Source: Caulobacter sp. NIBR2454 (GTDB lineage Bacteria > Pseudomonadota > Alphaproteobacteria > Caulobacterales > Caulobacteraceae). Taken from it: 64,000 nucleotides of DNA. Under the pieces are notes generated by a model that was given only the letters and a program-made list of their open reading frames with translations, had not been told where the DNA came from and made no database searches. The translations under genes and the position numbers were made by a program. Below, piece by piece: positions 1 through 64,000 of the stretch. Every line of letters begins with the position of its first letter. Positions within the stretch are counted from its first letter, which is position 1. The stretch spans positions 2,923,001 to 2,987,000 of the forward strand of contig NZ_CP114871.1 in NCBI RefSeq assembly GCF_027474405.1, written 5' to 3'.

Positions 1-389
1 GCTTTGACGCCGACTTCCAGGTGGAAAGCTATCTGCGCCACCAGGGAGCCAGTTTCGTCGATCGCTTCGACGCCAACTCCTATCTCTACATCACCCGGGC
101 CATGGACTATTTCGACCTGGCTCAGACCCATGGCGGCATCTTGGCCGAGGCATTCCGCAAGGCGCGGGACGTCCGCTTCTGCGTCCTGTCCTTCACCACC
201 GACTGGCTCTATCCCACGGCTGAGAACCGCCACATCGTGCGGGCCCTCAACGCCGTCGGCGCCCGCGCCAGTTTCGTCGAGATCGAGAGCGACAAGGGCC
301 ATGACGCCTTCCTGCTGGACGAACCGGTGATGAACGCGGCGCTGTCAGGCTTCATGGCCGCCGCCGACCAGGCCAGGGGGCTGGCGTGA
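1..389 (+). CDS. metX: Homoserine O-acetyltransferase MetX, C-terminal part (truncated by window start)
   Basis: Only the last 128 codons are present, read from position 3; the start lies outside the window. MetX is an alpha/beta-hydrolase-fold acyltransferase that acylates homoserine in methionine synthesis. The fragment carries the end of the catalytic machinery: the aspartate in TTDWLYP and the histidine in KGHDAFL, both in the usual C-terminal positions. The stop codon overlaps the GTG start of metW by 4 bp, and metX-metW adjacency is the classic arrangement in Proteobacteria. Acetyl versus succinyl specificity cannot be judged from this fragment. Confidence 0.9.
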
Positions 390-1051
390 GGCCTGTGATC
401 CGCGAGGACTTCAAGGAAATCCTGCGGCTCGTGCGTCCCGGCTCACGCGTGCTCGACGTGGGCTGCGGCGAAGGCGAGCTGCTGGAGATTCTGGCCCGCG
501 AGAAGCAGGTCGACGGGCGCGGGGTCGAGATCAGCCCCGAAGGCGTCGCCGCTGGCCTGTCGCGCGGCCTGGCCGTGGTGCAGGGCGACGCGGACCGTGA
601 TCTGGACCACTTCGCCACCAAGGCCTTTGACTACGCGGTGCTGTCCCAGACCCTGCAGGCGGTGCGCCACCCGCGCCACGTGCTGGGCGAGCTGCTGCGC
701 ATCGCCGACAACGCCATCGTCTCGTTCCCCAATTTCGGCCACTGGCGCGTGCGCTGGTCCCTGGTCAGCCGTGGCCGCATGCCCGAGACCCGGGCCCTGC
801 CCGAGCCCTGGTGGTCCACGCCCAACATCCACCTCTGCACCCTGGCCGACTTCCTGAGCCTGTGCGAGGACCTGGACCTGCGCATCGACGCCTGCGCCGC
901 CCTCGCCGAGGGTCGGCCCGCCCGCTCGATCGATCCGACCAAATCGATTGAAAACTGGCGCGCCGAGGCGGCGATTTTCCTGCTCAGCCGACGTGGCGAC
1001 GCCGAACCTACGGAACCTACAGCGCCGCGAGACGATCTCTTCGGCGGATGA
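386..1051 (+). CDS. metW: Methionine biosynthesis protein MetW
   Basis: 221 aa, GTG start inside the metX stop (GTGA overlap). It is a class I SAM-methyltransferase-like protein with the glycine-rich motif [13 protein letters not shown] near residues 22-33. The motif [11 protein letters not shown], about residues 113-123, and the following [14 protein letters not shown] are typical of MetW. MetW is required together with MetX for methionine synthesis in several Proteobacteria; its catalytic role is not settled. It is translationally coupled to metX upstream and overlaps the next gene by 4 bp, so all three are probably one transcript. Confidence 0.93.
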
Positions 1052-1788
1052 AACTTCGCCTTGTCACCTACAACGTCCACCGCTGCGTGGGCGTGGATCG
1101 GCGCCTAGACGTCGAGCGTGTAGCCGACGTCATCGCCGCCCTGCGTCCTGACATCGTCGCCCTTCAGGAACTGGATGTCGGCCGCGCCCGCACCCGTGGC
1201 GTGGACCAGGCCCACAAGCTGGCCGAACTGCTCAAGATGAAGTCGCGCTTCCACCCGGCCATGAAGGTCGAGGAGGAGCTTTACGGCGACGCGATCCTCA
1301 CCGCCCTGCCCGAGCGGCTGATCCGCGCCGACTCATTGCCGGAATACAAGCGCGTGCCCGGACTGGAGCCGCGCGGCGCCGTCTGGGTGGCCATCGATAT
1401 CGGCGGCGGGCGAGAGCTTCAGGTGATCAACACCCACCTCGGGCTGATCCCGCAGGAGCAAAGGCTTCAGGCCGCCGCCCTGATCGACGGCTGGCTGGCG
1501 GACGAGGCTTTCACGGCCCCGGCGGTGCTGCTGGGCGACTTCAACGCCACCCCCTATTCCAAGACCTACCGCATGCTGCACGCGGCCATGCGCGACGCCC
1601 AGCTGGGCCGCCCACGCCCGCCGACGGCGACCTTTCCCTCGAACTTCCCCTTCCTGCGCATCGACCACGTGTTCCTGGCCGGTGACATCAAGGTTTGCGC
1701 GATCGAGAGCCCCTACGACACCCGCGCCCGGCAGGCGTCCGATCACCTGCCGCTGGTGGTGGAGATCGAAATCCCCACGGCCGGCTAG
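1048..1788 (+). CDS. Endonuclease/exonuclease/phosphatase (EEP) family protein
   Basis: 246 aa, ATG start overlapping the metW stop (ATGA). The EEP fold signatures run in order: TYNVHRC near the N terminus, ALQELDVGR with the metal-binding Glu around residue 40, INTHLGL, LGDFNATP with the Asp/Asn pair, and the closing SDHLPLVVE with the catalytic His. These are the Mg-dependent phosphodiesterase residues shared by exonuclease III, sphingomyelinases and inositol phosphatases. The substrate is not predictable; no signal peptide is visible, so it is probably cytoplasmic. Its stop shares a CTAG with the convergent PLD gene. Confidence 0.88.
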   Translation: MKLRLVTYNVHRCVGVDRRLDVERVADVIAALRPDIVALQELDVGRARTRGVDQAHKLAELLKMKSRFHPAMKVEEELYGDAILTALPERLIRADSLPEYKRVPGLEPRGAVWVAIDIGGGRELQVINTHLGLIPQEQRLQAAALIDGWLADEAFTAPAVLLGDFNATPYSKTYRMLHAAMRDAQLGRPRPPTATFPSNFPFLRIDHVFLAGDIKVCAIESPYDTRARQASDHLPLVVEIEIPTAG

Positions 1789-3293
1789 CAGTCCTCGCCG
1801 CCTTCCATCACGCAGGGCAGCAGTTCGGCCAGGTCACGCTTCAGCCGCTTGCGCCGGTTCCAGGGGTTCCAGGCGTCCTTGGTGGTGGTCGGGTCGCCCA
1901 GATGCCACTTGGAAACAAAGCGGGCGAACGGACCCGGCTTTCGCGTCTCGGCATGGGGCAGTCGGCGGGGCGGTTGATCCAGAATATCTATCGCCGCGGC
2001 CAGCCCGCCATGCGCCGCCATGGCCGCCCCCACCTCGTCGCCGCGCCGCTCCATGTAGTGCCCGATCAGGCGAGCGCGGAAGGTGCGGATCGCCGCGCGC
2101 GTCGCGTCCCCCTCCGGGCCGTGTTCGGCCTCCAACGCCACGTCCAGCTCGCTGTCCAGGCCGGTCGAGCGGTTGTTCAGGTTGGCCGACCCGATGCGCA
2201 GGAAGCTGTCATCGATGATCGCCACCTTGGAATGCACGATCACTGCTCCGCCGCCGGGAGTCAGCGGCGTGTACGCGGAAAACCGACCCTGCACATCGGC
2301 CGAGCGAAGGCGGTGGATCGCGGCCGAGCGGGCGCTGTCCATGGTGATCTGGTCGAAATAGCTGGGACTGTGGGCGGGGCCGATGGCCACGATCTCCGGT
2401 CCGTCGATCTCCAGCAACCGTTCCACCAGCGCCTCCACGATCAGGGGCGAGGTCAGGTACTGGTTCTCCAGAACGATCAGTCTCTTGGCGGCGGCGATGG
2501 AATCCAGGTGAAGCCGCAGGCATTCGCCATGGCCCTTGCGCCCCTTCCAGTCCGATGCGGTGCGCGCCAGGGCCACGGACTGCCGACGGGCTTGGACCAC
2601 GACCTGATCTGGCCACATCATCTCCCGCTCGGGCTGCAGCGGCGTCAACGGCTCGCCGGTCGCGGCGCGCCAGCGTTGTACGAAATGCTCGCTCAGCGCC
2701 TGGCCGACGGGCCCCTCCATCATCATCGAGACTTCATGCCGGGCCGGATAGCGGCGCCCGTTGGGCAGACGACGGCGCGGATCGTGATCGGCGTGGTGGC
2801 AGGTGTCCCAGCGATCCGGTCCCATGTCCCCACCGCTGATGAAGGCCAGGCGGCCGTCGATAATCACCGCCTTCTGGTGATGGCAGGCGCTCATGGGCAG
2901 GCTGTTGTCGAGCCGGAACTTGACCCGCGAGTCCGCGAAATAGGCCTGCGCCCGCTGCGGCGCGAACCACTGCGAGGCCGCGATCGGCGGCGGCATGTCC
3001 CAGGCCAGAATGCGCACGTCCAGCGCCGGATTCAGCGCCGCCATTCGCCGCAGCAGCAGCCCAAGCCTGTCGGCATGTTCCGGGTCTTTGCTGACGGGCG
3101 TCCGGTCCGGCGTAAGGCGGGTGAGCGGATCGAAGGTCCAGGCCAGAATCCAGATCGAGGATTTCGCCTTGAGCAGGGAGGCCTTCAGTGCGGCGAAATA
3201 GTCGGCGCTGTCGATGAGGAACGCGACGCGGTCGGCGCGCTCCTGCCGCCAGCAGTTGACGCCTGGACGGATGATTTCCGTCGCATCGTTCAT
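1785..3293 (-). CDS. Phospholipase D/cardiolipin synthase-like protein
   Basis: About 502 aa with two HKD motifs: HHQKAVIIDG in the N-terminal half and HSKVAIIDDSFLRIGSANLNNRS in the C-terminal half. This is the duplicated PLD catalytic arrangement that acts through a phosphohistidine intermediate on phosphodiester bonds of phospholipids. No N-terminal membrane helices are seen, unlike classical cardiolipin synthases, so a PLD-type phospholipase or transphosphatidylase is equally possible. The start at 3293 is preferred over an upstream in-frame ATG at 3326 because a GAGGGG ribosome binding site lies just upstream of it. It lies downstream of the P-II gene on the same strand. Confidence 0.85.
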   Translation of the reverse strand: MNDATEIIRPGVNCWRQERADRVAFLIDSADYFAALKASLLKAKSSIWILAWTFDPLTRLTPDRTPVSKDPEHADRLGLLLRRMAALNPALDVRILAWDMPPPIAASQWFAPQRAQAYFADSRVKFRLDNSLPMSACHHQKAVIIDGRLAFISGGDMGPDRWDTCHHADHDPRRRLPNGRRYPARHEVSMMMEGPVGQALSEHFVQRWRAATGEPLTPLQPEREMMWPDQVVVQARRQSVALARTASDWKGRKGHGECLRLHLDSIAAAKRLIVLENQYLTSPLIVEALVERLLEIDGPEIVAIGPAHSPSYFDQITMDSARSAAIHRLRSADVQGRFSAYTPLTPGGGAVIVHSKVAIIDDSFLRIGSANLNNRSTGLDSELDVALEAEHGPEGDATRAAIRTFRARLIGHYMERRGDEVGAAMAAHGGLAAAIDILDQPPRRLPHAETRKPGPFARFVSKWHLGDPTTTKDAWNPWNRRKRLKRDLAELLPCVMEGGEDC

Positions 3294-3372
3294 ATGCCCC
3301 TCGTCAAAACGCCCCATCGCCAGCATGAGGCCGCAACGCGCGAAACCGCCTTGCGGCTCCGCTTGTCCGTGG

Positions 3373-3717
3373 TCAGCCCGAAATCGCCGATGCGTCGCGC
3401 TCGCCCGTGCGGATCCGCAGGGCCTGCTCCAGGTCGAGGACGAAGATCTTGCCGTCGCCGATCTTGCCGCTGTTGGACGCCGCGACGATGGCGTCGCTGA
3501 CGCCGGCCACCAGATCGTCGGACACGGCGATCTCCAGTTTCACCTTGGGCAGCAGCTTCACCTCGTACTCGGCGCCGCGATAGATCTCGGTCTTGCCCTT
3601 CTGGCGGCCGTAGCCGCGCACCTCGGTCACGGTCAGTCCCGAAGCTCCCGCCTCGGTCACGGCGTCCAGCACCGCGTCGAGCCGGCTGGGTTTGATGATC
3701 GCGACGATCATTTTCAT
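3373..3717 (-). CDS. P-II family nitrogen regulatory protein (GlnB/GlnK)
   Basis: 114 aa, close to the 112-aa family length. The N-terminal MKMIVAIIKP, the T-loop around residues 37-55 (GRQKGKTEIYRGAEYEV) with the uridylylatable Tyr near position 51, and the C-terminal GKIGDGKIFV (B-loop) identify a P-II trimer. P-II proteins sense 2-oxoglutarate and ATP/ADP and control glutamine synthetase adenylylation, NtrB or AmtB. No glnA or amtB is adjacent, so GlnB versus GlnK cannot be decided from context. It sits 39 bp downstream of the methyltransferase gene on the same strand. Confidence 0.93.
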   Translation of the reverse strand: MKMIVAIIKPSRLDAVLDAVTEAGASGLTVTEVRGYGRQKGKTEIYRGAEYEVKLLPKVKLEIAVSDDLVAGVSDAIVAASNSGKIGDGKIFVLDLEQALRIRTGERDASAISG

Positions 3718-3756
3718 GCGAGGTCTCCGAGCAAATCGAGCACGTCTAAGCTAGGC

Positions 3757-4545
3757 CTAAACCCCTGGCGTTTCCAAGCGATCCGACGACAGTTGCTTGC
3801 GGCGCCCCGATGTCCGCGCCGGAGGCATGCCTACGGGCGAGGGCTGAAGGCCCGGAACCAGGACGTGCGCCCTGGCCCGCGCGCCGCGCGGCTTCACCGC
3901 GAAGGTCTGCTTGACCGCTTCCATCAGGATGATCCCCGCGAACCCGGGCCACAGCCGCGCGCCGGCCTGCTCGAACCCCTCGGCCCAGCGGGCGAAGGCG
4001 GCCATGGGCGGCGCGTAGAGCGCGCGGGTGTAGCCAGTCGGCTCCAGCTCCGCCTCGCGCAGCAGGCTTTCCAACTGCAGGCGGGTGAAGGGGCGGCCGT
4101 GGCCGAAAGGGGTCTTTTCGGCGTTCGCCCAGGCGCCGTTGCGCGCGGCCACCGCCACGATCACCCGACCCGTAGGCGCGGTGATCCGGCCGATCTCGCA
4201 CAGCAGTTGCAGCGGGTCGGGGCTCTCTTCCAGGGCATGGACCGCCAGGACCCGGTCGAACATGGCGTTTCGGAACGGCAGATCGCCCTCCTCCACCAGC
4301 ACCGAGCGGTTGCGCCCGTTGCGGGGCCAGACCTCGACCCCCTGGGCGCCCGGCATGGCCGCCAGGACCCGGCGGGGGCGATGATCGAGATACTGCAGAA
4401 AGGGCGTGGGATAGCCGACGCCGAGCACGTCCAGCCCGGCCGCGTCGCCCCAGGCTTCGCTCACCTTGCGGGCCAGCATCTCCCGCGCGACCCGGCCAAG
4501 CGGCGAGCCGTAGAAGGCGCGGAGTTCCAGAACGTCACGACGCAT
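3757..4545 (-). CDS. Class I SAM-dependent methyltransferase
   Basis: 262 aa. A Methyltransferase_11-like core is visible: the SAM-binding segment LDVLGVGYPTPFLQYL around residues 38-53 (degenerate, with GVGYP in place of the usual GxGxG), then LPFRNAMFDRVLAVHALE as the post-II region and GRVIVAVAARNG as motif III. The C-terminal tail is rich in basic residues and proline. It is divergent from gloB across about 70 bp, a common gene pair in alphaproteobacteria. The substrate is unknown. The P-II gene follows closely on the same strand. Confidence 0.8.
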   Translation of the reverse strand: MRRDVLELRAFYGSPLGRVAREMLARKVSEAWGDAAGLDVLGVGYPTPFLQYLDHRPRRVLAAMPGAQGVEVWPRNGRNRSVLVEEGDLPFRNAMFDRVLAVHALEESPDPLQLLCEIGRITAPTGRVIVAVAARNGAWANAEKTPFGHGRPFTRLQLESLLREAELEPTGYTRALYAPPMAAFARWAEGFEQAGARLWPGFAGIILMEAVKQTFAVKPRGARARAHVLVPGLQPSPVGMPPARTSGRRKQLSSDRLETPGV

Positions 4546-4615
4546 ATCCGTTCTATACCGGAGTCGCGGCCCTTGGGGTTATGCCCCGCGTCCAAATCGC
4601 CGTAGATTTGGGGCC

Positions 4616-5341
4616 ATGCCCATCACGGTTCATCAGTTTCCCTGTCTGTCCGACAACTATGGCTTCCTCGTGCGCGATGAAGCGACGGGCCAGGTCGCGA
4701 CCATCGACACCCCGGACGCCGATGCGATCCTGGCAGAGGCCGCCAAGCTGGGCTGGCGGATCGACATGATCCTCAACACCCACTGGCATCCTGACCATGC
4801 CGGCGGCAATGCGGCGATCAAGGCCGCCATGGGCGCGACCATCGTCGGCCCCAACGAAGTGACCCGCATCGCGCCGCTGGATCGGCCGGTAGGCGGCGGC
4901 GAGACGGTGATGCTCGGGGAAACGGCCTTTCAGGTCATCGACACCGGCGGCCATACCTTGGGCCACATCGCCTATCACGATGCCGCCGATGGTGTGGCCT
5001 TCGTGGGCGACACCCTGTTCGCCCTGGGCTGCGGCCGCCTGTTCGAGGGCACCGCCGAACAGATGTGGGACAGCCTGTCGCGCCTGACCGCCCTGCCGGA
5101 CGAGACGCGCGTCTACTGCGCCCACGAATACACAGCCTCCAACGCGCGCTTCGCCCTGTCGCTGGAGCATGACGACGCCCTGACCGCCCGTGCGGAAGCC
5201 GTCTTCGCCGCCCGCGAGCGCGGCGAGCCCACGGTGCCGACCACAATCGGCGTGGAGAAGGCGACCAATCCCTTCCTGCTGGCGGGCGACGCCGAGCGCT
5301 TCGCCGCCGTGCGGGCCGCCAAGGACGCCTTCAAGGGATGA
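4616..5341 (+). CDS. gloB: Hydroxyacylglutathione hydrolase (glyoxalase II)
   Basis: 241 aa metallo-beta-lactamase-fold enzyme that hydrolyses S-lactoylglutathione to D-lactate and glutathione, the second step of methylglyoxal detoxification. The metal motif NTHWHPDHAGGN (THxHxDH, about residues 53-64), GGHTLGHI, the bridging Asp in FVGDTLFALGCGRLFEGT and the C-terminal YCAHEYTASNARF with its His ligand all match GloB rather than generic MBL proteins. The C-terminal region ends in the usual NPFLL element. Its stop overlaps the ATG of the next gene by 4 bp. Confidence 0.95.
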   Translation: MPITVHQFPCLSDNYGFLVRDEATGQVATIDTPDADAILAEAAKLGWRIDMILNTHWHPDHAGGNAAIKAAMGATIVGPNEVTRIAPLDRPVGGGETVMLGETAFQVIDTGGHTLGHIAYHDAADGVAFVGDTLFALGCGRLFEGTAEQMWDSLSRLTALPDETRVYCAHEYTASNARFALSLEHDDALTARAEAVFAARERGEPTVPTTIGVEKATNPFLLAGDAERFAAVRAAKDAFKG

Positions 5342-5796
5342 CCGACGGCCCGGCCGACATCGTCCGCCTGCTGGACCTGCGGCCTTGGTCCGGCGGCTGG
5401 TGGAAGGAGATGGGTCGCTACGAAGATCCGTTCCGCATCCAGGGCCTGCTGCTGATCGAGGCCGGCCAGCCCGTCGATATGCTCATGGAGACGGTCGAGG
5501 TCCTGAAGCTGAACAATGGCGGCCCCATCGCTGTCACCTTTACCTCGCCGGCGGGCGAGGTCTTCGGCTGCACGCTGTCGGAACATCAGCAGACGGCGGG
5601 TCCGGCGGGTTGGCGGCGGGAAATCCAGTGCGCCGGGGCCTGGGGCCTGATGACCCGCACCCTGATGCCCGGCTACCCCCTCGATGAGCCGGCCGTCCCC
5701 GACGCCCAGGTCGAGGTCGAGCCGGTCAGTGCTCCCCGGCTGCGGCGGCGATCTTCTCGGACGACGGTCGCCCGGCCAGGCCGAGGTCGGGGGTGA
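5338..5796 (+). CDS. DUF985/cupin_5-like protein (divergent)
   Basis: 152 aa, ATG overlapping the gloB stop. The start (DIVRLLDLRPWSGGWWKEMGRYEDP) and the end of the core (GAWGLMTRTLMPGYPLDE) resemble the first and last strands of the DUF985 cupin family, whose members usually end in a PGFxFxDFEL motif; the central His-containing cupin motif is not evident. The last 24 residues are a low-complexity Arg-rich tail running 71 bp into the convergent gene, so the true end may have been altered by a frameshift. Function unknown; translational coupling to gloB is the only contextual clue. Confidence 0.6.
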   Translation: MTDGPADIVRLLDLRPWSGGWWKEMGRYEDPFRIQGLLLIEAGQPVDMLMETVEVLKLNNGGPIAVTFTSPAGEVFGCTLSEHQQTAGPAGWRREIQCAGAWGLMTRTLMPGYPLDEPAVPDAQVEVEPVSAPRLRRRSSRTTVARPGRGRG

Positions 5797-6502
5797 CGGT
5801 GATCCGCACGACGCCCTTCTTCAGATGGGCGGACGGCTTGCGGCCCTTGTCGATGACCACCTTGTCGATCTTTGAAACCGCCTGTTTGCCCCCAGGGCGT
5901 CGGACCAGGCGCGTCACCGCGTCGGCGGCCAGCGCGGCGGCGTCGGCGGTCAGGGCCGAGGAATCGGCGGTGACGTCCGCCTCAAAGGAAATCAGGCGCT
6001 GCGCGGCCCGGCTCGCCTTGGCGCTGGCCGCGGCCAGGCGCTGAAGTACGGCGCTGGGGCTGAGAACCGGAAGCTTTATCGGCGCCACCTCGCCCGCCAC
6101 CGCCGCGGCGGCGCCGGCCGGGCGCTGTTGGGTGAAGACGGTCAGGCCGCCCAGTTTGGTGGCCCGCAGGACCGGCTGGCCCAGATCGTTCTTGTAGATG
6201 ATGTCGCCGCGCGGCGCGGGGTGCGGCTCCAGCGCCCAGACCTCGGACTGCCCCTCGAAGCGAAGCAGAGGCCGCTCCTGGCTGCGGTCGAAGACGAAGC
6301 GCACGCCGGTTTCGGAAACATAGCGGGCGGCAGGCGGCGCCGGCGCGCGGCGCATCTCGTTGCGTGAATTGTACAGGGCGTCGCGCAGACTTCCCGTCTG
6401 GGCGAGGGCGGGCGAAGCGCCAGCGACTGTCGCAAGCACGCATAGCGCGCCCGTCCCCTTGCGAACGACGGCCCGGAAGATCGCCGATCTACGTCCTACC
6501 AT
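5726..6502 (-). CDS. Secreted protein, DUF4908-like
   Basis: 258 aa. Residues 1-35 form a signal peptide (basic start, hydrophobic core, ASPALAQ cleavage site). The mature part starts with SLRDALYNSRNEMRR and contains RYVSETGVRFVFDRS and GDIIYKNDLGQPVLRATKLGGLTVFT, which I recall as the pattern of the DUF4908 family of Caulobacterales; this assignment is from memory. The C-terminal third is Ala-rich and helical, ending in a short basic strand region. Periplasmic or outer-membrane associated; no function known. Its 3' end overlaps the DUF985-like gene by 71 bp. Confidence 0.7.
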   Translation of the reverse strand: MVGRRSAIFRAVVRKGTGALCVLATVAGASPALAQTGSLRDALYNSRNEMRRAPAPPAARYVSETGVRFVFDRSQERPLLRFEGQSEVWALEPHPAPRGDIIYKNDLGQPVLRATKLGGLTVFTQQRPAGAAAAVAGEVAPIKLPVLSPSAVLQRLAAASAKASRAAQRLISFEADVTADSSALTADAAALAADAVTRLVRRPGGKQAVSKIDKVVIDKGRKPSAHLKKGVVRITVTPDLGLAGRPSSEKIAAAAGEH

Positions 6503-6522
6503 AACTTGAGCAAATGCATGCC

Positions 6523-6558
6523 GACTGGGGCGGATTTTGGACGTGTCACGCCCCAGTC
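6523..6558. terminator. Inverted repeat downstream of phaB, possible terminator
   Basis: GACTGGGGC (6523-6531) and GCCCCAGTC (6550-6558) form a perfect 9-bp inverted repeat with an 18-nt loop, lying between the phaB stop and the start of the DUF4908-like gene. There is no T-run on either strand, so it may be a Rho-assisted transcript end for phaB or an operator for the downstream gene. Confidence 0.35.
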
Positions 6559-6580
6559 TTGACGCCTCAAGGTTCAGCTA

Positions 6581-7306
6581 TCAAGCCGCCATGTACTGGC
6601 CGCCGTTAAGCGTCAGCGTGGCCCCGGTGACGAATCCCGCCCGCTCGCCCGACAGGAACGAGACCATGTCGGCGATCTCCTCACCCTTGCCCAGGCGCCC
6701 CACCGGGATGCCGGCGATGATACCCTGCAGGACATTCTCGGGCACCGCCGAGACCATCTCGGTATCGATGTAGCCCGGGCAGATGCAGTTCACCGTGATG
6801 CCCTTCTTGGCGTTCTCCAGGGCCAGCGCCTTGGTGAAGCCGATCAGGCCGGCCTTGGCCGCCGAATAGTTGGTTTGGCCGACCTGGCCCTTCTGGCCGT
6901 TGATCGAGGAGATGTTGACGATCCGGCCCCAGCCGCGCTCGCGCATGCCCTCGATGACCTGCCGGGTCATGTTAAAGGCGCTGTCCATGTTCACGCGGAT
7001 AACTTCCGACCACTGCTCGTAGGTCATCTTGTGGAAGAAGCCGTCGCGGGTGATGCCCGCGTTGTTGATCAGCACGTCGATGGGTCCCAGCTTGCCCTCG
7101 ACCTCGGCGACGGCGCGGGCGCAGTCCTCGAACACGCCGACATTGCCTTTGACGACCATGACGCCGATCTCGGCGGCGCACTTGGCGGCGGCTTCCTCGT
7201 TACCCGAATAGCCGGCCGCGACCTCCATGCCGTCGGCCTTCAACCGCTCCACGATCGCGCGGCCGATACCGCGCGTTCCGCCCGTGACAAACGCCACTCT
7301 CGCCAT
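6581..7306 (-). CDS. phaB: Acetoacetyl-CoA reductase (NADPH)
   Basis: 241 aa classical short-chain dehydrogenase. The cofactor motif VTGGTRGIGRAI is at residues 7-18, the NNAGITRDGFFHKM segment (about 85-98) is characteristic of PhaB/FabG, and the catalytic triad is S in NISSINGQKGQ, then YSAAK (about 149-153). The Q-K-G-Q and NCICPGYIDTEM segments favour PhaB. It reduces acetoacetyl-CoA to (R)-3-hydroxybutyryl-CoA for polyhydroxybutyrate synthesis. It lies 58 bp downstream of phaA with a strong GAGGGAGGAAG ribosome binding site, forming phaA-phaB. Confidence 0.95.
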   Translation of the reverse strand: MARVAFVTGGTRGIGRAIVERLKADGMEVAAGYSGNEEAAAKCAAEIGVMVVKGNVGVFEDCARAVAEVEGKLGPIDVLINNAGITRDGFFHKMTYEQWSEVIRVNMDSAFNMTRQVIEGMRERGWGRIVNISSINGQKGQVGQTNYSAAKAGLIGFTKALALENAKKGITVNCICPGYIDTEMVSAVPENVLQGIIAGIPVGRLGKGEEIADMVSFLSGERAGFVTGATLTLNGGQYMAA

Positions 7307-7364
7307 GACTTCCTCCCTCTAGGTTTTATATTTTTGGTTGTCGTTCCGGTCGTTGTCGAGGCGG

Positions 7365-8540
7365 CTAGACCGCCTCGACACACATTGCGACGCCCATGCC
7401 GCCGCCGATGCACAACGTCGCCAGGCCCTTCTTGGCACCCGAACGTTTCATCTCATGCAGTAGAGTCGTCAGGATCCGCGCGCCGGACGCGCCGATCGGA
7501 TGGCCGATGGCGATGGCGCCGCCGTTGACGTTGGTCTTGGCCGGGTCGAGGCCGAGTTCGCGCACGACACACAGCGACTGGGCGGCGAAGGCTTCATTGC
7601 TCTCCACCAGGTCCAGGTCGGCGACGGTCCAGCCGGCTTTCTCCAGCGCCTTCTTGCTGGCCGGGATCGGCCCGGTGCCCATGATCTCCGGTTCGACGCC
7701 GGCATTGGCCCAGGAGGCGATGCGGGCCAGCGGCTTCAGGCCGCGCGTGGCCGCCTCGTCGGCGCTCATCAGCACCAGGGCCGCGGCCCCGTCATTGAGG
7801 CCGGACGCGTTGGCGGCGGTCACCGAGCCGTCCTTGGTGAAGGCCGGACGCAGGCCCGACACGCTTTCCAGCGTCGCGCCATGACGGATGTACTCGTCCT
7901 GATCCACCACCGTGTCGCCCTTGCGGCCCTTGATGGTCACGGGCGCGATCTCGTCGGCGAACTTGCCGGCCTTCTGAGCGGCCTCGGCCTTGTTCTGGCT
8001 GGCCACGGCGAAGCTGTCCTGATCGCCGCGCGTGATCTGCCAGCGGCTGGCGATGTTCTCGGCGGTCTGGCCCATGTGATAGCCGTGGAAGGCGTCCCAC
8101 AAGCCGTCCTTGATCATGGTGTCGACGAAACCCAAGTCGCCCATCTTTTGCCCGTTGCGCAGGTGGGCGGCGTGGGGCGCCTGGCTCATGCTTTCCTGAC
8201 CGCCGGCCACGACGATCTTGGCGTCGCCCGCGGCGATCTGCTGGGCGGCGAGCGCGACGGCGCGCAGACCAGAGCCGCACAGCTGGTTCAGGCTCCAGGC
8301 CGGGCTTTCCACCGGGATGCCGGCGTTGACCGAAGCCTGACGGGCGGGGCCCTGACCGGCGGCGGCCTGCAGCACCTGGCCCAGGATCACCTCATCCACG
8401 TCGGCAGGGGCGACCCTCGCACGCTCGATGGCGGCCTGGATCGCGACCTTGCCCAGCTCATGGGCGGGCAGGCTGGAGAGAGAGCCGTTGAACGCGCCGA
8501 CGGGCGTGCGAGCGGCGGAGACGATGACGATGTCGGTCAT
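7365..8540 (-). CDS. phaA: Acetyl-CoA C-acetyltransferase (beta-ketothiolase)
   Basis: 391 aa, the usual thiolase length. Catalytic residues are in place: the nucleophile Cys in [14 protein letters not shown] (about residue 89), the NEAFAAQ motif, [17 protein letters not shown] with the catalytic His, and [13 protein letters not shown] with the C-terminal Cys. It condenses two acetyl-CoA to acetoacetyl-CoA. The start at 8540 begins [15 protein letters not shown], the conserved thiolase start, and has GGGAG upstream; an in-frame extension to 8624 would run through the divergent promoter region. phaB follows, and phaR is divergent. Confidence 0.95.
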
Positions 8541-8578
8541 GAAGGTAGCTCCCGTGGTTCCCGTGAGGCCGTGGTCTC

Positions 8579-8718
8579 CTGCAGAGCCGCAGCCTTCGTT
8601 ATTGTGCAGTGCGGTAGAATGCACGCCGGGAGCAAGGAGTCACGCCCGCATTCGCAGAAATCCGATAGTCGTCTGACCACTGGCGTCGCGGGCGGCTATC
8701 CGCGATACTGCATCGCAG
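8579..8718. promoter_or_regulatory. Divergent phaA/phaR regulatory region with candidate PhaR operators
   Basis: Three dyads lie between the divergent starts: CTGC-N6-GCAG (8579-8592), GTGCA-N11-TGCAC (8604-8624) and CTGC-ATC-GCAG (8708-8718). The last is 33 bp upstream of the phaR start, the first about 40 bp upstream of phaA. CTGC-spacer-GCAG dyads resemble, from memory, sites reported for PhaR in other alphaproteobacteria, so autoregulation and control of phaAB are plausible. Sequence dyads are observed; the assignment to PhaR is inference. Confidence 0.45.
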
Positions 8719-8751
8719 AACGGCCGAATGGGCCGCGCCCTTGGGAACGAA

Positions 8752-9408
8752 ATGTCCGAGAACAAAGAAGCCGCGGAAGGCAAGGCGAACGCCAAATCCG
8801 GCGAACGCGTGATCATCAAGAAGTACGCGAACCGACGCCTCTACAACACGGCGTCGAGCTCCTACGTCACGCTCGAACACCTTGCCGAGATGGTGAAGGA
8901 AGGCGTCGACTTCGTGGTCTATGACGCCAAGACCAACGAGGACATCACCCGTCCGGTCCTGACCCAGATCATCTTCGAGGAAGAGAGCAAGGGTCAAACC
9001 TTGCTGCCGATCCAGTTCCTGCGCCAGCTGATCGGGTTCTACGGCAACTCCATGCAGGCGTTCCTGCCCAGCTATCTGGAGCTGTCGCTGGAAAGCTTCT
9101 CCAAGCAGCAGGAGCGCATGCGCACCCAGTTCGAGTCCCTGACTCCCGGCGCCTTCGCGGCCAAGGGTTTCGCGGCCGGCGCCTATGAAGAGCAGATCCG
9201 CCAGAATCTGGCCCTGTTCGACCGGGCCATGAAGATGTTCTCGCCCTTCGCCTTCGCCCGTCCCGGAGAGGAAGGCGCCGCCCCGCCGAAGGCCGCCGAC
9301 CCGGCTCCCGCCGCCGCGCCGCCGGCCAGCGACGAGTCCATCTCTGAACTGAAGCGTCAGCTCGACGCCATGCAGCAGCAGATCGAAAAGCTGGCGTCCA
9401 AGCCCTGA
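8752..9408 (+). CDS. phaR: Polyhydroxyalkanoate synthesis repressor PhaR
   Basis: 218 aa. Residues about 17-75 form the PHB_acc_N DNA-binding domain (IIKKYANRRLYNTASSSYVTLEHLAEMV, DFVVYDAKTNEDITRPVLTQII), followed by the PHB_acc domain with LLPIQFLRQLIGFYG and SYLELSLESF. The C terminus is a Pro/Ala linker and a short coiled coil (ISELKRQLDAMQQQIEKLA). PhaR binds PHA granules and represses phasin and its own gene when polymer is absent. ATG at 8752 (MSENKEAAEG) has GGGA upstream; an upstream in-frame start at 8728 is less likely. Divergent from phaAB. Confidence 0.93.
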   Translation: MSENKEAAEGKANAKSGERVIIKKYANRRLYNTASSSYVTLEHLAEMVKEGVDFVVYDAKTNEDITRPVLTQIIFEEESKGQTLLPIQFLRQLIGFYGNSMQAFLPSYLELSLESFSKQQERMRTQFESLTPGAFAAKGFAAGAYEEQIRQNLALFDRAMKMFSPFAFARPGEEGAAPPKAADPAPAAAPPASDESISELKRQLDAMQQQIEKLASKP

Positions 9409-9447
9409 CCACCGCTTCTTAACGAAGCCGCGCATACGTTATTGTCG

Positions 9448-9774
9448 ATGACCGATCCGATCGATCCCACTCGCCGTCTGCCCGCCCCGCGCCGCGCCTT
9501 CCGCCGCGCGGTGGATGCGCGTGCGGCCGACGGTCATGGCCATGACGATCCCGAAGTCGAAACGGTCCATGTGCGCGAGGAGGTCGATCCGGCCCCGCCG
9601 CGCTCGGGCTTCTCGGCTTTCGCCGCCCAACTTCTCGGTCAGGGCGGCGCCAAGCGCGGTCTGCGTGGCGGACCCGAGACCCTGGATGTCGCCCGCTCCA
9701 CCTATCTGGGCGCCGAGTTCTCCGGCGGCGCCGACCGTCGCCGCAAGGCCGGGCGCAAACAGACCGAAATCTAG
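9448..9774 (+). CDS. Hypothetical protein, Arg/Ala-rich, 108 aa
   Basis: Starts at ATG 9448 (a TTG two codons upstream is an alternative). The sequence is hydrophilic: a Pro/Arg-rich N-terminal stretch, an acidic segment (DPEVETVHVREEVDP), a short amphipathic part (SGFSAFAAQLLGQGG) and a basic tail ending RRKAGRKQTEI. No signal peptide, membrane segment or known domain is recognisable; it looks largely disordered. It follows phaR by 39 bp on the same strand and may be cotranscribed. Codon use is like its neighbours, supporting a real gene, but the function is unknown. Confidence 0.6.
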   Translation: MTDPIDPTRRLPAPRRAFRRAVDARAADGHGHDDPEVETVHVREEVDPAPPRSGFSAFAAQLLGQGGAKRGLRGGPETLDVARSTYLGAEFSGGADRRRKAGRKQTEI

Positions 9775-9795
9775 CTGGCGCCTGTCTTGCTGACT

Positions 9796-9820
9796 GGGAA
9801 CGAGCCCTGGAGCCGTTCCC
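9796..9820 (+). terminator. Hairpin after the 108-aa gene
   Basis: GGGAACG (9796-9802) pairs with CGTTCCC (9814-9820) around an 11-nt loop, 22 bp after the stop of the 9448-9774 gene. The U-tract is poor (TTGTCCC then TTTT ten bases later), so termination is uncertain; alternatively it sits in the leader of the tiny reading frame that starts at 9821. Confidence 0.4.
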
Positions 9821-9889
9821 TTGTCCCTGCTGACTTTTCGCGCCTTCGACGTGGCCCTGGTGGCCCTGATCTTCACGATCCTGACCTAG
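9821..9889 (+). CDS. Possible 22-aa hydrophobic peptide
   Basis: A TTG-initiated reading frame encodes MSLLTFRAFDVALVALIFTILT and stop. A GGAG (9809-9812) is spaced 8 nt from the start, and the product would be a single short hydrophobic helix, as in many bacterial small membrane proteins. The start codon is weak and the GGAG lies inside the hairpin at 9796-9820, so translation may be structure-dependent or absent. Confidence 0.25.
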   Translation: MSLLTFRAFDVALVALIFTILT

Positions 9890-9916
9890 CCGGCGCTGCC
9901 GCGCGGAAAATCTGGC

Positions 9917-10651
9917 CTACAGCTCTGTCACGTCACCGGGTTGGCGGGCGCGGGACTGCAGCCACATCACCCCGAACAGGTCCGACAGGGAGGCCTTGAG
10001 TCGGCCAAAGTTGGTGTACTTCGAGGCGCCTGTCTCGCGGGCCCGATGGTTCACCGGCTCGAACGCCACCTCATAGCCCTCGCGCAGCATCAGGGCCGGC
10101 AGGTAGCGGTGGACGTGATCGAAGTACGGCAGCCGCAGGAAGGCCTCCCGGCGAAACACCTTCAGCCCGCAGCCCGTGTCGATGGCGTGGTCCTTCAGCA
10201 GCTTCTGGCGCACGCCGTTGGCGAACCGCGAGGCATAGCGCTTGGACCAGCTGTCCTGACGCTTGACCCGCTCCCCGCCGACCAGACCCAGGGTCGCGGG
10301 GCCGCTGGCCAGGCGATCCACCAGACGCGGGGCGTCGGCCGGATCGTTCTGACCGTCCCCGTCGAGCGTGACGACGATGGCGCCCCGCGCGCCCAACACG
10401 CCGGTGCGCACCGAACGGCTCTGGCCAGAGTTCCTGGCATGGGCCAGGACGCGCAGCTGAGGGATTTCGGCCTTCAACGCGGTCAGCTTGGCCGCCGTAT
10501 CGTCACGGCTGGCGTCATTGACGAAGACGATCTCGAAATTGCGGCCGGCGAAGGCGGCGGCGATCTCTCGCGCCAGAGCCGGCGCGGCCCCGCTTTCGTC
10601 GAAGACGGGGACGACGATCGAGACGTCAGGGGTCGCGGATTTGGCGTTCAT
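9917..10651 (-). CDS. Family 2 glycosyltransferase, DPM1/polyprenyl-phosphate sugar synthase type
   Basis: 244 aa GT-A fold enzyme. The N terminus DVSIVVPVFDESG, the NDASRDDT segment, the metal-binding VTLDGDGQNDP (DxD, about residues 93-103) and TGCGLKVFRREAF match dolichol-phosphate-mannose-synthase-like GT2 enzymes that transfer a nucleotide sugar to a polyprenyl phosphate. There are no C-terminal membrane helices, so it is a peripheral enzyme. Its divergent neighbour is a GT39 transferase that would use exactly such a lipid-linked sugar, which suggests a donor-and-transferase pair. The sugar is not predictable. Confidence 0.85.
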   Translation of the reverse strand: MNAKSATPDVSIVVPVFDESGAAPALAREIAAAFAGRNFEIVFVNDASRDDTAAKLTALKAEIPQLRVLAHARNSGQSRSVRTGVLGARGAIVVTLDGDGQNDPADAPRLVDRLASGPATLGLVGGERVKRQDSWSKRYASRFANGVRQKLLKDHAIDTGCGLKVFRREAFLRLPYFDHVHRYLPALMLREGYEVAFEPVNHRARETGASKYTNFGRLKASLSDLFGVMWLQSRARQPGDVTEL

Positions 10652-10727
10652 GCGCCCTCAATAGCCGAAAAGACGTCGTGGGGAAGGTTAAGGATCACCC
10701 GGCCAGGTTCATGCTATCAAACCTCGC

Positions 10728-12398
10728 ATGAGCCTCGAATCCCGTCTCGACGCCCTCAGCCGTGGCTGGCGCGCCCCTCTCCTCGCGGCGCTGATCGCCA
10801 TGATCGCCGGCCTGCCCGGCCTGTTCGCCGTGCCGCCCCTGGATCGCGACGAGTCGCGGTTCGCCCAGGCCACGGCCCAGATGATCGAGAGCGGCGACTA
10901 CGTCGTCATCCGTTTCCAGGACCAGCCGCGCTTCAAGAAGCCTGTGGGCATTCACTGGATGCAGGCCGCCAGCGTCACCCTGCTTTCGGCGGTGGAGGAC
11001 CGGCAGATCTGGGCCTGGCGTATTCCGTCCCTGCTCGGCGCCATGATGGCCGCCGCCGCCTGCGCCTGGGGCGCCGGAGCTTTCTTTCGCCAGCGCACCG
11101 CCCTGATCGCCGGCGCGATCCTGGGCGCCAGCTTCCTGCTGTCGACCGAGGCGTTCATCGCCAAGACCGACGCCATGCTGTGCGGTCTGACGACCCTGTC
11201 GCTGGCGGCCCTGGCGCGGCTCTACGCCGCCGCCAACGGCGGAGCCAAGGCCGGGCTTTGGACACGGCTGTTCTTCTGGCTGAGCCTGTCTCTAGGCGTG
11301 CTGGTCAAGGGGCCGGTCAGTCTGCTGGTCGTGGTGCTGGCGCTCGTCGCCCTATGCGCCTGGGACCGCAAGTGGGCGTGGCTGCGCGGCCTGGGCTGGA
11401 CCTGGGGGACCGCTATCTTCGTGCTGGTGGTCGCGCCCTGGGCCTGGGCGATCACCGTCGCCACGGACGGCGCCTTCTGGGGCACGGCGATCGGCGGCGA
11501 TCTGGCGCCCAAGCTGGCCGGCGGCCATGAAAGCCACGGCGCCCCTCCCGGCTATCACACTCTGCTGTCCTTCCTGCTGACCTTCCCGTCGGCCCTGCTG
11601 CTGCCCGCCGGCCTGGCCCTGGGCTGGAAGCGCCGAAATGAGCCGGGGGTGAGGTTCGCCCTGTGCTGGCTGATCCCGACCTGGCTGATGTTCGAGATTC
11701 TGCCGACCAAGCTGGCCCACTACACCCTGCCCGCCCACGGCGCCCTGGCCTGGCTGATGGCCGCATCGATCGAAGGGCCGCTGGGCCGCGTCAGCCGCTG
11801 GATCGGCGCCGCCTTGGGCGTGCTTGGTGGCGTCGTCTTCGCCGCCGCCACCATCTACCTGCTGTCGGAGTATGGCGACGCCGCGGATGTCACCGCCGCC
11901 GCCATCACGGCCGGCCTGTTCCTGTTCGCGGGGGCCATCGGGGCCTATCTGCTGGTCAACCGCGCCGCCGGGACCGCCATCGTCACGGCCCTCGTGCTTG
12001 GAGTGCTGGCGCACAGCGCCTTCTTCACCCTGTTCGCGCCACGACTGGAGCCGCTCTGGTCCTCCAAGCGCGTGGCCGACGTTCTGCGCGAACATCGGAT
12101 CGATCCGCGCGACGGGGTGACCCCCGGTCCGGTCGAGGTGGCCGGCTATGCCGAACCCAGCCTGGTCTTCGCCCTGGGCGCCCGCACGGGTCTGGGCGAT
12201 GCGCCCAACGCCGCCCAGGCGGTGATCGAAGGTCGCCCGGCGGTCGTCGAGGCGGCGCAGGACGCCGACTTCCGCGCCGCCCTGGCTCGGATCGGCCTGA
12301 CCCCACGCCCGGTGGGCGTGGTCGATGGCTTCAACTACTCCACGGGCGATCCCGTGCGCCTGACCGTCTATCGCGGCGAGCCGGAGCCGAACCAGTGA
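10728..12398 (+). CDS. GT39/ArnT-like membrane glycosyltransferase
   Basis: 556 aa integral membrane protein with about 10-12 hydrophobic segments. The first periplasmic loop has the PMT/ArnT signature PLDRDESRFAQATAQMIESGDYVV (catalytic Asp/Glu in DRDE, around residues 38-41) and KKPVGIHWMQAAS. A further SFLLTFPSALLLPAG helix and a soluble C-terminal domain follow. Such enzymes transfer a sugar from polyprenyl phosphate to lipid A or another periplasmic acceptor. Divergent from the DPM1-like gene and overlapping the HMG-CoA lyase gene by 4 bp (GTGA). Transfer of aminoarabinose is not implied; no arn genes are nearby. Confidence 0.85.
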   Translation: MSLESRLDALSRGWRAPLLAALIAMIAGLPGLFAVPPLDRDESRFAQATAQMIESGDYVVIRFQDQPRFKKPVGIHWMQAASVTLLSAVEDRQIWAWRIPSLLGAMMAAAACAWGAGAFFRQRTALIAGAILGASFLLSTEAFIAKTDAMLCGLTTLSLAALARLYAAANGGAKAGLWTRLFFWLSLSLGVLVKGPVSLLVVVLALVALCAWDRKWAWLRGLGWTWGTAIFVLVVAPWAWAITVATDGAFWGTAIGGDLAPKLAGGHESHGAPPGYHTLLSFLLTFPSALLLPAGLALGWKRRNEPGVRFALCWLIPTWLMFEILPTKLAHYTLPAHGALAWLMAASIEGPLGRVSRWIGAALGVLGGVVFAAATIYLLSEYGDAADVTAAAITAGLFLFAGAIGAYLLVNRAAGTAIVTALVLGVLAHSAFFTLFAPRLEPLWSSKRVADVLREHRIDPRDGVTPGPVEVAGYAEPSLVFALGARTGLGDAPNAAQAVIEGRPAVVEAAQDADFRAALARIGLTPRPVGVVDGFNYSTGDPVRLTVYRGEPEPNQ

Positions 12399-13303
12399 GC
12401 CGCTTCATCCAGATCGTGGAGGTCGGTCCCCGTGATGGCCTTCAGAACGAGGCCGCCGTCCTAGAACCGGTGGAGCGCGCCGTCTTTATTCAGCGTCTGG
12501 AGGCCGCCGGCGCCCGACGGATCGAGACCGTCTCCTTCGTCAATCCGCGCCGGGTGCCGCAGATGGCGGGCGCCGAAGAGGTGATGGCCGCCCTGCCGGC
12601 GAACCCCGACGCCTCTCGTATCGGGCTGGTGTTGAACCTCAAGGGCTGGGAGCGCTGCGTCGCCGCCGGCTGCGACGAGGCCAATGTGGTGGTCTGCGCC
12701 TCCGACGGATTCGGCATCCGCAATCAGGGCGCTTCGGTCAGCGAGCAACTGGCGACCCTGGCCTCCGTCGTGGAGCATCGCAACGCCAACGGCGGGCCGC
12801 CCCTCACCCTGACCATCTCCGTGGCCTTCGGCGATCCATTCGATGGGGAGGTGAGCGACGATCAGGTCGCCGCCATCGCCGCCGAGGCTCACGCCCTCAA
12901 GATCGGCGAAATCGCCTTGGGCGACACCATCGGCGTCGCCGATCCCTGGACCGTCCGCCGCCGGATCGAGGCGGTGCGCAAGGCGGCCCCCGACGCCCGC
13001 CTGCGCATGCACTTCCACGACACGCGCAATACCGGCCTCGCCAACGCCTACGCGTCTGTAGAGGCGGGGATCGACGTGCTGGACGCCAGCGTCGGCGGCT
13101 TGGGCGGCTGCCCTTTCGCCCCCAACGCCACGGGCAATATCGGCACCGAGGATCTGGTCTACATGCTGGAGCGGGCCGGTTTCGAGACGGGCTACGACCT
13201 CGACGCCCTCATCGAGACGGCGAAGGTCATGTCGGAGCGGCTGGGCAAGGCACCGGCCTCGTCCCTGGCTCGCGCGGGCGGCTTCCCGCCTCGACCGGCC
13301 TAG
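12395..13303 (+). CDS. Hydroxymethylglutaryl-CoA lyase
   Basis: 302 aa TIM-barrel enzyme of the HMGL-like/DRE metallolyase group that cleaves HMG-CoA to acetyl-CoA and acetoacetate in leucine degradation. Diagnostic segments are IVEVGPRDGLQNE (metal Asp), ETVSFVNPRRVPQMA, the HFHDTRNTG motif with both His ligands, and DASVGGLGGCPFAPNATGNIGTED containing the conserved catalytic Cys. The GTG start at 12395 overlaps the upstream TGA; the open frame continues far upstream only as antisense-type shadow of the GT39 gene. The stop shares a CTAG with the convergent AraC gene. Confidence 0.93.
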   Translation: MSRFIQIVEVGPRDGLQNEAAVLEPVERAVFIQRLEAAGARRIETVSFVNPRRVPQMAGAEEVMAALPANPDASRIGLVLNLKGWERCVAAGCDEANVVVCASDGFGIRNQGASVSEQLATLASVVEHRNANGGPPLTLTISVAFGDPFDGEVSDDQVAAIAAEAHALKIGEIALGDTIGVADPWTVRRRIEAVRKAAPDARLRMHFHDTRNTGLANAYASVEAGIDVLDASVGGLGGCPFAPNATGNIGTEDLVYMLERAGFETGYDLDALIETAKVMSERLGKAPASSLARAGGFPPRPA

Positions 13304-14154
13304 ATCGGTCGGACCACGCCCGAGCGAAACTCGGCGGGCGTCACGCCAAAGACCCGCCGGAACGCCGCGCCGAAATGGCTGTGGCTGGAAAAGCCCAGGT
13401 CGATGGCCAGGCCGGTGATGTCGGCGCAGTGCGGCAACTCCACCAGGGCTCGCCCAAGCCGCAGATGCAGCTGGTACTGATACAGCGGCATGCCTTCGGT
13501 GCGGGTGAACTCCTGGGTCAGATAGACAGGCGATACGCCCACCGCCCGCGCGATGTCCTGCAGGCTCAATCGCTCGCAACCCCGCTCGTGGATGACGTGC
13601 TTGGCTCGCTGCACGATAGGCGCGCCGCCGCTGCGCTTGGGCGTATCGAGCACCTCCTGAAGGACTTGGATCGCCAGCTCATCCGCCTCCAACGGTCCGG
13701 CGCCATGATCGGCGATGTTTCTCAATCGGTGGGCGGCGAGGCGCAGCTTCGGGCTGGCCGGTTGGGAAAGATCCGTGAAGACATCCGCTGGTCGTGAGCC
13801 CAGGAGACGGCAGAGTTCCTCCATCACCTCGGGCTCGGGCGCGATGGCGACGGCCGAATGACCCAGGTTTCGAACGGGATGGCTGTCGGCATACTCGATG
13901 CCCGCCGGCACCATCAGGGTGCGGTTGGCGTCCACTGTCGTGGAGCGACGCCCCACCGAGTAGGTGAAGAGGCCCAGATACGGCAGCACGACCTGATAAC
14001 GCGACGTGGCCCCCCGCGGCGGCGCGGCTTCGTAGGATACCGACAGGTCGATGATCGTGGTGGATTCACTCGCGAATACAACGCGACGATAGTCACCGGG
14101 CCGGCGTAGGCCCGTCTCGTGATCGAAAGCGGCGACCACCGGGCGTCTGTCCAT
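13300..14154 (-). CDS. AraC family transcriptional regulator
   Basis: About 284 aa. The C-terminal 100 residues contain the two helix-turn-helix units of the AraC/XylS family: LSLQDIARAVGVSPVYLTQEFTR and ITGLAIDLGFSSHSHFGAAFRRVFGVTPAEFR. The N-terminal part has a cupin-like beta pattern (VSYEAAPPRG, TLMVPAGIEYADSHP), consistent with an effector-binding domain. Starts at 14154 (MDRRPVVAAF) or 14202 are both possible; neither has a clear Shine-Dalgarno. The target is not obvious; the convergent HMG-CoA lyase is not an evident partner. Confidence 0.85.
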   Translation of the reverse strand: MDRRPVVAAFDHETGLRRPGDYRRVVFASESTTIIDLSVSYEAAPPRGATSRYQVVLPYLGLFTYSVGRRSTTVDANRTLMVPAGIEYADSHPVRNLGHSAVAIAPEPEVMEELCRLLGSRPADVFTDLSQPASPKLRLAAHRLRNIADHGAGPLEADELAIQVLQEVLDTPKRSGGAPIVQRAKHVIHERGCERLSLQDIARAVGVSPVYLTQEFTRTEGMPLYQYQLHLRLGRALVELPHCADITGLAIDLGFSSHSHFGAAFRRVFGVTPAEFRSGVVRPI

Positions 14155-14255
14155 GAACACGAGCGATCTCCCCGGCCGCCGGATGCGGCCTAAACACCAC
14201 AAGCTAGTTCGCGCGAAAAGCGCCGGACGTTACAGCCCGGCGCTCCAATCGCAGA

Positions 14256-14690
14256 TCAGTTGGCGACCTGAGCGAAGGCGTAGCGCCAGCCCTCGGGCGT
14301 ACGGACATAGGTGTCGGTGAACCACACCTTGCGGTCAAAGGCGGTGCCGTTGGCGCGCGTGCCTTTCACCCAGATCTTGGCGGTGACGGTGGCGGCGTCG
14401 CCGAAGACATGCACCATCTGGGTGCCGGGCTCTTCGTCCTGCACCTCGTACTTGGTCACCTTGGCCTTCTCGATCAGCTCGGCCCGGGTTTCAACGCGGC
14501 CATCGCCGTAGACCTGAACGAAGTCCTTGTGCAGGATCTTATCCATGGTCGCGATGTCGTTGCGTTTGACGGCCGCCTGGTAGGCGACGTCGATGGCGGC
14601 GAGGTCTTCCTTGTCGCCGGCTTTCGCGGCTTGCGGGGCGATAACCGCCGCGGCCGCCAGAGCGCCCAGAACCATCTTGCGTAGCTCCAC
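14256..14690 (-). CDS. Secreted SnoaL/NTF2-like (DUF4440-type) protein
   Basis: 144 aa. Residues 1-24 form a signal peptide (MVLGALAAAAVIAPQAAKA). The mature part is a cone-shaped NTF2-like domain: IDVAYQAAVKRNDIATMDKILHKDFVQVYGDG is the usual helix-then-strand opening, and KVWFTDTYVRTPEGWRYAFAQ is the closing beta hairpin with conserved GWR. Members are ligand-binding or enzyme-like; no catalytic residues can be assigned. GTG at 14690 has GGGAG 7 nt upstream; ATG at 14675 is an alternative. Monocistronic by position. Confidence 0.8.
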   Translation of the reverse strand: MELRKMVLGALAAAAVIAPQAAKAGDKEDLAAIDVAYQAAVKRNDIATMDKILHKDFVQVYGDGRVETRAELIEKAKVTKYEVQDEEPGTQMVHVFGDAATVTAKIWVKGTRANGTAFDRKVWFTDTYVRTPEGWRYAFAQVAN

Positions 14691-14754
14691 AAAAAATCTC
14701 CCTTGTTGAGGAGGTGAAGCTACGGTCCGGCTCAGGCGGCCGTTATCAGGAACT

Positions 14755-15681
14755 TCAGATGCGGTGGCCGGTCAGCTTCCACAGGGCCGGGCGCGACACC
14801 GCCATGCCGACCACGAGCGGGGCTAGCAACACGGCGGCGGCGCGCGGGCCAAAGCTCTTGGCGCGCTTGATGAAATAACGGGCCAGGCCCATGCCCTTAT
14901 GGAATTCCACGAAGATGGGGCTTTTCAGGCTGGTGTGACCCAGATGCACTACCCGCGAGGTCGGCTGGAACAACACCTGGCCGCCTTGTTCGCGGGCGCG
15001 CCAGCATATGTCGATATCCTCGACATGCAGGAAGTAGCTCTCGTCGAAGCCGTCCAGCGCTTCGAAGTCCTCGCGGCGCATGGCGAAACACGCGCCCGAG
15101 ATCGTCGGGGTCGCCACCGTCGCCTTGGGCATCGGATCGGCTTCGCGGTGGATTTCGTAGCGCTCCAGCTTGCGGAAGCGCCGGGTCAGCTGGCCGAACG
15201 ACAGCAGGCTGGTCCACGGGGTGACTTCGCCGCGCCGTGCGCCGCGCTGCTCGGTGCCGTCCTCGTTGATCACGCAGGCGCCGACCAGGGTGGGGACCGG
15301 ACGGCCCTTGAGCGCCTGGACCAGATTGCGCACGCAATCCTTCTGCAGGAAGGCGTCGGGATTCAGGAACACCACATGGCGGCCGTAGGACGCCCGCGCG
15401 CCCATGTTCGCGCCCTTGGCGAAGCCGACATTGCCATGCCCCTGTAGCAGACGGACCCTGGGGTCCGACCGCTCCAGGGTGCGAAGCATCTGTTCGTCCC
15501 GCTCGTCCGAGCCGTTATCGACGATGACGAATTCGTCGACCATGGGCTCGGCCAGCACCTGCCTGATGCTCGACGTCAGGGCCTCGCCCGTCCGGTACAC
15601 GACCATGACGACAGAGACGCCGGGCGTCACGGGCGTGGCGCCCGAGATCATTTCGGCAGCGGGTCGAACGGATACGTTCAT
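14755..15681 (-). CDS. Family 2 glycosyltransferase, rhamnosyltransferase-like
   Basis: 308 aa GT-A enzyme. [22 protein letters not shown] opens the fold, [16 protein letters not shown] and [13 protein letters not shown] bind the nucleotide, and [11 protein letters not shown] provides the NxD/DxD metal site; [35 protein letters not shown] is the typical acceptor-side segment of GT2 rhamnosyl/galactofuranosyl transferases. The C terminus has one or two short hydrophobic stretches. Its ATG overlaps the thrS stop by 4 bp, so it is expressed with thrS although functionally unrelated. It probably works in surface polysaccharide synthesis. Confidence 0.85.
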
Positions 15682-17651
15682 GCAGGCTCCACCAGTTCGC
15701 CCGCCGGGGCCGTCGTGCGCACGAAGGGTGCGGCCCGAAGGTCCGGAGGCGTGGCTTCGTCGCTGAGGGCGGCGACCGCCTCGTCCAGCGACAGGATCAA
15801 TTGTCCCTCCCCACCCAGGCGACGGATCGCCACCTGGTTGGTCTCGGCTTCTTTGCGGCCGACGACGACAATGGCCGGAACCTTGGCGACACTATGTTCG
15901 CGAATCTTGTAGCCGACCTTCTCATTTCGCAGGTCGGTGACGACTCTCAGGCCCGCGGCCTGCAGCTTGGCCGCCACTTCCTGAGCATAGTCGTCCGCGT
16001 CCGAGGTGATGGTGGCGACCACGAGCTGGGTCGGCGCCAGCCACAGAGGGAAGGCCCCGCCGTAGTTCTCGATCAGGATGCCGATGAAACGCTCGAACGA
16101 GCCCAGGATCGCACGGTGCAGCATGACCGGGCGCTGCTTGGAGCCATCCTCGGCCACGTATTCGGCGCCCAGACGCTCGGGCAGGACGTAGTCCAGCTGG
16201 ATGGTGCCGCAGGTCCAGGTCCGGCCGATGGCGTCCTTGACCACGAAGTCTAGCTTGGGCGCGTAGAAGGCGCCGTCGCCCTCGGCGATGACCGGTTCCA
16301 CGCCGGCCTTGCGGGCGGCGTTCAGCATCTGGGTCTCGGCCTTGTCCCAGAACTCGTCCGAGCCGGCGCGCTGCTCGGGACGGGTGGCCAGGGCGATGTA
16401 GTCGGTCGTCATGCCCAGCTCGCCGTGCACCGTCTGGCACAGGGTGATGAACTTGGCCGTCTCGTCCTCGATCTGGTCTTCGCGGCAGAAGATGTGCGCG
16501 TCGTCCTGGGTGAAGCCCCGAACGCGCATCAGGCCGTGCAGCGAGCCGGAAGGCTCATAGCGGTGGCAGGCGCCGAATTCGGCCATGCGCAGGGGCAGGT
16601 CGCGATAGGACTTCTGGCCGAAGTTGAAGATCTGCAGGTGGCCCGGGCAGTTCATCGGCTTCAGCGAGAGCTCTTCGCCCTCCACCGTCTCGCAGACGAA
16701 CATGTTCGGGCGGTATTTCTCCCAGTGGCCCGATTTCTCCCAGAAGGAGCGGTCCAGAACCTGGGGCGTCTTGACCTCGATATACCCGGCCGCGTCCAGC
16801 CGGCGGCGCATATAGGCCTCCAGCGTGCGCCACAGGGTCCAGCCCTGCTTGTGCCAGAACACCATGCCCCGGCCTTCTTCCTGGATGTGGAAGAGGTCCA
16901 TGGCGCGGCCGAGCTTGCGGTGGTCGCGCTTCTCGGCTTCCTCGAGGCGGGTGATGTAGGCCTCAAGCTCGGCTTCCGTGGTCCAGGCCGTGCCATAAAT
17001 CCGCTGAAGCTGAGCGTTGTTGTGGTCGCCGCGCCAATAGGCGCCGGCCAGCTTGGTCAGCTTGAAAGCCTTGCCGATATGACGCGTGGAAGGGAGGTGC
17101 GGGCCACGGCAGAGATCTTTCCAGTCCCCCTGCCAATACACGCTGATCTCCTCGGTCTCGGGAAGATCACGGATGATCTCGGCCTTATAGACTTCCCCGA
17201 TCGACTCGAAATGCGCGATGGCTGCATTTCGATCCCAGGTCTCGCGACGAATTTTGTCATCGCGATCGACGATCTGGCGCATCTTCGCTTCGATCTTCGG
17301 CAGATCGTCGAGGCTGAAGGGCTCGTCACGGGCGAAGTCGTAATAGAAGCCGTCTTCGATGGCCGGGCCGATCGTCACTTGGGTGCCGGGGAACAGCTCC
17401 TGCACCGCCTGGGCCAGGACGTGGGCGGTGTCGTGGCGAATCGTGTCCAGGACTTCCGGCGCCTCACGGGTCAGCAGCTCGAACTTGCCGCCGCTGGTCA
17501 GCGGGCGGTCCAGGTCCAGCAGCGTGCCGTCCAGGCGCACGAGCGCGGCCTTCTTCTCCAACGATTTGGAGATCGAGGCGGCGACGTCACGGCCCGTGGC
17601 GTTCTTCGGAAACTGACGGTGAGAGCCGTCCGGGAACTCAAGATCGATCAT
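15678..17651 (-). CDS. thrS: Threonyl-tRNA synthetase
   Basis: 657 aa class II synthetase with all domains: TGS (residues 1-60, [15 protein letters not shown]), the N2 editing/SAD domain with [17 protein letters not shown] and [12 protein letters not shown], the catalytic core with [10 protein letters not shown] (zinc Cys), [20 protein letters not shown] (zinc His and motif 2) and [15 protein letters not shown] (zinc His, motif 3), and the anticodon-binding domain starting TQLVVATI. The ATG overlaps the yidD stop (ATGA), and thrS overlaps the GT2 gene, so yidD-thrS-GT2 is one translationally coupled unit. Confidence 0.97.
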
Positions 17652-17941
17652 GCTTCACATTTCCATCGGCGTGACCGCTTGGCGTCTTCGCGCCCGGCGG
17701 TCTTACGCGATGTCTCAGGCTTAACCGGAGGCGGATCGTAGCCCCATCCCCCAAATGGGTGACAACGGCAGATTCTTCGGAACGCCAACCAGGAGCCTTT
17801 GACAGGTCCGTGCCCTTTCAAGACCTGTGCCGCATACTCCGAACACGTCGGCATGTAACGACACCTTGGCCCCAAAAGAGGCGAAAGGATCGACTTATAG
17901 GCCTTTAAGGCACAGTCGATGGTTTGGTCGTAAATGTTCAT
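17648..17941 (-). CDS. yidD: Membrane protein insertion efficiency factor YidD
   Basis: 97 aa, within the family range. The core [58 protein letters not shown] is diagnostic, with the conserved cysteines in CRYMPTCS and CRCHPF. YidD is a small amphipathic membrane-associated protein that helps YidC-dependent insertion. It is normally linked to rpmH-rnpA-yidC; here it sits instead immediately upstream of thrS, which it overlaps by 4 bp. The basic C-terminal tail is slightly longer than usual. Confidence 0.95.
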
Positions 17942-17996
17942 GCCGACGCGATGTACAGTAAAAACGCAATCCGTTATCGCAGATGCTGCGAAAGGA

Positions 17997-18479
17997 TCAA
18001 GCCGCGCCGGCGGGACTAGTTCGCGCTTTTGTCGTATCGCGCTTCTGGCGGGCAGTCTCCGCCGCCTGGACAGCCTCCAGCGCCGCTTCGAACGCCAGTA
18101 ACGTCGAGGCGTGGCGGGCGGGGTAGTCCTTCACCGGCTCCAGCACGGAAAGCTCCGAAAACCGGCCCTGGGGAGCAGGGCCGTTCGACTTCAGCATAGC
18201 ATGCAGAGCGTCACGCGTAACGGCGAGCTCGGCAAGATCGGCCCCGATCACATGCGCGCCCAGCACCGCCGCGGCGGCCTGTCCAAGCGCGCAGGCCTGA
18301 ACATCCTGGGCGAAGTCGGCCACGCGGCCCTGCTCATCGAGGGTCACGTCGACGGTGATTCGGCTGCCGCACAGCTTGGCGACCTTCTCGGCGCTGGCGT
18401 CCGGCGCGGGCAGCCGGCCGGCGCGGGGCATGTCGGCCACCAGGGCCAGGACACGCGCGGAGTAAAGGTCGTCGATCAT
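17997..18479 (-). CDS. Iron-sulfur cluster scaffold-like protein (NifU N-terminal type), altered cysteines
   Basis: 160 aa with the IscU/NifU_N fold: [45 protein letters not shown]. Two of the three cluster cysteines are present (Cys37 and Cys63), but the usual third one, in P-x-R-x-x-C near residue 125, is Ser (PARHAST), and the Asp that follows the first Cys (CGD) is Ser. The protein may therefore be a diverged scaffold with changed cluster binding. It lies 55 bp upstream of yidD and 5 bp after the SRPBCC gene, on the same strand. The long C-terminal tail is charged and Ala-rich. Confidence 0.8.
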
Positions 18480-18484
18480 GCCTC

Positions 18485-18931
18485 TTACTTGGCGCTGACC
18501 TGGCGTTCCCGCCAGATGGCCTCGGCCTTTTGGCGCAGCGCCTCGCCCATGGCCTCGAAACCGGCCTTGATCGTCGCGCGCTGTTTCTTGATCCGGAAGC
18601 TGGCCAGCCCCGCGTAAAGCTCGCCGTTCGAGAACAGGCAGCCCGTCTCGCTCATCTTCTCGATCTCGAAATAGCGGATTGAGCGGACCAGGCCCCGCAT
18701 GCCGCTGCGGCGCAGGTGAAGTTGCTCATAGGGTACCCAGTCCTGGACCGTGGTCTCCATCCGGTCGCCATCGGCGTCGATCAGGATCAGCGGCGCGCCG
18801 ATGCGGATCGCGCCCTCCGCCCCGGGATAGAGCGGGTTCCACGAGGCCCAGCCCGGCAGGTCGGCCAACAGGTCCCAGATGACTTCGGCGGGGGCCTGCA
18901 CCCCGATGCGATGTTCGTACTTGAAGGTCAT
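18485..18931 (-). CDS. SRPBCC/polyketide cyclase-like protein
   Basis: 148 aa single START/Bet v1-like domain. TFKYEHRIGVQAPAEVIWDLLADLPGWASWNPLYPGAEG is the typical first strand, helix pair and WxxWNP turn of the SRPBCC family that binds hydrophobic ligands. YFEIEKMSETGCLFSNGELYAG covers the central sheet, and the long C-terminal helix follows (FEAMGEALRQKAEAIW). No enzymatic residues can be assigned. Five bases separate it from the NifU-like gene, so they are probably cotranscribed. Confidence 0.82.
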   Translation of the reverse strand: MTFKYEHRIGVQAPAEVIWDLLADLPGWASWNPLYPGAEGAIRIGAPLILIDADGDRMETTVQDWVPYEQLHLRRSGMRGLVRSIRYFEIEKMSETGCLFSNGELYAGLASFRIKKQRATIKAGFEAMGEALRQKAEAIWRERQVSAK

Positions 18932-18973
18932 GACGCGCCATTAGCACAGGATATGCCGGCGGGTGAACGTGGC

Positions 18974-19492
18974 TCAGGCGCGGAATCCGACGCCGCTTTC
19001 ACGCTGGTACAGCACCAGATCCAGCGACGGCGCCTCCACCCCCATCTGGGTCAGCAGGCCGTGCGCCTGCCCTCGGTGATGGGTCTGGTGGTTGAACAGA
19101 TGGGCCAGGGCCGCCCACAGGGGCTGGGCGATCTGCATGCCATCCGCCTTGCGGGTCCAGCGGAAGTCGGCCGCCAGTTGCTCGTCGTCCAGTCGGGCGA
19201 CGAAATCGACCAGCTTGCCGTCCTCGACCTCGCGCGCAACGCGCAGAGCCCCAAAATCCTCGAACAGGATGGTGTCCAGCGTCCAGGACGGCGCCGTGCG
19301 GCCGACGAAACGCGCCGCCCAGATGCGGTCGGTCAGCAGCAGGTGGTTCAGCGTCCCGTGCAACGACCCGAAGAACGCCCCGCGAGCAGCCTTGTAGTCG
19401 ACGTCCGGAACCTTGGCGCAGGCGGCGAACAGGCGGTTGTTCGCCCAGCCATTGTACCCGGCCATCATCCGGCAGTGTTCGTGCAGACTCAT
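18974..19492 (-). CDS. DinB family protein
   Basis: 172 aa four-helix-bundle protein of the DinB/YfiT type. The three putative metal-binding histidines are visible: HGTLNHLLLTDRIWAARF (first His, about residue 50) and LFNHQTHHRGQAHGLL (HxxxH, about 130-140). Opening helix HCRMMAGYNGWANNRLF is typical. Members of the superfamily include thiol transferases; the specific reaction is unknown. The start at 19492 is chosen for a GGGGGGA element 5-6 bases upstream; an in-frame ATG at 19516 has none. Confidence 0.87.
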   Translation of the reverse strand: MSLHEHCRMMAGYNGWANNRLFAACAKVPDVDYKAARGAFFGSLHGTLNHLLLTDRIWAARFVGRTAPSWTLDTILFEDFGALRVAREVEDGKLVDFVARLDDEQLAADFRWTRKADGMQIAQPLWAALAHLFNHQTHHRGQAHGLLTQMGVEAPSLDLVLYQRESGVGFRA

Positions 19493-19545
19493 GAGTCCCC
19501 CCGGCTCATTTTCCACACACTAGCCAAGACGCCGTGACGGCGCAG

Positions 19546-20964
19546 CTATTCCTTCAGACGCCAGGTCGCGCCCTGCGGGCCGTCCATGACCTCGACGCCC
19601 AGGGCGGCGATCTCGTCGCGGATGGCGTCGGCCTGGGCCCAGTCCTTGGCCTTGCGGGCTTCGAAGCGGGCGGCGATCAGGCCCTCGACCTTGGCCTTCA
19701 GGTCATCGCCGGCCGCGCCCTGGAACCAGGTCTCCGGCTCGGCGGTCAGGAAGCCCAGCGCATTGGCCGCCTCCAGCAGCGCCGACAGACGGCGACGCGC
19801 CTGGCTGATCGACGCTTCCTTGCGCTCCACCAGCGTCAGCTGCTCGCGCAGGTCGCGGTACAGCGAGAACAGCGCCGCATAGGCGGCCGGCGTGTTCAGG
19901 TCGTCCGAAAGGGCGTCATAGAAGGCCGCCACATCGCTTTCGCGCGCGTCATCGGGGTCATCCACGCCCAGGCGCTTGGCGTCCAGCAGCGCCTGATAGC
20001 AGCGATCCAGCGCCTCGCGGCTCTGCTCGATCAGCTCCGGCGTCCAGTCCAGCGGCTGGCGATAGTGCGCGCTCAGCAGCGCCCAGCGGATCACCTCGCC
20101 CGGGACCTTCCTCAGCAGCTCGTGCGGCAGGATGACGTTGCCCAGGCTCTTGGACATCTTCTCCCCGGCCATATCCAGGAAGCCATTGTGCATCCAGTAG
20201 CGCGAATAGGTCGGCAGGCCGTGAGCGCAGCGGCCCTGGGCCAATTCGTTCTCATGGTGCGGGAACTGCAGGTCGATGCCGCCGCCATGGATGTCGATCG
20301 GCAGGCTCAGTTCGGCCTCTATCATCGCCGAGCACTCGATGTGCCAGCCAGGACGCCCCGGCCCCCAGGGGCTTTCCCACACCGGCTCGCCCGGCTTGGA
20401 GGGCTTCCACAGCACGAAGTCCGCCGGATGGCGCTTGTAGGGCGCGACCTCGACCCGCGCGCCGGCGATCATGTCGTCCAGCGGCCGACCCGACAACTGG
20501 CCGTAATCCTTGAAGTTCTGGGTGTCGAACAGCACGTGGCCTTCGGCCGCGTAGGCCGAGCTGTTGTCCATCAGCTTGCCGATCATCTCGATGATCGCGC
20601 CCATGTGCTCGGTGGCCTTGGGCTGCAGGTTGGGACGAAGCGCGCCCAGCGCATCCATGTCCTCAAGATAGGCCGCCAGGAACCGCTCGGTGATCACCGA
20701 GATGTCCACGCCCTCCTCCGCCGCCTTGGCGTTGATCTTGTCGTCCACGTCGGTGACGTTGCGCGCATAGACCACCGCGTCGTCGCCAAATTCCCTGCGC
20801 AGCAGGCGATACAGCACGTCGAAGACCACCACCGGACGGGCGTTTCCGATGTGCGCATAGCCATAAACCGTGGGGCCGCAGACATACATCGTCACCCGCT
20901 CCGGATCGGCGGGAACGAAGGTCCGCTTTTCGCGGGCCATGGTGTCATACAGCTTCAGGGTCAT
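19546..20964 (-). CDS. cysS: Cysteinyl-tRNA synthetase
   Basis: About 472 aa class I synthetase. The zinc-binding MYVCGPTVYGYAHIGNARP includes the HIGH-like HIGN motif near residues 34-37; further zinc ligands are in GWHIECSAM and FPHHENELAQ; KMSKSLGN is the KMSKS loop. The C-terminal DALR-like and anticodon region follows, ending with GVEVMDGPQGATWRLKE. ATG at 20964 (MTLKLYDTMARE) matches the conserved start; an in-frame extension to 21036 is probably not translated. Divergent from folE across about 165 bp. Confidence 0.96.
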   Translation of the reverse strand: MTLKLYDTMAREKRTFVPADPERVTMYVCGPTVYGYAHIGNARPVVVFDVLYRLLRREFGDDAVVYARNVTDVDDKINAKAAEEGVDISVITERFLAAYLEDMDALGALRPNLQPKATEHMGAIIEMIGKLMDNSSAYAAEGHVLFDTQNFKDYGQLSGRPLDDMIAGARVEVAPYKRHPADFVLWKPSKPGEPVWESPWGPGRPGWHIECSAMIEAELSLPIDIHGGGIDLQFPHHENELAQGRCAHGLPTYSRYWMHNGFLDMAGEKMSKSLGNVILPHELLRKVPGEVIRWALLSAHYRQPLDWTPELIEQSREALDRCYQALLDAKRLGVDDPDDARESDVAAFYDALSDDLNTPAAYAALFSLYRDLREQLTLVERKEASISQARRRLSALLEAANALGFLTAEPETWFQGAAGDDLKAKVEGLIAARFEARKAKDWAQADAIRDEIAALGVEVMDGPQGATWRLKE

Positions 20965-21131
20965 GGGTGACGTCACGGCAGAGGTTGCGGAGGGGGTGGG
21001 GCGCCCCATATAGCTATCTGTCCGGCGGCTGACCACGGTTTAGGGTCCGCCCCCGATGTGAAGGGTGGCACGCGTACTTCCGGAGCGACAGGCGCTTCGG
21101 CGCAACTCAGCCCTGGAAAGACCTCGAACTC

Positions 21132-21764
21132 ATGGACGCTTCAGCTCGCGAGCGAACCCTCATCGGCGCGGCCGGTGTTGATCTTGAACCCGTGAAGCGC
21201 CCGTCGCGCGAAGAAGCGATGGAGGCGGTCCGCACCCTGATCGCCTGGGCCGGCGACGATCCGCGCCGCGAAGGCGTGATCGACACCCCCAAGCGCGTGG
21301 TCGACGCTTATGGCGACTGGTTCGCCGGCTACCAGGCCGACGCCGCCAAGGAGCTGTCGCGCACCTTCGAGGATGTGCAGGGCTATGACGACCTCGTCAT
21401 GCTCCGCGACATCGAGGTCGAAAGCCACTGCGAGCACCACATGGCGCCCTTCCTGGGCAAGGCCTACGTCGCCTACATGCCCACCAACAGCGTCGTGGGC
21501 ATCTCCAAGCTGGCGCGCGTGGTCGAGATCTTCGCCCGCCGCCTGCAGACCCAGGAAACCATGACCCAGCAGATCGCCGACGCCATCTGCGACAGCCTAA
21601 AGCCCGCCGGTGTGGCCGTGCTGATCGACGCCGAGCACCAGTGCATGACCACCCGCGGCGTCCATCACCGCGAGGTGTCGACCATCACCACCCAGTTCCG
21701 CGGCGTCTTCAAGACCGACGCGGACCTGCGCAAGCGCTTCCTGGACTTCGTGAACCGCAAGTGA
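21132..21764 (+). CDS. folE: GTP cyclohydrolase I
   Basis: 210 aa, T-fold enzyme converting GTP to 7,8-dihydroneopterin triphosphate, the first step of folate synthesis. Signatures: [25 protein letters not shown] (zinc Cys/His and active-site His), [19 protein letters not shown], and [13 protein letters not shown] with the second zinc Cys. The N-terminal 40 residues are a variable extension. The TGA overlaps the GTG start of hisI by 4 bp; folE and hisI are unrelated pathways but a frequent alphaproteobacterial pair. Confidence 0.96.
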
Positions 21765-22150
21765 GCTTCCCCGCCGCCCCGGACAAGCAGGCGCTGGAAC
21801 GCGGCGACGTGATCGCCCCGCGCTTCGACGCCAATGGTCTGGTGGCGGCGGTCGCCACTGACGTTCATTCAGGCGAGGTGCTGATGCTCGCCTGGATGAA
21901 CGACGAGGCCCTGCGCCTGACGCTGGAGACGGGTGAGGCGCACTATTTCAGCCGCTCGCGCAACGCCCTCTGGAAAAAGGGCGAGACCAGCGGCCAGGTC
22001 CAGAAGGTCGTCGAGCTTCGCGTCGATTGCGATCAGGACGCCGTCTGGATCAAGGTCGAACCCCAGGGCGACGGCGGCGCGTGCCACGTCGGCTTCAAGT
22101 CCTGCTTCTACCGCGTGGCCGAGAACGGCCGGCTGGTCGAGCGGCCTTAG
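21761..22150 (+). CDS. hisI: Phosphoribosyl-AMP cyclohydrolase
   Basis: 129 aa, single-domain HisI (no HisE fusion). It opens the adenine ring of PR-AMP in histidine synthesis. Motifs: [41 protein letters not shown], the metal-binding VDCDQDAVW, and the cysteine motif [14 protein letters not shown]. The GTG start at 21761 sits inside the folE stop. The stop overlaps the convergent phoD-like stop by 4 bp (TTAG). Confidence 0.95.
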
Positions 22151-23853
22151 GCCTCGACCAGCGCCTCCACCCCGCCGCCCGCGGCCGGCTTGACCGCATA
22201 GGTCTTCAGGACGTTCGTCTCGTATGCCGGCGACAGGATCGTCGACACCGTCACCAGCTCGCCCTTGGCCTGGTCCTTGGTCATGGTCAGCAGGACAAAG
22301 CCCTTGGTGTGGGCGTCGCAGAATACGACTTCCTTGTTGCGCTCCATGAACGCCGGACCGATCGGAGCCTGGGGCAGGTAATCGCCAAAGCCCGGGCTGG
22401 TGATCGAGGAAGCGCCAAACTCCGCCGCGACCCGCTTGCCGCCCGCGTCGTAAAGCTCATTGACCCAGAAGGTGTGGCTGTCGCCGGCCAGGACGATCGG
22501 CGCGGCCTTGGCGGCGGTGAAGGCCGCATACAGCCGCTCACGGTCCGCTGGGTAGCCGTCCCAACTGTCGAGATTGCTGGGAACGTCGAAGGCCGAAAGG
22601 GCCGTGGTCTGGGCCAGGCGGTTGCGCACGAATTCGGGCAGGCCCGCCTGCAGCGCGTTCCACTTCTCCGCCCCCATGGTCTTGGGCAGGTTCGGCGGCG
22701 CCACGCGGGCCATGACCACCTGATTGCCCAGCACCTGCCAGGTCGTGCCCGACTTGATCGAGGCGTTCAGTTCACCCGCCAGCCACTGCGCCTGCGCCTC
22801 GCCGATCAGGCGGCGGGACGGGTCCTGCCACTTGGCGGCGAACGCCTTTACGTCCGGCTTGCCATCCACGATCTGCAGGTCGGTGTCATAGTCCAGCTGC
22901 TGGCTGCGGGCGGTCAGGCGGGTCTCGACCATCAGCAGGGTCGCCACGTCGCCGAACTGGAAGGTGCGGTTGCAGGCTTCCAGCAGCGTGCCGGCCGCCG
23001 GCTCGCGCAGGGGCATCCACTCGTAATAGGCCTTCAGCGCGACAGCCTTGCGGGTCGCCCAGTCGCCTTCGCCCTTGTCGGGATTGTGGTTCTCGGCCCC
23101 GCCCTGCCAGGCGTCGTTGGCCGTCTCGTGGTCGTCCCACACCACGATCCAGGGCGCGCGGGCGTGGGCCGCCTGCAGCTGGGGATCGGTCTTATAGTGG
23201 GCGTGACGGGTCCGGTAGTCGGACAGGGTGACGATCTCGTGCGCCGGCAGGTGCGTGCGGCCGATCTTGGCCCCCGCCGCCATGCCGTAGTCGCCCGGCG
23301 CCGCGCCGTACTCGTAGATGTAGTCGCCCAGGTGCAGCACCGCGTCCACGCGCGGCAGTTCGGCGATCGCGCCATAAGCATTGAAGAAGCCGGCCGGGAA
23401 CAGCGAGCAGGACGCGACGGCCAGAACGACATCCTTGGTCGCGCCCGCCGGCAGGGTTTTCGTACGGCCCGCCGCCTGGTCACCCTGCGGCTTGCCGTCG
23501 ATGGCCTGGCGGAAGCGGTACCAGTAGTCCGTGCCGGGCTTGAGGCCGGCGGCATCCACCTTGGCGGTGAAATCGCGGCCCGCGTCGGTCGTGACCTGGC
23601 CCTGCGCCACGACCTTCTTGAACTGCGGATCGGACGCTACATCCCACCGCAGAGCGATGGTCTCGGTGGTGGCTGGGTCAGCAGGGGTCGCGCGGGTCCA
23701 GAGAATGACCCGGTCGGCCAGAGGATCGCCCGACGCGACGCCGTGGGCGAAGCTGACCTTGCCGGCGTAGAACTTGGCCGGGGTGACGGCGCCCGCCGGA
23801 GCGGCCGCGCCAAAACCCAGGAGCGCCAAGGCGCCGCGTCGACTGATCGTCAT
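22147..23853 (-). CDS. phoD: PhoD-type alkaline phosphatase/phosphodiesterase
   Basis: 568 aa. A Tat-type signal starts [15 protein letters not shown] (twin Arg at residues 5-6), so it is exported folded. The PhoD_N beta domain ([32 protein letters not shown]) is followed by the PhoD phosphoesterase domain with [25 protein letters not shown] and [14 protein letters not shown], carrying the metal ligands. PhoD enzymes hydrolyse phosphodiesters and monoesters such as teichoic acid or phospholipid headgroups. It lies 24 bp after a TonB-dependent receptor gene, suggesting release and import of one nutrient. Confidence 0.93.
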
Positions 23854-23877
23854 GTTGCTTCCCCGTTTTGTCGCAGA

Positions 23878-26205
23878 CTAGCGCCGGATCGTCAGGCTGA
23901 CACCGTAGTAACGCGGCTCGCCTGCGATGAAGGTGGCGATGCCGAAGCCGTCGCCGGTGTTGCCCGCGTCCTTGATGTAGTCCTGCTTGAGGATGTTGTT
24001 GGCGAAGGCGCCGACTTCCCACATGCCGTTCTCCGGCGCGTAGTTCACCCGCAGGTTCAGCAGGCCGTAGGCCTTCTGGAACTCGTCGACGATCTTGTCG
24101 GCCGCTTGAAGGTCCGGGCGGTCGTTGTTGTTGTCGAAGAACACCTTCGACTGCCAGGTGTAGGTCGGAACCACCGACAGCTTGCCCTGCATCACCGGGA
24201 AATCGACCTTGGCGCCGAACGAAGCCGAATGGTCCGGCGACAGGCGGAAGCTGTTGCCCTCGAACAGGCCGACGTCGAAGCGCGAGTGGTTGTAGCCATA
24301 GGTGGCGAACAGGCGGGTGTTGGTGTTCGGACGCCAGTTGGCCTGGCCCTCGAAGCCATAGGCCGAGGCCTTGCCGGCGTTGATGCTGACCACCTGGCCG
24401 GCGTCGTTGCGGATCGAGGTCTGGAAGTTCTCGTAGGAGTAGTCGTATACCGAGCCTTCCAGGGTCAGGGTGCGGTTCAGGAACTCGCCCTTGGCGCCCA
24501 CTTCGATGCTGTCGACCACTTCACCCGGCAGGATGTTGAAGCGCACATTGCCGCCCGGCGTCGTCGGCGCCGCGACGCCCAGAACCTTGGGCCGGCGGCC
24601 GCGGGCGTAGGAGGCGTAGAGGCTGATATTGTCCGTCGCCGCGTAACGGGCCACGGTGCGGTAGGTGATGCCGTCATCGTCCAGCGAGCTGTACTGCGGC
24701 ATGCCGCCCGGGGTCGGCTGGGCGATCAGGCCCCGCGCCACGGTGGCGGTCGAGCCGCCCAGCACCGAGCCGCCGTTCATCAGCACCGCCGAATAGCCGC
24801 TGGTCTTGTCGTCCTGGGTGTAGCGGATGCCCGCCGTCAGCTCGAGGCGGTCGATCGGGCGCCAGGTGGCGTCGGCGAAGTAGTCGTACGAAGTCGTCTC
24901 GCCATAGTTGGCGAAGGCCTCGCGGTGATCGGCCTTCAGCGGTCCGACGGCGGGGATGCTGAGGATCACCGGCAGCGGCAGGCCGTTCGGCTTGGGCAGC
25001 TGGCCGGTGGAGACCAGGGCGTAGACCTTCTCGTTCACCGACAGCGGCACGCGCTGCGAGCCATTTTCGTGGAAATAGCTGACGCCCGCGAACGCCGTGA
25101 GCGAACCGCCCGCGTCGTAGTTCAGGCGCAGCTCCTGGCTGGTCTGACGGCCCCAGGCGATCTCGGAGAACACGAACAGCGGCAGGGAGAAGCCGTCGGC
25201 GTCGAATATCTCCTCGCCCTCGAACCTGCGATAGGCCGTGATCGACGACAGACTCAGGGCGTCGCTGATCTTGTAGTCGGTCAGGGCGGTGACGCCGTAG
25301 ACCTTGCGGTCCAGGCCCAGCGGCTTGTTGTTCTGGAAGCCGGCGACGGCCGACAGGGCCGCGCCCGAATTGCGGTCCAGGTCGCCGATCACCGCGCCCG
25401 TGGTCGGGTTGGTCGGCGCGTAGGTCAGCGACTTGAACGACGTGCCGCTCGGATGGTCTTCCTGATAGTTGGCGACCACGTCGATGTTCAGGCGGTCGTT
25501 GGGCTGAAAGCGCAGGGCCACGCGGCCGGCCTTGGTGTCGGTGGAGTTGAAGTCCTCCCCGCCCAGCAGGTTCTCGACGAAGCCGTCACGCTGCTTGGTG
25601 CGGCCCGACACGCGCAGGGCGACCGTGTCCGACAGCGGCATGTTCACCATGGCCTCGCCCATGACGTAGCCGTAGTTGCCGACCTCGCCCTTGGCGCTGA
25701 AGGCGAAGGCTTCGGTCTTGGCCTTGGCCTGGACGATGTTCACGGCCCCGATCAGGGCGCCGCGGCCGTACAGGGTCGACTGCGGGCCCTTGGCGATCTC
25801 GATGCGTTCGTTGTCGAACAGCTCGACATAGGAGCCGCGCGACTTGGAGATCGACACCCCGTCCTGGAACACAGAAACGCGCGGCTCGTTGGTGGCCTCG
25901 CCCGAGTCCGAGGTGATGCCGCGCATCACGAAGCCCGGATTGTTCGGCGACTGGTTCTGCACCTCGAAGCCGGGAACGAAGAGCGACAGCTCCTCGAATT
26001 CCTGCACGCCGATCTCGTCCAGGAACTGGCCGCTGTAGGCGGTCAGGGCGATCGGCACGTCCTTGACGCTCTGCTCGCGCTTCTGGGCGGTGACGATCAC
26101 CGAATCGACCGCGGCTTCGGTCTCGGCCTCGGCATGCGCCTGACCGGCGAGAATGGCGACGAAGCTGGTCGCGGCCAGCAGGCGGCACAGGTGATTGCGC
26201 GTCAT
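23878..26205 (-). CDS. TonB-dependent receptor (copy A, downstream)
   Basis: About 775 aa outer-membrane receptor. Signal peptide (CRLLAATSFVAILAGQAHA), TonB-box-like DSVIVTAQKRE, plug domain with DVPIALTAYSG, QNQSPNNPGFVMRGITSDSGE and AKGPQSTLYGRGALIGAVNIVQAKAK, then a 22-strand-type barrel ending RYYGVSLTIRR. There is no N-terminal signalling extension. It is a paralogue of the next upstream gene. ATG at 26205 gives a clean signal peptide; in-frame starts at 26223 and 26253 fall in or before a strong hairpin. The ligand is unknown; the adjacent PhoD gene hints at a phosphate-containing compound. Confidence 0.92.
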   Translation of the reverse strand: MTRNHLCRLLAATSFVAILAGQAHAEAETEAAVDSVIVTAQKREQSVKDVPIALTAYSGQFLDEIGVQEFEELSLFVPGFEVQNQSPNNPGFVMRGITSDSGEATNEPRVSVFQDGVSISKSRGSYVELFDNERIEIAKGPQSTLYGRGALIGAVNIVQAKAKTEAFAFSAKGEVGNYGYVMGEAMVNMPLSDTVALRVSGRTKQRDGFVENLLGGEDFNSTDTKAGRVALRFQPNDRLNIDVVANYQEDHPSGTSFKSLTYAPTNPTTGAVIGDLDRNSGAALSAVAGFQNNKPLGLDRKVYGVTALTDYKISDALSLSSITAYRRFEGEEIFDADGFSLPLFVFSEIAWGRQTSQELRLNYDAGGSLTAFAGVSYFHENGSQRVPLSVNEKVYALVSTGQLPKPNGLPLPVILSIPAVGPLKADHREAFANYGETTSYDYFADATWRPIDRLELTAGIRYTQDDKTSGYSAVLMNGGSVLGGSTATVARGLIAQPTPGGMPQYSSLDDDGITYRTVARYAATDNISLYASYARGRRPKVLGVAAPTTPGGNVRFNILPGEVVDSIEVGAKGEFLNRTLTLEGSVYDYSYENFQTSIRNDAGQVVSINAGKASAYGFEGQANWRPNTNTRLFATYGYNHSRFDVGLFEGNSFRLSPDHSASFGAKVDFPVMQGKLSVVPTYTWQSKVFFDNNNDRPDLQAADKIVDEFQKAYGLLNLRVNYAPENGMWEVGAFANNILKQDYIKDAGNTGDGFGIATFIAGEPRYYGVSLTIRR

Positions 26206-26210
26206 AACGA

Positions 26211-26239
26211 AGAAAGCCCCCATCAGGTTGATGGGGGCT
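26211..26239 (-). terminator. Strong hairpin between the two receptor genes
   Basis: AGCCCCCATCA (26215-26225) and TGATGGGGGCT (26229-26239) are perfect 11-bp inverted repeats around a 3-nt loop. Read leftward, the stem is followed by TTTCTTCG, so it can act as an intrinsic terminator after the upstream receptor gene. It ends only 9 bp before the downstream ATG (26205), where it could also limit read-through or ribosome access, giving unequal expression of the two receptors. Confidence 0.75.
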
Positions 26240-26301
26240 CGCTTAAGCTTCACCGGTGTCGGCGACGCGACCGGTCCGTGACCGGCCGATGACGACCGTT
26301 G

Positions 26302-28845
26302 CTAGTTGAACTTCCAAGTCATGCTGACGCCGTACATGCGCGGCGCGCCGGCGATGAAGGTCGGCAGGCCCAGGCTGTCGCCAGTGTTGCCGGCGTCGAT
26401 GATGTATTCCTCGTCCAGGGCGTTGTTGATGAAGCCCTCGACCACCAGCGGATAGTCCTCCGGCGTATAGGACAAGCGCAGGTTCACTAGGCCATAGCTC
26501 TTCTGCAGCTCGTCCTGCACGCGGTCGGCGACGAACACGCGCGGCGGAAGCTGGAAGCTGCCCAGGTCGTTGTTGTCGTCGAAATAGGTCTTGGACCGCC
26601 AGCTGTAGGTCGGGCGGAAGTCGAACTCGCCGCCCAGGGCCGTCTTGCGGAACGAGGCGCCCAGAGCGACCGTGTGATCCGGCGACAGGCGCAGGCGGTT
26701 GCCGTCATAGGCGCCGCCGTCGAAGCGGGCGTGGCTGTAGGCATAGGTCGCGAACAGATCGACCTGCTCGGCCACCGCCCATTCCGCCTGGCCCTCGAAG
26801 CCATAGGCCGTGGCCTTGCCGGCGTTGGTGGTGACAAACAGCGTGCCCTGCTGCTCGATGGTCTGGAAGTTGTCGTAGTCGTAGAAATAGACCGAACCAT
26901 CCAGGCGCAGGCCCTGCTCGCGCAGGTGCGTCTTGAAGCCCAGCTCGTAGCTGTCGACCGTCTCGGCCTCGACCCGCTCGAACCGCGCGGCGGCGTTCGG
27001 CGTGACCGGCGGGCCGGCTTGCAGAACCTCCGGACGACGGCCCCGGGCGTAGGAGGCGTAGAGGTTGGCGTCTTCCGTCAGGGCGTAGCGGCCCACCAGG
27101 CGCCAGGTGAAGCTGCTGTCTTCGTTGTCGGCGCTGAAGGTGTCGCCATTGTTGGTGGTCGGCTGATAGGTCAGGCCGAAGTTCGGCAGGGCGCTGGTCG
27201 GCAGCTGTTGCACGATGGGCAGGGCCAGGGCGCCGACGATGGCGTTGGCCTGGCCGATGGCCACGGGGTTGCCGCTGGCGGCCAGTTGCGCCGCGCCGAT
27301 CACGCCGCCCAGCACGCTGCGGCCGCCGATGGTGGCCGAGGTGAAGCGGGTGGTCTTCTCGTCGCGGGTCCAACGCAGGCCGCCCGACAGCTCCAGCTTG
27401 TCGGTGACGCGGAAAGTGACGTCGCCGAACACATCGACGCTGTCCAGGCTGGACGCGTTGGTGGCCGTCTCCTGGTGGTTCGGGCGCAGGTTCGCGGCGA
27501 TGGCCACGGCCTGGGCCGGGGTCAGCAGCAGGCGGTTGCCGCTGAGGCCCGCGGCCAGGCCCTGCAGCAGGGCGCCGGTGAAGGCGGTGTTGTTGAACAC
27601 GGCGGCGGGGGCCGGGGTGGTCGGAGCGAAGCCGAGGCCCGTGGCGCCGGCGTTCAGTTGGCCGGTCAGCACCGCCAGGCCCATGCGCTCGTCGAACTGC
27701 AGCGGCGCGCGCTGGCTGCCGTTCTCGTGGAAGAAGTCGGCCCCGAAGAAGCCGCTGAAGCGGCCGCCGGCGTCGTAGTTCAGGCGAAGCTCCTGGCTCC
27801 ACTGATTGCCCTTGCCGTTGTTGGCGCCGGTCAGGATCGGCAGGGCCAGGCCGTCGGGATCATAGACCTCCGTCGACTCGAACTGACGCCAGGCGGTGAC
27901 CGAGGCCAGGGTCAGGCTGTCGGTCAGCTCATAGCTCACCAGGGCGGTGGCGCCCTGCACCGTGCGGTCCACGCCAAGGTCGCCGTAGCCGAAGCTGGCC
28001 GGAGCGGCCAGCGCCGCCGGCTCCCACGGCTCACGGCCGGCCAGCACCTGGCCGGTCAACGGGCTGGCGGGCGAGAACCCGCCGGACTTGAACGACGTCC
28101 CGGTCGGCTCGTCGTGCTGATAGTTGTAGATCAGGTCAGCGCTGAGCTTGTCGCCCGAACGGTAGGACAGGGTCCCGCGCAGGGCGTAGGTGTCCACCGA
28201 GGCGAAGGCGTCGCCGCCGAGCGCGTTCTTCACATAGCCGTCGCGCTCACGCAGGCGGCCGGCGAGGCGCACCGCGAACTGCTCGTTGACTGGCAGGTTC
28301 ACATAGCCTTCGGCGTTGACCTGGCCGTAGTTGCCGCCGCCCACCTTGGCCGAAGCGGAGAAGGCCGACGGATCGGCCTTGTTCTGGATCAGGTTCACCG
28401 CCCCGATCAACGCGCCACGCCCGTACAGGGTCGATTGCGGCCCCTTGGCCACTTCCACGCGCTGCAGGTCGAACAGCTCGACATAGGCGCCCTGCGCCTT
28501 GGAGATCGAAACCCCGTCCTGGAACACCGACACGCGCGGCTCGACCGTCGCTTCGGTGGAGTCCGAGGTGATGCCGCGCATCACGAAGCCCGGATTATTG
28601 GGCGACTGGTCCTGGACCAGCAGGCCCGGCGTAAACCGCGACAGCTCGGCGAAATCGGCGACGCCGAGCTTCTCGAGACGGTCGCCGCTATAGGCGGTCA
28701 GGGCGATCGGCACGTCGATGGCCGCCTGCTCGCGCTTCTGGGCGGTGACGATCAGCTCATCGACTTCCTGGGCCTGGGCGGCGCCAGCGCAAAGCGCGAT
28801 CAGGCTGGCCGCCGCCAGAAGGCGGCTGGTTTGATACGAACGCAT
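26302..28845 (-). CDS. TonB-dependent receptor (copy B, upstream)
   Basis: 847 aa. Signal peptide (LLAAASLIALCAGAAQAQ), TonB-box-like DELIVTAQKREQ, plug with DVPIALTAYSGDRLEKLG, QDQSPNNPGFVMRGITSDSTEAT and AKGPQSTLYGRGALIGAVNLIQNKAD, and a barrel ending RMYGVSMTWKFN. It shares long near-identical plug segments with copy A, so the pair arose by duplication. Copy B has about 70 extra residues, mainly a Gly/Ala/Pro-rich extracellular loop around residues 370-500. It is divergent from the pseudouridine synthase gene; a promoter must lie in the 83-bp gap. Confidence 0.93.
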   Translation of the reverse strand: MRSYQTSRLLAAASLIALCAGAAQAQEVDELIVTAQKREQAAIDVPIALTAYSGDRLEKLGVADFAELSRFTPGLLVQDQSPNNPGFVMRGITSDSTEATVEPRVSVFQDGVSISKAQGAYVELFDLQRVEVAKGPQSTLYGRGALIGAVNLIQNKADPSAFSASAKVGGGNYGQVNAEGYVNLPVNEQFAVRLAGRLRERDGYVKNALGGDAFASVDTYALRGTLSYRSGDKLSADLIYNYQHDEPTGTSFKSGGFSPASPLTGQVLAGREPWEPAALAAPASFGYGDLGVDRTVQGATALVSYELTDSLTLASVTAWRQFESTEVYDPDGLALPILTGANNGKGNQWSQELRLNYDAGGRFSGFFGADFFHENGSQRAPLQFDERMGLAVLTGQLNAGATGLGFAPTTPAPAAVFNNTAFTGALLQGLAAGLSGNRLLLTPAQAVAIAANLRPNHQETATNASSLDSVDVFGDVTFRVTDKLELSGGLRWTRDEKTTRFTSATIGGRSVLGGVIGAAQLAASGNPVAIGQANAIVGALALPIVQQLPTSALPNFGLTYQPTTNNGDTFSADNEDSSFTWRLVGRYALTEDANLYASYARGRRPEVLQAGPPVTPNAAARFERVEAETVDSYELGFKTHLREQGLRLDGSVYFYDYDNFQTIEQQGTLFVTTNAGKATAYGFEGQAEWAVAEQVDLFATYAYSHARFDGGAYDGNRLRLSPDHTVALGASFRKTALGGEFDFRPTYSWRSKTYFDDNNDLGSFQLPPRVFVADRVQDELQKSYGLVNLRLSYTPEDYPLVVEGFINNALDEEYIIDAGNTGDSLGLPTFIAGAPRMYGVSMTWKFN

Positions 28846-28928
28846 GAACTATCCCCTCGTGACCGTGGAGCCGCGCGGCTCTGCTACGGTTCTGCTATTT
28901 GGTTGTGACGCCTATATGAAGAACCGTG

Positions 28929-29921
28929 ATGCGCGAAGACCTGCCTGAGGACGAAGCCGATTTCGAAGTGCGGCTGGTGCAGATAGGTGACGGCGCAACC
29001 GGCGATCGTCTGGACAAGGCGCTGGCCGCCGCCGCCCCCGACATTTCCCGCGCCCGGCTACAGGCCTTGATGGCCGAGGGACTGGTGCGCCGCGACGGCC
29101 TTCCTGTGACCTCCGGCTCCTCCAAGGCGGTCCTGGGCGAGTACGAAATCCTCATCCCGCCCCCCGCGCCAGCCGACCCGCAGCCCGAAGCGATCCCCCT
29201 CGTCGTGCTGTTCGAGGACGCGCACCTGATCGTGGTCGACAAGCCGGCGGGCATGGCCGTCCACCCCGCGCCCGGCACGGCGAACGGCACCCTGGTCAAC
29301 GCCCTGCTGCACCACTGCGGCGACAGCCTGTCCGGCGTCGGCGGCGTGGCCCGCCCCGGCATCGTCCATCGCCTCGACAAGGAGACGTCGGGGGTCATGG
29401 TCGCGGCCAAGTCCGACGCCGCCCACCAGGGCCTGTCCAAGCTGTTCGCCAGCCACGACATCGACCGCGTCTATGTCGCCCTGACGCGCGGCGCGCCCTA
29501 TCCGAAAAAGGGCGTGATCGACACGCAGCTCGGCCGCTCCAACAGCGACCGCAAGAAGATGGCCGTGCTCAAGACCGGCGGCCGCCAGGCGATCACCCAC
29601 TATGCGGTCGAACACGCCTTCGGCCCGGACGAGAAGCCGCTGGCCGCGCGGGTCTCCTGCCGGCTGCAAACCGGCCGCACCCACCAGATCCGCGTCCACA
29701 TGGCGTCCAAGGGCGCGCCCTGCCTGGGCGACCCCGTCTATGGCTCGGGTACGCCCGCCCCATCGGTCCGCGAGGCGATCGCCGCATCGGGACTGACGCG
29801 TCAGGCGCTGCACGCCGCGGTCCTGGGCTTTGTTCATCCGGTGACCGGCGAGACCCTGCGTTTCGAGACTCCCCTCCCCGCCGACATGGCGGCGCTGGAG
29901 AAGGCGCTGGCGGCGCTCTGA
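28929..29921 (+). CDS. RluA/RluD-family 23S rRNA pseudouridine synthase
   Basis: 330 aa. N-terminal S4 RNA-binding domain (GDRLDKALAAAAPDISRARLQALMAEGLVRRDG) followed by the catalytic domain with LIVVDKPAGMAVHPAPG, the active-site GIVHRLDKETSGVMVAAK (catalytic Asp in HRLDKxTSG, near residue 142), and QTGRTHQIRVHMASKGAPCLGDPVYG. The S4 domain plus length match RluD, which modifies helix 69 of 23S rRNA, though RluC-like activity cannot be excluded. ATG at 28929 or GTG at 28926 could serve as start. Confidence 0.92.
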   Translation: MREDLPEDEADFEVRLVQIGDGATGDRLDKALAAAAPDISRARLQALMAEGLVRRDGLPVTSGSSKAVLGEYEILIPPPAPADPQPEAIPLVVLFEDAHLIVVDKPAGMAVHPAPGTANGTLVNALLHHCGDSLSGVGGVARPGIVHRLDKETSGVMVAAKSDAAHQGLSKLFASHDIDRVYVALTRGAPYPKKGVIDTQLGRSNSDRKKMAVLKTGGRQAITHYAVEHAFGPDEKPLAARVSCRLQTGRTHQIRVHMASKGAPCLGDPVYGSGTPAPSVREAIAASGLTRQALHAAVLGFVHPVTGETLRFETPLPADMAALEKALAAL

Positions 29922-29942
29922 CGCACCTCATGCTGCACCGCA

Positions 29943-29972
29943 TTGTTCGCAACTGCGAGATGCGCCTATAGT
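29943..29972 (+). promoter_or_regulatory. Candidate promoter for the acyl-CoA dehydrogenase gene
   Basis: TTGTTC (29943-29948) and TATAGT (29967-29972) are separated by 18 bp and lie 36 bp upstream of the ATG at 30008, which has a GGGGAG ribosome binding site. The match to a housekeeping -35/-10 pair is reasonable but untested. Confidence 0.4.
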
Positions 29973-30007
29973 CCGCCTAAACAACGATAAGACAGGGGAG
30001 AGACACC

Positions 30008-31669
30008 ATGGCTGAAGCCCTGATTCTGGCGGGCCTGACCGAACTGCTGCGCGAGGCGGCCGAGGGGGCCAAGGCCTTCGTCGCCGCCGCCAAGCCCGCC
30101 GTGAAGGCGCGCATCAGCGTCGATGGCAAGATCGACCGCGCCCTGGCCGATGACGAGCAGCACGCCGTCCATGGCTTTGGCTGGTACGCCGCCTATGCCG
30201 AACTGCTGACCCAGGTCGCGCAGTGGGCCTCGACCCTAGAGGACGAGGGTCGCTTTGGCGAAATCGAAGCCATGCTGGCCCAACTTCTGTTCGCCGAATA
30301 CGCCAGCCAGTTGGTCGGCGGCATCCCAATGAACCAGGGCGAGATCATCCGCCCCTCCGACCTCGGCGTCGGTGACGAGGCGGTGGAGCATCTGTTCGCT
30401 CCCGCCCTCACCACCCTGCTCGCCCAGGGCGGCGGCCAGGCCATCAAGACCCGACTGGCCCGGCGGTTGGCCGAGGCGCGCGGTCGCCCCACCCTTGAGA
30501 ACACCGGCCTCGACGAAACCTACGAGATGATCCGGGACCAGTTTCACGCCTTCGCCCAGGAGAAGGTCGTCCCCTTCGCCCACGACTGGCATCTGAAGGA
30601 CCAGCTGATCCCCCTGGAGCTGCTGGAGGAACTGGGCCAGCTCGGCGTCTTCGGCCTGACCATCCCGGAGGAATACGGCGGCTCGGGCATGGGCAAGACC
30701 GCCATGTGCGTGGTGTCCGAGGAATTGTCGCGCGGCTGGATCGGCGTCGGCTCTCTGGGCACCCGTTCAGAGATCGCCGCCGAACTGATCCTGACCGGCG
30801 GCACCGAAGACCAGAAGAACGACTGGCTGCCCGCCATCGCCTCGGCCGAAGTCTTGCCGACGGCCGTCTTCACCGAACCGAACACCGGCTCCGACCTCGG
30901 CGCGCTACGCACCCGCGCGACGCTGGAGGGCGGCCAGTACGTGGTCACCGGAAACAAGACCTGGATCACCCACGCCGCCCGCGCGGACGTGATGACCCTG
31001 CTGGTCCGCACCGACCCGAACACCACAGACTATCGCGGCCTGTCCATGTTGCTGGCGCCCAAGCTGCGCGGCGACGATGACGACGCCTTCCCCACCCCCG
31101 GCATGACCGGCGGCGAGATCGGCGTGATCGGCTATCGCGGGATGAAGGAATACGAGATCGGCTTCGACGGCTTCACCGTTCCGGCCGAAAACCTGCTGGG
31201 CGGGGTCGAGGGGCAGGGCTTCAAGCAGCTGATGGCCACCTTCGAGAGCGCCCGCATCCAGACCGCCGCCCGCGCCATCGGCGTCGCCCAGTCGGCCATG
31301 GAGACCGGGCTGACCTACGCCCTCGACCGCAAGCAGTTCGGCAAGGCGATCTTCGAGTTTCCGCGGGTCCACAACAAGCTGGCCATGATGGCGGCCGAGA
31401 TCATGGGCGTGCGGCAGCTGACCTATTTCGCCGCCCGGCGGAAGGATGACGGCGAGCGCTGCGACCTCGAAGCCGGCATGGCCAAACTGATCGCCGCCCG
31501 TGTCGCCTGGGCCGCCGCCGACAACGCCCTGCAGATTCACGGCGGCAACGGCTTCGCCATGGAGTACGCCGCCAGCCGCCTGCTGGCCGACGCGCGCATC
31601 CTGAACATCTTCGAAGGTGCGGGAGAGATCCAGGCCCAGGTCATCGCCCGGCGCCTGCTGGAGGACTAG
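30008..31669 (+). CDS. Acyl-CoA dehydrogenase with N-terminal extension
   Basis: 553 aa, against about 380-400 for common acyl-CoA dehydrogenases. The family core starts near residue 165 (YEMIRDQFHAFAQEKVVPFAHDWH), with TAVFTEPNTGSDLGALRTRA (FAD/substrate loop), GNKTWITHAARADVMTLLVRT, and a C-terminal helical bundle ending LQIHGGNGFAMEYAASRLLADARILNIFEGAGEIQ, where the Glu of FEGAG is the usual catalytic base position. The first 160 residues are helical and Ala-rich with no known domain. It oxidises an acyl-CoA and passes electrons to ETF (etfAB lie 3 kb away). Convergent with a TetR gene through a shared CTAG. Confidence 0.9.
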   Translation: MAEALILAGLTELLREAAEGAKAFVAAAKPAVKARISVDGKIDRALADDEQHAVHGFGWYAAYAELLTQVAQWASTLEDEGRFGEIEAMLAQLLFAEYASQLVGGIPMNQGEIIRPSDLGVGDEAVEHLFAPALTTLLAQGGGQAIKTRLARRLAEARGRPTLENTGLDETYEMIRDQFHAFAQEKVVPFAHDWHLKDQLIPLELLEELGQLGVFGLTIPEEYGGSGMGKTAMCVVSEELSRGWIGVGSLGTRSEIAAELILTGGTEDQKNDWLPAIASAEVLPTAVFTEPNTGSDLGALRTRATLEGGQYVVTGNKTWITHAARADVMTLLVRTDPNTTDYRGLSMLLAPKLRGDDDDAFPTPGMTGGEIGVIGYRGMKEYEIGFDGFTVPAENLLGGVEGQGFKQLMATFESARIQTAARAIGVAQSAMETGLTYALDRKQFGKAIFEFPRVHNKLAMMAAEIMGVRQLTYFAARRKDDGERCDLEAGMAKLIAARVAWAAADNALQIHGGNGFAMEYAASRLLADARILNIFEGAGEIQAQVIARRLLED

Positions 31670-32286
31670 TTCGACTTGGCGGCGAAGCCTCGGGCGATCA
31701 GCTGGATCTGGCGGTCGAGCAGGCCCATGACCTGCTCGGCGTCCGCGCCTCGGGCCGCCATGCGGAAGTTCCAGGCATAGGCGCCCGCGACGGTGTCGAC
31801 GATCAGGTCGATGTCGGCGTCAGACGCCACATCGCCGCGCTCCACGCCGTCGAGCAGCACCTGGCGCATATGGCCCAGCAGCCGCTGATTGTGCCCGAAT
31901 GGCCGCGCGCCGGGCGCGGGATAGGGATCGAAGGACAGGCCGATATGGGCCAGCATGACCTTCAGTCTCTGGGACTCGAAACTGAAGATGATCCGCATGA
32001 GGGCCACCAGGCGCTCGGGCGTCGATCCGGTCAGTTCCGGGGCGCGCTGATCGAGCTCCTGATAGAGCCCCTCTTCGGCCCAGTCATAGACGACGTGTTG
32101 CAGCACCTCGGCCTTGGAGGAAAAGGTGGTGAAGACGCCACCGATCGACACGCCCGCCCGTTCGGCGATAACGCGGATGGTGGCGTCTTCATACCCGATC
32201 TCAGCGAAGAGCTCGCGGGCGGCCTTCAGAACCTTCTGGCGCGTGGCCAGCTTCTGGGCCTTACGGATGCCGACGGGCTCGTCCAT
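31666..32286 (-). CDS. TetR family regulator (downstream of a tandem pair)
   Basis: 206 aa. HTH in residues 10-55: KLATRQKVLKAARELFAEIGYEDATIRVIAERAGVSIGGVFTTFSSKAEVL. The C-terminal ligand domain has the helix pattern of TetR_C proteins without a recognisable ligand signature. The ATG at 32286 lies 5 bp after the stop of the next TetR gene, so the two are cotranscribed. An open frame continues upstream to 32553 but runs through the other TetR gene. It shares a CTAG at the stop with the acyl-CoA dehydrogenase gene and may regulate it. Confidence 0.88.
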   Translation of the reverse strand: MDEPVGIRKAQKLATRQKVLKAARELFAEIGYEDATIRVIAERAGVSIGGVFTTFSSKAEVLQHVVYDWAEEGLYQELDQRAPELTGSTPERLVALMRIIFSFESQRLKVMLAHIGLSFDPYPAPGARPFGHNQRLLGHMRQVLLDGVERGDVASDADIDLIVDTVAGAYAWNFRMAARGADAEQVMGLLDRQIQLIARGFAAKSN

Positions 32287-32291
32287 GGGCC

Positions 32292-32942
32292 TTAGGGGCG
32301 AGCGCCCCGCAGCAGCATGCTGAGCTGCGTGGACAGGCGGGCCATCAGTTGGTCGAAGCCCAGCTCGTCGAACACGGCGCGGCGGTAGTTGACCAGATAG
32401 AGGTCCCACACCGTCTCCAGCATCAGCGACAGATCGACGGTCTTGGCGATCTCGCCGTCGGCCACACCGCGTTGCAGGGCGCTCTGCACCAGATCCAGCA
32501 GCGGCTTGAGGGCCATGCGGTGCTGGGTCTCGTTGTTCTGGTCGCGCGTCCACGAGGCCGACACGATGGCCTGAACCATCGGCAGCTGACGCAGATAGAG
32601 GCGATAGCCGGCGCCGAACATGTCCAGCAGCGCGCGCTCGACGCCAGCGGCGTTGGACGCGGCCGTGGCCATCTGCTCGTGCAGCAGCTCCAGGTCGCTC
32701 TTGATGATCGCGTCGAACAGCTCGCTCTTGTCGGCGAAGTTGGCGAACACCGCGCCCGTCGACATGCCGGCGGCCTGCGCGATGTCGCGGATGGTGGCGC
32801 CTTCATAGCCGCGCTGGATGAACAGCGTGCGGGCGGCCTCTAGAACCTTCTCGCGCGTGCGCTGCTTGGCGATCGTGCGGCGGTTGACCTTGACCTGCGG
32901 AGCTTCGGAGTCCGCTTCGATGGTGAGGGGTTCGTAGCTCAT
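32292..32942 (-). CDS. TetR family regulator (upstream of a tandem pair)
   Basis: 216 aa. After a 20-residue charged leader comes the HTH: RTREKVLEAARTLFIQRGYEGATIRDIAQAAGMSTGAVFANFADKSELFDAII. It is clearly related to the adjacent TetR protein in the HTH region and differs in the ligand domain, consistent with an old duplication. Two near-identical GAAC-N2-GTTC dyads lie about 150-185 bp upstream, a plausible autoregulatory operator. Confidence 0.88.
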   Translation of the reverse strand: MSYEPLTIEADSEAPQVKVNRRTIAKQRTREKVLEAARTLFIQRGYEGATIRDIAQAAGMSTGAVFANFADKSELFDAIIKSDLELLHEQMATAASNAAGVERALLDMFGAGYRLYLRQLPMVQAIVSASWTRDQNNETQHRMALKPLLDLVQSALQRGVADGEIAKTVDLSLMLETVWDLYLVNYRRAVFDELGFDQLMARLSTQLSMLLRGARP

Positions 32943-33088
32943 GCGGCGAAGACGAGCGCGAAACGGCCCGCGTCCAGGAGGAGGTTCATATCTCTGCTTT
33001 TATCCTTGGCGGCCGGTTTGATCCCGACCCGTTCAGCCCCACAGCCAAGCCAAGAAATAGCACCTCAGAGCAATATTCGCAAACTTCA

Positions 33089-33125
33089 TCGAACATGTTC
33101 TCCCAAATTAGTCGAACACGTTCTC
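33089..33125. promoter_or_regulatory. Paired dyad operator upstream of the TetR genes
   Basis: TCGAACATGTTCTC (33089-33102) and TCGAACACGTTCTC (33112-33125) agree at 13 of 14 positions, each centred on a GAAC-N2-GTTC dyad, with centres 23 bp apart (about two helical turns). They lie in the divergent gap between the tandem TetR genes and the HIG1 gene, the expected location for TetR-type operators. Regulator identity is inference. Confidence 0.55.
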
Positions 33126-33182
33126 TGAAATTTGGGGCGCAACCTCGTGGCGCCGGCGGGAGCGGCGCAGTAGCATGACGCA

Positions 33183-33380
33183 ATGGACACGCTTTTCCTC
33201 ATCCTCGTCCCGATCGCGCTGCTGGCGGTGCTCGGCGCCCTGGGCCTCGGGCTCTATTCCATGGCGCGCGGCGGCGCGGGCTCGCCGGAGCGCTCAAACA
33301 AGCTGATGCAGCTTCGCGTGGTCCTGCAGGCGGTGGCCATCGCCGTCGTCCTGGCCGCGGTCTGGATCAAGAGCCGCTAG
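33183..33380 (+). CDS. HIG1-domain/twin-transmembrane small protein
   Basis: 65 aa with two transmembrane helices (LFLILVPIALLAVLGALGLGLYSM and VVLQAVAIAVVLAAVWI) connected by a polar loop containing SNKLMQLRVVLQ, the N-K-x-M-x-x-R-V-x-x-Q pattern of bacterial HIG1 (hypoxia-induced) proteins. Homologues in mitochondria associate with respiratory supercomplexes. In alphaproteobacteria it typically precedes a PduO-type adenosyltransferase and etfBA, as here. It is separated by 3 bp from the next gene. Confidence 0.85.
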   Translation: MDTLFLILVPIALLAVLGALGLGLYSMARGGAGSPERSNKLMQLRVVLQAVAIAVVLAAVWIKSR

Positions 33381-33383
33381 GCC

Positions 33384-33962
33384 GTGGTCACCCTCAACCG
33401 CATCTACACTCGCACCGGCGACAAGGGCATGACCCGACTGTCCACGGGCGCTCCAGTCAGCAAGGCCTCCTTGCGGGTGGAAACCTATGGCGCGGTGGAC
33501 GAGACCAACGCCTGCCTGGGATTGGTTCGGCTGCATACCGCCCAGGACCCCGTGCTCGACCCGATTCTTGGCCGCATCCAGAACGAACTCTTCGACCTGG
33601 GCGCGGACCTCGCCACGCCGGAACAGCATGGCAAGCCCGACTGGGAGCCGCTGCGCATTCTCGACAGCCAGGTCACCCGGCTGGAGAGCGAGATTGACGA
33701 ACTGAACGCGGCCCTGTCGCCGCTGAACTCTTTTGTCCTGCCCGGCGGGTCCGCGGCGGCGGCCTATCTGCATCAGGCCCGCACGGTCTGCCGGCGGGCG
33801 GAACGGCTATGCGTCGCGCTGATGGCCGAGCCGGGCGAGATCGTCAGCGAGCCGGCGTTGAAATACCTCAACCGCCTGTCGGACTTGCTGTTCGTCGCCT
33901 CCCGCCACGCCAATGACGGCGGCGCGGGTGACGTGCTCTGGCGTCCCGGCGCGACGCGCTAG
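33384..33962 (+). CDS. ATP:cob(I)alamin adenosyltransferase, PduO type
   Basis: 192 aa, GTG start at 33384. Diagnostic motifs: VTLNRIYTRTGDKGMTRLSTG (N-terminal ATP-binding segment), VETYGAVDETNACLGLVRLH, and the C-terminal CRRAERLCVALMAEPGEIVSEPALKYLNRLSDLLFVASRHAN with the conserved RxxEr and NRLSD motifs. It makes adenosylcobalamin, needed for example by methylmalonyl-CoA mutase. Probably cotranscribed with the HIG1 gene (3-bp gap); the next gene is convergent. Confidence 0.93.
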   Translation: MVTLNRIYTRTGDKGMTRLSTGAPVSKASLRVETYGAVDETNACLGLVRLHTAQDPVLDPILGRIQNELFDLGADLATPEQHGKPDWEPLRILDSQVTRLESEIDELNAALSPLNSFVLPGGSAAAAYLHQARTVCRRAERLCVALMAEPGEIVSEPALKYLNRLSDLLFVASRHANDGGAGDVLWRPGATR

Positions 33963-33965
33963 GGC

Positions 33966-34265
33966 CTACTTCTTCGGCGGCGTGGCCGGCGTGGGCTCGG
34001 CGGCCGGAGCAGCGGCGGCCTTGGGCGGAGCGTTCTCCGGCGCGTTCGGATCTTCCGGCACGAACGGCTTATTGGGCCGCCCGGTGATCATATAGAGCGG
34101 CACCGGCACCGCGCAGGTGCGCGTCGAGCCATCCCACCAGTTGCCCTTGCTCTCGCAGCGTTGCGACGGCCAGACCCAGAAGGAGTGGTAGATCACCACG
34201 ACGACGCAGCTGACCGCGAAAACGGCCAGGAAGAAGATCTTCAAGCGATAGAGGAACCGGTTCAT
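33966..34265 (-). CDS. Hypothetical single-pass membrane protein, Pro/Ala-rich tail
   Basis: 99 aa from ATG 34265. One transmembrane helix (IFFLAVFAVSCVVVVIYHSFWVW) near the N terminus with a basic preceding segment, so the C-terminal part should be periplasmic. The periplasmic part has two cysteines (QRCESKGNWWDGSTRTCAVP), likely a disulfide, followed by a Pro/Ala low-complexity tail. The C-W-W-D and C-AVP pattern is conserved-looking but I do not recognise a named family. Convergent with the adenosyltransferase gene with a 3-bp gap. Confidence 0.7.
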   Translation of the reverse strand: MNRFLYRLKIFFLAVFAVSCVVVVIYHSFWVWPSQRCESKGNWWDGSTRTCAVPVPLYMITGRPNKPFVPEDPNAPENAPPKAAAAPAAEPTPATPPKK

Positions 34266-34301
34266 GGGTCCCGCCTTTAGTCGCCCAAGGCGCGTATTTC
34301 T

Positions 34302-34327
34302 AGGGGCGAAGCGCCGCGGACGCCCCT
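34302..34327. other. Inverted repeat in the etfB upstream region
   Basis: AGGGGCG (34302-34308) and CGCCCCT (34321-34327) form a 7-bp stem with a 12-nt loop followed on the + strand by CTTTCCC. No rightward gene precedes it closely, so it may be an operator or leader structure rather than a terminator. A TTGACG (34348-34353) just downstream could be a -35 element for etfB, without a convincing -10. Confidence 0.3.
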
Positions 34328-34439
34328 CTTTCCCGACAAACCTGACGTTGACGCTAACGGAAGCTTGCAATGCGCGCCGGAGGCTTTAATTCCCGTTGGG
34401 AACGCAGGAACGCTTAGTCAGACAAAGAGGCTGAACCCG

Positions 34440-35189
34440 ATGAAGGTGCTGGTCCCGGTCAAACGGGTGATCGACTACAACGTCAAGGCGCGGGTCAAAC
34501 CCGACCAGACCGGCGTTGATCTCGCCAACGTCAAGATGTCCATGAACCCCTTCGACGAGATCGGGGTCGAGGAAGCCGTCCGCCTGAAAGAGAAAGGCGC
34601 GGTCGAAGAGATCGTCGTCGTCTCCATCGGCCCGGCGCAGGCGCAGGAAACCATCCGCACGGCCCTGGCCATGGGCGCCGATCGCGGCATCCTGATCCAG
34701 ACCGACGCCGACCCCGAGCCGCTGGCCGTCGCCAAGCTGCTCAAGGCTGTCATCGGCGAAGAAGCCCCCGGCTTCGTGGTCATGGGCAAGCAGGCCATCG
34801 ACGGCGACAACAACGCCGTGGGCCAGATGCTGGCCGCCCTGCTCGACTGGCCGCAGGCGACCTTCGCCTCCAAGATCGAGCTGTCGGGCAAGTCCGCCAA
34901 GGTCACCCGTGAGGTGGACGGCGGCCTGCAGACCCTGGACGTGGACCTGCCGGCGGTGATCACCGCTGACCTGCGCCTCAACGAGCCGCGCTACGCGTCG
35001 CTGCCCAACATCATGAAGGCCAAGAAGAAGCCGATCGACGTCAAGGCCCCGGCCGACTACGGCGTCGACATCGCGCCGCGCCTCAAGGTCCTCAAGGTCA
35101 CCGAGCCGGCCAAGCGCTCGGCCGGCATCAAGGTCGAGACCGCCTCTGACCTGGTCATGAAGCTGAAGAACGAAGCGGGGGTCCTCTAA
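34440..35189 (+). CDS. etfB: Electron transfer flavoprotein beta subunit
   Basis: 249 aa. Begins [16 protein letters not shown], continues [28 protein letters not shown] and the signature [20 protein letters not shown], with the conserved [12 protein letters not shown] near the end of the core and [22 protein letters not shown], the recognition loop that contacts dehydrogenases. EtfB binds AMP and forms the FAD-carrying heterodimer with EtfA that accepts electrons from acyl-CoA dehydrogenases. Its TAA overlaps the etfA ATG by one base (TAATG). Confidence 0.97.
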
Positions 35190-36133
35190 TGGCCGTTCTC
35201 GTCATCGCCGATCACCACGACGGCCTGGTGCGCGACACCACCAACAAGACCGTCACCGCGGCGCAAGCCTTCGGGGGCGACATCGACATCCTCGTCGCCG
35301 GCAAGGGCGTGGACGCCGCGGCCAAGGCCGCGGCCGGCATCGCCGGCGTGCGCAAGGTCCTGACCGCCGACAGCGACGCTCTGGGCCAAGGCCTGGCCGA
35401 GGCGTTCGAAGCCACCATCGTTCCCCTGGCCGCCGGCTACGACGCCGTGCTCATCCCCTCGACCTCGCAGGGCAAGAACATCGCGCCGCGCATCGCCGCC
35501 AAGCTCGACGTCTCGCTGATCAGCGACATCATCGAGGTGGTGGACGCCAAGACCTTCGTGCGTCCGATCTACGCCGGCAACGCGCTGGAGACCGTCCAGA
35601 CCTCCGAGCCCAAGGTCATCGCCACCGTCCGCCCCACCGTCTTCAAGGCGGCGGCGGAAGGCGGCTCGGCCGCGATCGAAAAGGCGGACGCCGCCGGCGC
35701 CCCGGCCCACACCCGCTTCGTCTCCGAAGAGATGGTCAAGTCGGACCGCCCCGAGCTGGGCGCCGCCAAGATCGTCGTCTCGGGCGGTCGCGCCATGGGC
35801 TCGGCCGAGGAGTTCCAGCGCGTGATCGAGCCCCTGGCCGATCTGCTGGGCGCGGCTGTCGGCGCCTCGCGCGCCGCTGTCGACGCCGGCTATGCGCCGA
35901 ACGACTACCAGGTCGGCCAGACCGGCAAGGTCGTCGCCCCGTCGCTGTACATCGCCGTCGGCATCTCGGGCGCCATCCAGCACCTGGCCGGGATGAAGGA
36001 CTCCAAGGTCATCGTCGCCATCAACAAGGACGCCGACGCCCCGATCTTCCAGGTCGCCGACTACGGCCTGGTGGCGGACTACAAGACCGCCATCCCCGAA
36101 CTGACCGAGGCCCTCAAGGCCGCCGGCAAGTAA
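35189..36133 (+). CDS. etfA: Electron transfer flavoprotein alpha subunit
   Basis: 314 aa. The N-terminal domain ([12 protein letters not shown]) is followed by the C-terminal FAD domain with [61 protein letters not shown] and [22 protein letters not shown]. It holds the FAD of ETF and delivers electrons to ETF-ubiquinone oxidoreductase. Cotranscribed with etfB; a strong intrinsic terminator follows 24 bp after the stop. Confidence 0.97.
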
Positions 36134-36156
36134 GACCGCTCCGCACAGGAGACGCC

Positions 36157-36188
36157 AAGGCCCCGGAAGGCGACTTCCGGGGCCTTTT
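36157..36188 (+). terminator. Intrinsic terminator of etfBA
   Basis: AAGGCCCCGGAAG (36157-36169) pairs perfectly with CTTCCGGGGCCTT (36174-36186) around a GCGA tetraloop, followed by TT and G. A 13-bp GC-rich stem with a short U-tract, placed 24 bp after the etfA stop, is a textbook Rho-independent terminator. Confidence 0.9.
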
Positions 36189-36241
36189 GCGTGCGCGCCG
36201 CCCGCCTTGCCGACTCGGGCGAACAGCCGCACAAATCGTTA

Positions 36242-36802
36242 ATGGCCCTTACGCCGCTCAATAACGCGTCCTTCCTGCGACACCCCGCCGGCCGACCGGA
36301 CGGGGACGCCGCCGCGCGCGCCAACGAGCCCCCGGTCCAGGCCCGTGCGCCCGAGCCGCCAAAGGCCCCGCCGCCCTCCCAGACCGCCACGCCCGAGCAG
36401 CTGGCCCGCCAGCAGCAACGCGGCCTGACCGCCCTCAAGCCGCTGGAGGGCCCGGCTCCTGCCGAGACTCTCTACGCCACCGTGCGCGCCGGCGCCGATG
36501 TGGTGGCCGAGGTGAACAACAGCGGTTCCGTCACCTCGCGCGGGGCGGTCCTGTCCCTGGGCGGCGCCGACGAGCGCGGCCTGCTCGGCCCCGAGCTGGC
36601 CGCCCACCGCGCCCGCAAGATCGCCGAATCCTACGGCGCCAAGGTCGAGATGGCCCCCACGGCCCAGACCCAGGAGCAGTACGAGGAGGAGGTCACCGCC
36701 CGCGCCGCCGCCCCCCGCCCCAAGACCACCGAAGTCGGCGCCTACGCCAAGGCCTTCCAGGCGGGCGAGGACGACGCCGCCTGGTGGAAGAAGGACGTCT
36801 AG
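36242..36802 (+). CDS. Hypothetical protein, Pro-rich N terminus
   Basis: 186 aa from ATG 36242 (in-frame start at 36191 also open but inside the etf terminator). Residues 1-55 are low-complexity and Pro/Ala-rich with a [18 protein letters not shown] stretch. Residues about 70-130 form a compact predicted domain ([60 protein letters not shown]). The C terminus is charged and ends [16 protein letters not shown]. No signal peptide or membrane helix. I do not recognise the family. Confidence 0.65.
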
Positions 36803-36816
36803 GCTCCCAATCCGCT

Positions 36817-36999
36817 CACCCCGGCGCAGGCCGGGTCCCAGATCGTAGAGCTCAGGGGCCGCCCACCTAAACCCGCCTCCCTCGCCCCTGTGGCGAGGGT
36901 CCCTGCCTCCGCCCGCACGGAGCAAACCCGGCTCGCCCAACGCCAGCGGACACAGGGACCCTGGGCACAAGGCCCAGGGAATCGGAGCGGACTTCTCTC
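36817..36999. repeat. Cluster of GC-rich intergenic palindromes
   Basis: This gap holds several nested dyads: CCCTCGCC-N5-GGCGAGGG (36879-36899), CCCTGGGC-N5-GCCCAGGG (36959-36979), and a longer-range pair GGGTCCCTG (36897-36905) with CAGGGACCC (36953-36961). Upstream is CCCCGGCGCAGGCCGGG-type sequence near 36820-36836. The layout resembles REP/MITE-like palindromic elements that recur between genes in related genomes. No coding potential. Confidence 0.5.
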
Positions 37000-37031
37000 A
37001 AAAAGAAAAAGGCCCGGAAGCCATCCGGGCC
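37000..37031 (-). terminator. Intrinsic terminator of the 43-aa gene
   Basis: On the minus strand GGCCCGG-N7-CCGGGCC (genomic 37031-37011) is followed immediately by TTTTTCTTTTTG (37010-37000). The stem, loop and long U-tract are typical of a Rho-independent terminator, located 22 bp after the stop of the small leftward gene. Confidence 0.88.
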
Positions 37032-37053
37032 CTCTTCAATCTCACCGCCAACC

Positions 37054-37185
37054 TCAGCGCGGGCTTTCAAGCACCAGCCCTTCGGTCCAGCGCAGTTCGT
37101 CCTTGTGGACAGGATTGGGAAAGACGCCGGCGGCGCCAAGGGTCAGGACAAGCGTGGTCACGCCCGCCAAAAGCAGGATCTTCAT
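37054..37185 (-). CDS. Small exported or membrane protein, 43 aa
   Basis: The leftward frame starts at ATG 37185 and encodes MKILLLAGVTTLVLTLGAAG then VFPNPVHKDELRWTEGLVLESPR and stop. The first 20 residues form a hydrophobic helix or signal sequence; the rest is a short polar tail. A strong GAGGTGA ribosome binding site precedes the ATG, and a good intrinsic terminator follows the stop, so it is a complete minimal gene. No family is recognised. Confidence 0.7.
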   Translation of the reverse strand: MKILLLAGVTTLVLTLGAAGVFPNPVHKDELRWTEGLVLESPR

Positions 37186-37270
37186 CACACATCACCTCGG
37201 GAAAGAGCTTTAGGTCAGCGGCGCGCCGTGACCCGAACATGCCCCCGCACGAGGGTCGCTGACCAACGAT

Positions 37271-37302
37271 AGGTTTTATCCGAGGTTGTGAGCTGAGCTA
37301 AC
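37271..37302. repeat. Imperfect copy 1 of a 32-bp intergenic motif
   Basis: This 32-bp segment matches 41518-41549 at 23 positions, with TGTGAG-N2-GAGCTAAC (37287-37302 and 41534-41549) almost identical. The two copies are in the same orientation and bracket the ArsR-SRPBCC-GST and nuclease-like genes. It may be a promoter-like motif (GCTAAC resembles a Caulobacter -10) or a remnant repeat. Confidence 0.35.
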
Positions 37303-37320
37303 GGGCGATGCCTGGCCGCC

Positions 37321-37974
37321 CTAGTCCCGATCCGGCGCCCCCAGCGGGAAATAGTGGCGAAAGCCCCGCGCCTCATCCACCGCCCGGGCGAAGGACGGCC
37401 GCTGCAACAGGCGCGCGCGGTAGGCCAGCAGATGACCGTACTGCTCGGGAATCTTGTGCGTCCAGTCCGCGTAGAACAGCGACGGCGCCGCGGCGCAATC
37501 GGCCAGGGTGAAGGTCTCGCCAACCGCCCAGGTGCGCCCCGCCATGTACTGGTCCAGCCAGGCATAGCTGGCGTCCAGCATCTTGCGCGCCTCCAGGGCG
37601 CCGTAAGGGTCTTTGCTCTCGGCCGGCCGCAGGGACTCGTAAACGCACTGCCCCTGGGGCGTCATGACGTAGTTGTCGAAGAACCGGTCCAGCATCCGCG
37701 CTTCAAGCGCCAGGTCCGGATCAGCGGGGATCAGCTTCACCGGCCCCGGATGACGCACCTGCAGATATTCGATGATGACCGACGTCTCCATCACCACGCG
37801 CCCGCCCTCGCGAAGGATCGGGAAGCGCTTCAGCGGCCACAGCGACGCGAATTCCTCGCCGACGCCTTCATCCTCCAGCATCCGGAAGACGAAGGGGACG
37901 TCATTCTCATAAAGGGCGATCAGCGCCTTCTGGCAGTAGGACGAGAACGGATGCGCGAAGAGCTCGATGGTCAT
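37321..37974 (-). CDS. Glutathione S-transferase family protein
   Basis: 217 aa. The N-terminal thioredoxin-like domain starts IELFAHPFSSYCQKALIALYENDVPF, with the active-site region S-S-Y-C-Q, and contains the glutathione-binding cis-Pro/ES segment GGRVVMETSVIIEYLQ. The C-terminal helical domain includes the conserved N-capping box GETFTLADCAAAPSLF. Substrate unknown. The ATG overlaps the stop of the SRPBCC gene by 4 bp, placing it last in an ArsR-SRPBCC-GST operon. Confidence 0.9.
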   Translation of the reverse strand: MTIELFAHPFSSYCQKALIALYENDVPFVFRMLEDEGVGEEFASLWPLKRFPILREGGRVVMETSVIIEYLQVRHPGPVKLIPADPDLALEARMLDRFFDNYVMTPQGQCVYESLRPAESKDPYGALEARKMLDASYAWLDQYMAGRTWAVGETFTLADCAAAPSLFYADWTHKIPEQYGHLLAYRARLLQRPSFARAVDEARGFRHYFPLGAPDRD

Positions 37975-38444
37975 GAGAAGGCCTTCGGCTCACGGCCCTC
38001 GATCACGGCGACCAGATTGTCCACATGCCAGGTCGTGCCATGCTCGCGGCCCTGCACGGCCTCCAGGCCGCCGCTCAGATACGAGCCCTGCTCGGTGTGC
38101 AGCAGCCGGGTCTTGCCGCCCTCGGCCCGGAACTCCAGCGTCATCAGCGAGACCGACAGCTTCTCGGCGTCGCTGAACATGTCGTAGACCAGGATGATCC
38201 GCTCGTTCTCGACGATGTCGTGATAGGTCGCCTGGAAGTCGGTGACCAGGCCGCTGGGCCAGCGGGCGTGGAACCGCTCCTTGCCCCCGACGCGGAAATC
38301 GAAGTCGCGGTTGAGCGTTTCGATCTCGGCCGGCGCCTTGAACCAGGCCCTCTTGGCCTCAAGGCTGGCATAGGCCGCAAAGACCCGCGAAGGCGAAGCG
38401 TTCAGCACCCGCTCGATGGTGAAGGTCGCGTTGGTGATCGTCAT
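37971..38444 (-). CDS. SRPBCC (AHSA1/START-like) protein
   Basis: 157 aa. TFTIERVLNASPSRVFAAYASLEAKRAWFKAP is the AHSA1-type start; LVTDFQATYHDIVENERIILVYDM and LMTLEFRAEGGKTRLLHTEQGSYL continue the sheet; the end, HGTTWHVDNLVAVIEGR, is the typical GTxxxLD/L helix region (here GTTWHVDNL). Such proteins are very commonly encoded with an ArsR-type repressor, as here, and bind hydrophobic small molecules. Overlaps both neighbours by 4 bp. Confidence 0.88.
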   Translation of the reverse strand: MTITNATFTIERVLNASPSRVFAAYASLEAKRAWFKAPAEIETLNRDFDFRVGGKERFHARWPSGLVTDFQATYHDIVENERIILVYDMFSDAEKLSVSLMTLEFRAEGGKTRLLHTEQGSYLSGGLEAVQGREHGTTWHVDNLVAVIEGREPKAFS

Positions 38445-38788
38445 TGCTCCCCCTCCTCAGGGGCGGTCTTGGCCAGATAGGCCTCCAGTTGATCGTATTG
38501 CTGCTCCCAGAACCGCTTGCGCTCGGCGATCCAGCGCTCGACCTGGACCATGGCCGCGACCTCCAGCGAACAGGTGCGCACCCGGCCCACCTTCTGGCTC
38601 TTCACCAGCCCCGCCCCCTCAAGGATCTTCAGGTGCTGGACCACCGCCGACAGGGTCATCGGCAAGGGCTTGGCCAGTTCGCTGACCGAAGCGGGACCAA
38701 AGCTCAGCCGCTCCACCATGGCCCGTCGCCCAGGATCGGACAGGGCCTGGAAGGCGAGATCGAGGGGTGCGGATTGATACTGTAGCAT
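38441..38788 (-). CDS. ArsR family transcriptional regulator
   Basis: 115 aa winged helix. LDLAFQALSDPGRRAMVERLSFGPASVSELAKPLPMTLSAVVQHLKILEGAGLVKSQKVGRVRTCSLE covers the whole HTH and wing. No metal-binding CxC in the alpha-3 helix, so this belongs to the non-metal ArsR group coupled to SRPBCC proteins. ATG 38788 gives the standard start (MLQYQSAPLDLAF); an in-frame ATG at 38824 is less likely. First gene of the ArsR-SRPBCC-GST operon, which it probably autoregulates. Confidence 0.9.
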   Translation of the reverse strand: MLQYQSAPLDLAFQALSDPGRRAMVERLSFGPASVSELAKPLPMTLSAVVQHLKILEGAGLVKSQKVGRVRTCSLEVAAMVQVERWIAERKRFWEQQYDQLEAYLAKTAPEEGEQ

Positions 38789-38871
38789 TTGCTTAAGTGT
38801 TGGCGGGAAGGGAGGGGGAGTCAAGGGGGACTCGCCTCTTAGGAAGCTATGGCCAGCGGCGCACCGAAGCC

Positions 38872-38886
38872 GCCCTTGCGAAGGGC
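38872..38886. other. Short hairpin downstream of the nuclease-like gene
   Basis: GCCCTT-GCG-AAGGGC forms a 6-bp stem with a 3-nt loop about 35 bp beyond the stop of the leftward nuclease-like gene. There is no U-tract; it could contribute to transcript ending or mRNA stability, but support is weak. Confidence 0.25.
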
Positions 38887-38921
38887 TGCTACAGGTGAGT
38901 TTTGTCGATATTGTGAGGGCG

Positions 38922-41144
38922 CTAGTGGGGCAGAGCTATTGGGCGACTAAGAAGGCGGAAAAAGCTCGCCATTGAAAAAGTGTCGCCCTTGGCTTTGCGT
39001 GCGAAGAAGAAAGTCGCGCATTCGACAGCCCCACCCTCTTCATACAATTCCATGGCACAGTTGCGCCCTGCGTTTTGAAACGCTTCGGGGTCCGTCAGAC
39101 GTTTCTCCAAGTGGACCATCACAGCGAACTGCTTTTTCCCGATTGGGTATTTGACGAAGAAAGTGTCTTCACCTCTCAGCGGCTCGCCACGCCGATAACG
39201 GCGGATACGCTTTTCGATCTCCCCCAGCGCTGCCGGTAGCTGATTGAGGATTGCATTTATGATGTCGAAGCGGTGCCGCTGGTCGTTGCTCTTATAGATC
39301 TCGCGCACTGTCGCCTCCCATAGTGGGGGGCGCGGCATCCCGAAGAGTTCAACCACGGTCCGATCAGTGCGCGGCGTCTTAGGCCGCCGGACCGCGCCAT
39401 CGGATTTAAAGAATGCGATCTTCTGACCCTGCAACTGGCTACCATCGATCCATAGCCCGTTGTTCAGATAGGCAGATAATAGATCCTGTTCATCTGCGTG
39501 AAAATCGAACACCTGCTCTAAAGTGGACCGGCGCGTTAAGTAGTGAATGAGTGAAACTTCACTATCTAAGAACCGCACGATCATATGCAATTCACCGAGA
39601 GAAATTACGGGAGACCAAGTCATCTCTTCGGTGACCAAGCCTATATCCTTCAGATAAGATTTGGCGCTGGTGAGGGATGCGAAGTGCTCGATGCAAACGC
39701 TGAAGCTGAAAACAACCTTGGGGCGATCCATCTGAAGATCGATCGGCTCCCCCGTAGCCTTTAGGCGAAGTTTTACTTGGTCACGGGCCGTATCTAGGTA
39801 GCTCTGCAAGCGGCCCGCTTGCTCGCTTGGTTCAATGAAAAGCTCTTTGAAATTCTTTTCGAGACTGAGGATGCCGCCGCGTCGCGCCGCATCTTTGATC
39901 CCCCCCGATTTCGCCTCAAAGAGAAAAACGAAATTACCAATCACGGCGACGACGTCGTTCTCCCAGACTTTCCCTTCCTCTGGATCGTCCCACAACACGC
40001 TGTGATAAATTGCTGCGCTGGGCATGCCAGTCTTAACGAGATCGACAATCGTCGCTTCTAAGTACGAGGCACGTGCGTTTTCGTAAGCCGCCTTGAGCGC
40101 AGTGTGCCCAGTCATCAGCCCTTCAACGATCGCGAAGGGAAACGAAAAAATCAGCTGCGGCAGTGGGATGAAAAGGTCGTCATTTGGAAGACGTACATAC
40201 GGCCGGCGCCAGACTGGATTGTCGAGATAGAGATGATCTGGGTTGGTCCCCTCCAGTTCTCCCGGCCGCACTGATATCCCATAGAGCGCCTCGACGATCT
40301 TTGGAGAGAACTCCAACTTGATCATTGAGCGCGGCAGCGTAAACGCCCAAGGATAGCCGAGCTCGGAAAGCTGAAACGCCGCGTCGCGTAAATCTTCAAG
40401 CTTTGGAAACAATGCCCCCCGTCCACGCCAAGCACGCGCAGCGGTCGGGCTACATTCGCAAATGAACTGGATGGCTCCCAGAATCTGATCGCGATTTTTC
40501 GCGGTGAGGATTGTGCGGACTTGTTGGGTGTATGTCCCAAACCGCTCCATCACTAGGTCGAGAAGCCTCACCCCCGCGCGAAAAAGATCAGATAAACGGT
40601 AGCCCAGCGCCTGACCGGATTGCGCATCCACGCGTGCCAGCAGCGCCTGCATTGTCCGCTCACAATCGTCCCGCGTGAACAGATTGCGGTAGTGAAGCGT
40701 CTGAACTTGAGCCAAGAATGTAGCTCGCCGCTGCGGCTCCGTATGATCGCCTTTCTCCTCCTGGCGGCGAGTGAACCCCCAGAAATTGCGGGCGATGGTG
40801 GCCCAGAGTCGAACAAAGCTGCCGGGAGACGTCGGCACCGCACGCACCGACGGCTCTTGTATTAGCAGATGGGCTTGAAGCAGTTCCACGAAGGCCTGCT
40901 CTAGACGCTCAAACTCCGGGTGAAGCTCTTCCGGCTTACCGCCCTCCATAATGAGGCGCGCCGCGCTTCGGGCGATGACGATATAGGGATCGCGGACACG
41001 CAAAGCCGTTGAGATACGCTCGCGCGTGGTCAGAAAGTCGGCCTGCCACTCCGTAGGGGTCCACCCGTCGGTACCCTCCAGTTCCTCAGACTTCGGCAGT
41101 TCAAACTGCGCGTAACCCGGCATCCCGCGTTCAAGATCAACCAT
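38922..41144 (-). CDS. Large PD-(D/E)XK nuclease-like protein, unknown family
   Basis: 740 aa, no family recognised over the full length. Residues 355-450 look like a PD-(D/E)XK core: a helix with Glu363 (RASYLEATIVDLV), a strand with Glu395/Asp397 (WENDVVAVIG), then FVFLFEAKSG with Glu410 and Lys412, and a following helix with Gln442/Arg445. This E-x-D plus E-x-K layout is that of restriction-endonuclease-type phosphodiesterases. The first 340 residues are helical, and a C-terminal domain of about 250 residues follows. The gene is AT-richer than the rest (24 G/C of 60 at 39541-39600, against about two-thirds nearby) and stands alone, which suggests horizontal acquisition. Confidence 0.75.
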   Translation of the reverse strand: MVDLERGMPGYAQFELPKSEELEGTDGWTPTEWQADFLTTRERISTALRVRDPYIVIARSAARLIMEGGKPEELHPEFERLEQAFVELLQAHLLIQEPSVRAVPTSPGSFVRLWATIARNFWGFTRRQEEKGDHTEPQRRATFLAQVQTLHYRNLFTRDDCERTMQALLARVDAQSGQALGYRLSDLFRAGVRLLDLVMERFGTYTQQVRTILTAKNRDQILGAIQFICECSPTAARAWRGRGALFPKLEDLRDAAFQLSELGYPWAFTLPRSMIKLEFSPKIVEALYGISVRPGELEGTNPDHLYLDNPVWRRPYVRLPNDDLFIPLPQLIFSFPFAIVEGLMTGHTALKAAYENARASYLEATIVDLVKTGMPSAAIYHSVLWDDPEEGKVWENDVVAVIGNFVFLFEAKSGGIKDAARRGGILSLEKNFKELFIEPSEQAGRLQSYLDTARDQVKLRLKATGEPIDLQMDRPKVVFSFSVCIEHFASLTSAKSYLKDIGLVTEEMTWSPVISLGELHMIVRFLDSEVSLIHYLTRRSTLEQVFDFHADEQDLLSAYLNNGLWIDGSQLQGQKIAFFKSDGAVRRPKTPRTDRTVVELFGMPRPPLWEATVREIYKSNDQRHRFDIINAILNQLPAALGEIEKRIRRYRRGEPLRGEDTFFVKYPIGKKQFAVMVHLEKRLTDPEAFQNAGRNCAMELYEEGGAVECATFFFARKAKGDTFSMASFFRLLSRPIALPH

Positions 41145-41557
41145 GGCTCAACTTTACCGCGTGCAAACGTATCGGCCTAGCTTGCAGTGACTGACCGAAC
41201 AGACGAGAGCTCTTACCCCCCAAAAAGTAGCCTCTCGAGACGTATCTTCCCGCTACTCCCGACCCCAAATGGGAGACACTGGAGACATCCGTCGCCCCGC
41301 TTGTCCGCCCCTGTCCCCGGCGTGGGATGATGGGGCATGGAGATCCGCTCAACCCACCCCTCCAGCCCGATCCCGCGCCACGCCGCGCCTTGCGCGACGG
41401 TCGCCTGTCGCCTGACGCACGCCAGCCGCCCGCCCCGCGCCCGGACTTATCCCCGCGCCCTCCGCTCCACATCGGCGAATGGAGACACACGTCCCACACG
41501 CCCACCAAAGCGAACCCAGATTTTGCGCGCGCCTGTGAGTCGAGCTAACAACCCGCC
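41145..41557. other. Non-coding gap with recurrent GAGACA/GACACA motifs
   Basis: No convincing gene. The stretch moves from AT-richer sequence next to the nuclease-like gene to GC-rich sequence near the HPP gene. It contains related short motifs: AAATGGGAGACACTGGAGACATCCG around 41267-41291 and GAATGGAGACACACGTCCCAC around 41475-41495, in the same orientation. The 32-bp motif copy at 41518-41549 is also here. Short open frames in it are Pro/Arg-rich and look spurious. Confidence 0.4.
41518..41549. repeat. Imperfect copy 2 of a 32-bp intergenic motif
   Basis: Second copy of the motif at 37271-37302 (23 of 32 positions identical, same orientation), 9 bp upstream of the ATG that probably starts the HPP protein. 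TGTGAG-N2-GAGCTAAC is the conserved part. Confidence 0.35.
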
Positions 41558-41661
41558 ATGACCTTCTCGCCCATGGCCCTCCTCCGGGGAAAGCCCCCAT
41601 CTCGCCCAAGGACGCCCTGCGTTCCGGCGCCGGCGCGCTGTTCGGGATCGCGGCGGCCGGC
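41558..41661 (+). other. Out-of-frame N-terminal segment of the HPP gene
   Basis: ATG 41558 opens MTFSPMALLRGKP in frame 2, while the continuing HPP frame (frame 1) upstream of its first ATG reads ISPKDALRSGAGALFGIAAAG, which is the expected first membrane helix. One extra C in the five-C run at 41594-41598 would join the two. Frame 1 itself has no ATG, GTG or TTG between its stop at 41536 and 41662. Confidence 0.6.
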
Positions 41662-42657
41662 ATGACCGCGCGCCTGATCGCGGGCGGTGGCGACGCGCTG
41701 CAGACGCCCCTGCTGATGGCGCCGCTCGGCGCCTCCGCCGTCCTGGTCTTCGCCCTGCCGGCCAGCCCCCTGGCTCAGCCCCGCGCGGTGATCGGCGGCA
41801 ACACCCTGTCGGCCATCGTCGGGGTGACCTGCGCCCTGTTCATTCCCCATCAGGTCCTGGCGGCGGCCATGGCGGTGGGGGTCGCCATCCTGCTGATGTC
41901 GCTGCTCGGCGTACTGCATCCGCCGGGCGGAGCGGTGGCCCTGAGCGCGACCCTGGCGGTCGGCGCGGCGCCCGGCTCGCTGAACTACGGCTATGTGCTG
42001 GAGCCGGTCGCCCTGTGCTCGATCCTGCTGGTGATGGCGGGGATGATCTATGTGAACCTGACCGGCCGGACCTATCCGCACCGCACCCCCGCCCCGGTCA
42101 ATGTCCACAAGACCGAGGACCCGCCGCCGAGCGAGCGGGCGGGCTACACCCCCGCCGACCTCGACAAGGCATTGGCCCAGTACGGCGAGCTTCTGGACGT
42201 CAGCCGCCAGGACCTGGACCTGCTGTTCCGCCAGGTCGAACTTCAGGCCCATCGCCGGCTGCATTCGCGCATCCTGTGCGGCCAGATCATGTCCCGCGAC
42301 GTGGTCAGCGTGTCGGCCGATCAGAGCGCCCAGAGCGCCCTCGCCGTCCTGCTGGAGCATGACCTGCGCACCGCCCCGGCCATCGACGCCCAGGGCCGCG
42401 TCGCCGGGCTGGTCCGGCGCGCCGAGTTGCAGGCCGGCGGCGACGGCCTTGTCGCCGACCTGCTTGATCCGGCCGCCCATCGCGTCACCGCCGACACGCC
42501 CATCCAGGCCCTGCTGCCCCTGCTGTCCAGCGGCGAGGCGCATGAGGTGATGGTGGTCGACTACGCCCAGGTCCTGATCGGCCTGGTCACCCAGACCGAC
42601 CTGCTGGCGGTGCTCTATCGCACCCACGTGGTCGAAGCCGTCGCGGCGGGGACCTAG
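41662..42657 (+). CDS. HPP family membrane protein with CBS domain pair
   Basis: 331 aa from the first in-frame ATG; the true protein probably starts upstream at 41558 through a frameshift (see separate entry). The N-terminal half is the HPP domain with several transmembrane helices and the signature LLGVLHPPGGAVAL (about residues 91-104). The C-terminal half carries two CBS motifs: ILCGQIMSRDVVSVSADQSAQSALAVLLEHDLRTAPAIDAQGRVAGLV and HRVTADTPIQALLPLLSSGEAHEVMVVD. HPP proteins are linked to nitrite transport in some bacteria; this is family knowledge and unproven here. LysR gene follows after 2 bp. Confidence 0.88.
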   Translation: MTARLIAGGGDALQTPLLMAPLGASAVLVFALPASPLAQPRAVIGGNTLSAIVGVTCALFIPHQVLAAAMAVGVAILLMSLLGVLHPPGGAVALSATLAVGAAPGSLNYGYVLEPVALCSILLVMAGMIYVNLTGRTYPHRTPAPVNVHKTEDPPPSERAGYTPADLDKALAQYGELLDVSRQDLDLLFRQVELQAHRRLHSRILCGQIMSRDVVSVSADQSAQSALAVLLEHDLRTAPAIDAQGRVAGLVRRAELQAGGDGLVADLLDPAAHRVTADTPIQALLPLLSSGEAHEVMVVDYAQVLIGLVTQTDLLAVLYRTHVVEAVAAGT

Positions 42658-42659
42658 CC

Positions 42660-43538
42660 ATGCTGTCGCGCGTCTCGTTCAACAGCCTGTGCGCCCTCGA
42701 AGCCGCCGTCCGCCACCGCAGCTACAGCCGCGCGGCGCTGGAGCTGCACGTCACCCACGGCGCCGTCAGCCAGCAGATTCGCCGGCTGGAGGTGGAGCTG
42801 GAACAGACCCTGTTCATCCGCGTGGGCAACGACATGCAGCCCACCCCGGCCGCCGAGGAGCTGGCCAAGGTCGTGGCCAAGGCCGCGCAGGACCTGCGCT
42901 CGGGCGTCGAGTCGGCGCGGTTCCAGGCGTCGCTGTGCCCGCTGGTGATCTCGATTGGCCCCTCCTTCGCCCGCCGCTGGCTGGCGCCGCGCATGGCCGA
43001 ACTGGCGGCCATCGATTCGGCGCTGGAAGTGCGCACCGACGACGGCTTGGCCAACCTGCGCTCCGACGGCGTGGATGTGGCCATCCGCTTCGGCATCGGC
43101 CCCTGGCCGGGCCTGGAAAGCCGCCAGATCTTCCCCGACCGGCTGGCGCCGCTGTGCAGCCCCGACTTCCTGGCGCGCCACGCCATCAACCGGCCCGAGG
43201 ACCTGGCCGAGGTTCCCCTGCTGCGTCACACCGGCATTCCCTGGCGGTTGTGGTTCGACGCGCACGGCCTGCCGACGCCGCCCGCCGCCAACCGGGGCGT
43301 CAGCTTCGACGACACCTCGTTCATGCTGGACGCGGCGGCCGAGGGCATTGGGGTCGCCCTGGGCCGGATCGGCTTCGCCCAGGCCGATCTGGCCTCGGGC
43401 CGGCTGGTCCGCCCCCTGGCCGGCGAGGTCGATATTCCCACCGCCCACCACTTCGTCTGGCGGGCCGACAGCCCCAAGCTGGCGCGGATCGAGGTGCTGC
43501 GCGACTGGGTCTTGGCCAACAGCCAGTTGGATCGCTAG
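42660..43538 (+). CDS. LysR family transcriptional regulator (GcvA-like)
   Basis: 292 aa. The N-terminal winged helix FNSLCALEAAVRHRSYSRAALELHVTHGAVSQQIRRLEVELEQTLFIR matches the GcvA/AmpR subgroup (THGAVSQQIRxLE). The effector domain contains VAIRFGIGPWPGLESRQIFPDRLAPLCSPDFL and FDDTSFMLDAAAEGIGVALGRI, also typical of GcvA. The ATG lies 2 bp after the HPP stop, suggesting cotranscription and possibly control of the HPP gene. Confidence 0.92.
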   Translation: MLSRVSFNSLCALEAAVRHRSYSRAALELHVTHGAVSQQIRRLEVELEQTLFIRVGNDMQPTPAAEELAKVVAKAAQDLRSGVESARFQASLCPLVISIGPSFARRWLAPRMAELAAIDSALEVRTDDGLANLRSDGVDVAIRFGIGPWPGLESRQIFPDRLAPLCSPDFLARHAINRPEDLAEVPLLRHTGIPWRLWFDAHGLPTPPAANRGVSFDDTSFMLDAAAEGIGVALGRIGFAQADLASGRLVRPLAGEVDIPTAHHFVWRADSPKLARIEVLRDWVLANSQLDR

Positions 43539-43544
43539 GGCTCG

Positions 43545-43564
43545 TTTCGCTGCGTCGCAGCAAA
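43545..43564 (+). terminator. Weak hairpin after the LysR gene
   Basis: GCTGC-GTC-GCAGC (43549-43561), extended by TTT/AAA with one bulged C, lies 10 bp after the LysR stop. No U-tract follows. It may separate the HPP-LysR unit from hbd. Confidence 0.35.
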
Positions 43565-43567
43565 CCC

Positions 43568-43598
43568 TTGTGGGCCATACGGACGTTCGTGCTACATA
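43568..43598 (+). promoter_or_regulatory. Candidate hbd promoter
   Basis: TTGTGG (43568-43573) and GCTACATA (43591-43598) lie 58 bp upstream of the hbd start. The second element agrees at 7 of 8 positions with GCTANAWC, the -10 of Caulobacter housekeeping promoters as I recall it. The spacing is longer than the reported consensus, so this is tentative. Confidence 0.35.
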
Positions 43599-43655
43599 TC
43601 CCGCTTGTTTTTTCAGCGACGGCGCCGCCGGAGCGTTCAAGCCAAGGCTTGGGTA

Positions 43656-44534
43656 ATGGTAGATATCAAGTCGGTCGGCGTTATCGGCGCTGGCCAGATG
43701 GGTTCCGGCATCGCGCATGTGGTGGCTCTGGCGGGGTATGACGTGCTCCTCCACGACCTGTCCCGCGACAGGATCGAGGCGGGTGTCGCCCTGATCGAAA
43801 AGAACCTGGCGCGCCAAGTCGGCCGTGGAATCATCGACGACGCGGCCATGAAGGCGGCCCTGGGCCGCATCAAGCCGGCCGAGGACATCGCGGCCGTCGG
43901 GGCCACGGACATCGCCATCGAGGCGGCGACCGAGAACGAAGAGCTCAAGAAGACCATCTTCCGCAGCCTGGTGCCCCACCTGGGACCCGACACGCTGCTG
44001 GCGTCCAACACCTCGTCCATCTCGATCACCCGTCTGGCCTCGGTCACCGACCGGCCCGAGCGGTTCATCGGCCTGCACTTCATGAACCCGGTGCCGTTGA
44101 TGAAGCTGGTCGAGATCATCCGCGGCATCGCCACGGACGTTCCGACCTACGAGACGGCCGTCAATTTCGCCCAATCCCTGGGCAAGACCACCTCGAACGC
44201 CGAAGACTTCCCGGCCTTCATCGTCAACCGCGTGCTGGTGCCGATGATCAACGAGGCGATCTACACCCTGTACGAGGGCGTGGGCACGGTCGACGCCATC
44301 GACACCGCCATGAAGCTGGGCGCCAACCATCCGATGGGCCCGCTCGAACTGGGCGACTTCATCGGCCTGGACACCGTCCTGTCGATCATGAACGTGCTGT
44401 ACGAAGGCCTGGCCGACAGCAAGTACCGCCCCTGCCCGCTGCTGGTGAAGTACGTCGAGGCCGGCTGGCTGGGCCGCAAGGTCGGCCGCGGCTTCTACGA
44501 CTACCGCGGCGACGTGCCGGTTCCCACGCGCTAG
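43656..44534 (+). CDS. hbd: 3-hydroxybutyryl-CoA dehydrogenase
   Basis: 292 aa, the standard length. Rossmann fold with SVGVIGAGQMGSGIAHVVALAGYDVLLHD, then AIEAATENEELKKTIF, LASNTSSISITRLAS (catalytic Ser/Asn region), RFIGLHFMNPVPLMKLVEII with the catalytic His, and the C-terminal domain FPAFIVNRVLVPMINEAIYTLYEGVGTVDAIDTAMKLGANHPMGPLELGDFIGLD. It interconverts acetoacetyl-CoA and 3-hydroxybutyryl-CoA with NAD(P). ATG 43656 is preferred over an upstream frame at 43605. In many relatives it directly follows etfBA; here 7.5 kb of other genes intervene. CTAG-sharing convergent with feoB. Confidence 0.95.
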   Translation: MVDIKSVGVIGAGQMGSGIAHVVALAGYDVLLHDLSRDRIEAGVALIEKNLARQVGRGIIDDAAMKAALGRIKPAEDIAAVGATDIAIEAATENEELKKTIFRSLVPHLGPDTLLASNTSSISITRLASVTDRPERFIGLHFMNPVPLMKLVEIIRGIATDVPTYETAVNFAQSLGKTTSNAEDFPAFIVNRVLVPMINEAIYTLYEGVGTVDAIDTAMKLGANHPMGPLELGDFIGLDTVLSIMNVLYEGLADSKYRPCPLLVKYVEAGWLGRKVGRGFYDYRGDVPVPTR

Positions 44535-46402
44535 CCTAGGCCAAAGGCGCTCGCCACCCGGAAGGTCACGAAGGCCGCCAGATAGGCCAGCGAGACCATG
44601 TAGATGAACATCACCGACGGCCACAGCCAGCCGTTGGTCTCGCGCTTGACCACGCCCAGGGTGGGCGCGCACTGGGGCGCGAACACGTACCAGGCCAGGA
44701 ACGCCAGGGCCGTGGCGATCGACCACTGGCTCGACAGGGTGGTCGCCAGGGCGTCGGTCGCGCCGTCCGCCTCGCTGACCGAGTAGACGGTCCCAAGCAC
44801 CGCCACCGCCACCTCGCGGGCGGCCATGCCCGGGATCAGGGCGATCGACATCTGCCAGTTGAAGCCGATGGGCTGCATGACCGGCAGGATGAAATGCCCG
44901 ATCATGCCCGCGAAGCTATAATCGATCGCCGGGCCGGTCGCACCCTCGGGCGGATAGGGGAAGGTCGACAGCGCCCACACCAGGATCATCAGCGGCAGGA
45001 TGATGCGACCCGCGCGGCTGATGAAGATACGCGCCCTGATCCACAGGTTCATCAGCACGTTCTTGATGTCGGGCGTCTTGTAGGTCGGCAGCTCCATCAT
45101 GAAGGGCTCCACCGACCCCCTCCAGAAGATGCGGCGGATGACGAAGGAGACGAGCAGCGCGCTGACGATACCGGCCGCATAGAGCCCGAACATCACCAGC
45201 CCCTGCAGGCTGACGAAGCCCCAGACGGTGGTGTTGGGAATGAAGGCGGCGATGATCAGGGTGTAGACCGGAATCCGCGCCGAACAGGTCATCAGCGGCG
45301 CGACCAGGATAGTGGTCAGGCGGTCCTGTTTGTTGTCGATCACCCGCGTCGACATGATGCCGGGGATGGCGCAGGCGAAGCTGGACAGCAGGGGGATGAA
45401 CGCCCTGCCGTGCAGGCCCGCCCCGCCCATGATCTTGTCCATAAGGAAGGCCGCGCGGGCCATGTACCCGCTGTCCTCGAGCAGGATGATGAAGAAGAAC
45501 AGGATCAGGATCTGCGGCAGGAAGACCAGCACGCTGCCCACCCCGCCGATCAGGCCGTCGATCAGCAGGCTTTGCACCAGACCGTCGGGCAGCACCGCGT
45601 CGATGCCGGCCCCCAGCGCGGCGAAACCCGCCTCGATCCCGTCCATGGCCGGGGTCGCCCAGGTGAACACCGCCTGGAACATGACGAACAGCAGGCCCAG
45701 CAGGATCGCCAGGCCCGCCGCCGGGTGCAGCAGCACGCTGTCGATGCGGCCGGTGATGGTGTCGGGCCGCTCGGCCGGCTTGACGCAGGCCTTGACGATC
45801 CGGCGGGCCTCGCTGTGGGCCTGGCGCAGGTCGGCGGAGGTCGGCTCGTGCCAGACGTTCTCGCCCGGCTTGACGGTGTCGGCCACCGCATCGACCTGGC
45901 GCAGCAGGTCTTCCAGCCCGCGCTTGCGGGTGGCGACCGTGGTGACGATCGGCGCGCCGATCTCCTGCGACAGGCGCTCGATGTCGATCTGCAGGCCCTG
46001 GCGCTGGGCGATGTCGAACATGTTGAGGGCCAGGACGAACGGCCGCCCGACCTGCTTCAGCTCCAGCACCAAGCGCAGGATCAGCCGCAGGTTGGTGGCG
46101 TCGGCCACGCAGACCACCACGTCCGGCGGCGTCTCGCCGGCCAGCCGGCCAAGCACCGCGTCGCGGGTGACGATCTCGTCCGGGCTGCGGGCCCGCAGGG
46201 AGTAGGTGCCGGGCAGGTCGAGCACCGACAACGTGCGGCCGGCGGGCGTGGTCAGCACGCCTTCCTTACGCTCGACGGTCACGCCGGCGTAGTTGGCCAC
46301 CTTCTGCCGCGCGCCGGTGAGGGCGTTGAACAGGGCGGTCTTGCCGGAATTGGGATTGCCCACCAGCGCCGCGCGCAGGGAGGGAAGCGTCACGTCGGTC
46401 AA
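44531..46402 (-). CDS. feoB: Ferrous iron transporter FeoB
   Basis: 623 aa. N-terminal G domain: ALVGNPNSGKTALFNALTGARQKVANYAGVTVERKEG (G1; the usual GNPNCGKT Cys is Ser), VLDLPGTYSL (G3), ALNMFD (G4). A GDI-like helical region follows, then the membrane domain with Gate motifs, including EDSGYMARAAFLMDKIMGGAGLHGRAFIPLLSSFACAIPGIMSTR. It imports Fe(II) across the inner membrane. Shorter than the 770-aa E. coli protein, lacking its long C-terminal cytoplasmic tail, as in many alphaproteobacteria. Overlaps feoA by 4 bp. Confidence 0.95.
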   Translation of the reverse strand: MTDVTLPSLRAALVGNPNSGKTALFNALTGARQKVANYAGVTVERKEGVLTTPAGRTLSVLDLPGTYSLRARSPDEIVTRDAVLGRLAGETPPDVVVCVADATNLRLILRLVLELKQVGRPFVLALNMFDIAQRQGLQIDIERLSQEIGAPIVTTVATRKRGLEDLLRQVDAVADTVKPGENVWHEPTSADLRQAHSEARRIVKACVKPAERPDTITGRIDSVLLHPAAGLAILLGLLFVMFQAVFTWATPAMDGIEAGFAALGAGIDAVLPDGLVQSLLIDGLIGGVGSVLVFLPQILILFFFIILLEDSGYMARAAFLMDKIMGGAGLHGRAFIPLLSSFACAIPGIMSTRVIDNKQDRLTTILVAPLMTCSARIPVYTLIIAAFIPNTTVWGFVSLQGLVMFGLYAAGIVSALLVSFVIRRIFWRGSVEPFMMELPTYKTPDIKNVLMNLWIRARIFISRAGRIILPLMILVWALSTFPYPPEGATGPAIDYSFAGMIGHFILPVMQPIGFNWQMSIALIPGMAAREVAVAVLGTVYSVSEADGATDALATTLSSQWSIATALAFLAWYVFAPQCAPTLGVVKRETNGWLWPSVMFIYMVSLAYLAAFVTFRVASAFGLG

Positions 46403-46713
46403 AGCTTGGATCCGGACTCGAAACGAACATCAATAGCGCTGGCCTCCAGCCGGCGCAGGGCCACGCGCATGTCGTCGACCCGCACCGCGATGGGGTCCCC
46501 GCCGATCATGCCTTCGTGCAGCAGCTCAATGGCGGCGCCCTCGACGAAGCCGAGCTCCAGCAGGCGGCGCTCCAGCTCCTCGGCGGCCAGGACGCCATGC
46601 CGGCTGTGATCGCCGACGTGGACGATGACGCCGCGGTCGCCGGGACGGGCCGCGCTCAGGGGACGAACATCGCCCGCTTGCATCTCTTCGGCCGTAACCG
46701 CGCCGTCGTGCAT
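46399..46713 (-). CDS. feoA: Ferrous iron transport protein FeoA
   Basis: 104 aa SH3-like protein. [75 protein letters not shown] covers the entire FeoA domain, with the conserved LxELGFxxGxxIE and GDPIAVRV segments. FeoA is required with FeoB for Fe(II) uptake. The N-terminal 15 residues are a short extension. No Fur box was confidently identified in the 130-bp gap upstream. The stop overlaps feoB. Confidence 0.92.
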
Positions 46714-46786
46714 GTCCGCTCCTGGAAAAACTTGCGAACGATTATCAGCCCAGCTGGATGATGTCGATGCGACGGTTGGGCTTTGC

Positions 46787-46830
46787 GTCCTTCGACACGC
46801 CCGCTAAAGCGGGCTGGTCAGTCGAAGGAC
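46787..46830. repeat. Nested palindromic element in the ubiD leader
   Basis: Outer arms GTCCTTCGAC (46787-46796) and GTCGAAGGAC (46821-46830) are perfect 10-bp inverted repeats; inside them GCCCGCT (46799-46805) and AGCGGGC (46808-46814) form a second perfect 7-bp dyad. The element ends 14 bp before the ubiD ATG. It looks like an intergenic palindromic repeat of REP type and would fold strongly in RNA just ahead of the ribosome binding site. Confidence 0.7.
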
Positions 46831-46844
46831 GTACTGGAGTGTCC

Positions 46845-48383
46845 ATGGCCTACCGATCCCTCCGCGAATTCATGGCCATGCTGGAGGCGAAGGGCGAACT
46901 GGTCCGGGTCTCCGAACCGGTGTCCTCGGTCCTGGAGATGACCGAGATCCAGACGCGTCTGCTCGCCACTGGCGGGCCGGCCGTGCTGTTCGAAAACGTC
47001 ATCAAGGCGGACGGCACGAAGTCGGATATGCCGGCCCTGGCCAACCTGTTCGGCACGGTGGCGCGGGTCGCCATGGGCGTGACCCTGGGCGGTGAGAGCC
47101 GCACAACCGCCGGCGAGCTTCGAGAAGTGGGCGAACTCCTGGCCTTCCTGCGCCAGCCGCAGCCGCCCAAGGGCCTGAAGGACGCCTTCGACATGCTGCC
47201 CCTGGCCAAGACGGTCATGAGCATGCGCCCCGCCGTGGTGAAGAAGGCCCCGGTGCAGGAGGTGGTCCTCACCGGCGACCAGATCGACCTCTCCAAGCTG
47301 CCGATCCAGACCTGTTGGCCGGGCGAGCCCGCGCCGCTGATCACCTGGCCGCTAGTCGTCACCAAGGGCCCGGGCAAGGACCGCGAAGACGACTTCAACC
47401 TCGGCATCTATCGGATGCAAGTGATCGGCCAGAACCGCTGCATCATGCGCTGGCTGGCCCACCGCGGCGGCGCCCAGCACTATGCCCGCCATAAGAAGAC
47501 CGGTTCCAGAGAGCCGCTGCCCGCCTGCGCCGTCCTGGGGGCCGATCCGGGCACCATCCTGGCGGCCGTGACGCCGGTGCCCGACACCCTGAGCGAGTAT
47601 CAGTTCGCCGGCCTGCTGCGCGGCGCCAAGGCCGAGCTCGTCGCGGCCAAGACCGTGCCCCTGATGGTTCCCGCCCAGGCCGAGATCGTCCTGGAGGGCC
47701 ACGTCCTGCTGGACGAGTACGCCGACGAGGGGCCGTACGGCGACCACACCGGCTACTACAACAGCGTCGAGAAATTCCCGGTCTTCGAGGTCACCGCGAT
47801 CACCATGCGCAAGGACCCGATCTACCTGACGACCTTCACAGGCCGTCCGCCGGACGAGCCGAGCGTATTGGGCGAAGCGCTGAACGAGGTGTTCATTCCC
47901 CTCATCCGCCAACAGTTCCCCGAGATCACCGACTTCTGGCTGCCGCCCGAAGGGTGCAGCTACCGCATCGCCGTGGTGTCGATGAAGAAGGCCTATCCCG
48001 GTCACGCCAAGCGCGTGATGCTGGGTGTGTGGAGCTATCTGCGTCAGTTCATGTACACCAAGTGGGTGATCGTCGTGGACGACGACATCAACGTCCGCGA
48101 CTGGAAGGACGTCATGTGGGCGGTCAGCACCAAGATGGACCCGGCGCGGGACATCACGGTGATCGAGAACACCCCCATCGACTACCTCGACTTCGCCTCT
48201 CCCCAGAGCGGCCTTGGCTCCAAGATCGGACTCGACGCCACCGACAAGTGGGAGCCCGAGACCCATCGCGAATGGGGCGAGGAAATCCGCATGGACCAGG
48301 ACGTCATCGAGGCGGTCAGCGAGAAGTGGTCGCGCCTGGGTCTGCCCGGCGACGGCGCGCCCATCTGGAAATCCAAGAAGTAG
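46845..48383 (+). CDS. ubiD: UbiD-family decarboxylase
   Basis: 512 aa. [21 protein letters not shown] starts the protein and matches UbiD; central [23 protein letters not shown] and [29 protein letters not shown] are the prFMN/metal-binding region; the [21 protein letters not shown] and [21 protein letters not shown] segments complete the fold. UbiD decarboxylates 3-octaprenyl-4-hydroxybenzoate in ubiquinone synthesis using prenylated FMN made by UbiX, which is not in the window. ATG 46845 has GGAG at 46836-46839. Confidence 0.95.
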
Positions 48384-48393
48384 GTTCGATCCC

Positions 48394-50202
48394 ATGCGCA
48401 TCGTGAGCGGGGCCGTGCTGGCCGCACTGATCTCCACCACCGCGCTCGCCGCGCCGTGGGACAGCGACATCCTTCCACCCGCCCCGAGTTGGAAGGGGGC
48501 GAGCGAGAAGCTGGTCGCAAAGCCGAACGATCCCTGGATCACCCCGTCGGAAAAGACCGGCCTGACCGACAGCCCCAGCTATGCCGAGACCCGCGCCTAT
48601 CTGGAGCGTCTGGTCGCGGCCTCGAACGGGCTGCTGAAGCTGGAGGTGTTCGGCAAGTCGCCCGAGGGTCGCGACATGCTGGTGGTGATCGCGTCCAAGG
48701 ACGGCGCGACGCTGGATCCGAACAAGCCGGTGCTCCTGGCCCAGGCAGGCATCCACCCCGGCGAGATCGACGGCAAGGACGCGGGGCTGATGCTGCTGCG
48801 GGACATCGCCCTGCGGGGCAAGGACAAGCTGCTGGACGGCGTGAACTTCGTCTTCGTGCCGATTTTCAGCGTCGACGGCCATGAGCGGGCCGGTCGCTTC
48901 AATCGCCCCAACCAGCGCGGGCCGGTGATCCAGGGCTGGCGTCATACGGCCCAGAACCTCAATCTAAACCGCGACTACGGCAAGCTCGACTCGCCGGAGA
49001 TGCAGGCCATGCTCGGCCTGATCAACCGGTTCGATCCGGCGCTCTACATGGACATCCATGTGACCGACGGCGTCGACTACCAGTACGACATCACCTACGG
49101 CTGGGAAGGTTATCTGGGCCGCAGCTTCCACCGCTCACCGGCGATCACCGCCTGGCTAGACAAGAGCTTCCTGCCGGCCACCGAAAAGGCGCTGAAGGCG
49201 GCGGGCCATATTCCGGGCGAGCTGATTTTCGCCAAGGATGACCGCAAGCCCAAGGAGGGACTAACGGTCGATCCCAGTGGGCTGCGCTTCTCCACCGGCT
49301 TTGGCGATGCGCGACACACCCCGACGGTGCTGGTCGAGAACCACTCCCTCAAACCCTACCGCCAGCGCGTGCTTGGGACCTACGTCCTGCTTGAGGAGAG
49401 CTTGAGGGTCGTCGCCCGTGACGGCGCGGGGGCGAAGGCCGCCATGGCAGCCGACCGGACTTTGCGTCCCGCCGAGGTGGCGGTCGCCTTCGAGCCCTCC
49501 GACAAGCCGGTGGGTCAGCGCCCCTTCCTCGGCATCCAATACGAAACCTATGAGAGCCCCGCTTCCGGCGGGACCGAGATCCGCTGGCTGGGCAAGCCCG
49601 ATCCCAAGCCGTGGATCGAGACTCTCTACGCCGCCCAGCCGAGCCTGAAGATCACCCCGCCGGTCGCCTATTACGTCCCGGCCACCAAGCCGCAGATCAT
49701 CGAGCGCCTGAGAGTTCATGGCATTCAAATGCAGACGCTGACCGCACCGCAGACCGTCCCGGTCGACATGCTGCGCCTGCCCGCCGCCAAGGTCGCCCCG
49801 CGCGGCAATGAGGGCCACGTGCAGATCAACGCCGGTAAGGCGGTCCATGAGACCCGCAACGTCACCTTCCCGATCGGCTCCGTTCGCGTGCCGACCGACC
49901 AGCCCCTTGGCGAACTCGCCGTCCTGCTGCTGGAACCGGAGAGCGAGGAGAGCTTCTTCGCCTGGGGCTTCTTCCCCGAAATCCTGCAGCGGGTGGAATA
50001 CATCGAAGGCTACGCCATCGCGCCGCTGGCCGAGCGGATGCTGGCGGCCGATCCGAATCTGAAGGCCGAGTTCGACGCCAAGCTGGCGGCCGAACCGGAG
50101 TTCGCCAAGAGCCAGGACGCGCGCCTGGCCTGGTTCTATGCCCGCACCCCCTACTACGATGAGCGCCACCTGCTTTATCCGGTCGGGCGGCAGGTGCAGT
50201 AA
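48394..50202 (+). CDS. M14 family zinc carboxypeptidase, exported
   Basis: 602 aa. Signal peptide (IVSGAVLAALISTTALA). The M14 domain has the zinc motif AGIHPGEIDG (H-x-x-E, about residue 114), the third ligand in MDIHVTDG, and the catalytic Glu in PTVLVENHS, preceded by NLNRDYGK. The C-terminal 250 residues form a beta-rich region typical of large bacterial M14 metallopeptidases. Probably periplasmic; peptide or amidated substrate unknown. Ten bp after the ubiD stop; cotranscription is likely but not functional. Confidence 0.88.
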   Translation: MRIVSGAVLAALISTTALAAPWDSDILPPAPSWKGASEKLVAKPNDPWITPSEKTGLTDSPSYAETRAYLERLVAASNGLLKLEVFGKSPEGRDMLVVIASKDGATLDPNKPVLLAQAGIHPGEIDGKDAGLMLLRDIALRGKDKLLDGVNFVFVPIFSVDGHERAGRFNRPNQRGPVIQGWRHTAQNLNLNRDYGKLDSPEMQAMLGLINRFDPALYMDIHVTDGVDYQYDITYGWEGYLGRSFHRSPAITAWLDKSFLPATEKALKAAGHIPGELIFAKDDRKPKEGLTVDPSGLRFSTGFGDARHTPTVLVENHSLKPYRQRVLGTYVLLEESLRVVARDGAGAKAAMAADRTLRPAEVAVAFEPSDKPVGQRPFLGIQYETYESPASGGTEIRWLGKPDPKPWIETLYAAQPSLKITPPVAYYVPATKPQIIERLRVHGIQMQTLTAPQTVPVDMLRLPAAKVAPRGNEGHVQINAGKAVHETRNVTFPIGSVRVPTDQPLGELAVLLLEPESEESFFAWGFFPEILQRVEYIEGYAIAPLAERMLAADPNLKAEFDAKLAAEPEFAKSQDARLAWFYARTPYYDERHLLYPVGRQVQ

Positions 50203-50265
50203 GCCCGAAACTTGCGGGCGCCGTCGAAGCGGCGCCTACTGGCCTGGGGCGTAAAGGAACTTCGC

Positions 50266-50667
50266 GTGAACAGTCTGACTTCGGGACCCGCAGCGGCGCT
50301 GTGGGTCGGTCTGCATATTCTTTTGCTGCTGGTGCTGTCGGTGCGGGTCGTTCGCCTGCGACGTCGGCACAAGGTCGCCTTGGGCGACGGCGGCCATCCT
50401 GATCTCTCGCAGGCCATCCGCGCCTTCGGCAACGCCACCGAGTACGCGCCCGTTGGTCTGATCGGGCTGGTGCTGCTGGCTCAGCTGGGGGCCCTGCCCT
50501 TCGCCATCCACTTGGGCGGCCTGCTGCTGTTCGCCGGTCGCCTGACCCACGCCGTCGGCCTGTCCAGCAGCGGCGGAGCCTCTCTCCCGCGAGCGGCGGG
50601 AATGCTGATCAGCTGGATCGCCTTCGTGTTCATCGCCGCGGTGCTGCTGATCTACGCGGTGGTCTGA
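50266..50667 (+). CDS. MAPEG family membrane protein
   Basis: 133 aa with about four hydrophobic helices. The segment QAIRAFGNATEYAPVGLIGLVLLA holds the MAPEG signature (R-x-x-x-N-x-x-E-Y). Family members include glutathione transferases and leukotriene synthases; bacterial ones are mostly uncharacterised. GTG 50266 with AAGGA eight bases upstream is preferred; an upstream in-frame ATG at 50212 gives a basic extension. Confidence 0.85.
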   Translation: MNSLTSGPAAALWVGLHILLLLVLSVRVVRLRRRHKVALGDGGHPDLSQAIRAFGNATEYAPVGLIGLVLLAQLGALPFAIHLGGLLLFAGRLTHAVGLSSSGGASLPRAAGMLISWIAFVFIAAVLLIYAVV

Positions 50668-50708
50668 CGCGGCCTGGGCGCTTGCCCCGCGAGGGTGCGG
50701 CGCCCCAT

Positions 50709-52049
50709 ATGGCGCGCATGGATCAAAACCTACTCAATGACGTGATCGGCGCGGCCCTCAAGGCCGGAGCCGACGCCGCCGAAGCCGTCTTCGCCGAGCG
50801 CCAGTCCCTTTCCGTGAATGTCCGCATGGGCGATCTGGAGGAGGTGGAGCGCGAAGAGGCCCAGGACCTGGGCGTCCGCGTTTTCGTGGGCAAGCGTCAG
50901 GCGGTCGTCTCCGGCTCGGACCTGTCGAGCGAAGGACGGCGCAAGCTGATCGAGCGGGCCGTGGCCATGGCCCGCCTTGCGCCCGAAGATCCCTATGCCG
51001 GCTTCGCCCCGCAGGACCGGCTGGCCAAGGGACCACACGCCGACCTCGATCTGTATGACGCCTATGAGCCCTCGGCGGAGTCGCTGGAGGACCAGGCCCG
51101 CATCGCTGAGGCCGCCGCGCGCGCGGTCGAAGGCGTGACCAATTCCGACGGCGGTTCGGCCGCGTGGTCGGCGTCCAACTGGCTGATGGCCACCAGCGCG
51201 GGCTTCGTAGGCGATCACCGCGCCACCGGCTTTTCCCTGTCCGCCTCGGCCATCGCCGGCGAAGGCGCGGCCATGGAGCGGGGCGGCGAAGGCCGCAGCC
51301 TGCGCCATTCGGCCGATCTGCCCGCCGCCGACGCCATCGGGACCGAGGCTGGCCGTCGCGCCGCCGCCCGGCTGGGCGCACGCAAGATCGAGTCGACCAC
51401 CGCGCCGGTGATCTTCGAGAACCGTCTGGCCGTCTCCCTGCTCAGCCCGCTGATCGGCGCCATCTCCGGCCCCGCCGTGGCGCGCGGCGTGTCGTTCCTG
51501 AAGGACAAGCTAGGCCAGCAATTGTTCGCCAAGGGCGTCGACCTGATCGACGATCCGCATGTGGTGCGCGGCCTGGGCTCGTCGCCCTTCGACGATGAAG
51601 GCGTGCTCAACCGGCGCATGGCCCTGATCGAAGACGGCGTGCTGACCACGTGGCTGCTGAACAGCGCCGCCGCGCGCCAGCTGGGCATGGAGACCACCGG
51701 TCACGCCTCGCGCGGCCTCGCCGGGCCGCCAGGGGTTTCGACCTCGAACCTCACACTCCAGCCGGGAACCGACGACCTGGCCGCCCTGATGAAGGGCGCG
51801 AAATCGGGCCTGCTGGTCACCTCGATGTTCGGCCCGTCGTTGAACGGCAATACCGGCGACTGGTCGGTGGGCTGCTCGGGCGTGTGGTTCGACAACGGCG
51901 AGCCGGCCTATCCGGTCACTGAGATCACCGTCGCCGGCAACCTGATCGACATCTACGCGCGTCTGGTCCCCGGTTCGGACCTGGAAATCCGCGGCTCGGC
52001 CAATTCGCCGTCGCTGCTGGTCGACGGACTGGCGATCGCCGGTAAATGA
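50709..52049 (+). CDS. pmbA: TldD/PmbA family metallopeptidase PmbA
   Basis: 446 aa (438-450 typical). AALKAGADAAEAVFAERQSLSVNVRMGDLEEVEREEAQDLGVRVFVGKRQAVVSGSDLS is the conserved start; later FENRLAVSLLSPLIGAISGPAVARGVSFLKDKLGQQLF and the G-NG-x-TGDWSVGCSGVWFDNGE segment are PmbA-specific. Lacks the HExxxH of TldD, as expected for the partner subunit. TldD/PmbA processes peptides such as microcin B17 and CcdA. ATG 50709 or 50718 could be the start. Its stop overlaps the cysQ-like ATG. Confidence 0.92.
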   Translation: MARMDQNLLNDVIGAALKAGADAAEAVFAERQSLSVNVRMGDLEEVEREEAQDLGVRVFVGKRQAVVSGSDLSSEGRRKLIERAVAMARLAPEDPYAGFAPQDRLAKGPHADLDLYDAYEPSAESLEDQARIAEAAARAVEGVTNSDGGSAAWSASNWLMATSAGFVGDHRATGFSLSASAIAGEGAAMERGGEGRSLRHSADLPAADAIGTEAGRRAAARLGARKIESTTAPVIFENRLAVSLLSPLIGAISGPAVARGVSFLKDKLGQQLFAKGVDLIDDPHVVRGLGSSPFDDEGVLNRRMALIEDGVLTTWLLNSAAARQLGMETTGHASRGLAGPPGVSTSNLTLQPGTDDLAALMKGAKSGLLVTSMFGPSLNGNTGDWSVGCSGVWFDNGEPAYPVTEITVAGNLIDIYARLVPGSDLEIRGSANSPSLLVDGLAIAGK

Positions 52050-52828
52050 TCGAGGACCTCGCCCTCATCCGCACAGCGGCGCTGGAGGCGGGGAAGCTGG
52101 CGCTGGAGATGCGCGCGGCGGGCCTGAAGATCTGGAACAAGGAAGGCGGCTCGCCCGTCACCGACGCGGATCTGGCGGTGGACACGCTGCTGCGCGAACG
52201 CCTGCTGGCGGCGCGGCCGGACTACGGCTGGCTGTCCGAAGAGACGGTGGATGATCCCGAGCGCCTCGCGAGGCGGCGGCTGTTCTGCGTCGACCCCATC
52301 GATGGAACCGCCGCTTACCTGAAGGACAAGCCCTGGTTCAGCGTCTGCATCGCCGTGGTCGGCGACGGGGCGCCGGCCTGTGGGGTGGTCTATGCTCCGG
52401 CGCTGGACGAGATGTTCGAGGCCGTCGCCGGTCAAGGGGCGACCCTGAATGGCGGACAGATCCACGCCAGCGCGACCGCCGACCTGGAAAACAGCGCCAT
52501 GCTGGGCGATGCCCGCATGTTCGCCCACCCCGCCTGGCCGCAACCCTGGCCGCCCATGCGGATCGAAAGCCGCAACTCGGTGGCCTATCGCATGTGCCTG
52601 GTGGCCGACGGCCGGTTCGACGCCGCCGTCGCCCTGTCGCCCAAGAACGAATGGGACCTGGCGGCCGCCGATCTGATCGTGCGGGAAGCGGGCGGAATGG
52701 CCACCGACCATTTTGGCCGGCCCTTCACCTACAACGCGCCGATTCCGCAGGCGCCCAGCGTCATTTGCGCCGCGCCGACGCTTCACCCATTGATCCTTAA
52801 CCGGGTCGCGCATATCGGACGCGCGTAA
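52046..52828 (+). CDS. Inositol monophosphatase-family phosphatase (CysQ-like)
   Basis: 260 aa. Metal-binding motifs in order: GWLSEET (about residues 62-68), CVDPIDGTAAYLKDKPWFSVCIAV (DPIDGT, 89-94), and NEWDLAAADLIVREAGG (WDxAA). This places it in the FIG/IMP superfamily; the GTAAYLKD in place of GTxxFVxG favours the CysQ/3'-phosphoadenosine 5'-phosphate phosphatase branch over SuhB. ATGA overlap with pmbA; DUF4170 follows. Confidence 0.87.
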   Translation: MIEDLALIRTAALEAGKLALEMRAAGLKIWNKEGGSPVTDADLAVDTLLRERLLAARPDYGWLSEETVDDPERLARRRLFCVDPIDGTAAYLKDKPWFSVCIAVVGDGAPACGVVYAPALDEMFEAVAGQGATLNGGQIHASATADLENSAMLGDARMFAHPAWPQPWPPMRIESRNSVAYRMCLVADGRFDAAVALSPKNEWDLAAADLIVREAGGMATDHFGRPFTYNAPIPQAPSVICAAPTLHPLILNRVAHIGRA

Positions 52829-52866
52829 CTTCCAAATCCAGCCTCGACAAAGAAGGCATCTGCGCA

Positions 52867-53088
52867 ATGAGCGACAAACAACTCCTGCATATCGTCGTCG
52901 GCGGCGAACTGAAGGATGTGGCCGGCACCGAATTCCGCGACCTATCCCAGGTCGAATTCGTCGGCGCCTATCCCAACTACGAAGAAGCCCACAAGGCCTG
53001 GAAGGCGAAAGCCCAGGCGACTGTGGACAACGCCCACGCTCGCTACTTCATCATCCACGCCCACAAGCTGCTGGACCCCAGCCTCTAA
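52867..53088 (+). CDS. DUF4170 protein
   Basis: 73 aa. LLHIVVGGELKDVAGTEFRDLSQVEFVGAYPNYEEAHKAWKAKAQATVDNAHARYFIIHAHKLLDP matches the small alphaproteobacterial DUF4170 family, normally encoded next to cysQ-like and DUF374/waaA genes, as here. Cytoplasmic, no known function. It is 38 bp after the phosphatase gene; the convergent PTP gene ends 3 bp downstream. Confidence 0.92.
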   Translation: MSDKQLLHIVVGGELKDVAGTEFRDLSQVEFVGAYPNYEEAHKAWKAKAQATVDNAHARYFIIHAHKLLDPSL

Positions 53089-53091
53089 CAG

Positions 53092-53757
53092 CTACTCGCG
53101 CCGCAGCAGCTTTTCGGTCAGCACCGAGCCCAGCATGCCGGCGCGGAAATCGGCCTTCATCGAGACCGGGTCGTAGGCGTCGCTTTCGACCCACTCGGTG
53201 AAGGTCAGCCCCTTGGGCTCTCCATCCGTCAGATACCGCTCGAACACGTAGTCGAGCACCCCCGTCTTGCCCTGCTTCACGTGCAGGTAGCGCAGGGACA
53301 ACTCCTTCATGGCCTCGCGGATCGGCAGGCCAAGGCGATAGTGGGCGTAGAACACGCTCATGATCCCCGCCCGGTCCGCCCCGGACTTGCAGTGAATCAG
53401 GGCCGGATATTCGATAGTCTCGAACAGCGTCTTGGCGCCCAGCGCCCGCTCGCGGATCGGCGCCTCGCGGCTGGTGATGACGAAATCGACGAAGTTGAGC
53501 CCCAGCCGTTCGCAGGCGTCCTTCTCCAGGGCGTAGAACGAGCCGTCGTAGCCGCCGCGCAGGTTCACCACCGTCTTGATCCCCTGCTTTTTCCAGCGGG
53601 CGATCTGGAACGGCCAGGGCTGGTTGGTGCGCACCAGCTCGGGACTGACCCAATGGGCGTTCTGGAAACCGATGCGCAGGAAGGCGTGATCCTTCCACCA
53701 GTAGTCCCAATAGGCGCGCAGGCGGCCGCCGAAGCTGGAGAGGTCGTAAGCGGGCAA
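53092..53757 (-). CDS. Protein tyrosine phosphatase-like protein
   Basis: 221 aa. The P-loop LIHCKSGADRAGIMS carries the C-x5-R catalytic motif (HCKSGADR) with an upstream Asp-containing region (FVDFVITSREAP). The preceding FQIARWKKQGIKTVVNLRGG is the DSP/PTP-like KTVINLR strand. TTG start at 53757 is supported by AAGGAG seven bases upstream. Substrate unknown; neighbouring lipid A genes raise the possibility of a phosphorylated envelope substrate, but this is context only. Confidence 0.85.
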   Translation of the reverse strand: MPAYDLSSFGGRLRAYWDYWWKDHAFLRIGFQNAHWVSPELVRTNQPWPFQIARWKKQGIKTVVNLRGGYDGSFYALEKDACERLGLNFVDFVITSREAPIRERALGAKTLFETIEYPALIHCKSGADRAGIMSVFYAHYRLGLPIREAMKELSLRYLHVKQGKTGVLDYVFERYLTDGEPKGLTFTEWVESDAYDPVSMKADFRAGMLGSVLTEKLLRRE

Positions 53758-53858
53758 ACCGGCGCTCCTTCGTCAGGCGGCCTAAGTAGGGCCGCATTGG
53801 CCGGACAGCAAATGTCGCGTGCTTGACAGATTCCGCCACAAGGCCGACCCCTCCCGTG

Positions 53859-55640
53859 ATGACTGACGCCGCAGCGCCCGAGACGACCAACCGCGACCTG
53901 GCCCGGCGCGTGTTTGAAACCTACCTGCGTCCGCGCTGGCGAGGCCTGGCCGTAGCCGTCGGCTGCGCCGTGCTGGTGGCGATCCTGACCGGCGCCCTGG
54001 CCCAGGTATTGAACCCCGCCATCAACGATCTGCTGGTGACCCGCAAGCCGGGCGCGCTGGTGATCATACCGTTGACGATCGTGGTTCTGGCGCTGGGCCG
54101 CGCCGCCGCGCAGGTGGTTCAGGCCACTCTCGTGAACCGGATCGGCCACGGCATGGTGGGGGATGTGCAGACTGAACTGTTCGGCAAGCTGGTCCGCGCC
54201 GACCTCGCACGTCTGCGCGCCGCGCACTCCGGCCAGTTCGTCTCGTCCGTGCTCTATGACGCCGGCCTGATCCGCGAGGCGGCGACCAGCGGGATCGTCA
54301 ACTATACCCAGCACGCCCTGACCGTGGCGGCCATGGTCGTGGTCATGCTGATCAACGACTGGTCCCTGACCCTGATCGTCCTGCTGGCCGGGCCGATCGC
54401 CAGCGCGGTGATGCGCCGGTTTTCCAAGAAGACCACCAAGGCCGCCAAAGGGGCCATGGCCGAGACCTCCGCCCTGTCCACGGCCGTCATGGAAAGCCTG
54501 GACGGCGTGCGGGTGGTGAAGATCGAGAACCGCGAAGCCTTCGAGGAAGGCCGCGTCGCCGAGGTGATCCAACGCCGCCAGACCCACATCATCAAGGGCG
54601 CCAACGCCCGCGCCCAGGCCGCTCCTACCACCGAAGCCCTGATGACCATCATCACCGCCGGCGTCCTGGCCTATGCGGGCTGGCGCGCCAGCAGTGGGGC
54701 GATGAACGTCGGCGCCTTCACCGCCTTCCTGGTCGCCCTGGCCGCCGCGTCGCAGAGCCTGCGCCAGCTGGCCAACCTGCAGACCGTGATGGCCGAAGGC
54801 CTCACCGCCGGCCGCCGCCTGTTCTCGGCCCTGGATGTTGAGCCGGAGGTGCGCGACGCGCCCACCGCCGTCACCCTGGACGACAAGGGTCAGTTCTCGA
54901 TCACCTTCGAGAAGGTCAGCTTCGCCTATGGCAGCCACGCCAGCGCCCTGGACGGGGTCTCGCTGAAGGCCGCGCGGGGCGAGACCGTCGCCCTGGTCGG
55001 CCCGTCCGGCGGCGGCAAGAGCACCCTGCTGAACCTGATACCGCGCTTCTATGACGTGGGGGCGGGCCGGGTGACCATCGATGGGCGCGATATTCGCGAC
55101 TTCACCATGGCGTCCCTGCGCAGCCGCATCGGCCTGGTGACCCAGGAGCCGTTCCTGTTCGACGACACCATCCGCGCCAACATCGCCTACGCCCGGCCCG
55201 ACGCCACCCAGGCCGAGATCGAGGAAGCGGCCAGGCAGGCGGCGGCGCACGAGTTCATCGTCACCCTGGCCAATGGATATGACACCCGCGTTGGCGAGGC
55301 CGGCGCGCGCCTGTCCGGCGGCCAACGCCAGCGCATCGCCATCGCTCGCGCCTTCCTGAAGGACGCCCCCATCCTGCTGCTGGATGAGGCGACCAGCGCC
55401 CTCGATACCGAAAGCGAAGCCAAGGTCCAGGCGGCGCTGGAACGGCTAATGGCTGGGCGCACCACCCTGATGATCGCCCACCGCCTGTCCACCGTGCGCC
55501 ACGCCGACCGCATCTATGTCATCGACGCGGGCAAGGTGGTCGAGGAAGGGACCCACGTGTCCCTGGTCCGCCGCGGCGGCCTCTATTCGCGCCTGGCCCT
55601 GGCCCAGAACCTGGACGCCGCGCCGGAGCCCCAAGGTTGA
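53859..55640 (+). CDS. ABC transporter, fused permease and ATPase (MsbA-like)
   Basis: About 593 aa half-transporter. Six transmembrane helices (first VAVGCAVLVAILTGALAQVLN), then the nucleotide-binding domain: Walker A GPSGGGKST, Q-loop TQEPFLF, signature LSGGQRQRIAIARA, Walker B ILLLDEATSALD, H-loop IAHRLSTV. The position at the head of a DUF374-CDF-waaA-lpxK unit suggests lipid A export (MsbA). ATG 53859 or GTG 53856 could start; an upstream TTG at 53823 is unlikely. Overlaps the DUF374 start. Confidence 0.9.
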   Translation: MTDAAAPETTNRDLARRVFETYLRPRWRGLAVAVGCAVLVAILTGALAQVLNPAINDLLVTRKPGALVIIPLTIVVLALGRAAAQVVQATLVNRIGHGMVGDVQTELFGKLVRADLARLRAAHSGQFVSSVLYDAGLIREAATSGIVNYTQHALTVAAMVVVMLINDWSLTLIVLLAGPIASAVMRRFSKKTTKAAKGAMAETSALSTAVMESLDGVRVVKIENREAFEEGRVAEVIQRRQTHIIKGANARAQAAPTTEALMTIITAGVLAYAGWRASSGAMNVGAFTAFLVALAAASQSLRQLANLQTVMAEGLTAGRRLFSALDVEPEVRDAPTAVTLDDKGQFSITFEKVSFAYGSHASALDGVSLKAARGETVALVGPSGGGKSTLLNLIPRFYDVGAGRVTIDGRDIRDFTMASLRSRIGLVTQEPFLFDDTIRANIAYARPDATQAEIEEAARQAAAHEFIVTLANGYDTRVGEAGARLSGGQRQRIAIARAFLKDAPILLLDEATSALDTESEAKVQAALERLMAGRTTLMIAHRLSTVRHADRIYVIDAGKVVEEGTHVSLVRRGGLYSRLALAQNLDAAPEPQG

Positions 55641-56335
55641 GGCCCCTGCGCAATCCGGTCGTGGTCCGCATCCTGGCCGCGATCTTCGCCGGCTACATGC
55701 GTCTCGTCTTCGCCACCCTGCGCTGGAGCCGCGAAGGCCAGGAGGTGGCTGACGCGGTGGCCGCCCGGAACGGCGAGACCGGCCTGATCCTTTGTTTCTG
55801 GCACGCCCGCATACCCATCGCGCCGCCGGCGTGGCCGCCGTCTCCCGAGCGTCAGCCGATGCGGGCCTTGATATCGCAATCGGCCGACGGCGAGTTCATC
55901 GCCCAAGCCGTGGAGCGTATCGGCTTTCCCGCCATTCGTGGTTCGTCGAAGAAGAAGAGCGATCCGGCCAAGAACAAGGGCGGCGAACAGGCCCTGCGCG
56001 AGATGGTCCAGTGGGTGCGCGACGGCGGCGGGATGGCGGTCACCCCCGATGGTCCTCGCGGTCCGGCGGAGGTCATGCAGCTGGGCGTCGGCGCGCTGGC
56101 CCGCATGACAGGCGCTCCGGTTCTGCTGCTGGGCGTGGCCTGCGAGCCCTGCCTGCGGCTGGGGACCTGGGACGGGACGATCCTGCCTTTGCCCTTCGCT
56201 CGTGCGGCGATGGTGTGGGACGGCCCCTTCGCGCCCGCGCGAAAGGACAACGACGCCGACCTGGTCGCTGACTGGGGCGCACGCCTGACCGCGGTCACGC
56301 AACGGGCCGAGGCGATACTGGCGAACCGCCCCTGA
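55637..56335 (+). CDS. DUF374 lysophospholipid acyltransferase-like protein
   Basis: 232 aa, TTG start overlapping the ABC gene stop. LILCFWHARIPIAP matches the DUF374 acyltransferase-like motif in which a His replaces the HX4D start; VERIGFPAIRGSSKKKSDPAKNKGGEQALREMV and GMAVTPDGPRGPAEVMQLGVGALARMTGAPVLLLGVA are strongly conserved in the family. It is usually encoded beside waaA in alphaproteobacteria and is thought to act in lipid A or related acylation. One N-terminal hydrophobic segment is present. Confidence 0.88.
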   Translation: MRPLRNPVVVRILAAIFAGYMRLVFATLRWSREGQEVADAVAARNGETGLILCFWHARIPIAPPAWPPSPERQPMRALISQSADGEFIAQAVERIGFPAIRGSSKKKSDPAKNKGGEQALREMVQWVRDGGGMAVTPDGPRGPAEVMQLGVGALARMTGAPVLLLGVACEPCLRLGTWDGTILPLPFARAAMVWDGPFAPARKDNDADLVADWGARLTAVTQRAEAILANRP

Positions 56336-56343
56336 CTCGTGGG

Positions 56344-57324
56344 ATGAAGGCGACCATGGGCCACGATCACCATCACGGACACAACCATCAACACGGGCAC
56401 GGCCATGACCACGGGCACAGCCATGCCCACGGTCACCATCATCACGCCCCGACAGACTTTGGCCGCGCCTTCGCCATCGGCGTCGCGCTGAACCTGGCGT
56501 TCGTGATCGTGGAGGCGGCGGCGGGACTCTGGACCAACTCCCTCGCCCTTCTGGCGGACGCCGGGCACAACCTGTCCGACGTTCTGGGCCTGATCCTAGC
56601 CTGGGTGGCGGTCGAGCTGGCCAAGCGCGCGCCGACCGCGCGCCGCACCTATGGACTGCGCAAGGGCACCATCCTGGCGTCGCTGGCCAACGCCGCGACC
56701 CTGATCTTCGCGATCGGGGCCATCGCCTGGGAGGCGGTGCGTCGCTTCTCTGACCCACAACCGATCGAGGCCGGCCCGGTCATGGTGGTGGCCGCCATCG
56801 GGGTGGCGATCAACACCGGCACGGCCCTGATGTTCATGAAAGGCAGCAAGGGCGACCTGAATATCCGCGGCGCCTTCCTGCACATGGCCGCCGACGCCGC
56901 CGTCTCCGCCGGGGTGATCGTGGCCGCCCTGGTCATGAGCGTGACCAGCTGGGTCTGGATCGACCCCGTCGTAAGCTTGGTGATCGTGCTGGTCATTCTG
57001 CTCGGCACCTGGGGCCTGTTGCGCGACAGCCTCGACCTCGCCCTGGACGCCGCTCCGCGCGATATCGACCCCACGGCTGTCCGCGCCTGGCTGGAGAGCC
57101 TGCCTGGCGTGACGGAGGTGCATGACCTGCACATCTGGGCCTTGAGCACGACCGAGACAGCGCTGACCGCGCACATCACGAGGCCGGAGGGCGATGACGG
57201 CGACACCTTCCTGCACGAAGCCTGCTCCGGCCTGAACAACAAGTTCCGCATCGGCCACGCAACCCTGCAGGTGGAGCGCGGCGGCGCGGTGGACTGCCGC
57301 CTGGCCCCGGCGCACGTGGTTTGA
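56344..57324 (+). CDS. Cation diffusion facilitator (zinc/cobalt-type) transporter
   Basis: 326 aa. A very His-rich N terminus (about 20 His in the first 35 residues, as HGHDHGHSHAHGHHHH) precedes the CDF domain with six helices. The metal site is seen in LALLADAGHNLSDVLGLIL (HxxxD, TM2) and FLHMAADAAVSAGVIVAAL (HxxxD, TM5). The C-terminal cytoplasmic domain follows (VTEVHDLHIWALSTTETALTAHI). It exports divalent metal, probably zinc. It is embedded between DUF374 and waaA with short gaps and a TTGA overlap, which is unusual. ATG 56344 or 56359. Confidence 0.92.
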   Translation: MKATMGHDHHHGHNHQHGHGHDHGHSHAHGHHHHAPTDFGRAFAIGVALNLAFVIVEAAAGLWTNSLALLADAGHNLSDVLGLILAWVAVELAKRAPTARRTYGLRKGTILASLANAATLIFAIGAIAWEAVRRFSDPQPIEAGPVMVVAAIGVAINTGTALMFMKGSKGDLNIRGAFLHMAADAAVSAGVIVAALVMSVTSWVWIDPVVSLVIVLVILLGTWGLLRDSLDLALDAAPRDIDPTAVRAWLESLPGVTEVHDLHIWALSTTETALTAHITRPEGDDGDTFLHEACSGLNNKFRIGHATLQVERGGAVDCRLAPAHVV

Positions 57325-58580
57325 GCGCGTCCCGACACCTGCGTCTGTACCGTGCCGCGACCGGTCTTCTTGAGCCCGTCGCGCCGCTGGTGCTGCGGGC
57401 GCGCACCCTGCGCGGCAAGGAGGACTCCGGTCGCCTTGGTGAGCGCCTGGGCCGAGCCAGCGTCGCCCGCCCGGACGGCAAGCTGGTCTGGCTGCACGGC
57501 GCCAGCGTGGGCGAGAGCCTGTCGCTGCTGCCGCTGATCGAAGGCCTGCGCAAGGCGCGGCCGGACCTGTCGATCCTCGTCACCTCCGGCACCGCAACCT
57601 CGGCGGCCATGCTGCGTATGCGCCTGCCAGAAGGCGTGATCCATCAGTTCATTCCGGTGGACGCGCCCAAGGCTGTCTCCCGCTTCCTCGATCACTGGCG
57701 GCCGTCGCTGGGCGTGTTCGTCGAGAGCGAGTTGTGGCCCAACCTGATCACCCAGGCCGACGCGCGGAAGATCCGCCTGGCCCTGGTCTCGGCCCGCGTG
57801 ACCGAGAAGAGCGCCGCCGGCTGGCGCAAGGCGCCAGACATGGCGCGCGAACTGATCGGGGCGTTCAGCCTGGTCCTGGCGCAGGATGACCTGACCGCAA
57901 GCCGCCTGGGCGAGTTTGGGGCCAGCGACGATGGCCGCCTGAACCTCAAGCTGGTGGGCGCGCCCCTGCCGGCCGACGAGGCGGAGCTGAAAAAGCTCAA
58001 GAAAGCTGTCGGCAAGCGGCCGGTGCTGCTCGCCGCCTCGACCCACCCGGGTGAGGACGAGATCATTCTCACCGCGTTCAAATCCCTGGGCGGCGACGCC
58101 CTGTTGATCCTGGTTCCGCGCCATGTGGAACGGGCCAACGCCATCATCGAACTGGCCCGCGAGCGCGGCTTCGCGGTCGGCAAGCGCAGCGCGGGCGACC
58201 TGCTCGGGACCGACCCGATCTATGTGGCCGATACCCTGGGCGAGCTTGGCCTGTGGTTCCGCATGGCGCGCGGAGCCTTCATCGGCGGCAGCCTGATCGA
58301 GGGACCTGGCGGCCACAATCCAGTGGAGCCGGCGCAGCTCGGCTGCCCGGCGATCACCGGGCCGTTCGTGGATAATTGGCGGTCGGTCTATTCGCCGCTG
58401 GTCAAGAACGGCGTGGCCACGGTGGTCCGCACCGCCAACGATCTGACCGCCGCCTTCTACGCCCTGCTCAAGGAGCCGAAGATGGCCAAGGCGCGCGCCG
58501 AGCGGGCCCTGGCCATGATCGGCGACGAGCGCGAGGTGCTGGAGGCCGCCGTCCGCCGCCTGGCCATGCAGGTCCCATGA
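57321..58580 (+). CDS. waaA: 3-deoxy-D-manno-octulosonic acid (Kdo) transferase
   Basis: 419 aa GT30 enzyme. LVWLHGASVGESLSLLPLI (acceptor/catalytic Glu near residue 60), VFVESELWPNLI, and the donor-binding IGGSLIEGPGGHNPVEPAQLGCPAITGP are the family signatures. A short N-terminal membrane-anchoring segment is present. It attaches Kdo to lipid IVA. TTG start overlaps the CDF stop (TTGA), and the lpxK ATG overlaps its stop, giving a coupled CDF-waaA-lpxK unit. Confidence 0.94.
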   Translation: MSASRHLRLYRAATGLLEPVAPLVLRARTLRGKEDSGRLGERLGRASVARPDGKLVWLHGASVGESLSLLPLIEGLRKARPDLSILVTSGTATSAAMLRMRLPEGVIHQFIPVDAPKAVSRFLDHWRPSLGVFVESELWPNLITQADARKIRLALVSARVTEKSAAGWRKAPDMARELIGAFSLVLAQDDLTASRLGEFGASDDGRLNLKLVGAPLPADEAELKKLKKAVGKRPVLLAASTHPGEDEIILTAFKSLGGDALLILVPRHVERANAIIELARERGFAVGKRSAGDLLGTDPIYVADTLGELGLWFRMARGAFIGGSLIEGPGGHNPVEPAQLGCPAITGPFVDNWRSVYSPLVKNGVATVVRTANDLTAAFYALLKEPKMAKARAERALAMIGDEREVLEAAVRRLAMQVP

Positions 58581-59587
58581 AGCTATCGACGCCCCGCTGG
58601 TGGTACGTGCGTGAACGCCCGCCCATGCGTGTGACGCGGGCGGTGCTGACGCCAATCTCCTGGATCTGGGCGGCGGTGACGGCGCGCAAGATCGCCGACG
58701 CCTCGCCCGTCGATCCGGGCGTCCCGGTCATCTGCGTGGGCAACCTGACGGTCGGCGGCGTCGGCAAGACGCCTATTGTCCGCGAGATCGCTCGACTGCT
58801 GAAGGCCCGAGGCGTGGAGGCTCACGGCCTTTCTCGCGGTTATGGCGGAAAGCTGGCCGGGCCGGCTCGCGTGGATTGCACCCGCCATACCGCCGCCGAT
58901 GTGGGCGATGAGCCCCTGATGCTGGCGGGGGATATGCCCTTTTGGATCGCCCGCGACCGCCCGGCGGGCGCCAAGGCCGCCGCCGAGGCTGGCGCGAAGG
59001 TCGTGGTCATGGATGACGGCCACCAGAACCCCTCCCTGAAGAAGACCCTGTCGTTGGTCGTGGTCGATGGTGAGACCCGCAACGGTGAGTGGCCCTTTGG
59101 CGACGGGGCGGTGTTTCCTGCTGGGCCGATGCGCGAGCCGTTGAAGGCGGGGCTCGCCCGCGCGGATTCGGTCGTCGTCCTGCTACCTGTCGACCTGCCC
59201 GCCGCTAATCCCGAGCTTCTGGCGCTTTTCGAGGGAAGGCCCGTGTTCGTCGCACGGTTGGAGCCGGCGGCTCCGCCCCCGACCGGACCGCAGGTGGGCT
59301 TCGCGGGAGTCGGCAAGCCGTGGAAGGTTGAGCGCGCCCTGGTCGCGGCCGGCTGTGACCTGAAGGATTTCGCGCCGTTCCCGGATCATGGCGCCTATGA
59401 CGAGGCCACGCTCGAGGCCCTGGCTCGCCGCGCCGAGGATTTCGAAGCCGGCCTGGTGACGACCGAAAAGGATTGGGTGCGCCTGCCAGCCGAATGGCGG
59501 GCTCGCATCAAGGCCTGGCCGGTGCGAGCCAGGTTCGAGGACGAAGCGGCGATCAGCGCCATGCTGACCGCCGCCGTCGCGTCCTAG
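58577..59587 (+). CDS. lpxK: Tetraacyldisaccharide 4'-kinase
   Basis: 336 aa. The Walker A region VICVGNLTVGGVGKTPIV (about residues 51-68), GLSRGYGG, DEPLMLA and VVVMDDGHQNPSLKKTLSLVVVDG match LpxK; VTTEKDWVRLP near the C terminus is the conserved TxKDxVKL motif. It phosphorylates the 4' position of the lipid A disaccharide. An N-terminal membrane-association segment is present. ATG overlaps the waaA TGA; the stop shares a CTAG with the convergent amidohydrolase gene. Confidence 0.94.
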   Translation: MKLSTPRWWYVRERPPMRVTRAVLTPISWIWAAVTARKIADASPVDPGVPVICVGNLTVGGVGKTPIVREIARLLKARGVEAHGLSRGYGGKLAGPARVDCTRHTAADVGDEPLMLAGDMPFWIARDRPAGAKAAAEAGAKVVVMDDGHQNPSLKKTLSLVVVDGETRNGEWPFGDGAVFPAGPMREPLKAGLARADSVVVLLPVDLPAANPELLALFEGRPVFVARLEPAAPPPTGPQVGFAGVGKPWKVERALVAAGCDLKDFAPFPDHGAYDEATLEALARRAEDFEAGLVTTEKDWVRLPAEWRARIKAWPVRARFEDEAAISAMLTAAVAS

Positions 59588-60858
59588 TAGGCGACGCCGC
59601 CCTTCATCACGAAGGAAACGCGCGTCAGCTCGGTGACGTCCTTGAGCGGGTCACCCTTCACCGCGATCAGGTCGCCCGCCTTGCCGGCGGCGAGCGAACC
59701 GATTTCATTGCTCATCTTGAAGTGCGCGGCGGCGTTGACGGTCGCCGTTTGGATGGCCTCGAGCGGGGTCAGGCCGGCCTTGACCAGCAGGGCGAACTCG
59801 CCGGCGTTGTCGCCGTGGGCGGAGACGCCGCTGTCGGTGCCGAAGGCGATCTTCACGCCGCCGTTGTGGGCCTTGCGGGCCATGTCCAGCATCTTGGGGC
59901 CGGCTTCGAGGGCCTTGGCCGTCTGGGCGGGCGTGAAGAAGTTGCCCGGGCTGGCGGCGATGCGGGCCACGAAGTCGCCAGCCATCAAGGTCGGGACCAG
60001 ATAGGCGCCGTTCTTCTTGAACAGGGCGATGGACTGGTCGTCGAGATAGGTGCCGTGCTCGATGGAATCGCCGCCAGCCTTGAGGAAAGCGTTGATGCCG
60101 TCGACGCCATGGGCGTGGGCGGTCACCTGACGACCCATGCGGTGGGCGCTCTCGACGATCGAGGCCAGCTCGTCTTCCTGGAACTGCTGGGCCAAGCCCG
60201 CGGCGGTGTTGGACAGCACGCCGCCGGTGGCGGTGATCTTGATGATGTCCGCGCCCTTCCAGACCTGCTCGCGCACGGCGCGGCGGCAGTCCTCGACGCC
60301 GGAGCAGACAGATTCCGGCCGCAGGACGTGCATCACGTCCTCGCTGAAGCCGTTGATGTCGCCGTGGCCGCCATGAACCGAGACGGCCGAGCCGGACGCG
60401 ATGATGCGCGGGCCGGCCACGTCGCCGTTGGCGGTGGCCTTGCGCAGCGCAAAGATCGCCTGGTTCTCGGCGCCCAGGTCGGCGACGGTCGTGAAGCCGG
60501 CTTTCAGGGTTTTCTTGGCGTAGCGGGCGCCGACCATGGCCTGCTCGGCCGAGGACTGGGTGACCTCGTTCAGACGGCTGTTGGGGCCCTGCTCGCTGGT
60601 CAGGTGGACGTGGCTGTCGATCAGGCCCGGCAGGACGAAGCTGTCCTTCAGGTCGACGACGTTGGCGCCTTCGCCCGTGAAGCCGTCCTCGATCCGCAGG
60701 ACGCGGCCGTTCTCGATGACCACGGTCTTGTTGGTTTCGACCTTGCCGGTGGCCGGATCGGCCAGCAGGCGGCCGGCCTGGACGTAGACGGGCGCGGCGT
60801 ATGCGGAGGTGGCGGCGAGGGCCACGAGGGCGACGCCGGCGGCGAGAATGCGTTTCAT
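59584..60858 (-). CDS. Exported amidohydrolase-family protein
   Basis: 424 aa. Signal peptide (ILAAGVALVALAATSAYA). Amidohydrolase TIM barrel with metal motif GLIDSHVHLTSEQG (HxH, about residue 75), VTAHAHGVDGINAFLKAGGDSIEHGTYL, and the catalytic Asp in FGTDSGVSAHGDN; the closing beta domain is KAGDLIAVKGDPLKDVTEL. This is the imidazolonepropionase-like/Xaa-Pro dipeptidase-type branch seen in periplasmic hydrolases of Caulobacterales. Substrate unknown. It starts 8 bp after the phosphotransferase gene. Confidence 0.88.
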   Translation of the reverse strand: MKRILAAGVALVALAATSAYAAPVYVQAGRLLADPATGKVETNKTVVIENGRVLRIEDGFTGEGANVVDLKDSFVLPGLIDSHVHLTSEQGPNSRLNEVTQSSAEQAMVGARYAKKTLKAGFTTVADLGAENQAIFALRKATANGDVAGPRIIASGSAVSVHGGHGDINGFSEDVMHVLRPESVCSGVEDCRRAVREQVWKGADIIKITATGGVLSNTAAGLAQQFQEDELASIVESAHRMGRQVTAHAHGVDGINAFLKAGGDSIEHGTYLDDQSIALFKKNGAYLVPTLMAGDFVARIAASPGNFFTPAQTAKALEAGPKMLDMARKAHNGGVKIAFGTDSGVSAHGDNAGEFALLVKAGLTPLEAIQTATVNAAAHFKMSNEIGSLAAGKAGDLIAVKGDPLKDVTELTRVSFVMKGGVAY

Positions 60859-60866
60859 GGGTGGAT

Positions 60867-61946
60867 TCAGGCTCCGGCCTTCTGTGCGAAACCCCAGGCG
60901 CCGGCGGCGAGCAGGGGAACGCGGGCTTCCATCAACTGGGCGTGGGCGCTAGCGGCGGTGCCGTCGCGAACCCGGCCGACGATCCCCTGACAGATTCCGG
61001 CCAGGCGGAACAGGTTGTAGGCGAAATACCAGTCAAGCTCAGGCAGGCCGTCGCGCCCCGTGAGCTTGCAGTACTGGGCCACGGCCTCCTCGACGGTCGG
61101 GATGCCATAGGCCGGCAGGTCGGTGATCTCGGACAGGCCGCCGCGCTGCTCGCCCGGCATGACCCAGCTCATCAGGAAGTAGCTGAAATCGGCCAGGGGG
61201 TTGCCCAGGGTCGATAGCTCCCAGTCCAAAACCGCGATCACCTTGGGCTCGGTGGGGTGAAGGATCATGTTGTCGATCCGGTAGTCGCCGTGGACGATGG
61301 AGGTCGCATCATCGGACGGCGCGGTGGCCGGCAGCCATTCCATCAGCTGGTCCATGGCCTTGATCGAGGTGGTCTCGGAGGCCTTGTACTGCTTGGTCCA
61401 GCGATCGATCTGGCGCGTGAAATAGTTGCCCGGCTTGCCGTAGTCGCCAAGACCGATGGCCGCGTAGTCGGTGTTGTGCAGACGAGCCAGGGTGTCGATC
61501 TCAGCTTCGTAGATCGCGCGGCGCTGGGGCGGCGAGTATTCCGGAAGCGTCCCGTCCCAAAGGATACGCCCCTCCACCATGTCCATGACGTAGAACATGG
61601 TCCCGATGACGCCCTCGTCCTCACAGAGAGCATAGGCCTTGGCGACCGGGAATCCCGTCTTGCCAAGGGCTGAGATCACCTTGAACTCGCGGTCCACGGC
61701 GTGGGCGGATGGCAAGAGCTTGCCCGGCGGTTTGCGGCGCAGGACGTACTTCCGCGTCGGGGTGACCAGCTGATAGGTCGGGTTCGACTGACCGCCCTTG
61801 AACTGGCGGACCTCCAGCGGGCCGGCATAGCCGTCGACATTGGCCTTCAGCCAGCGCTCCAGCGCCGCTTCGTCGATGCTGTGACGCTCATCCACCGGCT
61901 TGGTGCCGGAGTTGAGCTCCTGCGCGGATTGTTCCGCCTGGGCCAT
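60867..61946 (-). CDS. APH-like phosphotransferase family protein
   Basis: 359 aa kinase-like fold. VRQFKGGQSNPTYQLVTPTRKYVLRRKPPGKLLPSAHAVDREFKVISAL is the nucleotide-binding start; the Brenner motif IVHGDYRIDNMILHP and the metal-binding VIAVLDWELSTLGNPLADFSYFL complete the site. This branch is related to the kinase domain of ACAD10/11, which phosphorylate 4-hydroxyacyl-CoAs, and is common in alphaproteobacteria; that role is family inference. ATG 61946 has GGGAG upstream. Cotranscribed with the amidohydrolase. Confidence 0.85.
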   Translation of the reverse strand: MAQAEQSAQELNSGTKPVDERHSIDEAALERWLKANVDGYAGPLEVRQFKGGQSNPTYQLVTPTRKYVLRRKPPGKLLPSAHAVDREFKVISALGKTGFPVAKAYALCEDEGVIGTMFYVMDMVEGRILWDGTLPEYSPPQRRAIYEAEIDTLARLHNTDYAAIGLGDYGKPGNYFTRQIDRWTKQYKASETTSIKAMDQLMEWLPATAPSDDATSIVHGDYRIDNMILHPTEPKVIAVLDWELSTLGNPLADFSYFLMSWVMPGEQRGGLSEITDLPAYGIPTVEEAVAQYCKLTGRDGLPELDWYFAYNLFRLAGICQGIVGRVRDGTAASAHAQLMEARVPLLAAGAWGFAQKAGA

Positions 61947-62025
61947 GCAACGCTCCCTCAAACAATTCTTACGCTTGTTTGAACGGGAGTTTAGCGGCGG
62001 CGGCGCTGAGCGCCAGCCCCGAACC

Positions 62026-63303
62026 TCAGGAACCGTGCGGAAGCGCCCGCCAGCCGATGTCGTTGCGATAGAAGCCGCCGGGAATCTGGATCGCCCCGAC
62101 CGTGGCATAGGCGATGTCGCGCGCCTCACTGAGATCCACGCCCAGGGCGCAGACGTTCAATACGCGCCCGCCGGAGGTGACCAGATCGCCCGAAGCGTCA
62201 CGGCTCGTTCCGGCATGGAAGACCCAAGCCTCCTCGCCAAAATCAGCCTCGGCGCCTTCGATAACCGCGCCGGTCTTCGGGGCGTCAGGATACCCCTCCG
62301 CGGCCATGACCACGCAGATAGCGGCCTCTTCCTTCCACTTGGGCTCTGGCTGCTGGGCCAGAGTCCCGGTGGCGGCGGCCAGCAGGTAGGGAACGATGTC
62401 TCCGTCGAGCCGGAGCATAAGGGTCTGGCATTCCGGATCGCCGAAGCGGGCGTTGTATTCCACCAGCTTGGGGCCGTCCTTGGTCAGCATCAGGCCGGCA
62501 TAGAGCACGCCGCGATAGGGATGCCCCTCGGCCGCCATGCCGGCGACGGTGGGATCGATCAGCTCGCGCTTGGCCTGGGCGATCAGGGCGTCGGTCAGGA
62601 CCGGCGGCGGCGAATAAGTGCCCATGCCGCCGGTGTTGGGGCCCTTGTCGCCGTCATAGGCGCGCTTGTGGTCCTGGGCCGCGCCGAACAGCACGGCGGT
62701 CTCGCCGTCGCACAGGGCGAAGAGGGAGGCCTCCTCACCATCCATGAACTCCTCGATCACCACCCGAGCGCCGGCCGTGCCGAAGCGGCCGCCCAGCATG
62801 TCGAGCACGGCGGCGTCAGCCTCGGCCCGATCGGCGGCGATGACCACGCCCTTGCCCGCGGCCAGACCGTCCGCCTTGATCACGAACGGAGGCGACAGGG
62901 TGTCGAGGAACGCGCCGGCCGCTTGCGCTGTCTCGAACACGCCATAGGCGGCGGTCGGCAGGTTGTGGCGGGCGCAGAAGTCCTTGGTGAAGGCCTTGGA
63001 CGTCTCCAGGCGGGCGGCGGCGGCGGTCGCGCCAAAGCAGGGGATGGAAAGCTCGGCCAAGCGGTCGGCGATTCCCGCCTCCAACGCCACTTCCGGCCCG
63101 ACCACCACCAGATCAGCCTCGATGGAGCGGGCCAGGGCCACCAGCCCCTCGACGTCGTTCGCCTTCACGGGCTGCGTTTCGCAGACGGCGGCGATGCCCG
63201 GATTGCCGGGTGCGGCTACGAGACGCTTCACCAGCGGCGAGGCGGCGATTTTCCAGGCCAGGGCGTGTTCGCGCCCGCCGGAACCGACAAGGAGAATGTT
63301 CAT
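62026..63303 (-). CDS. purD: Phosphoribosylamine-glycine ligase
   Basis: 425 aa. N domain MNILLVGSGGREHALAWK, LVAAPGNPGIA and VVGPEVALEAGI; ATP-grasp domain with PFVIKADGLAAGKGVVIA, VVIEEFMDGEEASLFAL, GPNTGGMGTYSP; and VEYNARFGDPECQ near the metal site. It catalyses the second step of purine synthesis. ATG 63303 gives the standard start; an in-frame GTG-type extension to 63318 is not needed. It ends 79 bp upstream of the phosphotransferase start. Confidence 0.97.
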   Translation of the reverse strand: MNILLVGSGGREHALAWKIAASPLVKRLVAAPGNPGIAAVCETQPVKANDVEGLVALARSIEADLVVVGPEVALEAGIADRLAELSIPCFGATAAAARLETSKAFTKDFCARHNLPTAAYGVFETAQAAGAFLDTLSPPFVIKADGLAAGKGVVIAADRAEADAAVLDMLGGRFGTAGARVVIEEFMDGEEASLFALCDGETAVLFGAAQDHKRAYDGDKGPNTGGMGTYSPPPVLTDALIAQAKRELIDPTVAGMAAEGHPYRGVLYAGLMLTKDGPKLVEYNARFGDPECQTLMLRLDGDIVPYLLAAATGTLAQQPEPKWKEEAAICVVMAAEGYPDAPKTGAVIEGAEADFGEEAWVFHAGTSRDASGDLVTSGGRVLNVCALGVDLSEARDIAYATVGAIQIPGGFYRNDIGWRALPHGS

Positions 63304-63416
63304 GTCCGGGCCTTTCACCCGCCCTGCGACCCAGGGTCAAGCGCCCAACCCATGAATAAGGCGCATCGAAGGTGTGGCGCGCTTCAAAACCATGGGTTAG
63401 ACCGTCGTGAAGGCGG

Positions 63417-63448
63417 GGTCTTATTTCCGTCAGCGGTGGAAATAGACC
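63417..63448. other. Inverted repeat in the purD/autotransporter divergent gap
   Basis: GGTCT(T)ATTTCC (63417-63428) pairs with GGAAATAGACC (63438-63448) around a 9-nt loop, with one bulged T. A second, longer-range dyad AACCCATG (63347-63354)/CATGGGTT (63391-63398) lies nearer purD. They sit between divergent genes, so they may be operators or leader structures of either. Confidence 0.45.
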
Positions 63449-63508
63449 GCATTTTCGCCGCAACGGCGCCGGACGTAGTATCCGGCAATCTGAGGTGTAG
63501 TTACGTCC

Positions 63509-64000
63509 ATGCAGCGCAAGGTTCTGGTAGCGACGGTCGCCGCCGCCCCCCTTCTGGCACTGTTCAGCGCCGCACAGGCCGAAACCCAGATCACCACCGC
63601 ACGCACGACTCCGATCGCCACGGCGACCGCGGCCAATGGCGCGCCGGATTCGGTGAACGTCACCACCGCGGGTTCGATCAGGCTGACGGCCGCGGGCGCG
63701 GCGATCACCCAGAACAGCAGCAATTCGGTCATCAACGCCGGCACGATCGGCACCGAGAACGTCAGCGGATCGACCGGCATCCTGGTGATCGGCGGCCAGA
63801 CGGCGGACGTGACCAACAGCGGCGCCATCAGCCTGACCGAGACCTACGAGGCCAAGGACGCTGACGGCGACGGCGAGGTCGATGGAGCCTTCGCCGAAGG
63901 CGCCAATCGCATCGGCATCCGCGTCACCGGCCCGGGGACGATGGGTGGCTTCGTGGCTCACAGCGGCACGATCACCATCGAAGGCAATGATTCGGCCGGC
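63509..64000 (+). CDS. Probable autotransporter/beta-helix outer-membrane protein, N-terminal part (cut by window end)
   Basis: 164 aa are present and the frame is open to the window edge. Signal peptide (VLVATVAAAPLLALFSAAQA). The mature part is rich in Thr/Ser/Gly/Asn with repeated VTNSGAISL, VINAGTIGT, VAHSGTITIEG units of about 20-40 residues; the N-x-G-x-I/T repeat is typical of passenger beta-helices of autotransporters. A C-terminal beta-barrel is expected outside the window. Divergent from purD across about 200 bp; GAGGTG-type element weakly visible upstream of ATG 63509. Confidence 0.75.
   Translation, partial: MQRKVLVATVAAAPLLALFSAAQAETQITTARTTPIATATAANGAPDSVNVTTAGSIRLTAAGAAITQNSSNSVINAGTIGTENVSGSTGILVIGGQTADVTNSGAISLTETYEAKDADGDGEVDGAFAEGANRIGIRVTGPGTMGGFVAHSGTITIEGNDSAG

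Follow-up and report, generated by a model that had tools for sequence, protein, structure and literature searches.

Horizontal acquisition and predicted function of a gene for a probable NERD-type nuclease in Caulobacter: a candidate one-gene defence system

Why does a single AT-rich gene, coding for a protein of 740 aa (here P0001), stand among much more G/C-rich genes in Caulobacter sp. NIBR2454, and what might its product do? An initial annotation of a 64,000-nucleotide stretch of this genome (the window in the following) had proposed a horizontally acquired nuclease of the restriction type, possibly a single-gene defence system. In our analysis we found the open reading frame intact, with exactly the boundaries and length given there (Table 1), and present as a single copy in the host genome of 3.83 Mb in three contigs.

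Composition and insertion site of the gene

The AT-richness on which the initial annotation relied was correct on recounting (24 G/C among 60 positions at 39541-39600, 40 of 60 at 42241-42300). Measured against the other window genes that code for 100 aa or more (n = 57), the gene is an outlier in G/C content (0.556 versus 0.678 ± 0.023, z -5.3), in GC3 (0.630 versus 0.879 ± 0.036, z -6.9) and in codon adaptation, which is much poorer than that of the other genes (CAI 0.317 versus 0.689 ± 0.069, z -5.4), and none of the 57 has a lower G/C content. The window genes were called by our own script; a version trained on the codon usage of the window missed the gene altogether.

An empty site is found in two close relatives, G013 and G009, with 84-89% identity to the window in the longer of the flanking matches: an arsR-type and a lysR-type gene, both named through their PDB relatives, are nearly adjacent, with ∼150 and ∼170 bp between the edges of the BLAST matches compared to 3.86 kb in the window. 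Hence the window holds an insertion of ∼3.8 kb at this point, which comprises two genes, that of P0001 and one for an HPP/CBS-domain protein (HPP by Pfam PF04982, E 6e-44; CBS from PDB relatives). The latter is ordinary for the window in G/C content (Table 1) and in CAI (0.755) and has homologues in 36 of the 61 genomes of the genus, its own included and some of them weak matches. As the homology to the copies of congeners starts at 41587, the ATG listed for it at 41662 probably lies inside the gene. In seven congener stretches around an HPP/CBS homologue we found none of eight other window genes, the P0001 gene being one of the eight. We considered the HPP/CBS gene as a component of the system and rejected it because of its normal composition and its congener homologues elsewhere without the nuclease. 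By eye, the end of its reading frame, stop codon included, seems to extend into old host sequence beside lysR. The two genes may have been inserted in one event or in two. Integration targeted at a tRNA gene was rejected, since the window contains neither a tRNA gene nor an Rfam match; promoter and terminator scans did no better than scans of shuffled sequence.

Table 1. Coordinates of the nuclease gene, its predicted parts, the insertion and the related two-gene cassette (window positions unless a locus is named)
Feature	Coordinates	Strand	Basis
Inserted segment, missing from two syntenic relatives	38827..42645 (approximate, by eye; BLAST edges 38825, 42681)		Comparison with relatives
Gene of the nuclease-family protein P0001 (740 aa)	38922..41144	-	Intact ORF, ATG start
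N-terminal region, residues 1-349	40098..41144	-	Without known-domain match
NERD-type PD-(D/E)XK-like core, residues 350-460	39765..40097	-	Residue counts (93 and 15 sequences), HHalign to NERD
Codons of Glu395-x-Asp397 ... Glu410-Ala-Lys412, predicted active site	39909..39962	-	Residue conservation
Second conserved block, residues 512-565 (Pro512, Leu519, Tyr535, Arg539, Glu552)	39450..39611	-	Alignments
C-terminal region, residues 566-740 and stop	38922..39449	-	Without known-domain match; variable among distant relatives
HPP/CBS-domain gene, same insertion, GC 0.718	41587..42657	+	Homology to congeners' copies
Two-gene cassette	L011 9783-13230; L012 9782-13230; L016 9827-13209	convergent	Identity across three genera

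The predicted nuclease core and a second conserved block

The seven residues proposed as the surroundings of an active site (Glu363, Glu395, Asp397, Glu410, Lys412, Gln442 and Arg445) are all found at the positions noted. The nuclease proposal had been tied to the conservation of Glu395, Asp397, Glu410 and Lys412, and in an alignment of 93 homologues E395, D397, K412 and Q442 are invariant (93/93), while E363, E410 and R445 are kept in 92 sequences each. Equally invariant (93/93) are Y535, R539 and E552, which belong to a second block outside the core; its residues are invariant or nearly so even when relatives from other phyla are included. A further alignment of 15 family members and distant relatives, the latter from Salimicrobium, Pontibacter, Gordonia, Streptomyces and Diaphorobacter among others so that three other phyla are represented, retains E395, D397, K412, Q442, Y535, R539 and E552 in 15/15 sequences, E363 in 14/15 and R445 in 12/15, and at position 410 has Glu in 11 and Gln in four distant sequences. 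The active-site motif of PD-(D/E)XK nucleases reads D/E ... (D/E/Q)-x-K, and an exchange of Glu for Gln at the glutamate of E-x-K is known within this superfamily. The family agrees with this pattern in both alignments (93 and 15 sequences).

Database searches with P0001 returned very little. The sole Pfam match is NERD (PF08378) at E 0.11 and 13.5 bits, under the gathering score of 22.1; no family of PADLOC-DB 2.0.0 matched at E ≤ 1, none of NCBIfam or PHROG matched, and PDB sequence and profile searches gave chance matches only (best E 0.18). Residues 1-349 have no match in Pfam, PADLOC, NCBIfam or PHROG and residues 566-740 no known domain in Pfam; a Walker A motif is absent, as are helicase and kinase domains in Pfam. 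None of nine relatives tested passes the NERD gathering score either, the best, a protein of G399, reaching 21.7 bits (E 3e-4), and our family profile finds the same protein at 3e-16. Two others match NERD at 0.0033 (P0019) and 0.0032 (the L031 protein), those of L029 and L030 not at all, and a few relatives are labelled NERD or nuclease-related by their source databases. All ten members and relatives tested thus score below the Pfam cut-off, and PADLOC 2.0.0 matches neither P0001 nor the single distant relative scanned, so that the family may escape surveys based on these libraries.

In profile comparison by HHalign the match to NERD depended on the query, weak for close homologues and strong after distant relatives had joined them. 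With the 93-sequence alignment of close homologues, residues 340-470 or 355-460 reached a probability of 32-38% against a set of 8 NERD sequences and of 14-19% against a set of 38. When four distant relatives were put into the query beside 15 family members, the probability rose to 92-93% (E 3e-7 to 6e-7), a figure that is not independent of the weak NERD matches which two of these four show by themselves. Four other slices of P0001 scored at most 2%. In the aligned register D397, E410 and K412 fall onto the Asp and the Glu-x-Lys of NERD. In sequence the core resembles a divergent NERD-type PD-(D/E)XK domain, and the nuclease reading is well supported by the conserved active site: judged from its sequence, P0001 is very likely a nuclease. 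The gene is intact and horizontally acquired, and its product is probably an active nuclease of the NERD type.

Distribution, mobility and gene neighbourhoods of the family

How widely is this gene distributed? A search of ∼5.8 billion proteins, in which 7999 candidates were scored, gave at least 115 proteins including P0001 at E ≤ 1e-3, and a profile built from 51 sequences gave 117. In genomes we located 22 family loci, all recorded as Alphaproteobacteria. The distribution is patchy. Among 385 genomes drawn from Alphaproteobacteria there were two matches, the own genome and a distant relative in G399, and a search of 60 relatives' genomes (36 of them congeners) with P0001 gave none. The family profile matched 10 of 299 Caulobacteraceae genomes: the window, two full-length copies and one broken copy (at the coordinates of L003, L005 and L023), and six genomes, one of them a congener, with partial matches to a distant subfamily only (E 9e-7 to 6e-63). 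The broken copy, in Caulobacter sp. S45 (L023 10001-11143), is a remnant with internal stops. No family match occurs in 50,697 phage records, and one of eight scans of viral contigs gave 29 pattern matches and no relatives.

A tree of 24 rows, from which the broken copy was excluded, intermixes bacterial families. Constraining five Caulobacteraceae-side rows (including P0003, whose source is unknown) to a single clade, a test fixed beforehand, was rejected with p-AU 8.6e-5; two constraints picked after viewing the tree were rejected as well, the two Tabrizicola rows with p-AU 6e-104 and the two Bradyrhizobium rows with p-AU 0.018. Four Caulobacteraceae-side rows, including the window, do form a group. 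The vertical phylogeny that the initial annotation had named as its counter-case is thus rejected by the predefined test; two relatives also show the empty site.

The family genes are mobile. Loci in Mameliella and Actibacterium (L011 and L012) have 3449 bp in common at 97% identity, and a locus in Palleronia (L016) matches both over 3.4-3.8 kb at 82-83%. The common stretch contains the family gene and a convergent Aga_Nuclease/pP_pnuc gene (Table 1); by eye, no Argonaute gene was noticed beside it. Recombinase genes lie in the flanks (up to 10 kb) of 9/22 loci versus 1/20 control regions of 20 kb, a count that leans towards the family since the query recombinases were taken from its own neighbourhoods. 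At 19 of 21 loci (L017 excluded) the family gene is AT-richer than its 5-kb flanks, and two copies are borne by rhizobial plasmids, 0.76 and 1.5 Mb in size. The proposed horizontal acquisition is borne out by the empty site, the composition and the tree, and we regard a horizontal gain of the P0001 gene as virtually certain.

The wider family was reached via plasmids, because a protein search with four distant relatives yielded just six proteins including the query's own. Among 72,556 plasmids searched in six frames, 11 records matched. Two are the rhizobial full-length members, with 49% identity. A Salimicrobium plasmid protein matches 63% of the query with 25% identity (E 1e-45), the pairwise alignment having 520 columns at 26%, and relatives over residues ∼250-650 occur in Gordonia, Pontibacter (labelled 'NERD domain-containing protein'), Diaphorobacter, Bradyrhizobium and Streptomyces. 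The Diaphorobacter and Bradyrhizobium plasmid relatives are labelled 'SEC-C metal-binding' at source, and three of four from Streptomyces 'SecA'. The core module thus occurs in several phyla, with ends that vary; in total, relatives occur in at least four bacterial phyla.

The surroundings of these relatives differ. On Gordonia pGKT2 (L126 2757-14915) the relative is flanked by a helicase gene and a DUF1156 gene, with DUF499 behind the latter, and looks like an extra gene in a BREX-related system; such systems comprise a DUF499 ATPase, a methyltransferase and a helicase (PMC12839542). In Falsiroseomonas bella (L029 7-5466) a HerA-type ATPase gene, a gene for 399 aa without Pfam match and the relative follow each other closely on the same strand. 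HerA as a regular partner was rejected: it is present at L029, but a search with this HerA found none in L140-L145. By eye, no HerA was recognised in L030, L031 and L032, two of which have short flanks. One Rhizobium tumorigenes plasmid carries a family copy beside a hypothetical gene, followed by a DNA adenine methylase gene and a DGQHR-domain gene. In one Caulobacteraceae stretch (L142 8067-18141) two relatives flank, by eye, a protein of 1313 aa with a P-loop-like start and one of 398 aa, and genes resembling Tn7-type transposition genes were seen nearby. Also by eye, another Caulobacteraceae genome has a distant relative near genes resembling type I restriction genes, and in L140, L141 and others the distant relatives stand among seemingly ordinary genes.

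Do family genes cluster with defence genes, as a defence function would predict? We took at most three genes from either flank of the family gene, which gave 114 proteins for 20 of the 22 loci (the broken copy and L017, whose stretch includes no neighbours, were left out), and compared them with 120 control proteins, six per stretch from 20 control stretches in 15 of these genomes. At 1e-5 the neighbours matched 211 PADLOC families versus 69 for the controls, totals that are not gene counts because one protein can match many models. Strong defence matches within three genes were found for at least 10 proteins in at least 7/20 loci, that is, at a good part of them. They include MTase_II (1.7e-80) and PDC-M68B (1.7e-45) at L005, MTase_III (9.7e-302) at L010, where another protein has a bare type III match (9e-6), a type I REase (1.1e-207) at L011, a Lamassu-like LmuA (6e-16) at L012, an IetA-like protein (1.8e-20) at L014 and Aga_Nuclease at L011 (1.6e-78), L012 (1.2e-79) and L016 (5e-80). 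L002 has TIR-APAZ (4.6e-136) and then, beyond the three-gene limit, a short pAgo (6e-202), which together make up SPARTA.

Neighbours for single PADLOC scans were chosen by eye, and controls were judged from the bulk scan alone. Among the matches listed, the single-protein families extend to 3e-107 for the neighbours, which makes 10 a lower bound, and to 1e-16 for the controls; the strong control families were all SIR2 or PDC-S15 models, which we took as two proteins in two regions. By protein the excess is at least 10/114 versus apparently 2/120 (Fisher one-sided p 0.013, with unequal procedures on the two sides), and p is 0.043 if the Aga_Nuclease cassette is counted once; by region it is at least 7/20 versus apparently 2/20 (p 0.064, same test). 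Among the matches listed, 13/20 loci have no strong defence match within three genes, and single scans of five more proteins near the gene (at L003, L008, L009, L014 and L022) gave none. Left uncounted were control matches to mad3/mad8 (six proteins each), since six control proteins match an ABC-transporter domain, and weaker ones to AriA, HTH_VI, capH, RmrA, Control_protein and ATPase-Toprim; neighbour matches to capP, mad, RmrA, PDC-M69B and RT-Protease were likewise not counted. The excess looks real but modest, so that the expected clustering was found at modest statistical strength. In the window itself no recognised defence gene adjoins the P0001 gene.

To look for partners we grouped 323 neighbour proteins from all 22 loci (flanks up to 10 kb; 50% coverage, E 1e-10). 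Groups common to at least three loci were one in five loci at a distance of 2.5-8 kb, serine recombinases and tyrosine integrases in four loci each, two further groups in three loci each at 3-8 kb, and the Aga_Nuclease-like gene, 136-137 bp from the family gene at three related Rhodobacterales loci and the only close partner in more than two of the 22. As these are distant, recombinases, or one gene at three loci, no general partner was seen. The description of the gene as standing alone has to be corrected for the window, where the HPP/CBS-domain gene lies inside the same insertion. At L009 (3190-7086) a protein of 1298 aa with a C-terminal CHAT protease domain and no PADLOC match is encoded four genes upstream of the family gene.

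Possible functions and comparison with known systems

As its relatives move between bacteria, often beside anti-virus genes, P0001 is probably a one-gene immune system. We consider it quite likely that it is a defence gene, with a presumed antiviral action, and fairly likely that it represents a stand-alone, helicase-free, divergent NERD-type PD-(D/E)XK nuclease moved between bacteria as a small defence cassette. How might such a protein act? The ∼340 N-terminal residues and the block with Tyr535, Arg539 and Glu552 could sense or bind invader nucleic acid or an infection signal. This would free a predicted metal site formed by Glu395, Asp397, Glu410 and Lys412 and helped by Gln442, and the freed site, in a core of residues ∼350-525, would then cut DNA, either that of the invader or, on failure, that of the host.

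A variant that overlaps with this reading, possible but in our view rather unlikely, is that P0001 is not a self-contained restriction enzyme but an abortive-infection or toxin-like nuclease, kept inactive by a host factor or a partner until it is triggered to attack host DNA. For NERD nucleases that stand alone beside Dnd systems a role as suicidal back-ups has been proposed (PMC10853773), and the NERD domain in PglW has been proposed to do likewise (PMC12839542). The convergent gene resembling an Argonaute-associated nuclease that travels with the family gene at three Rhodobacterales loci speaks for this variant, as does one distant relative that follows a HerA ATPase gene; however, no other close partner occurs at more than two of the 22 loci, and the window copy is without one.

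It seems improbable that the family serves repair, recombination or element maintenance on mobile elements instead of defence. Three neighbours matching the IMS (translesion polymerase) family, placed by eye in L003 and L008, and the two rhizobial plasmid copies would agree with such a role, but the restriction, SPARTA, Lamassu-like and IetA-like neighbours and the presence in so few Caulobacteraceae genomes argue against it; the absence from phage records does not bear strongly on the choice between defence and maintenance. A degraded or inactive domain that only binds is very improbable, as against the weak NERD match and the broken copy at 1/22 loci stand active-site positions kept in all or all but one of the 93 sequences and an intact reading frame in the window.

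More tentatively, and with close to even odds, P0001 may belong to an unnamed, bacteria-wide family of stand-alone immune nucleases with a NERD core, a new Tyr535-x3-Arg539 ... Glu552 block and interchangeable ends that tune sensing (SEC-C-annotated in some), acting as a complete one-gene system in Alphaproteobacteria and with its core reused by other lineages in loci containing DUF499, HerA or an NTPase. If this were true, a mostly 'hypothetical' family from at least four phyla would offer a set of candidate one-gene defence systems open to direct testing, and the invariant Tyr/Arg/Glu block outside the core would offer a handle on how such nucleases are silenced and switched on.

In the profile alignments, weak without distant relatives and strong with them, the Asp and Glu-x-Lys of the NERD (PF08378) nucleases fall in register with P0001, which scores below the Pfam cut-off and differs by its long ends, N- and C-terminal, that match no known domain. 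The NERD domain occurs in Mokosh type I and Nhi-like systems (PMC10952713), in DndF (PMC10853773) and in PglW of type 2 BREX (PMC12839542), the latter two with the suggested back-up roles mentioned above. P0001 resembles these proteins as a predicted NERD-type nuclease in defence contexts and differs in being encoded by a separate gene instead of a fusion, with neither a Walker A motif nor a Pfam match to a kinase or helicase. Nhi-like and Mokosh systems carry a helicase/ATPase part. Defence pairs of HerA and a nuclease (e.g. HerA-DUF4297) are resembled by the distant relative that follows a HerA gene at L029, in contrast to the six other distant-relative regions searched with this HerA, which have none. 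The available part of the open-licence literature on NERD in defence and on single-gene defence nucleases holds no recognisable description of the P0001 family. Shedu (SduA) is a single-gene system as well, a PD-(D/E)XK nuclease with a variable N-terminus, a C-terminal nuclease and the DUF4263 domain. Searches of Pfam and PADLOC at E ≤ 1 gave neither SduA nor DUF4263 for P0001. Both would be encoded by a single gene with a PD-(D/E)XK-type nuclease, yet the predicted nuclease of P0001 is central, whereas that of Shedu is C-terminal.
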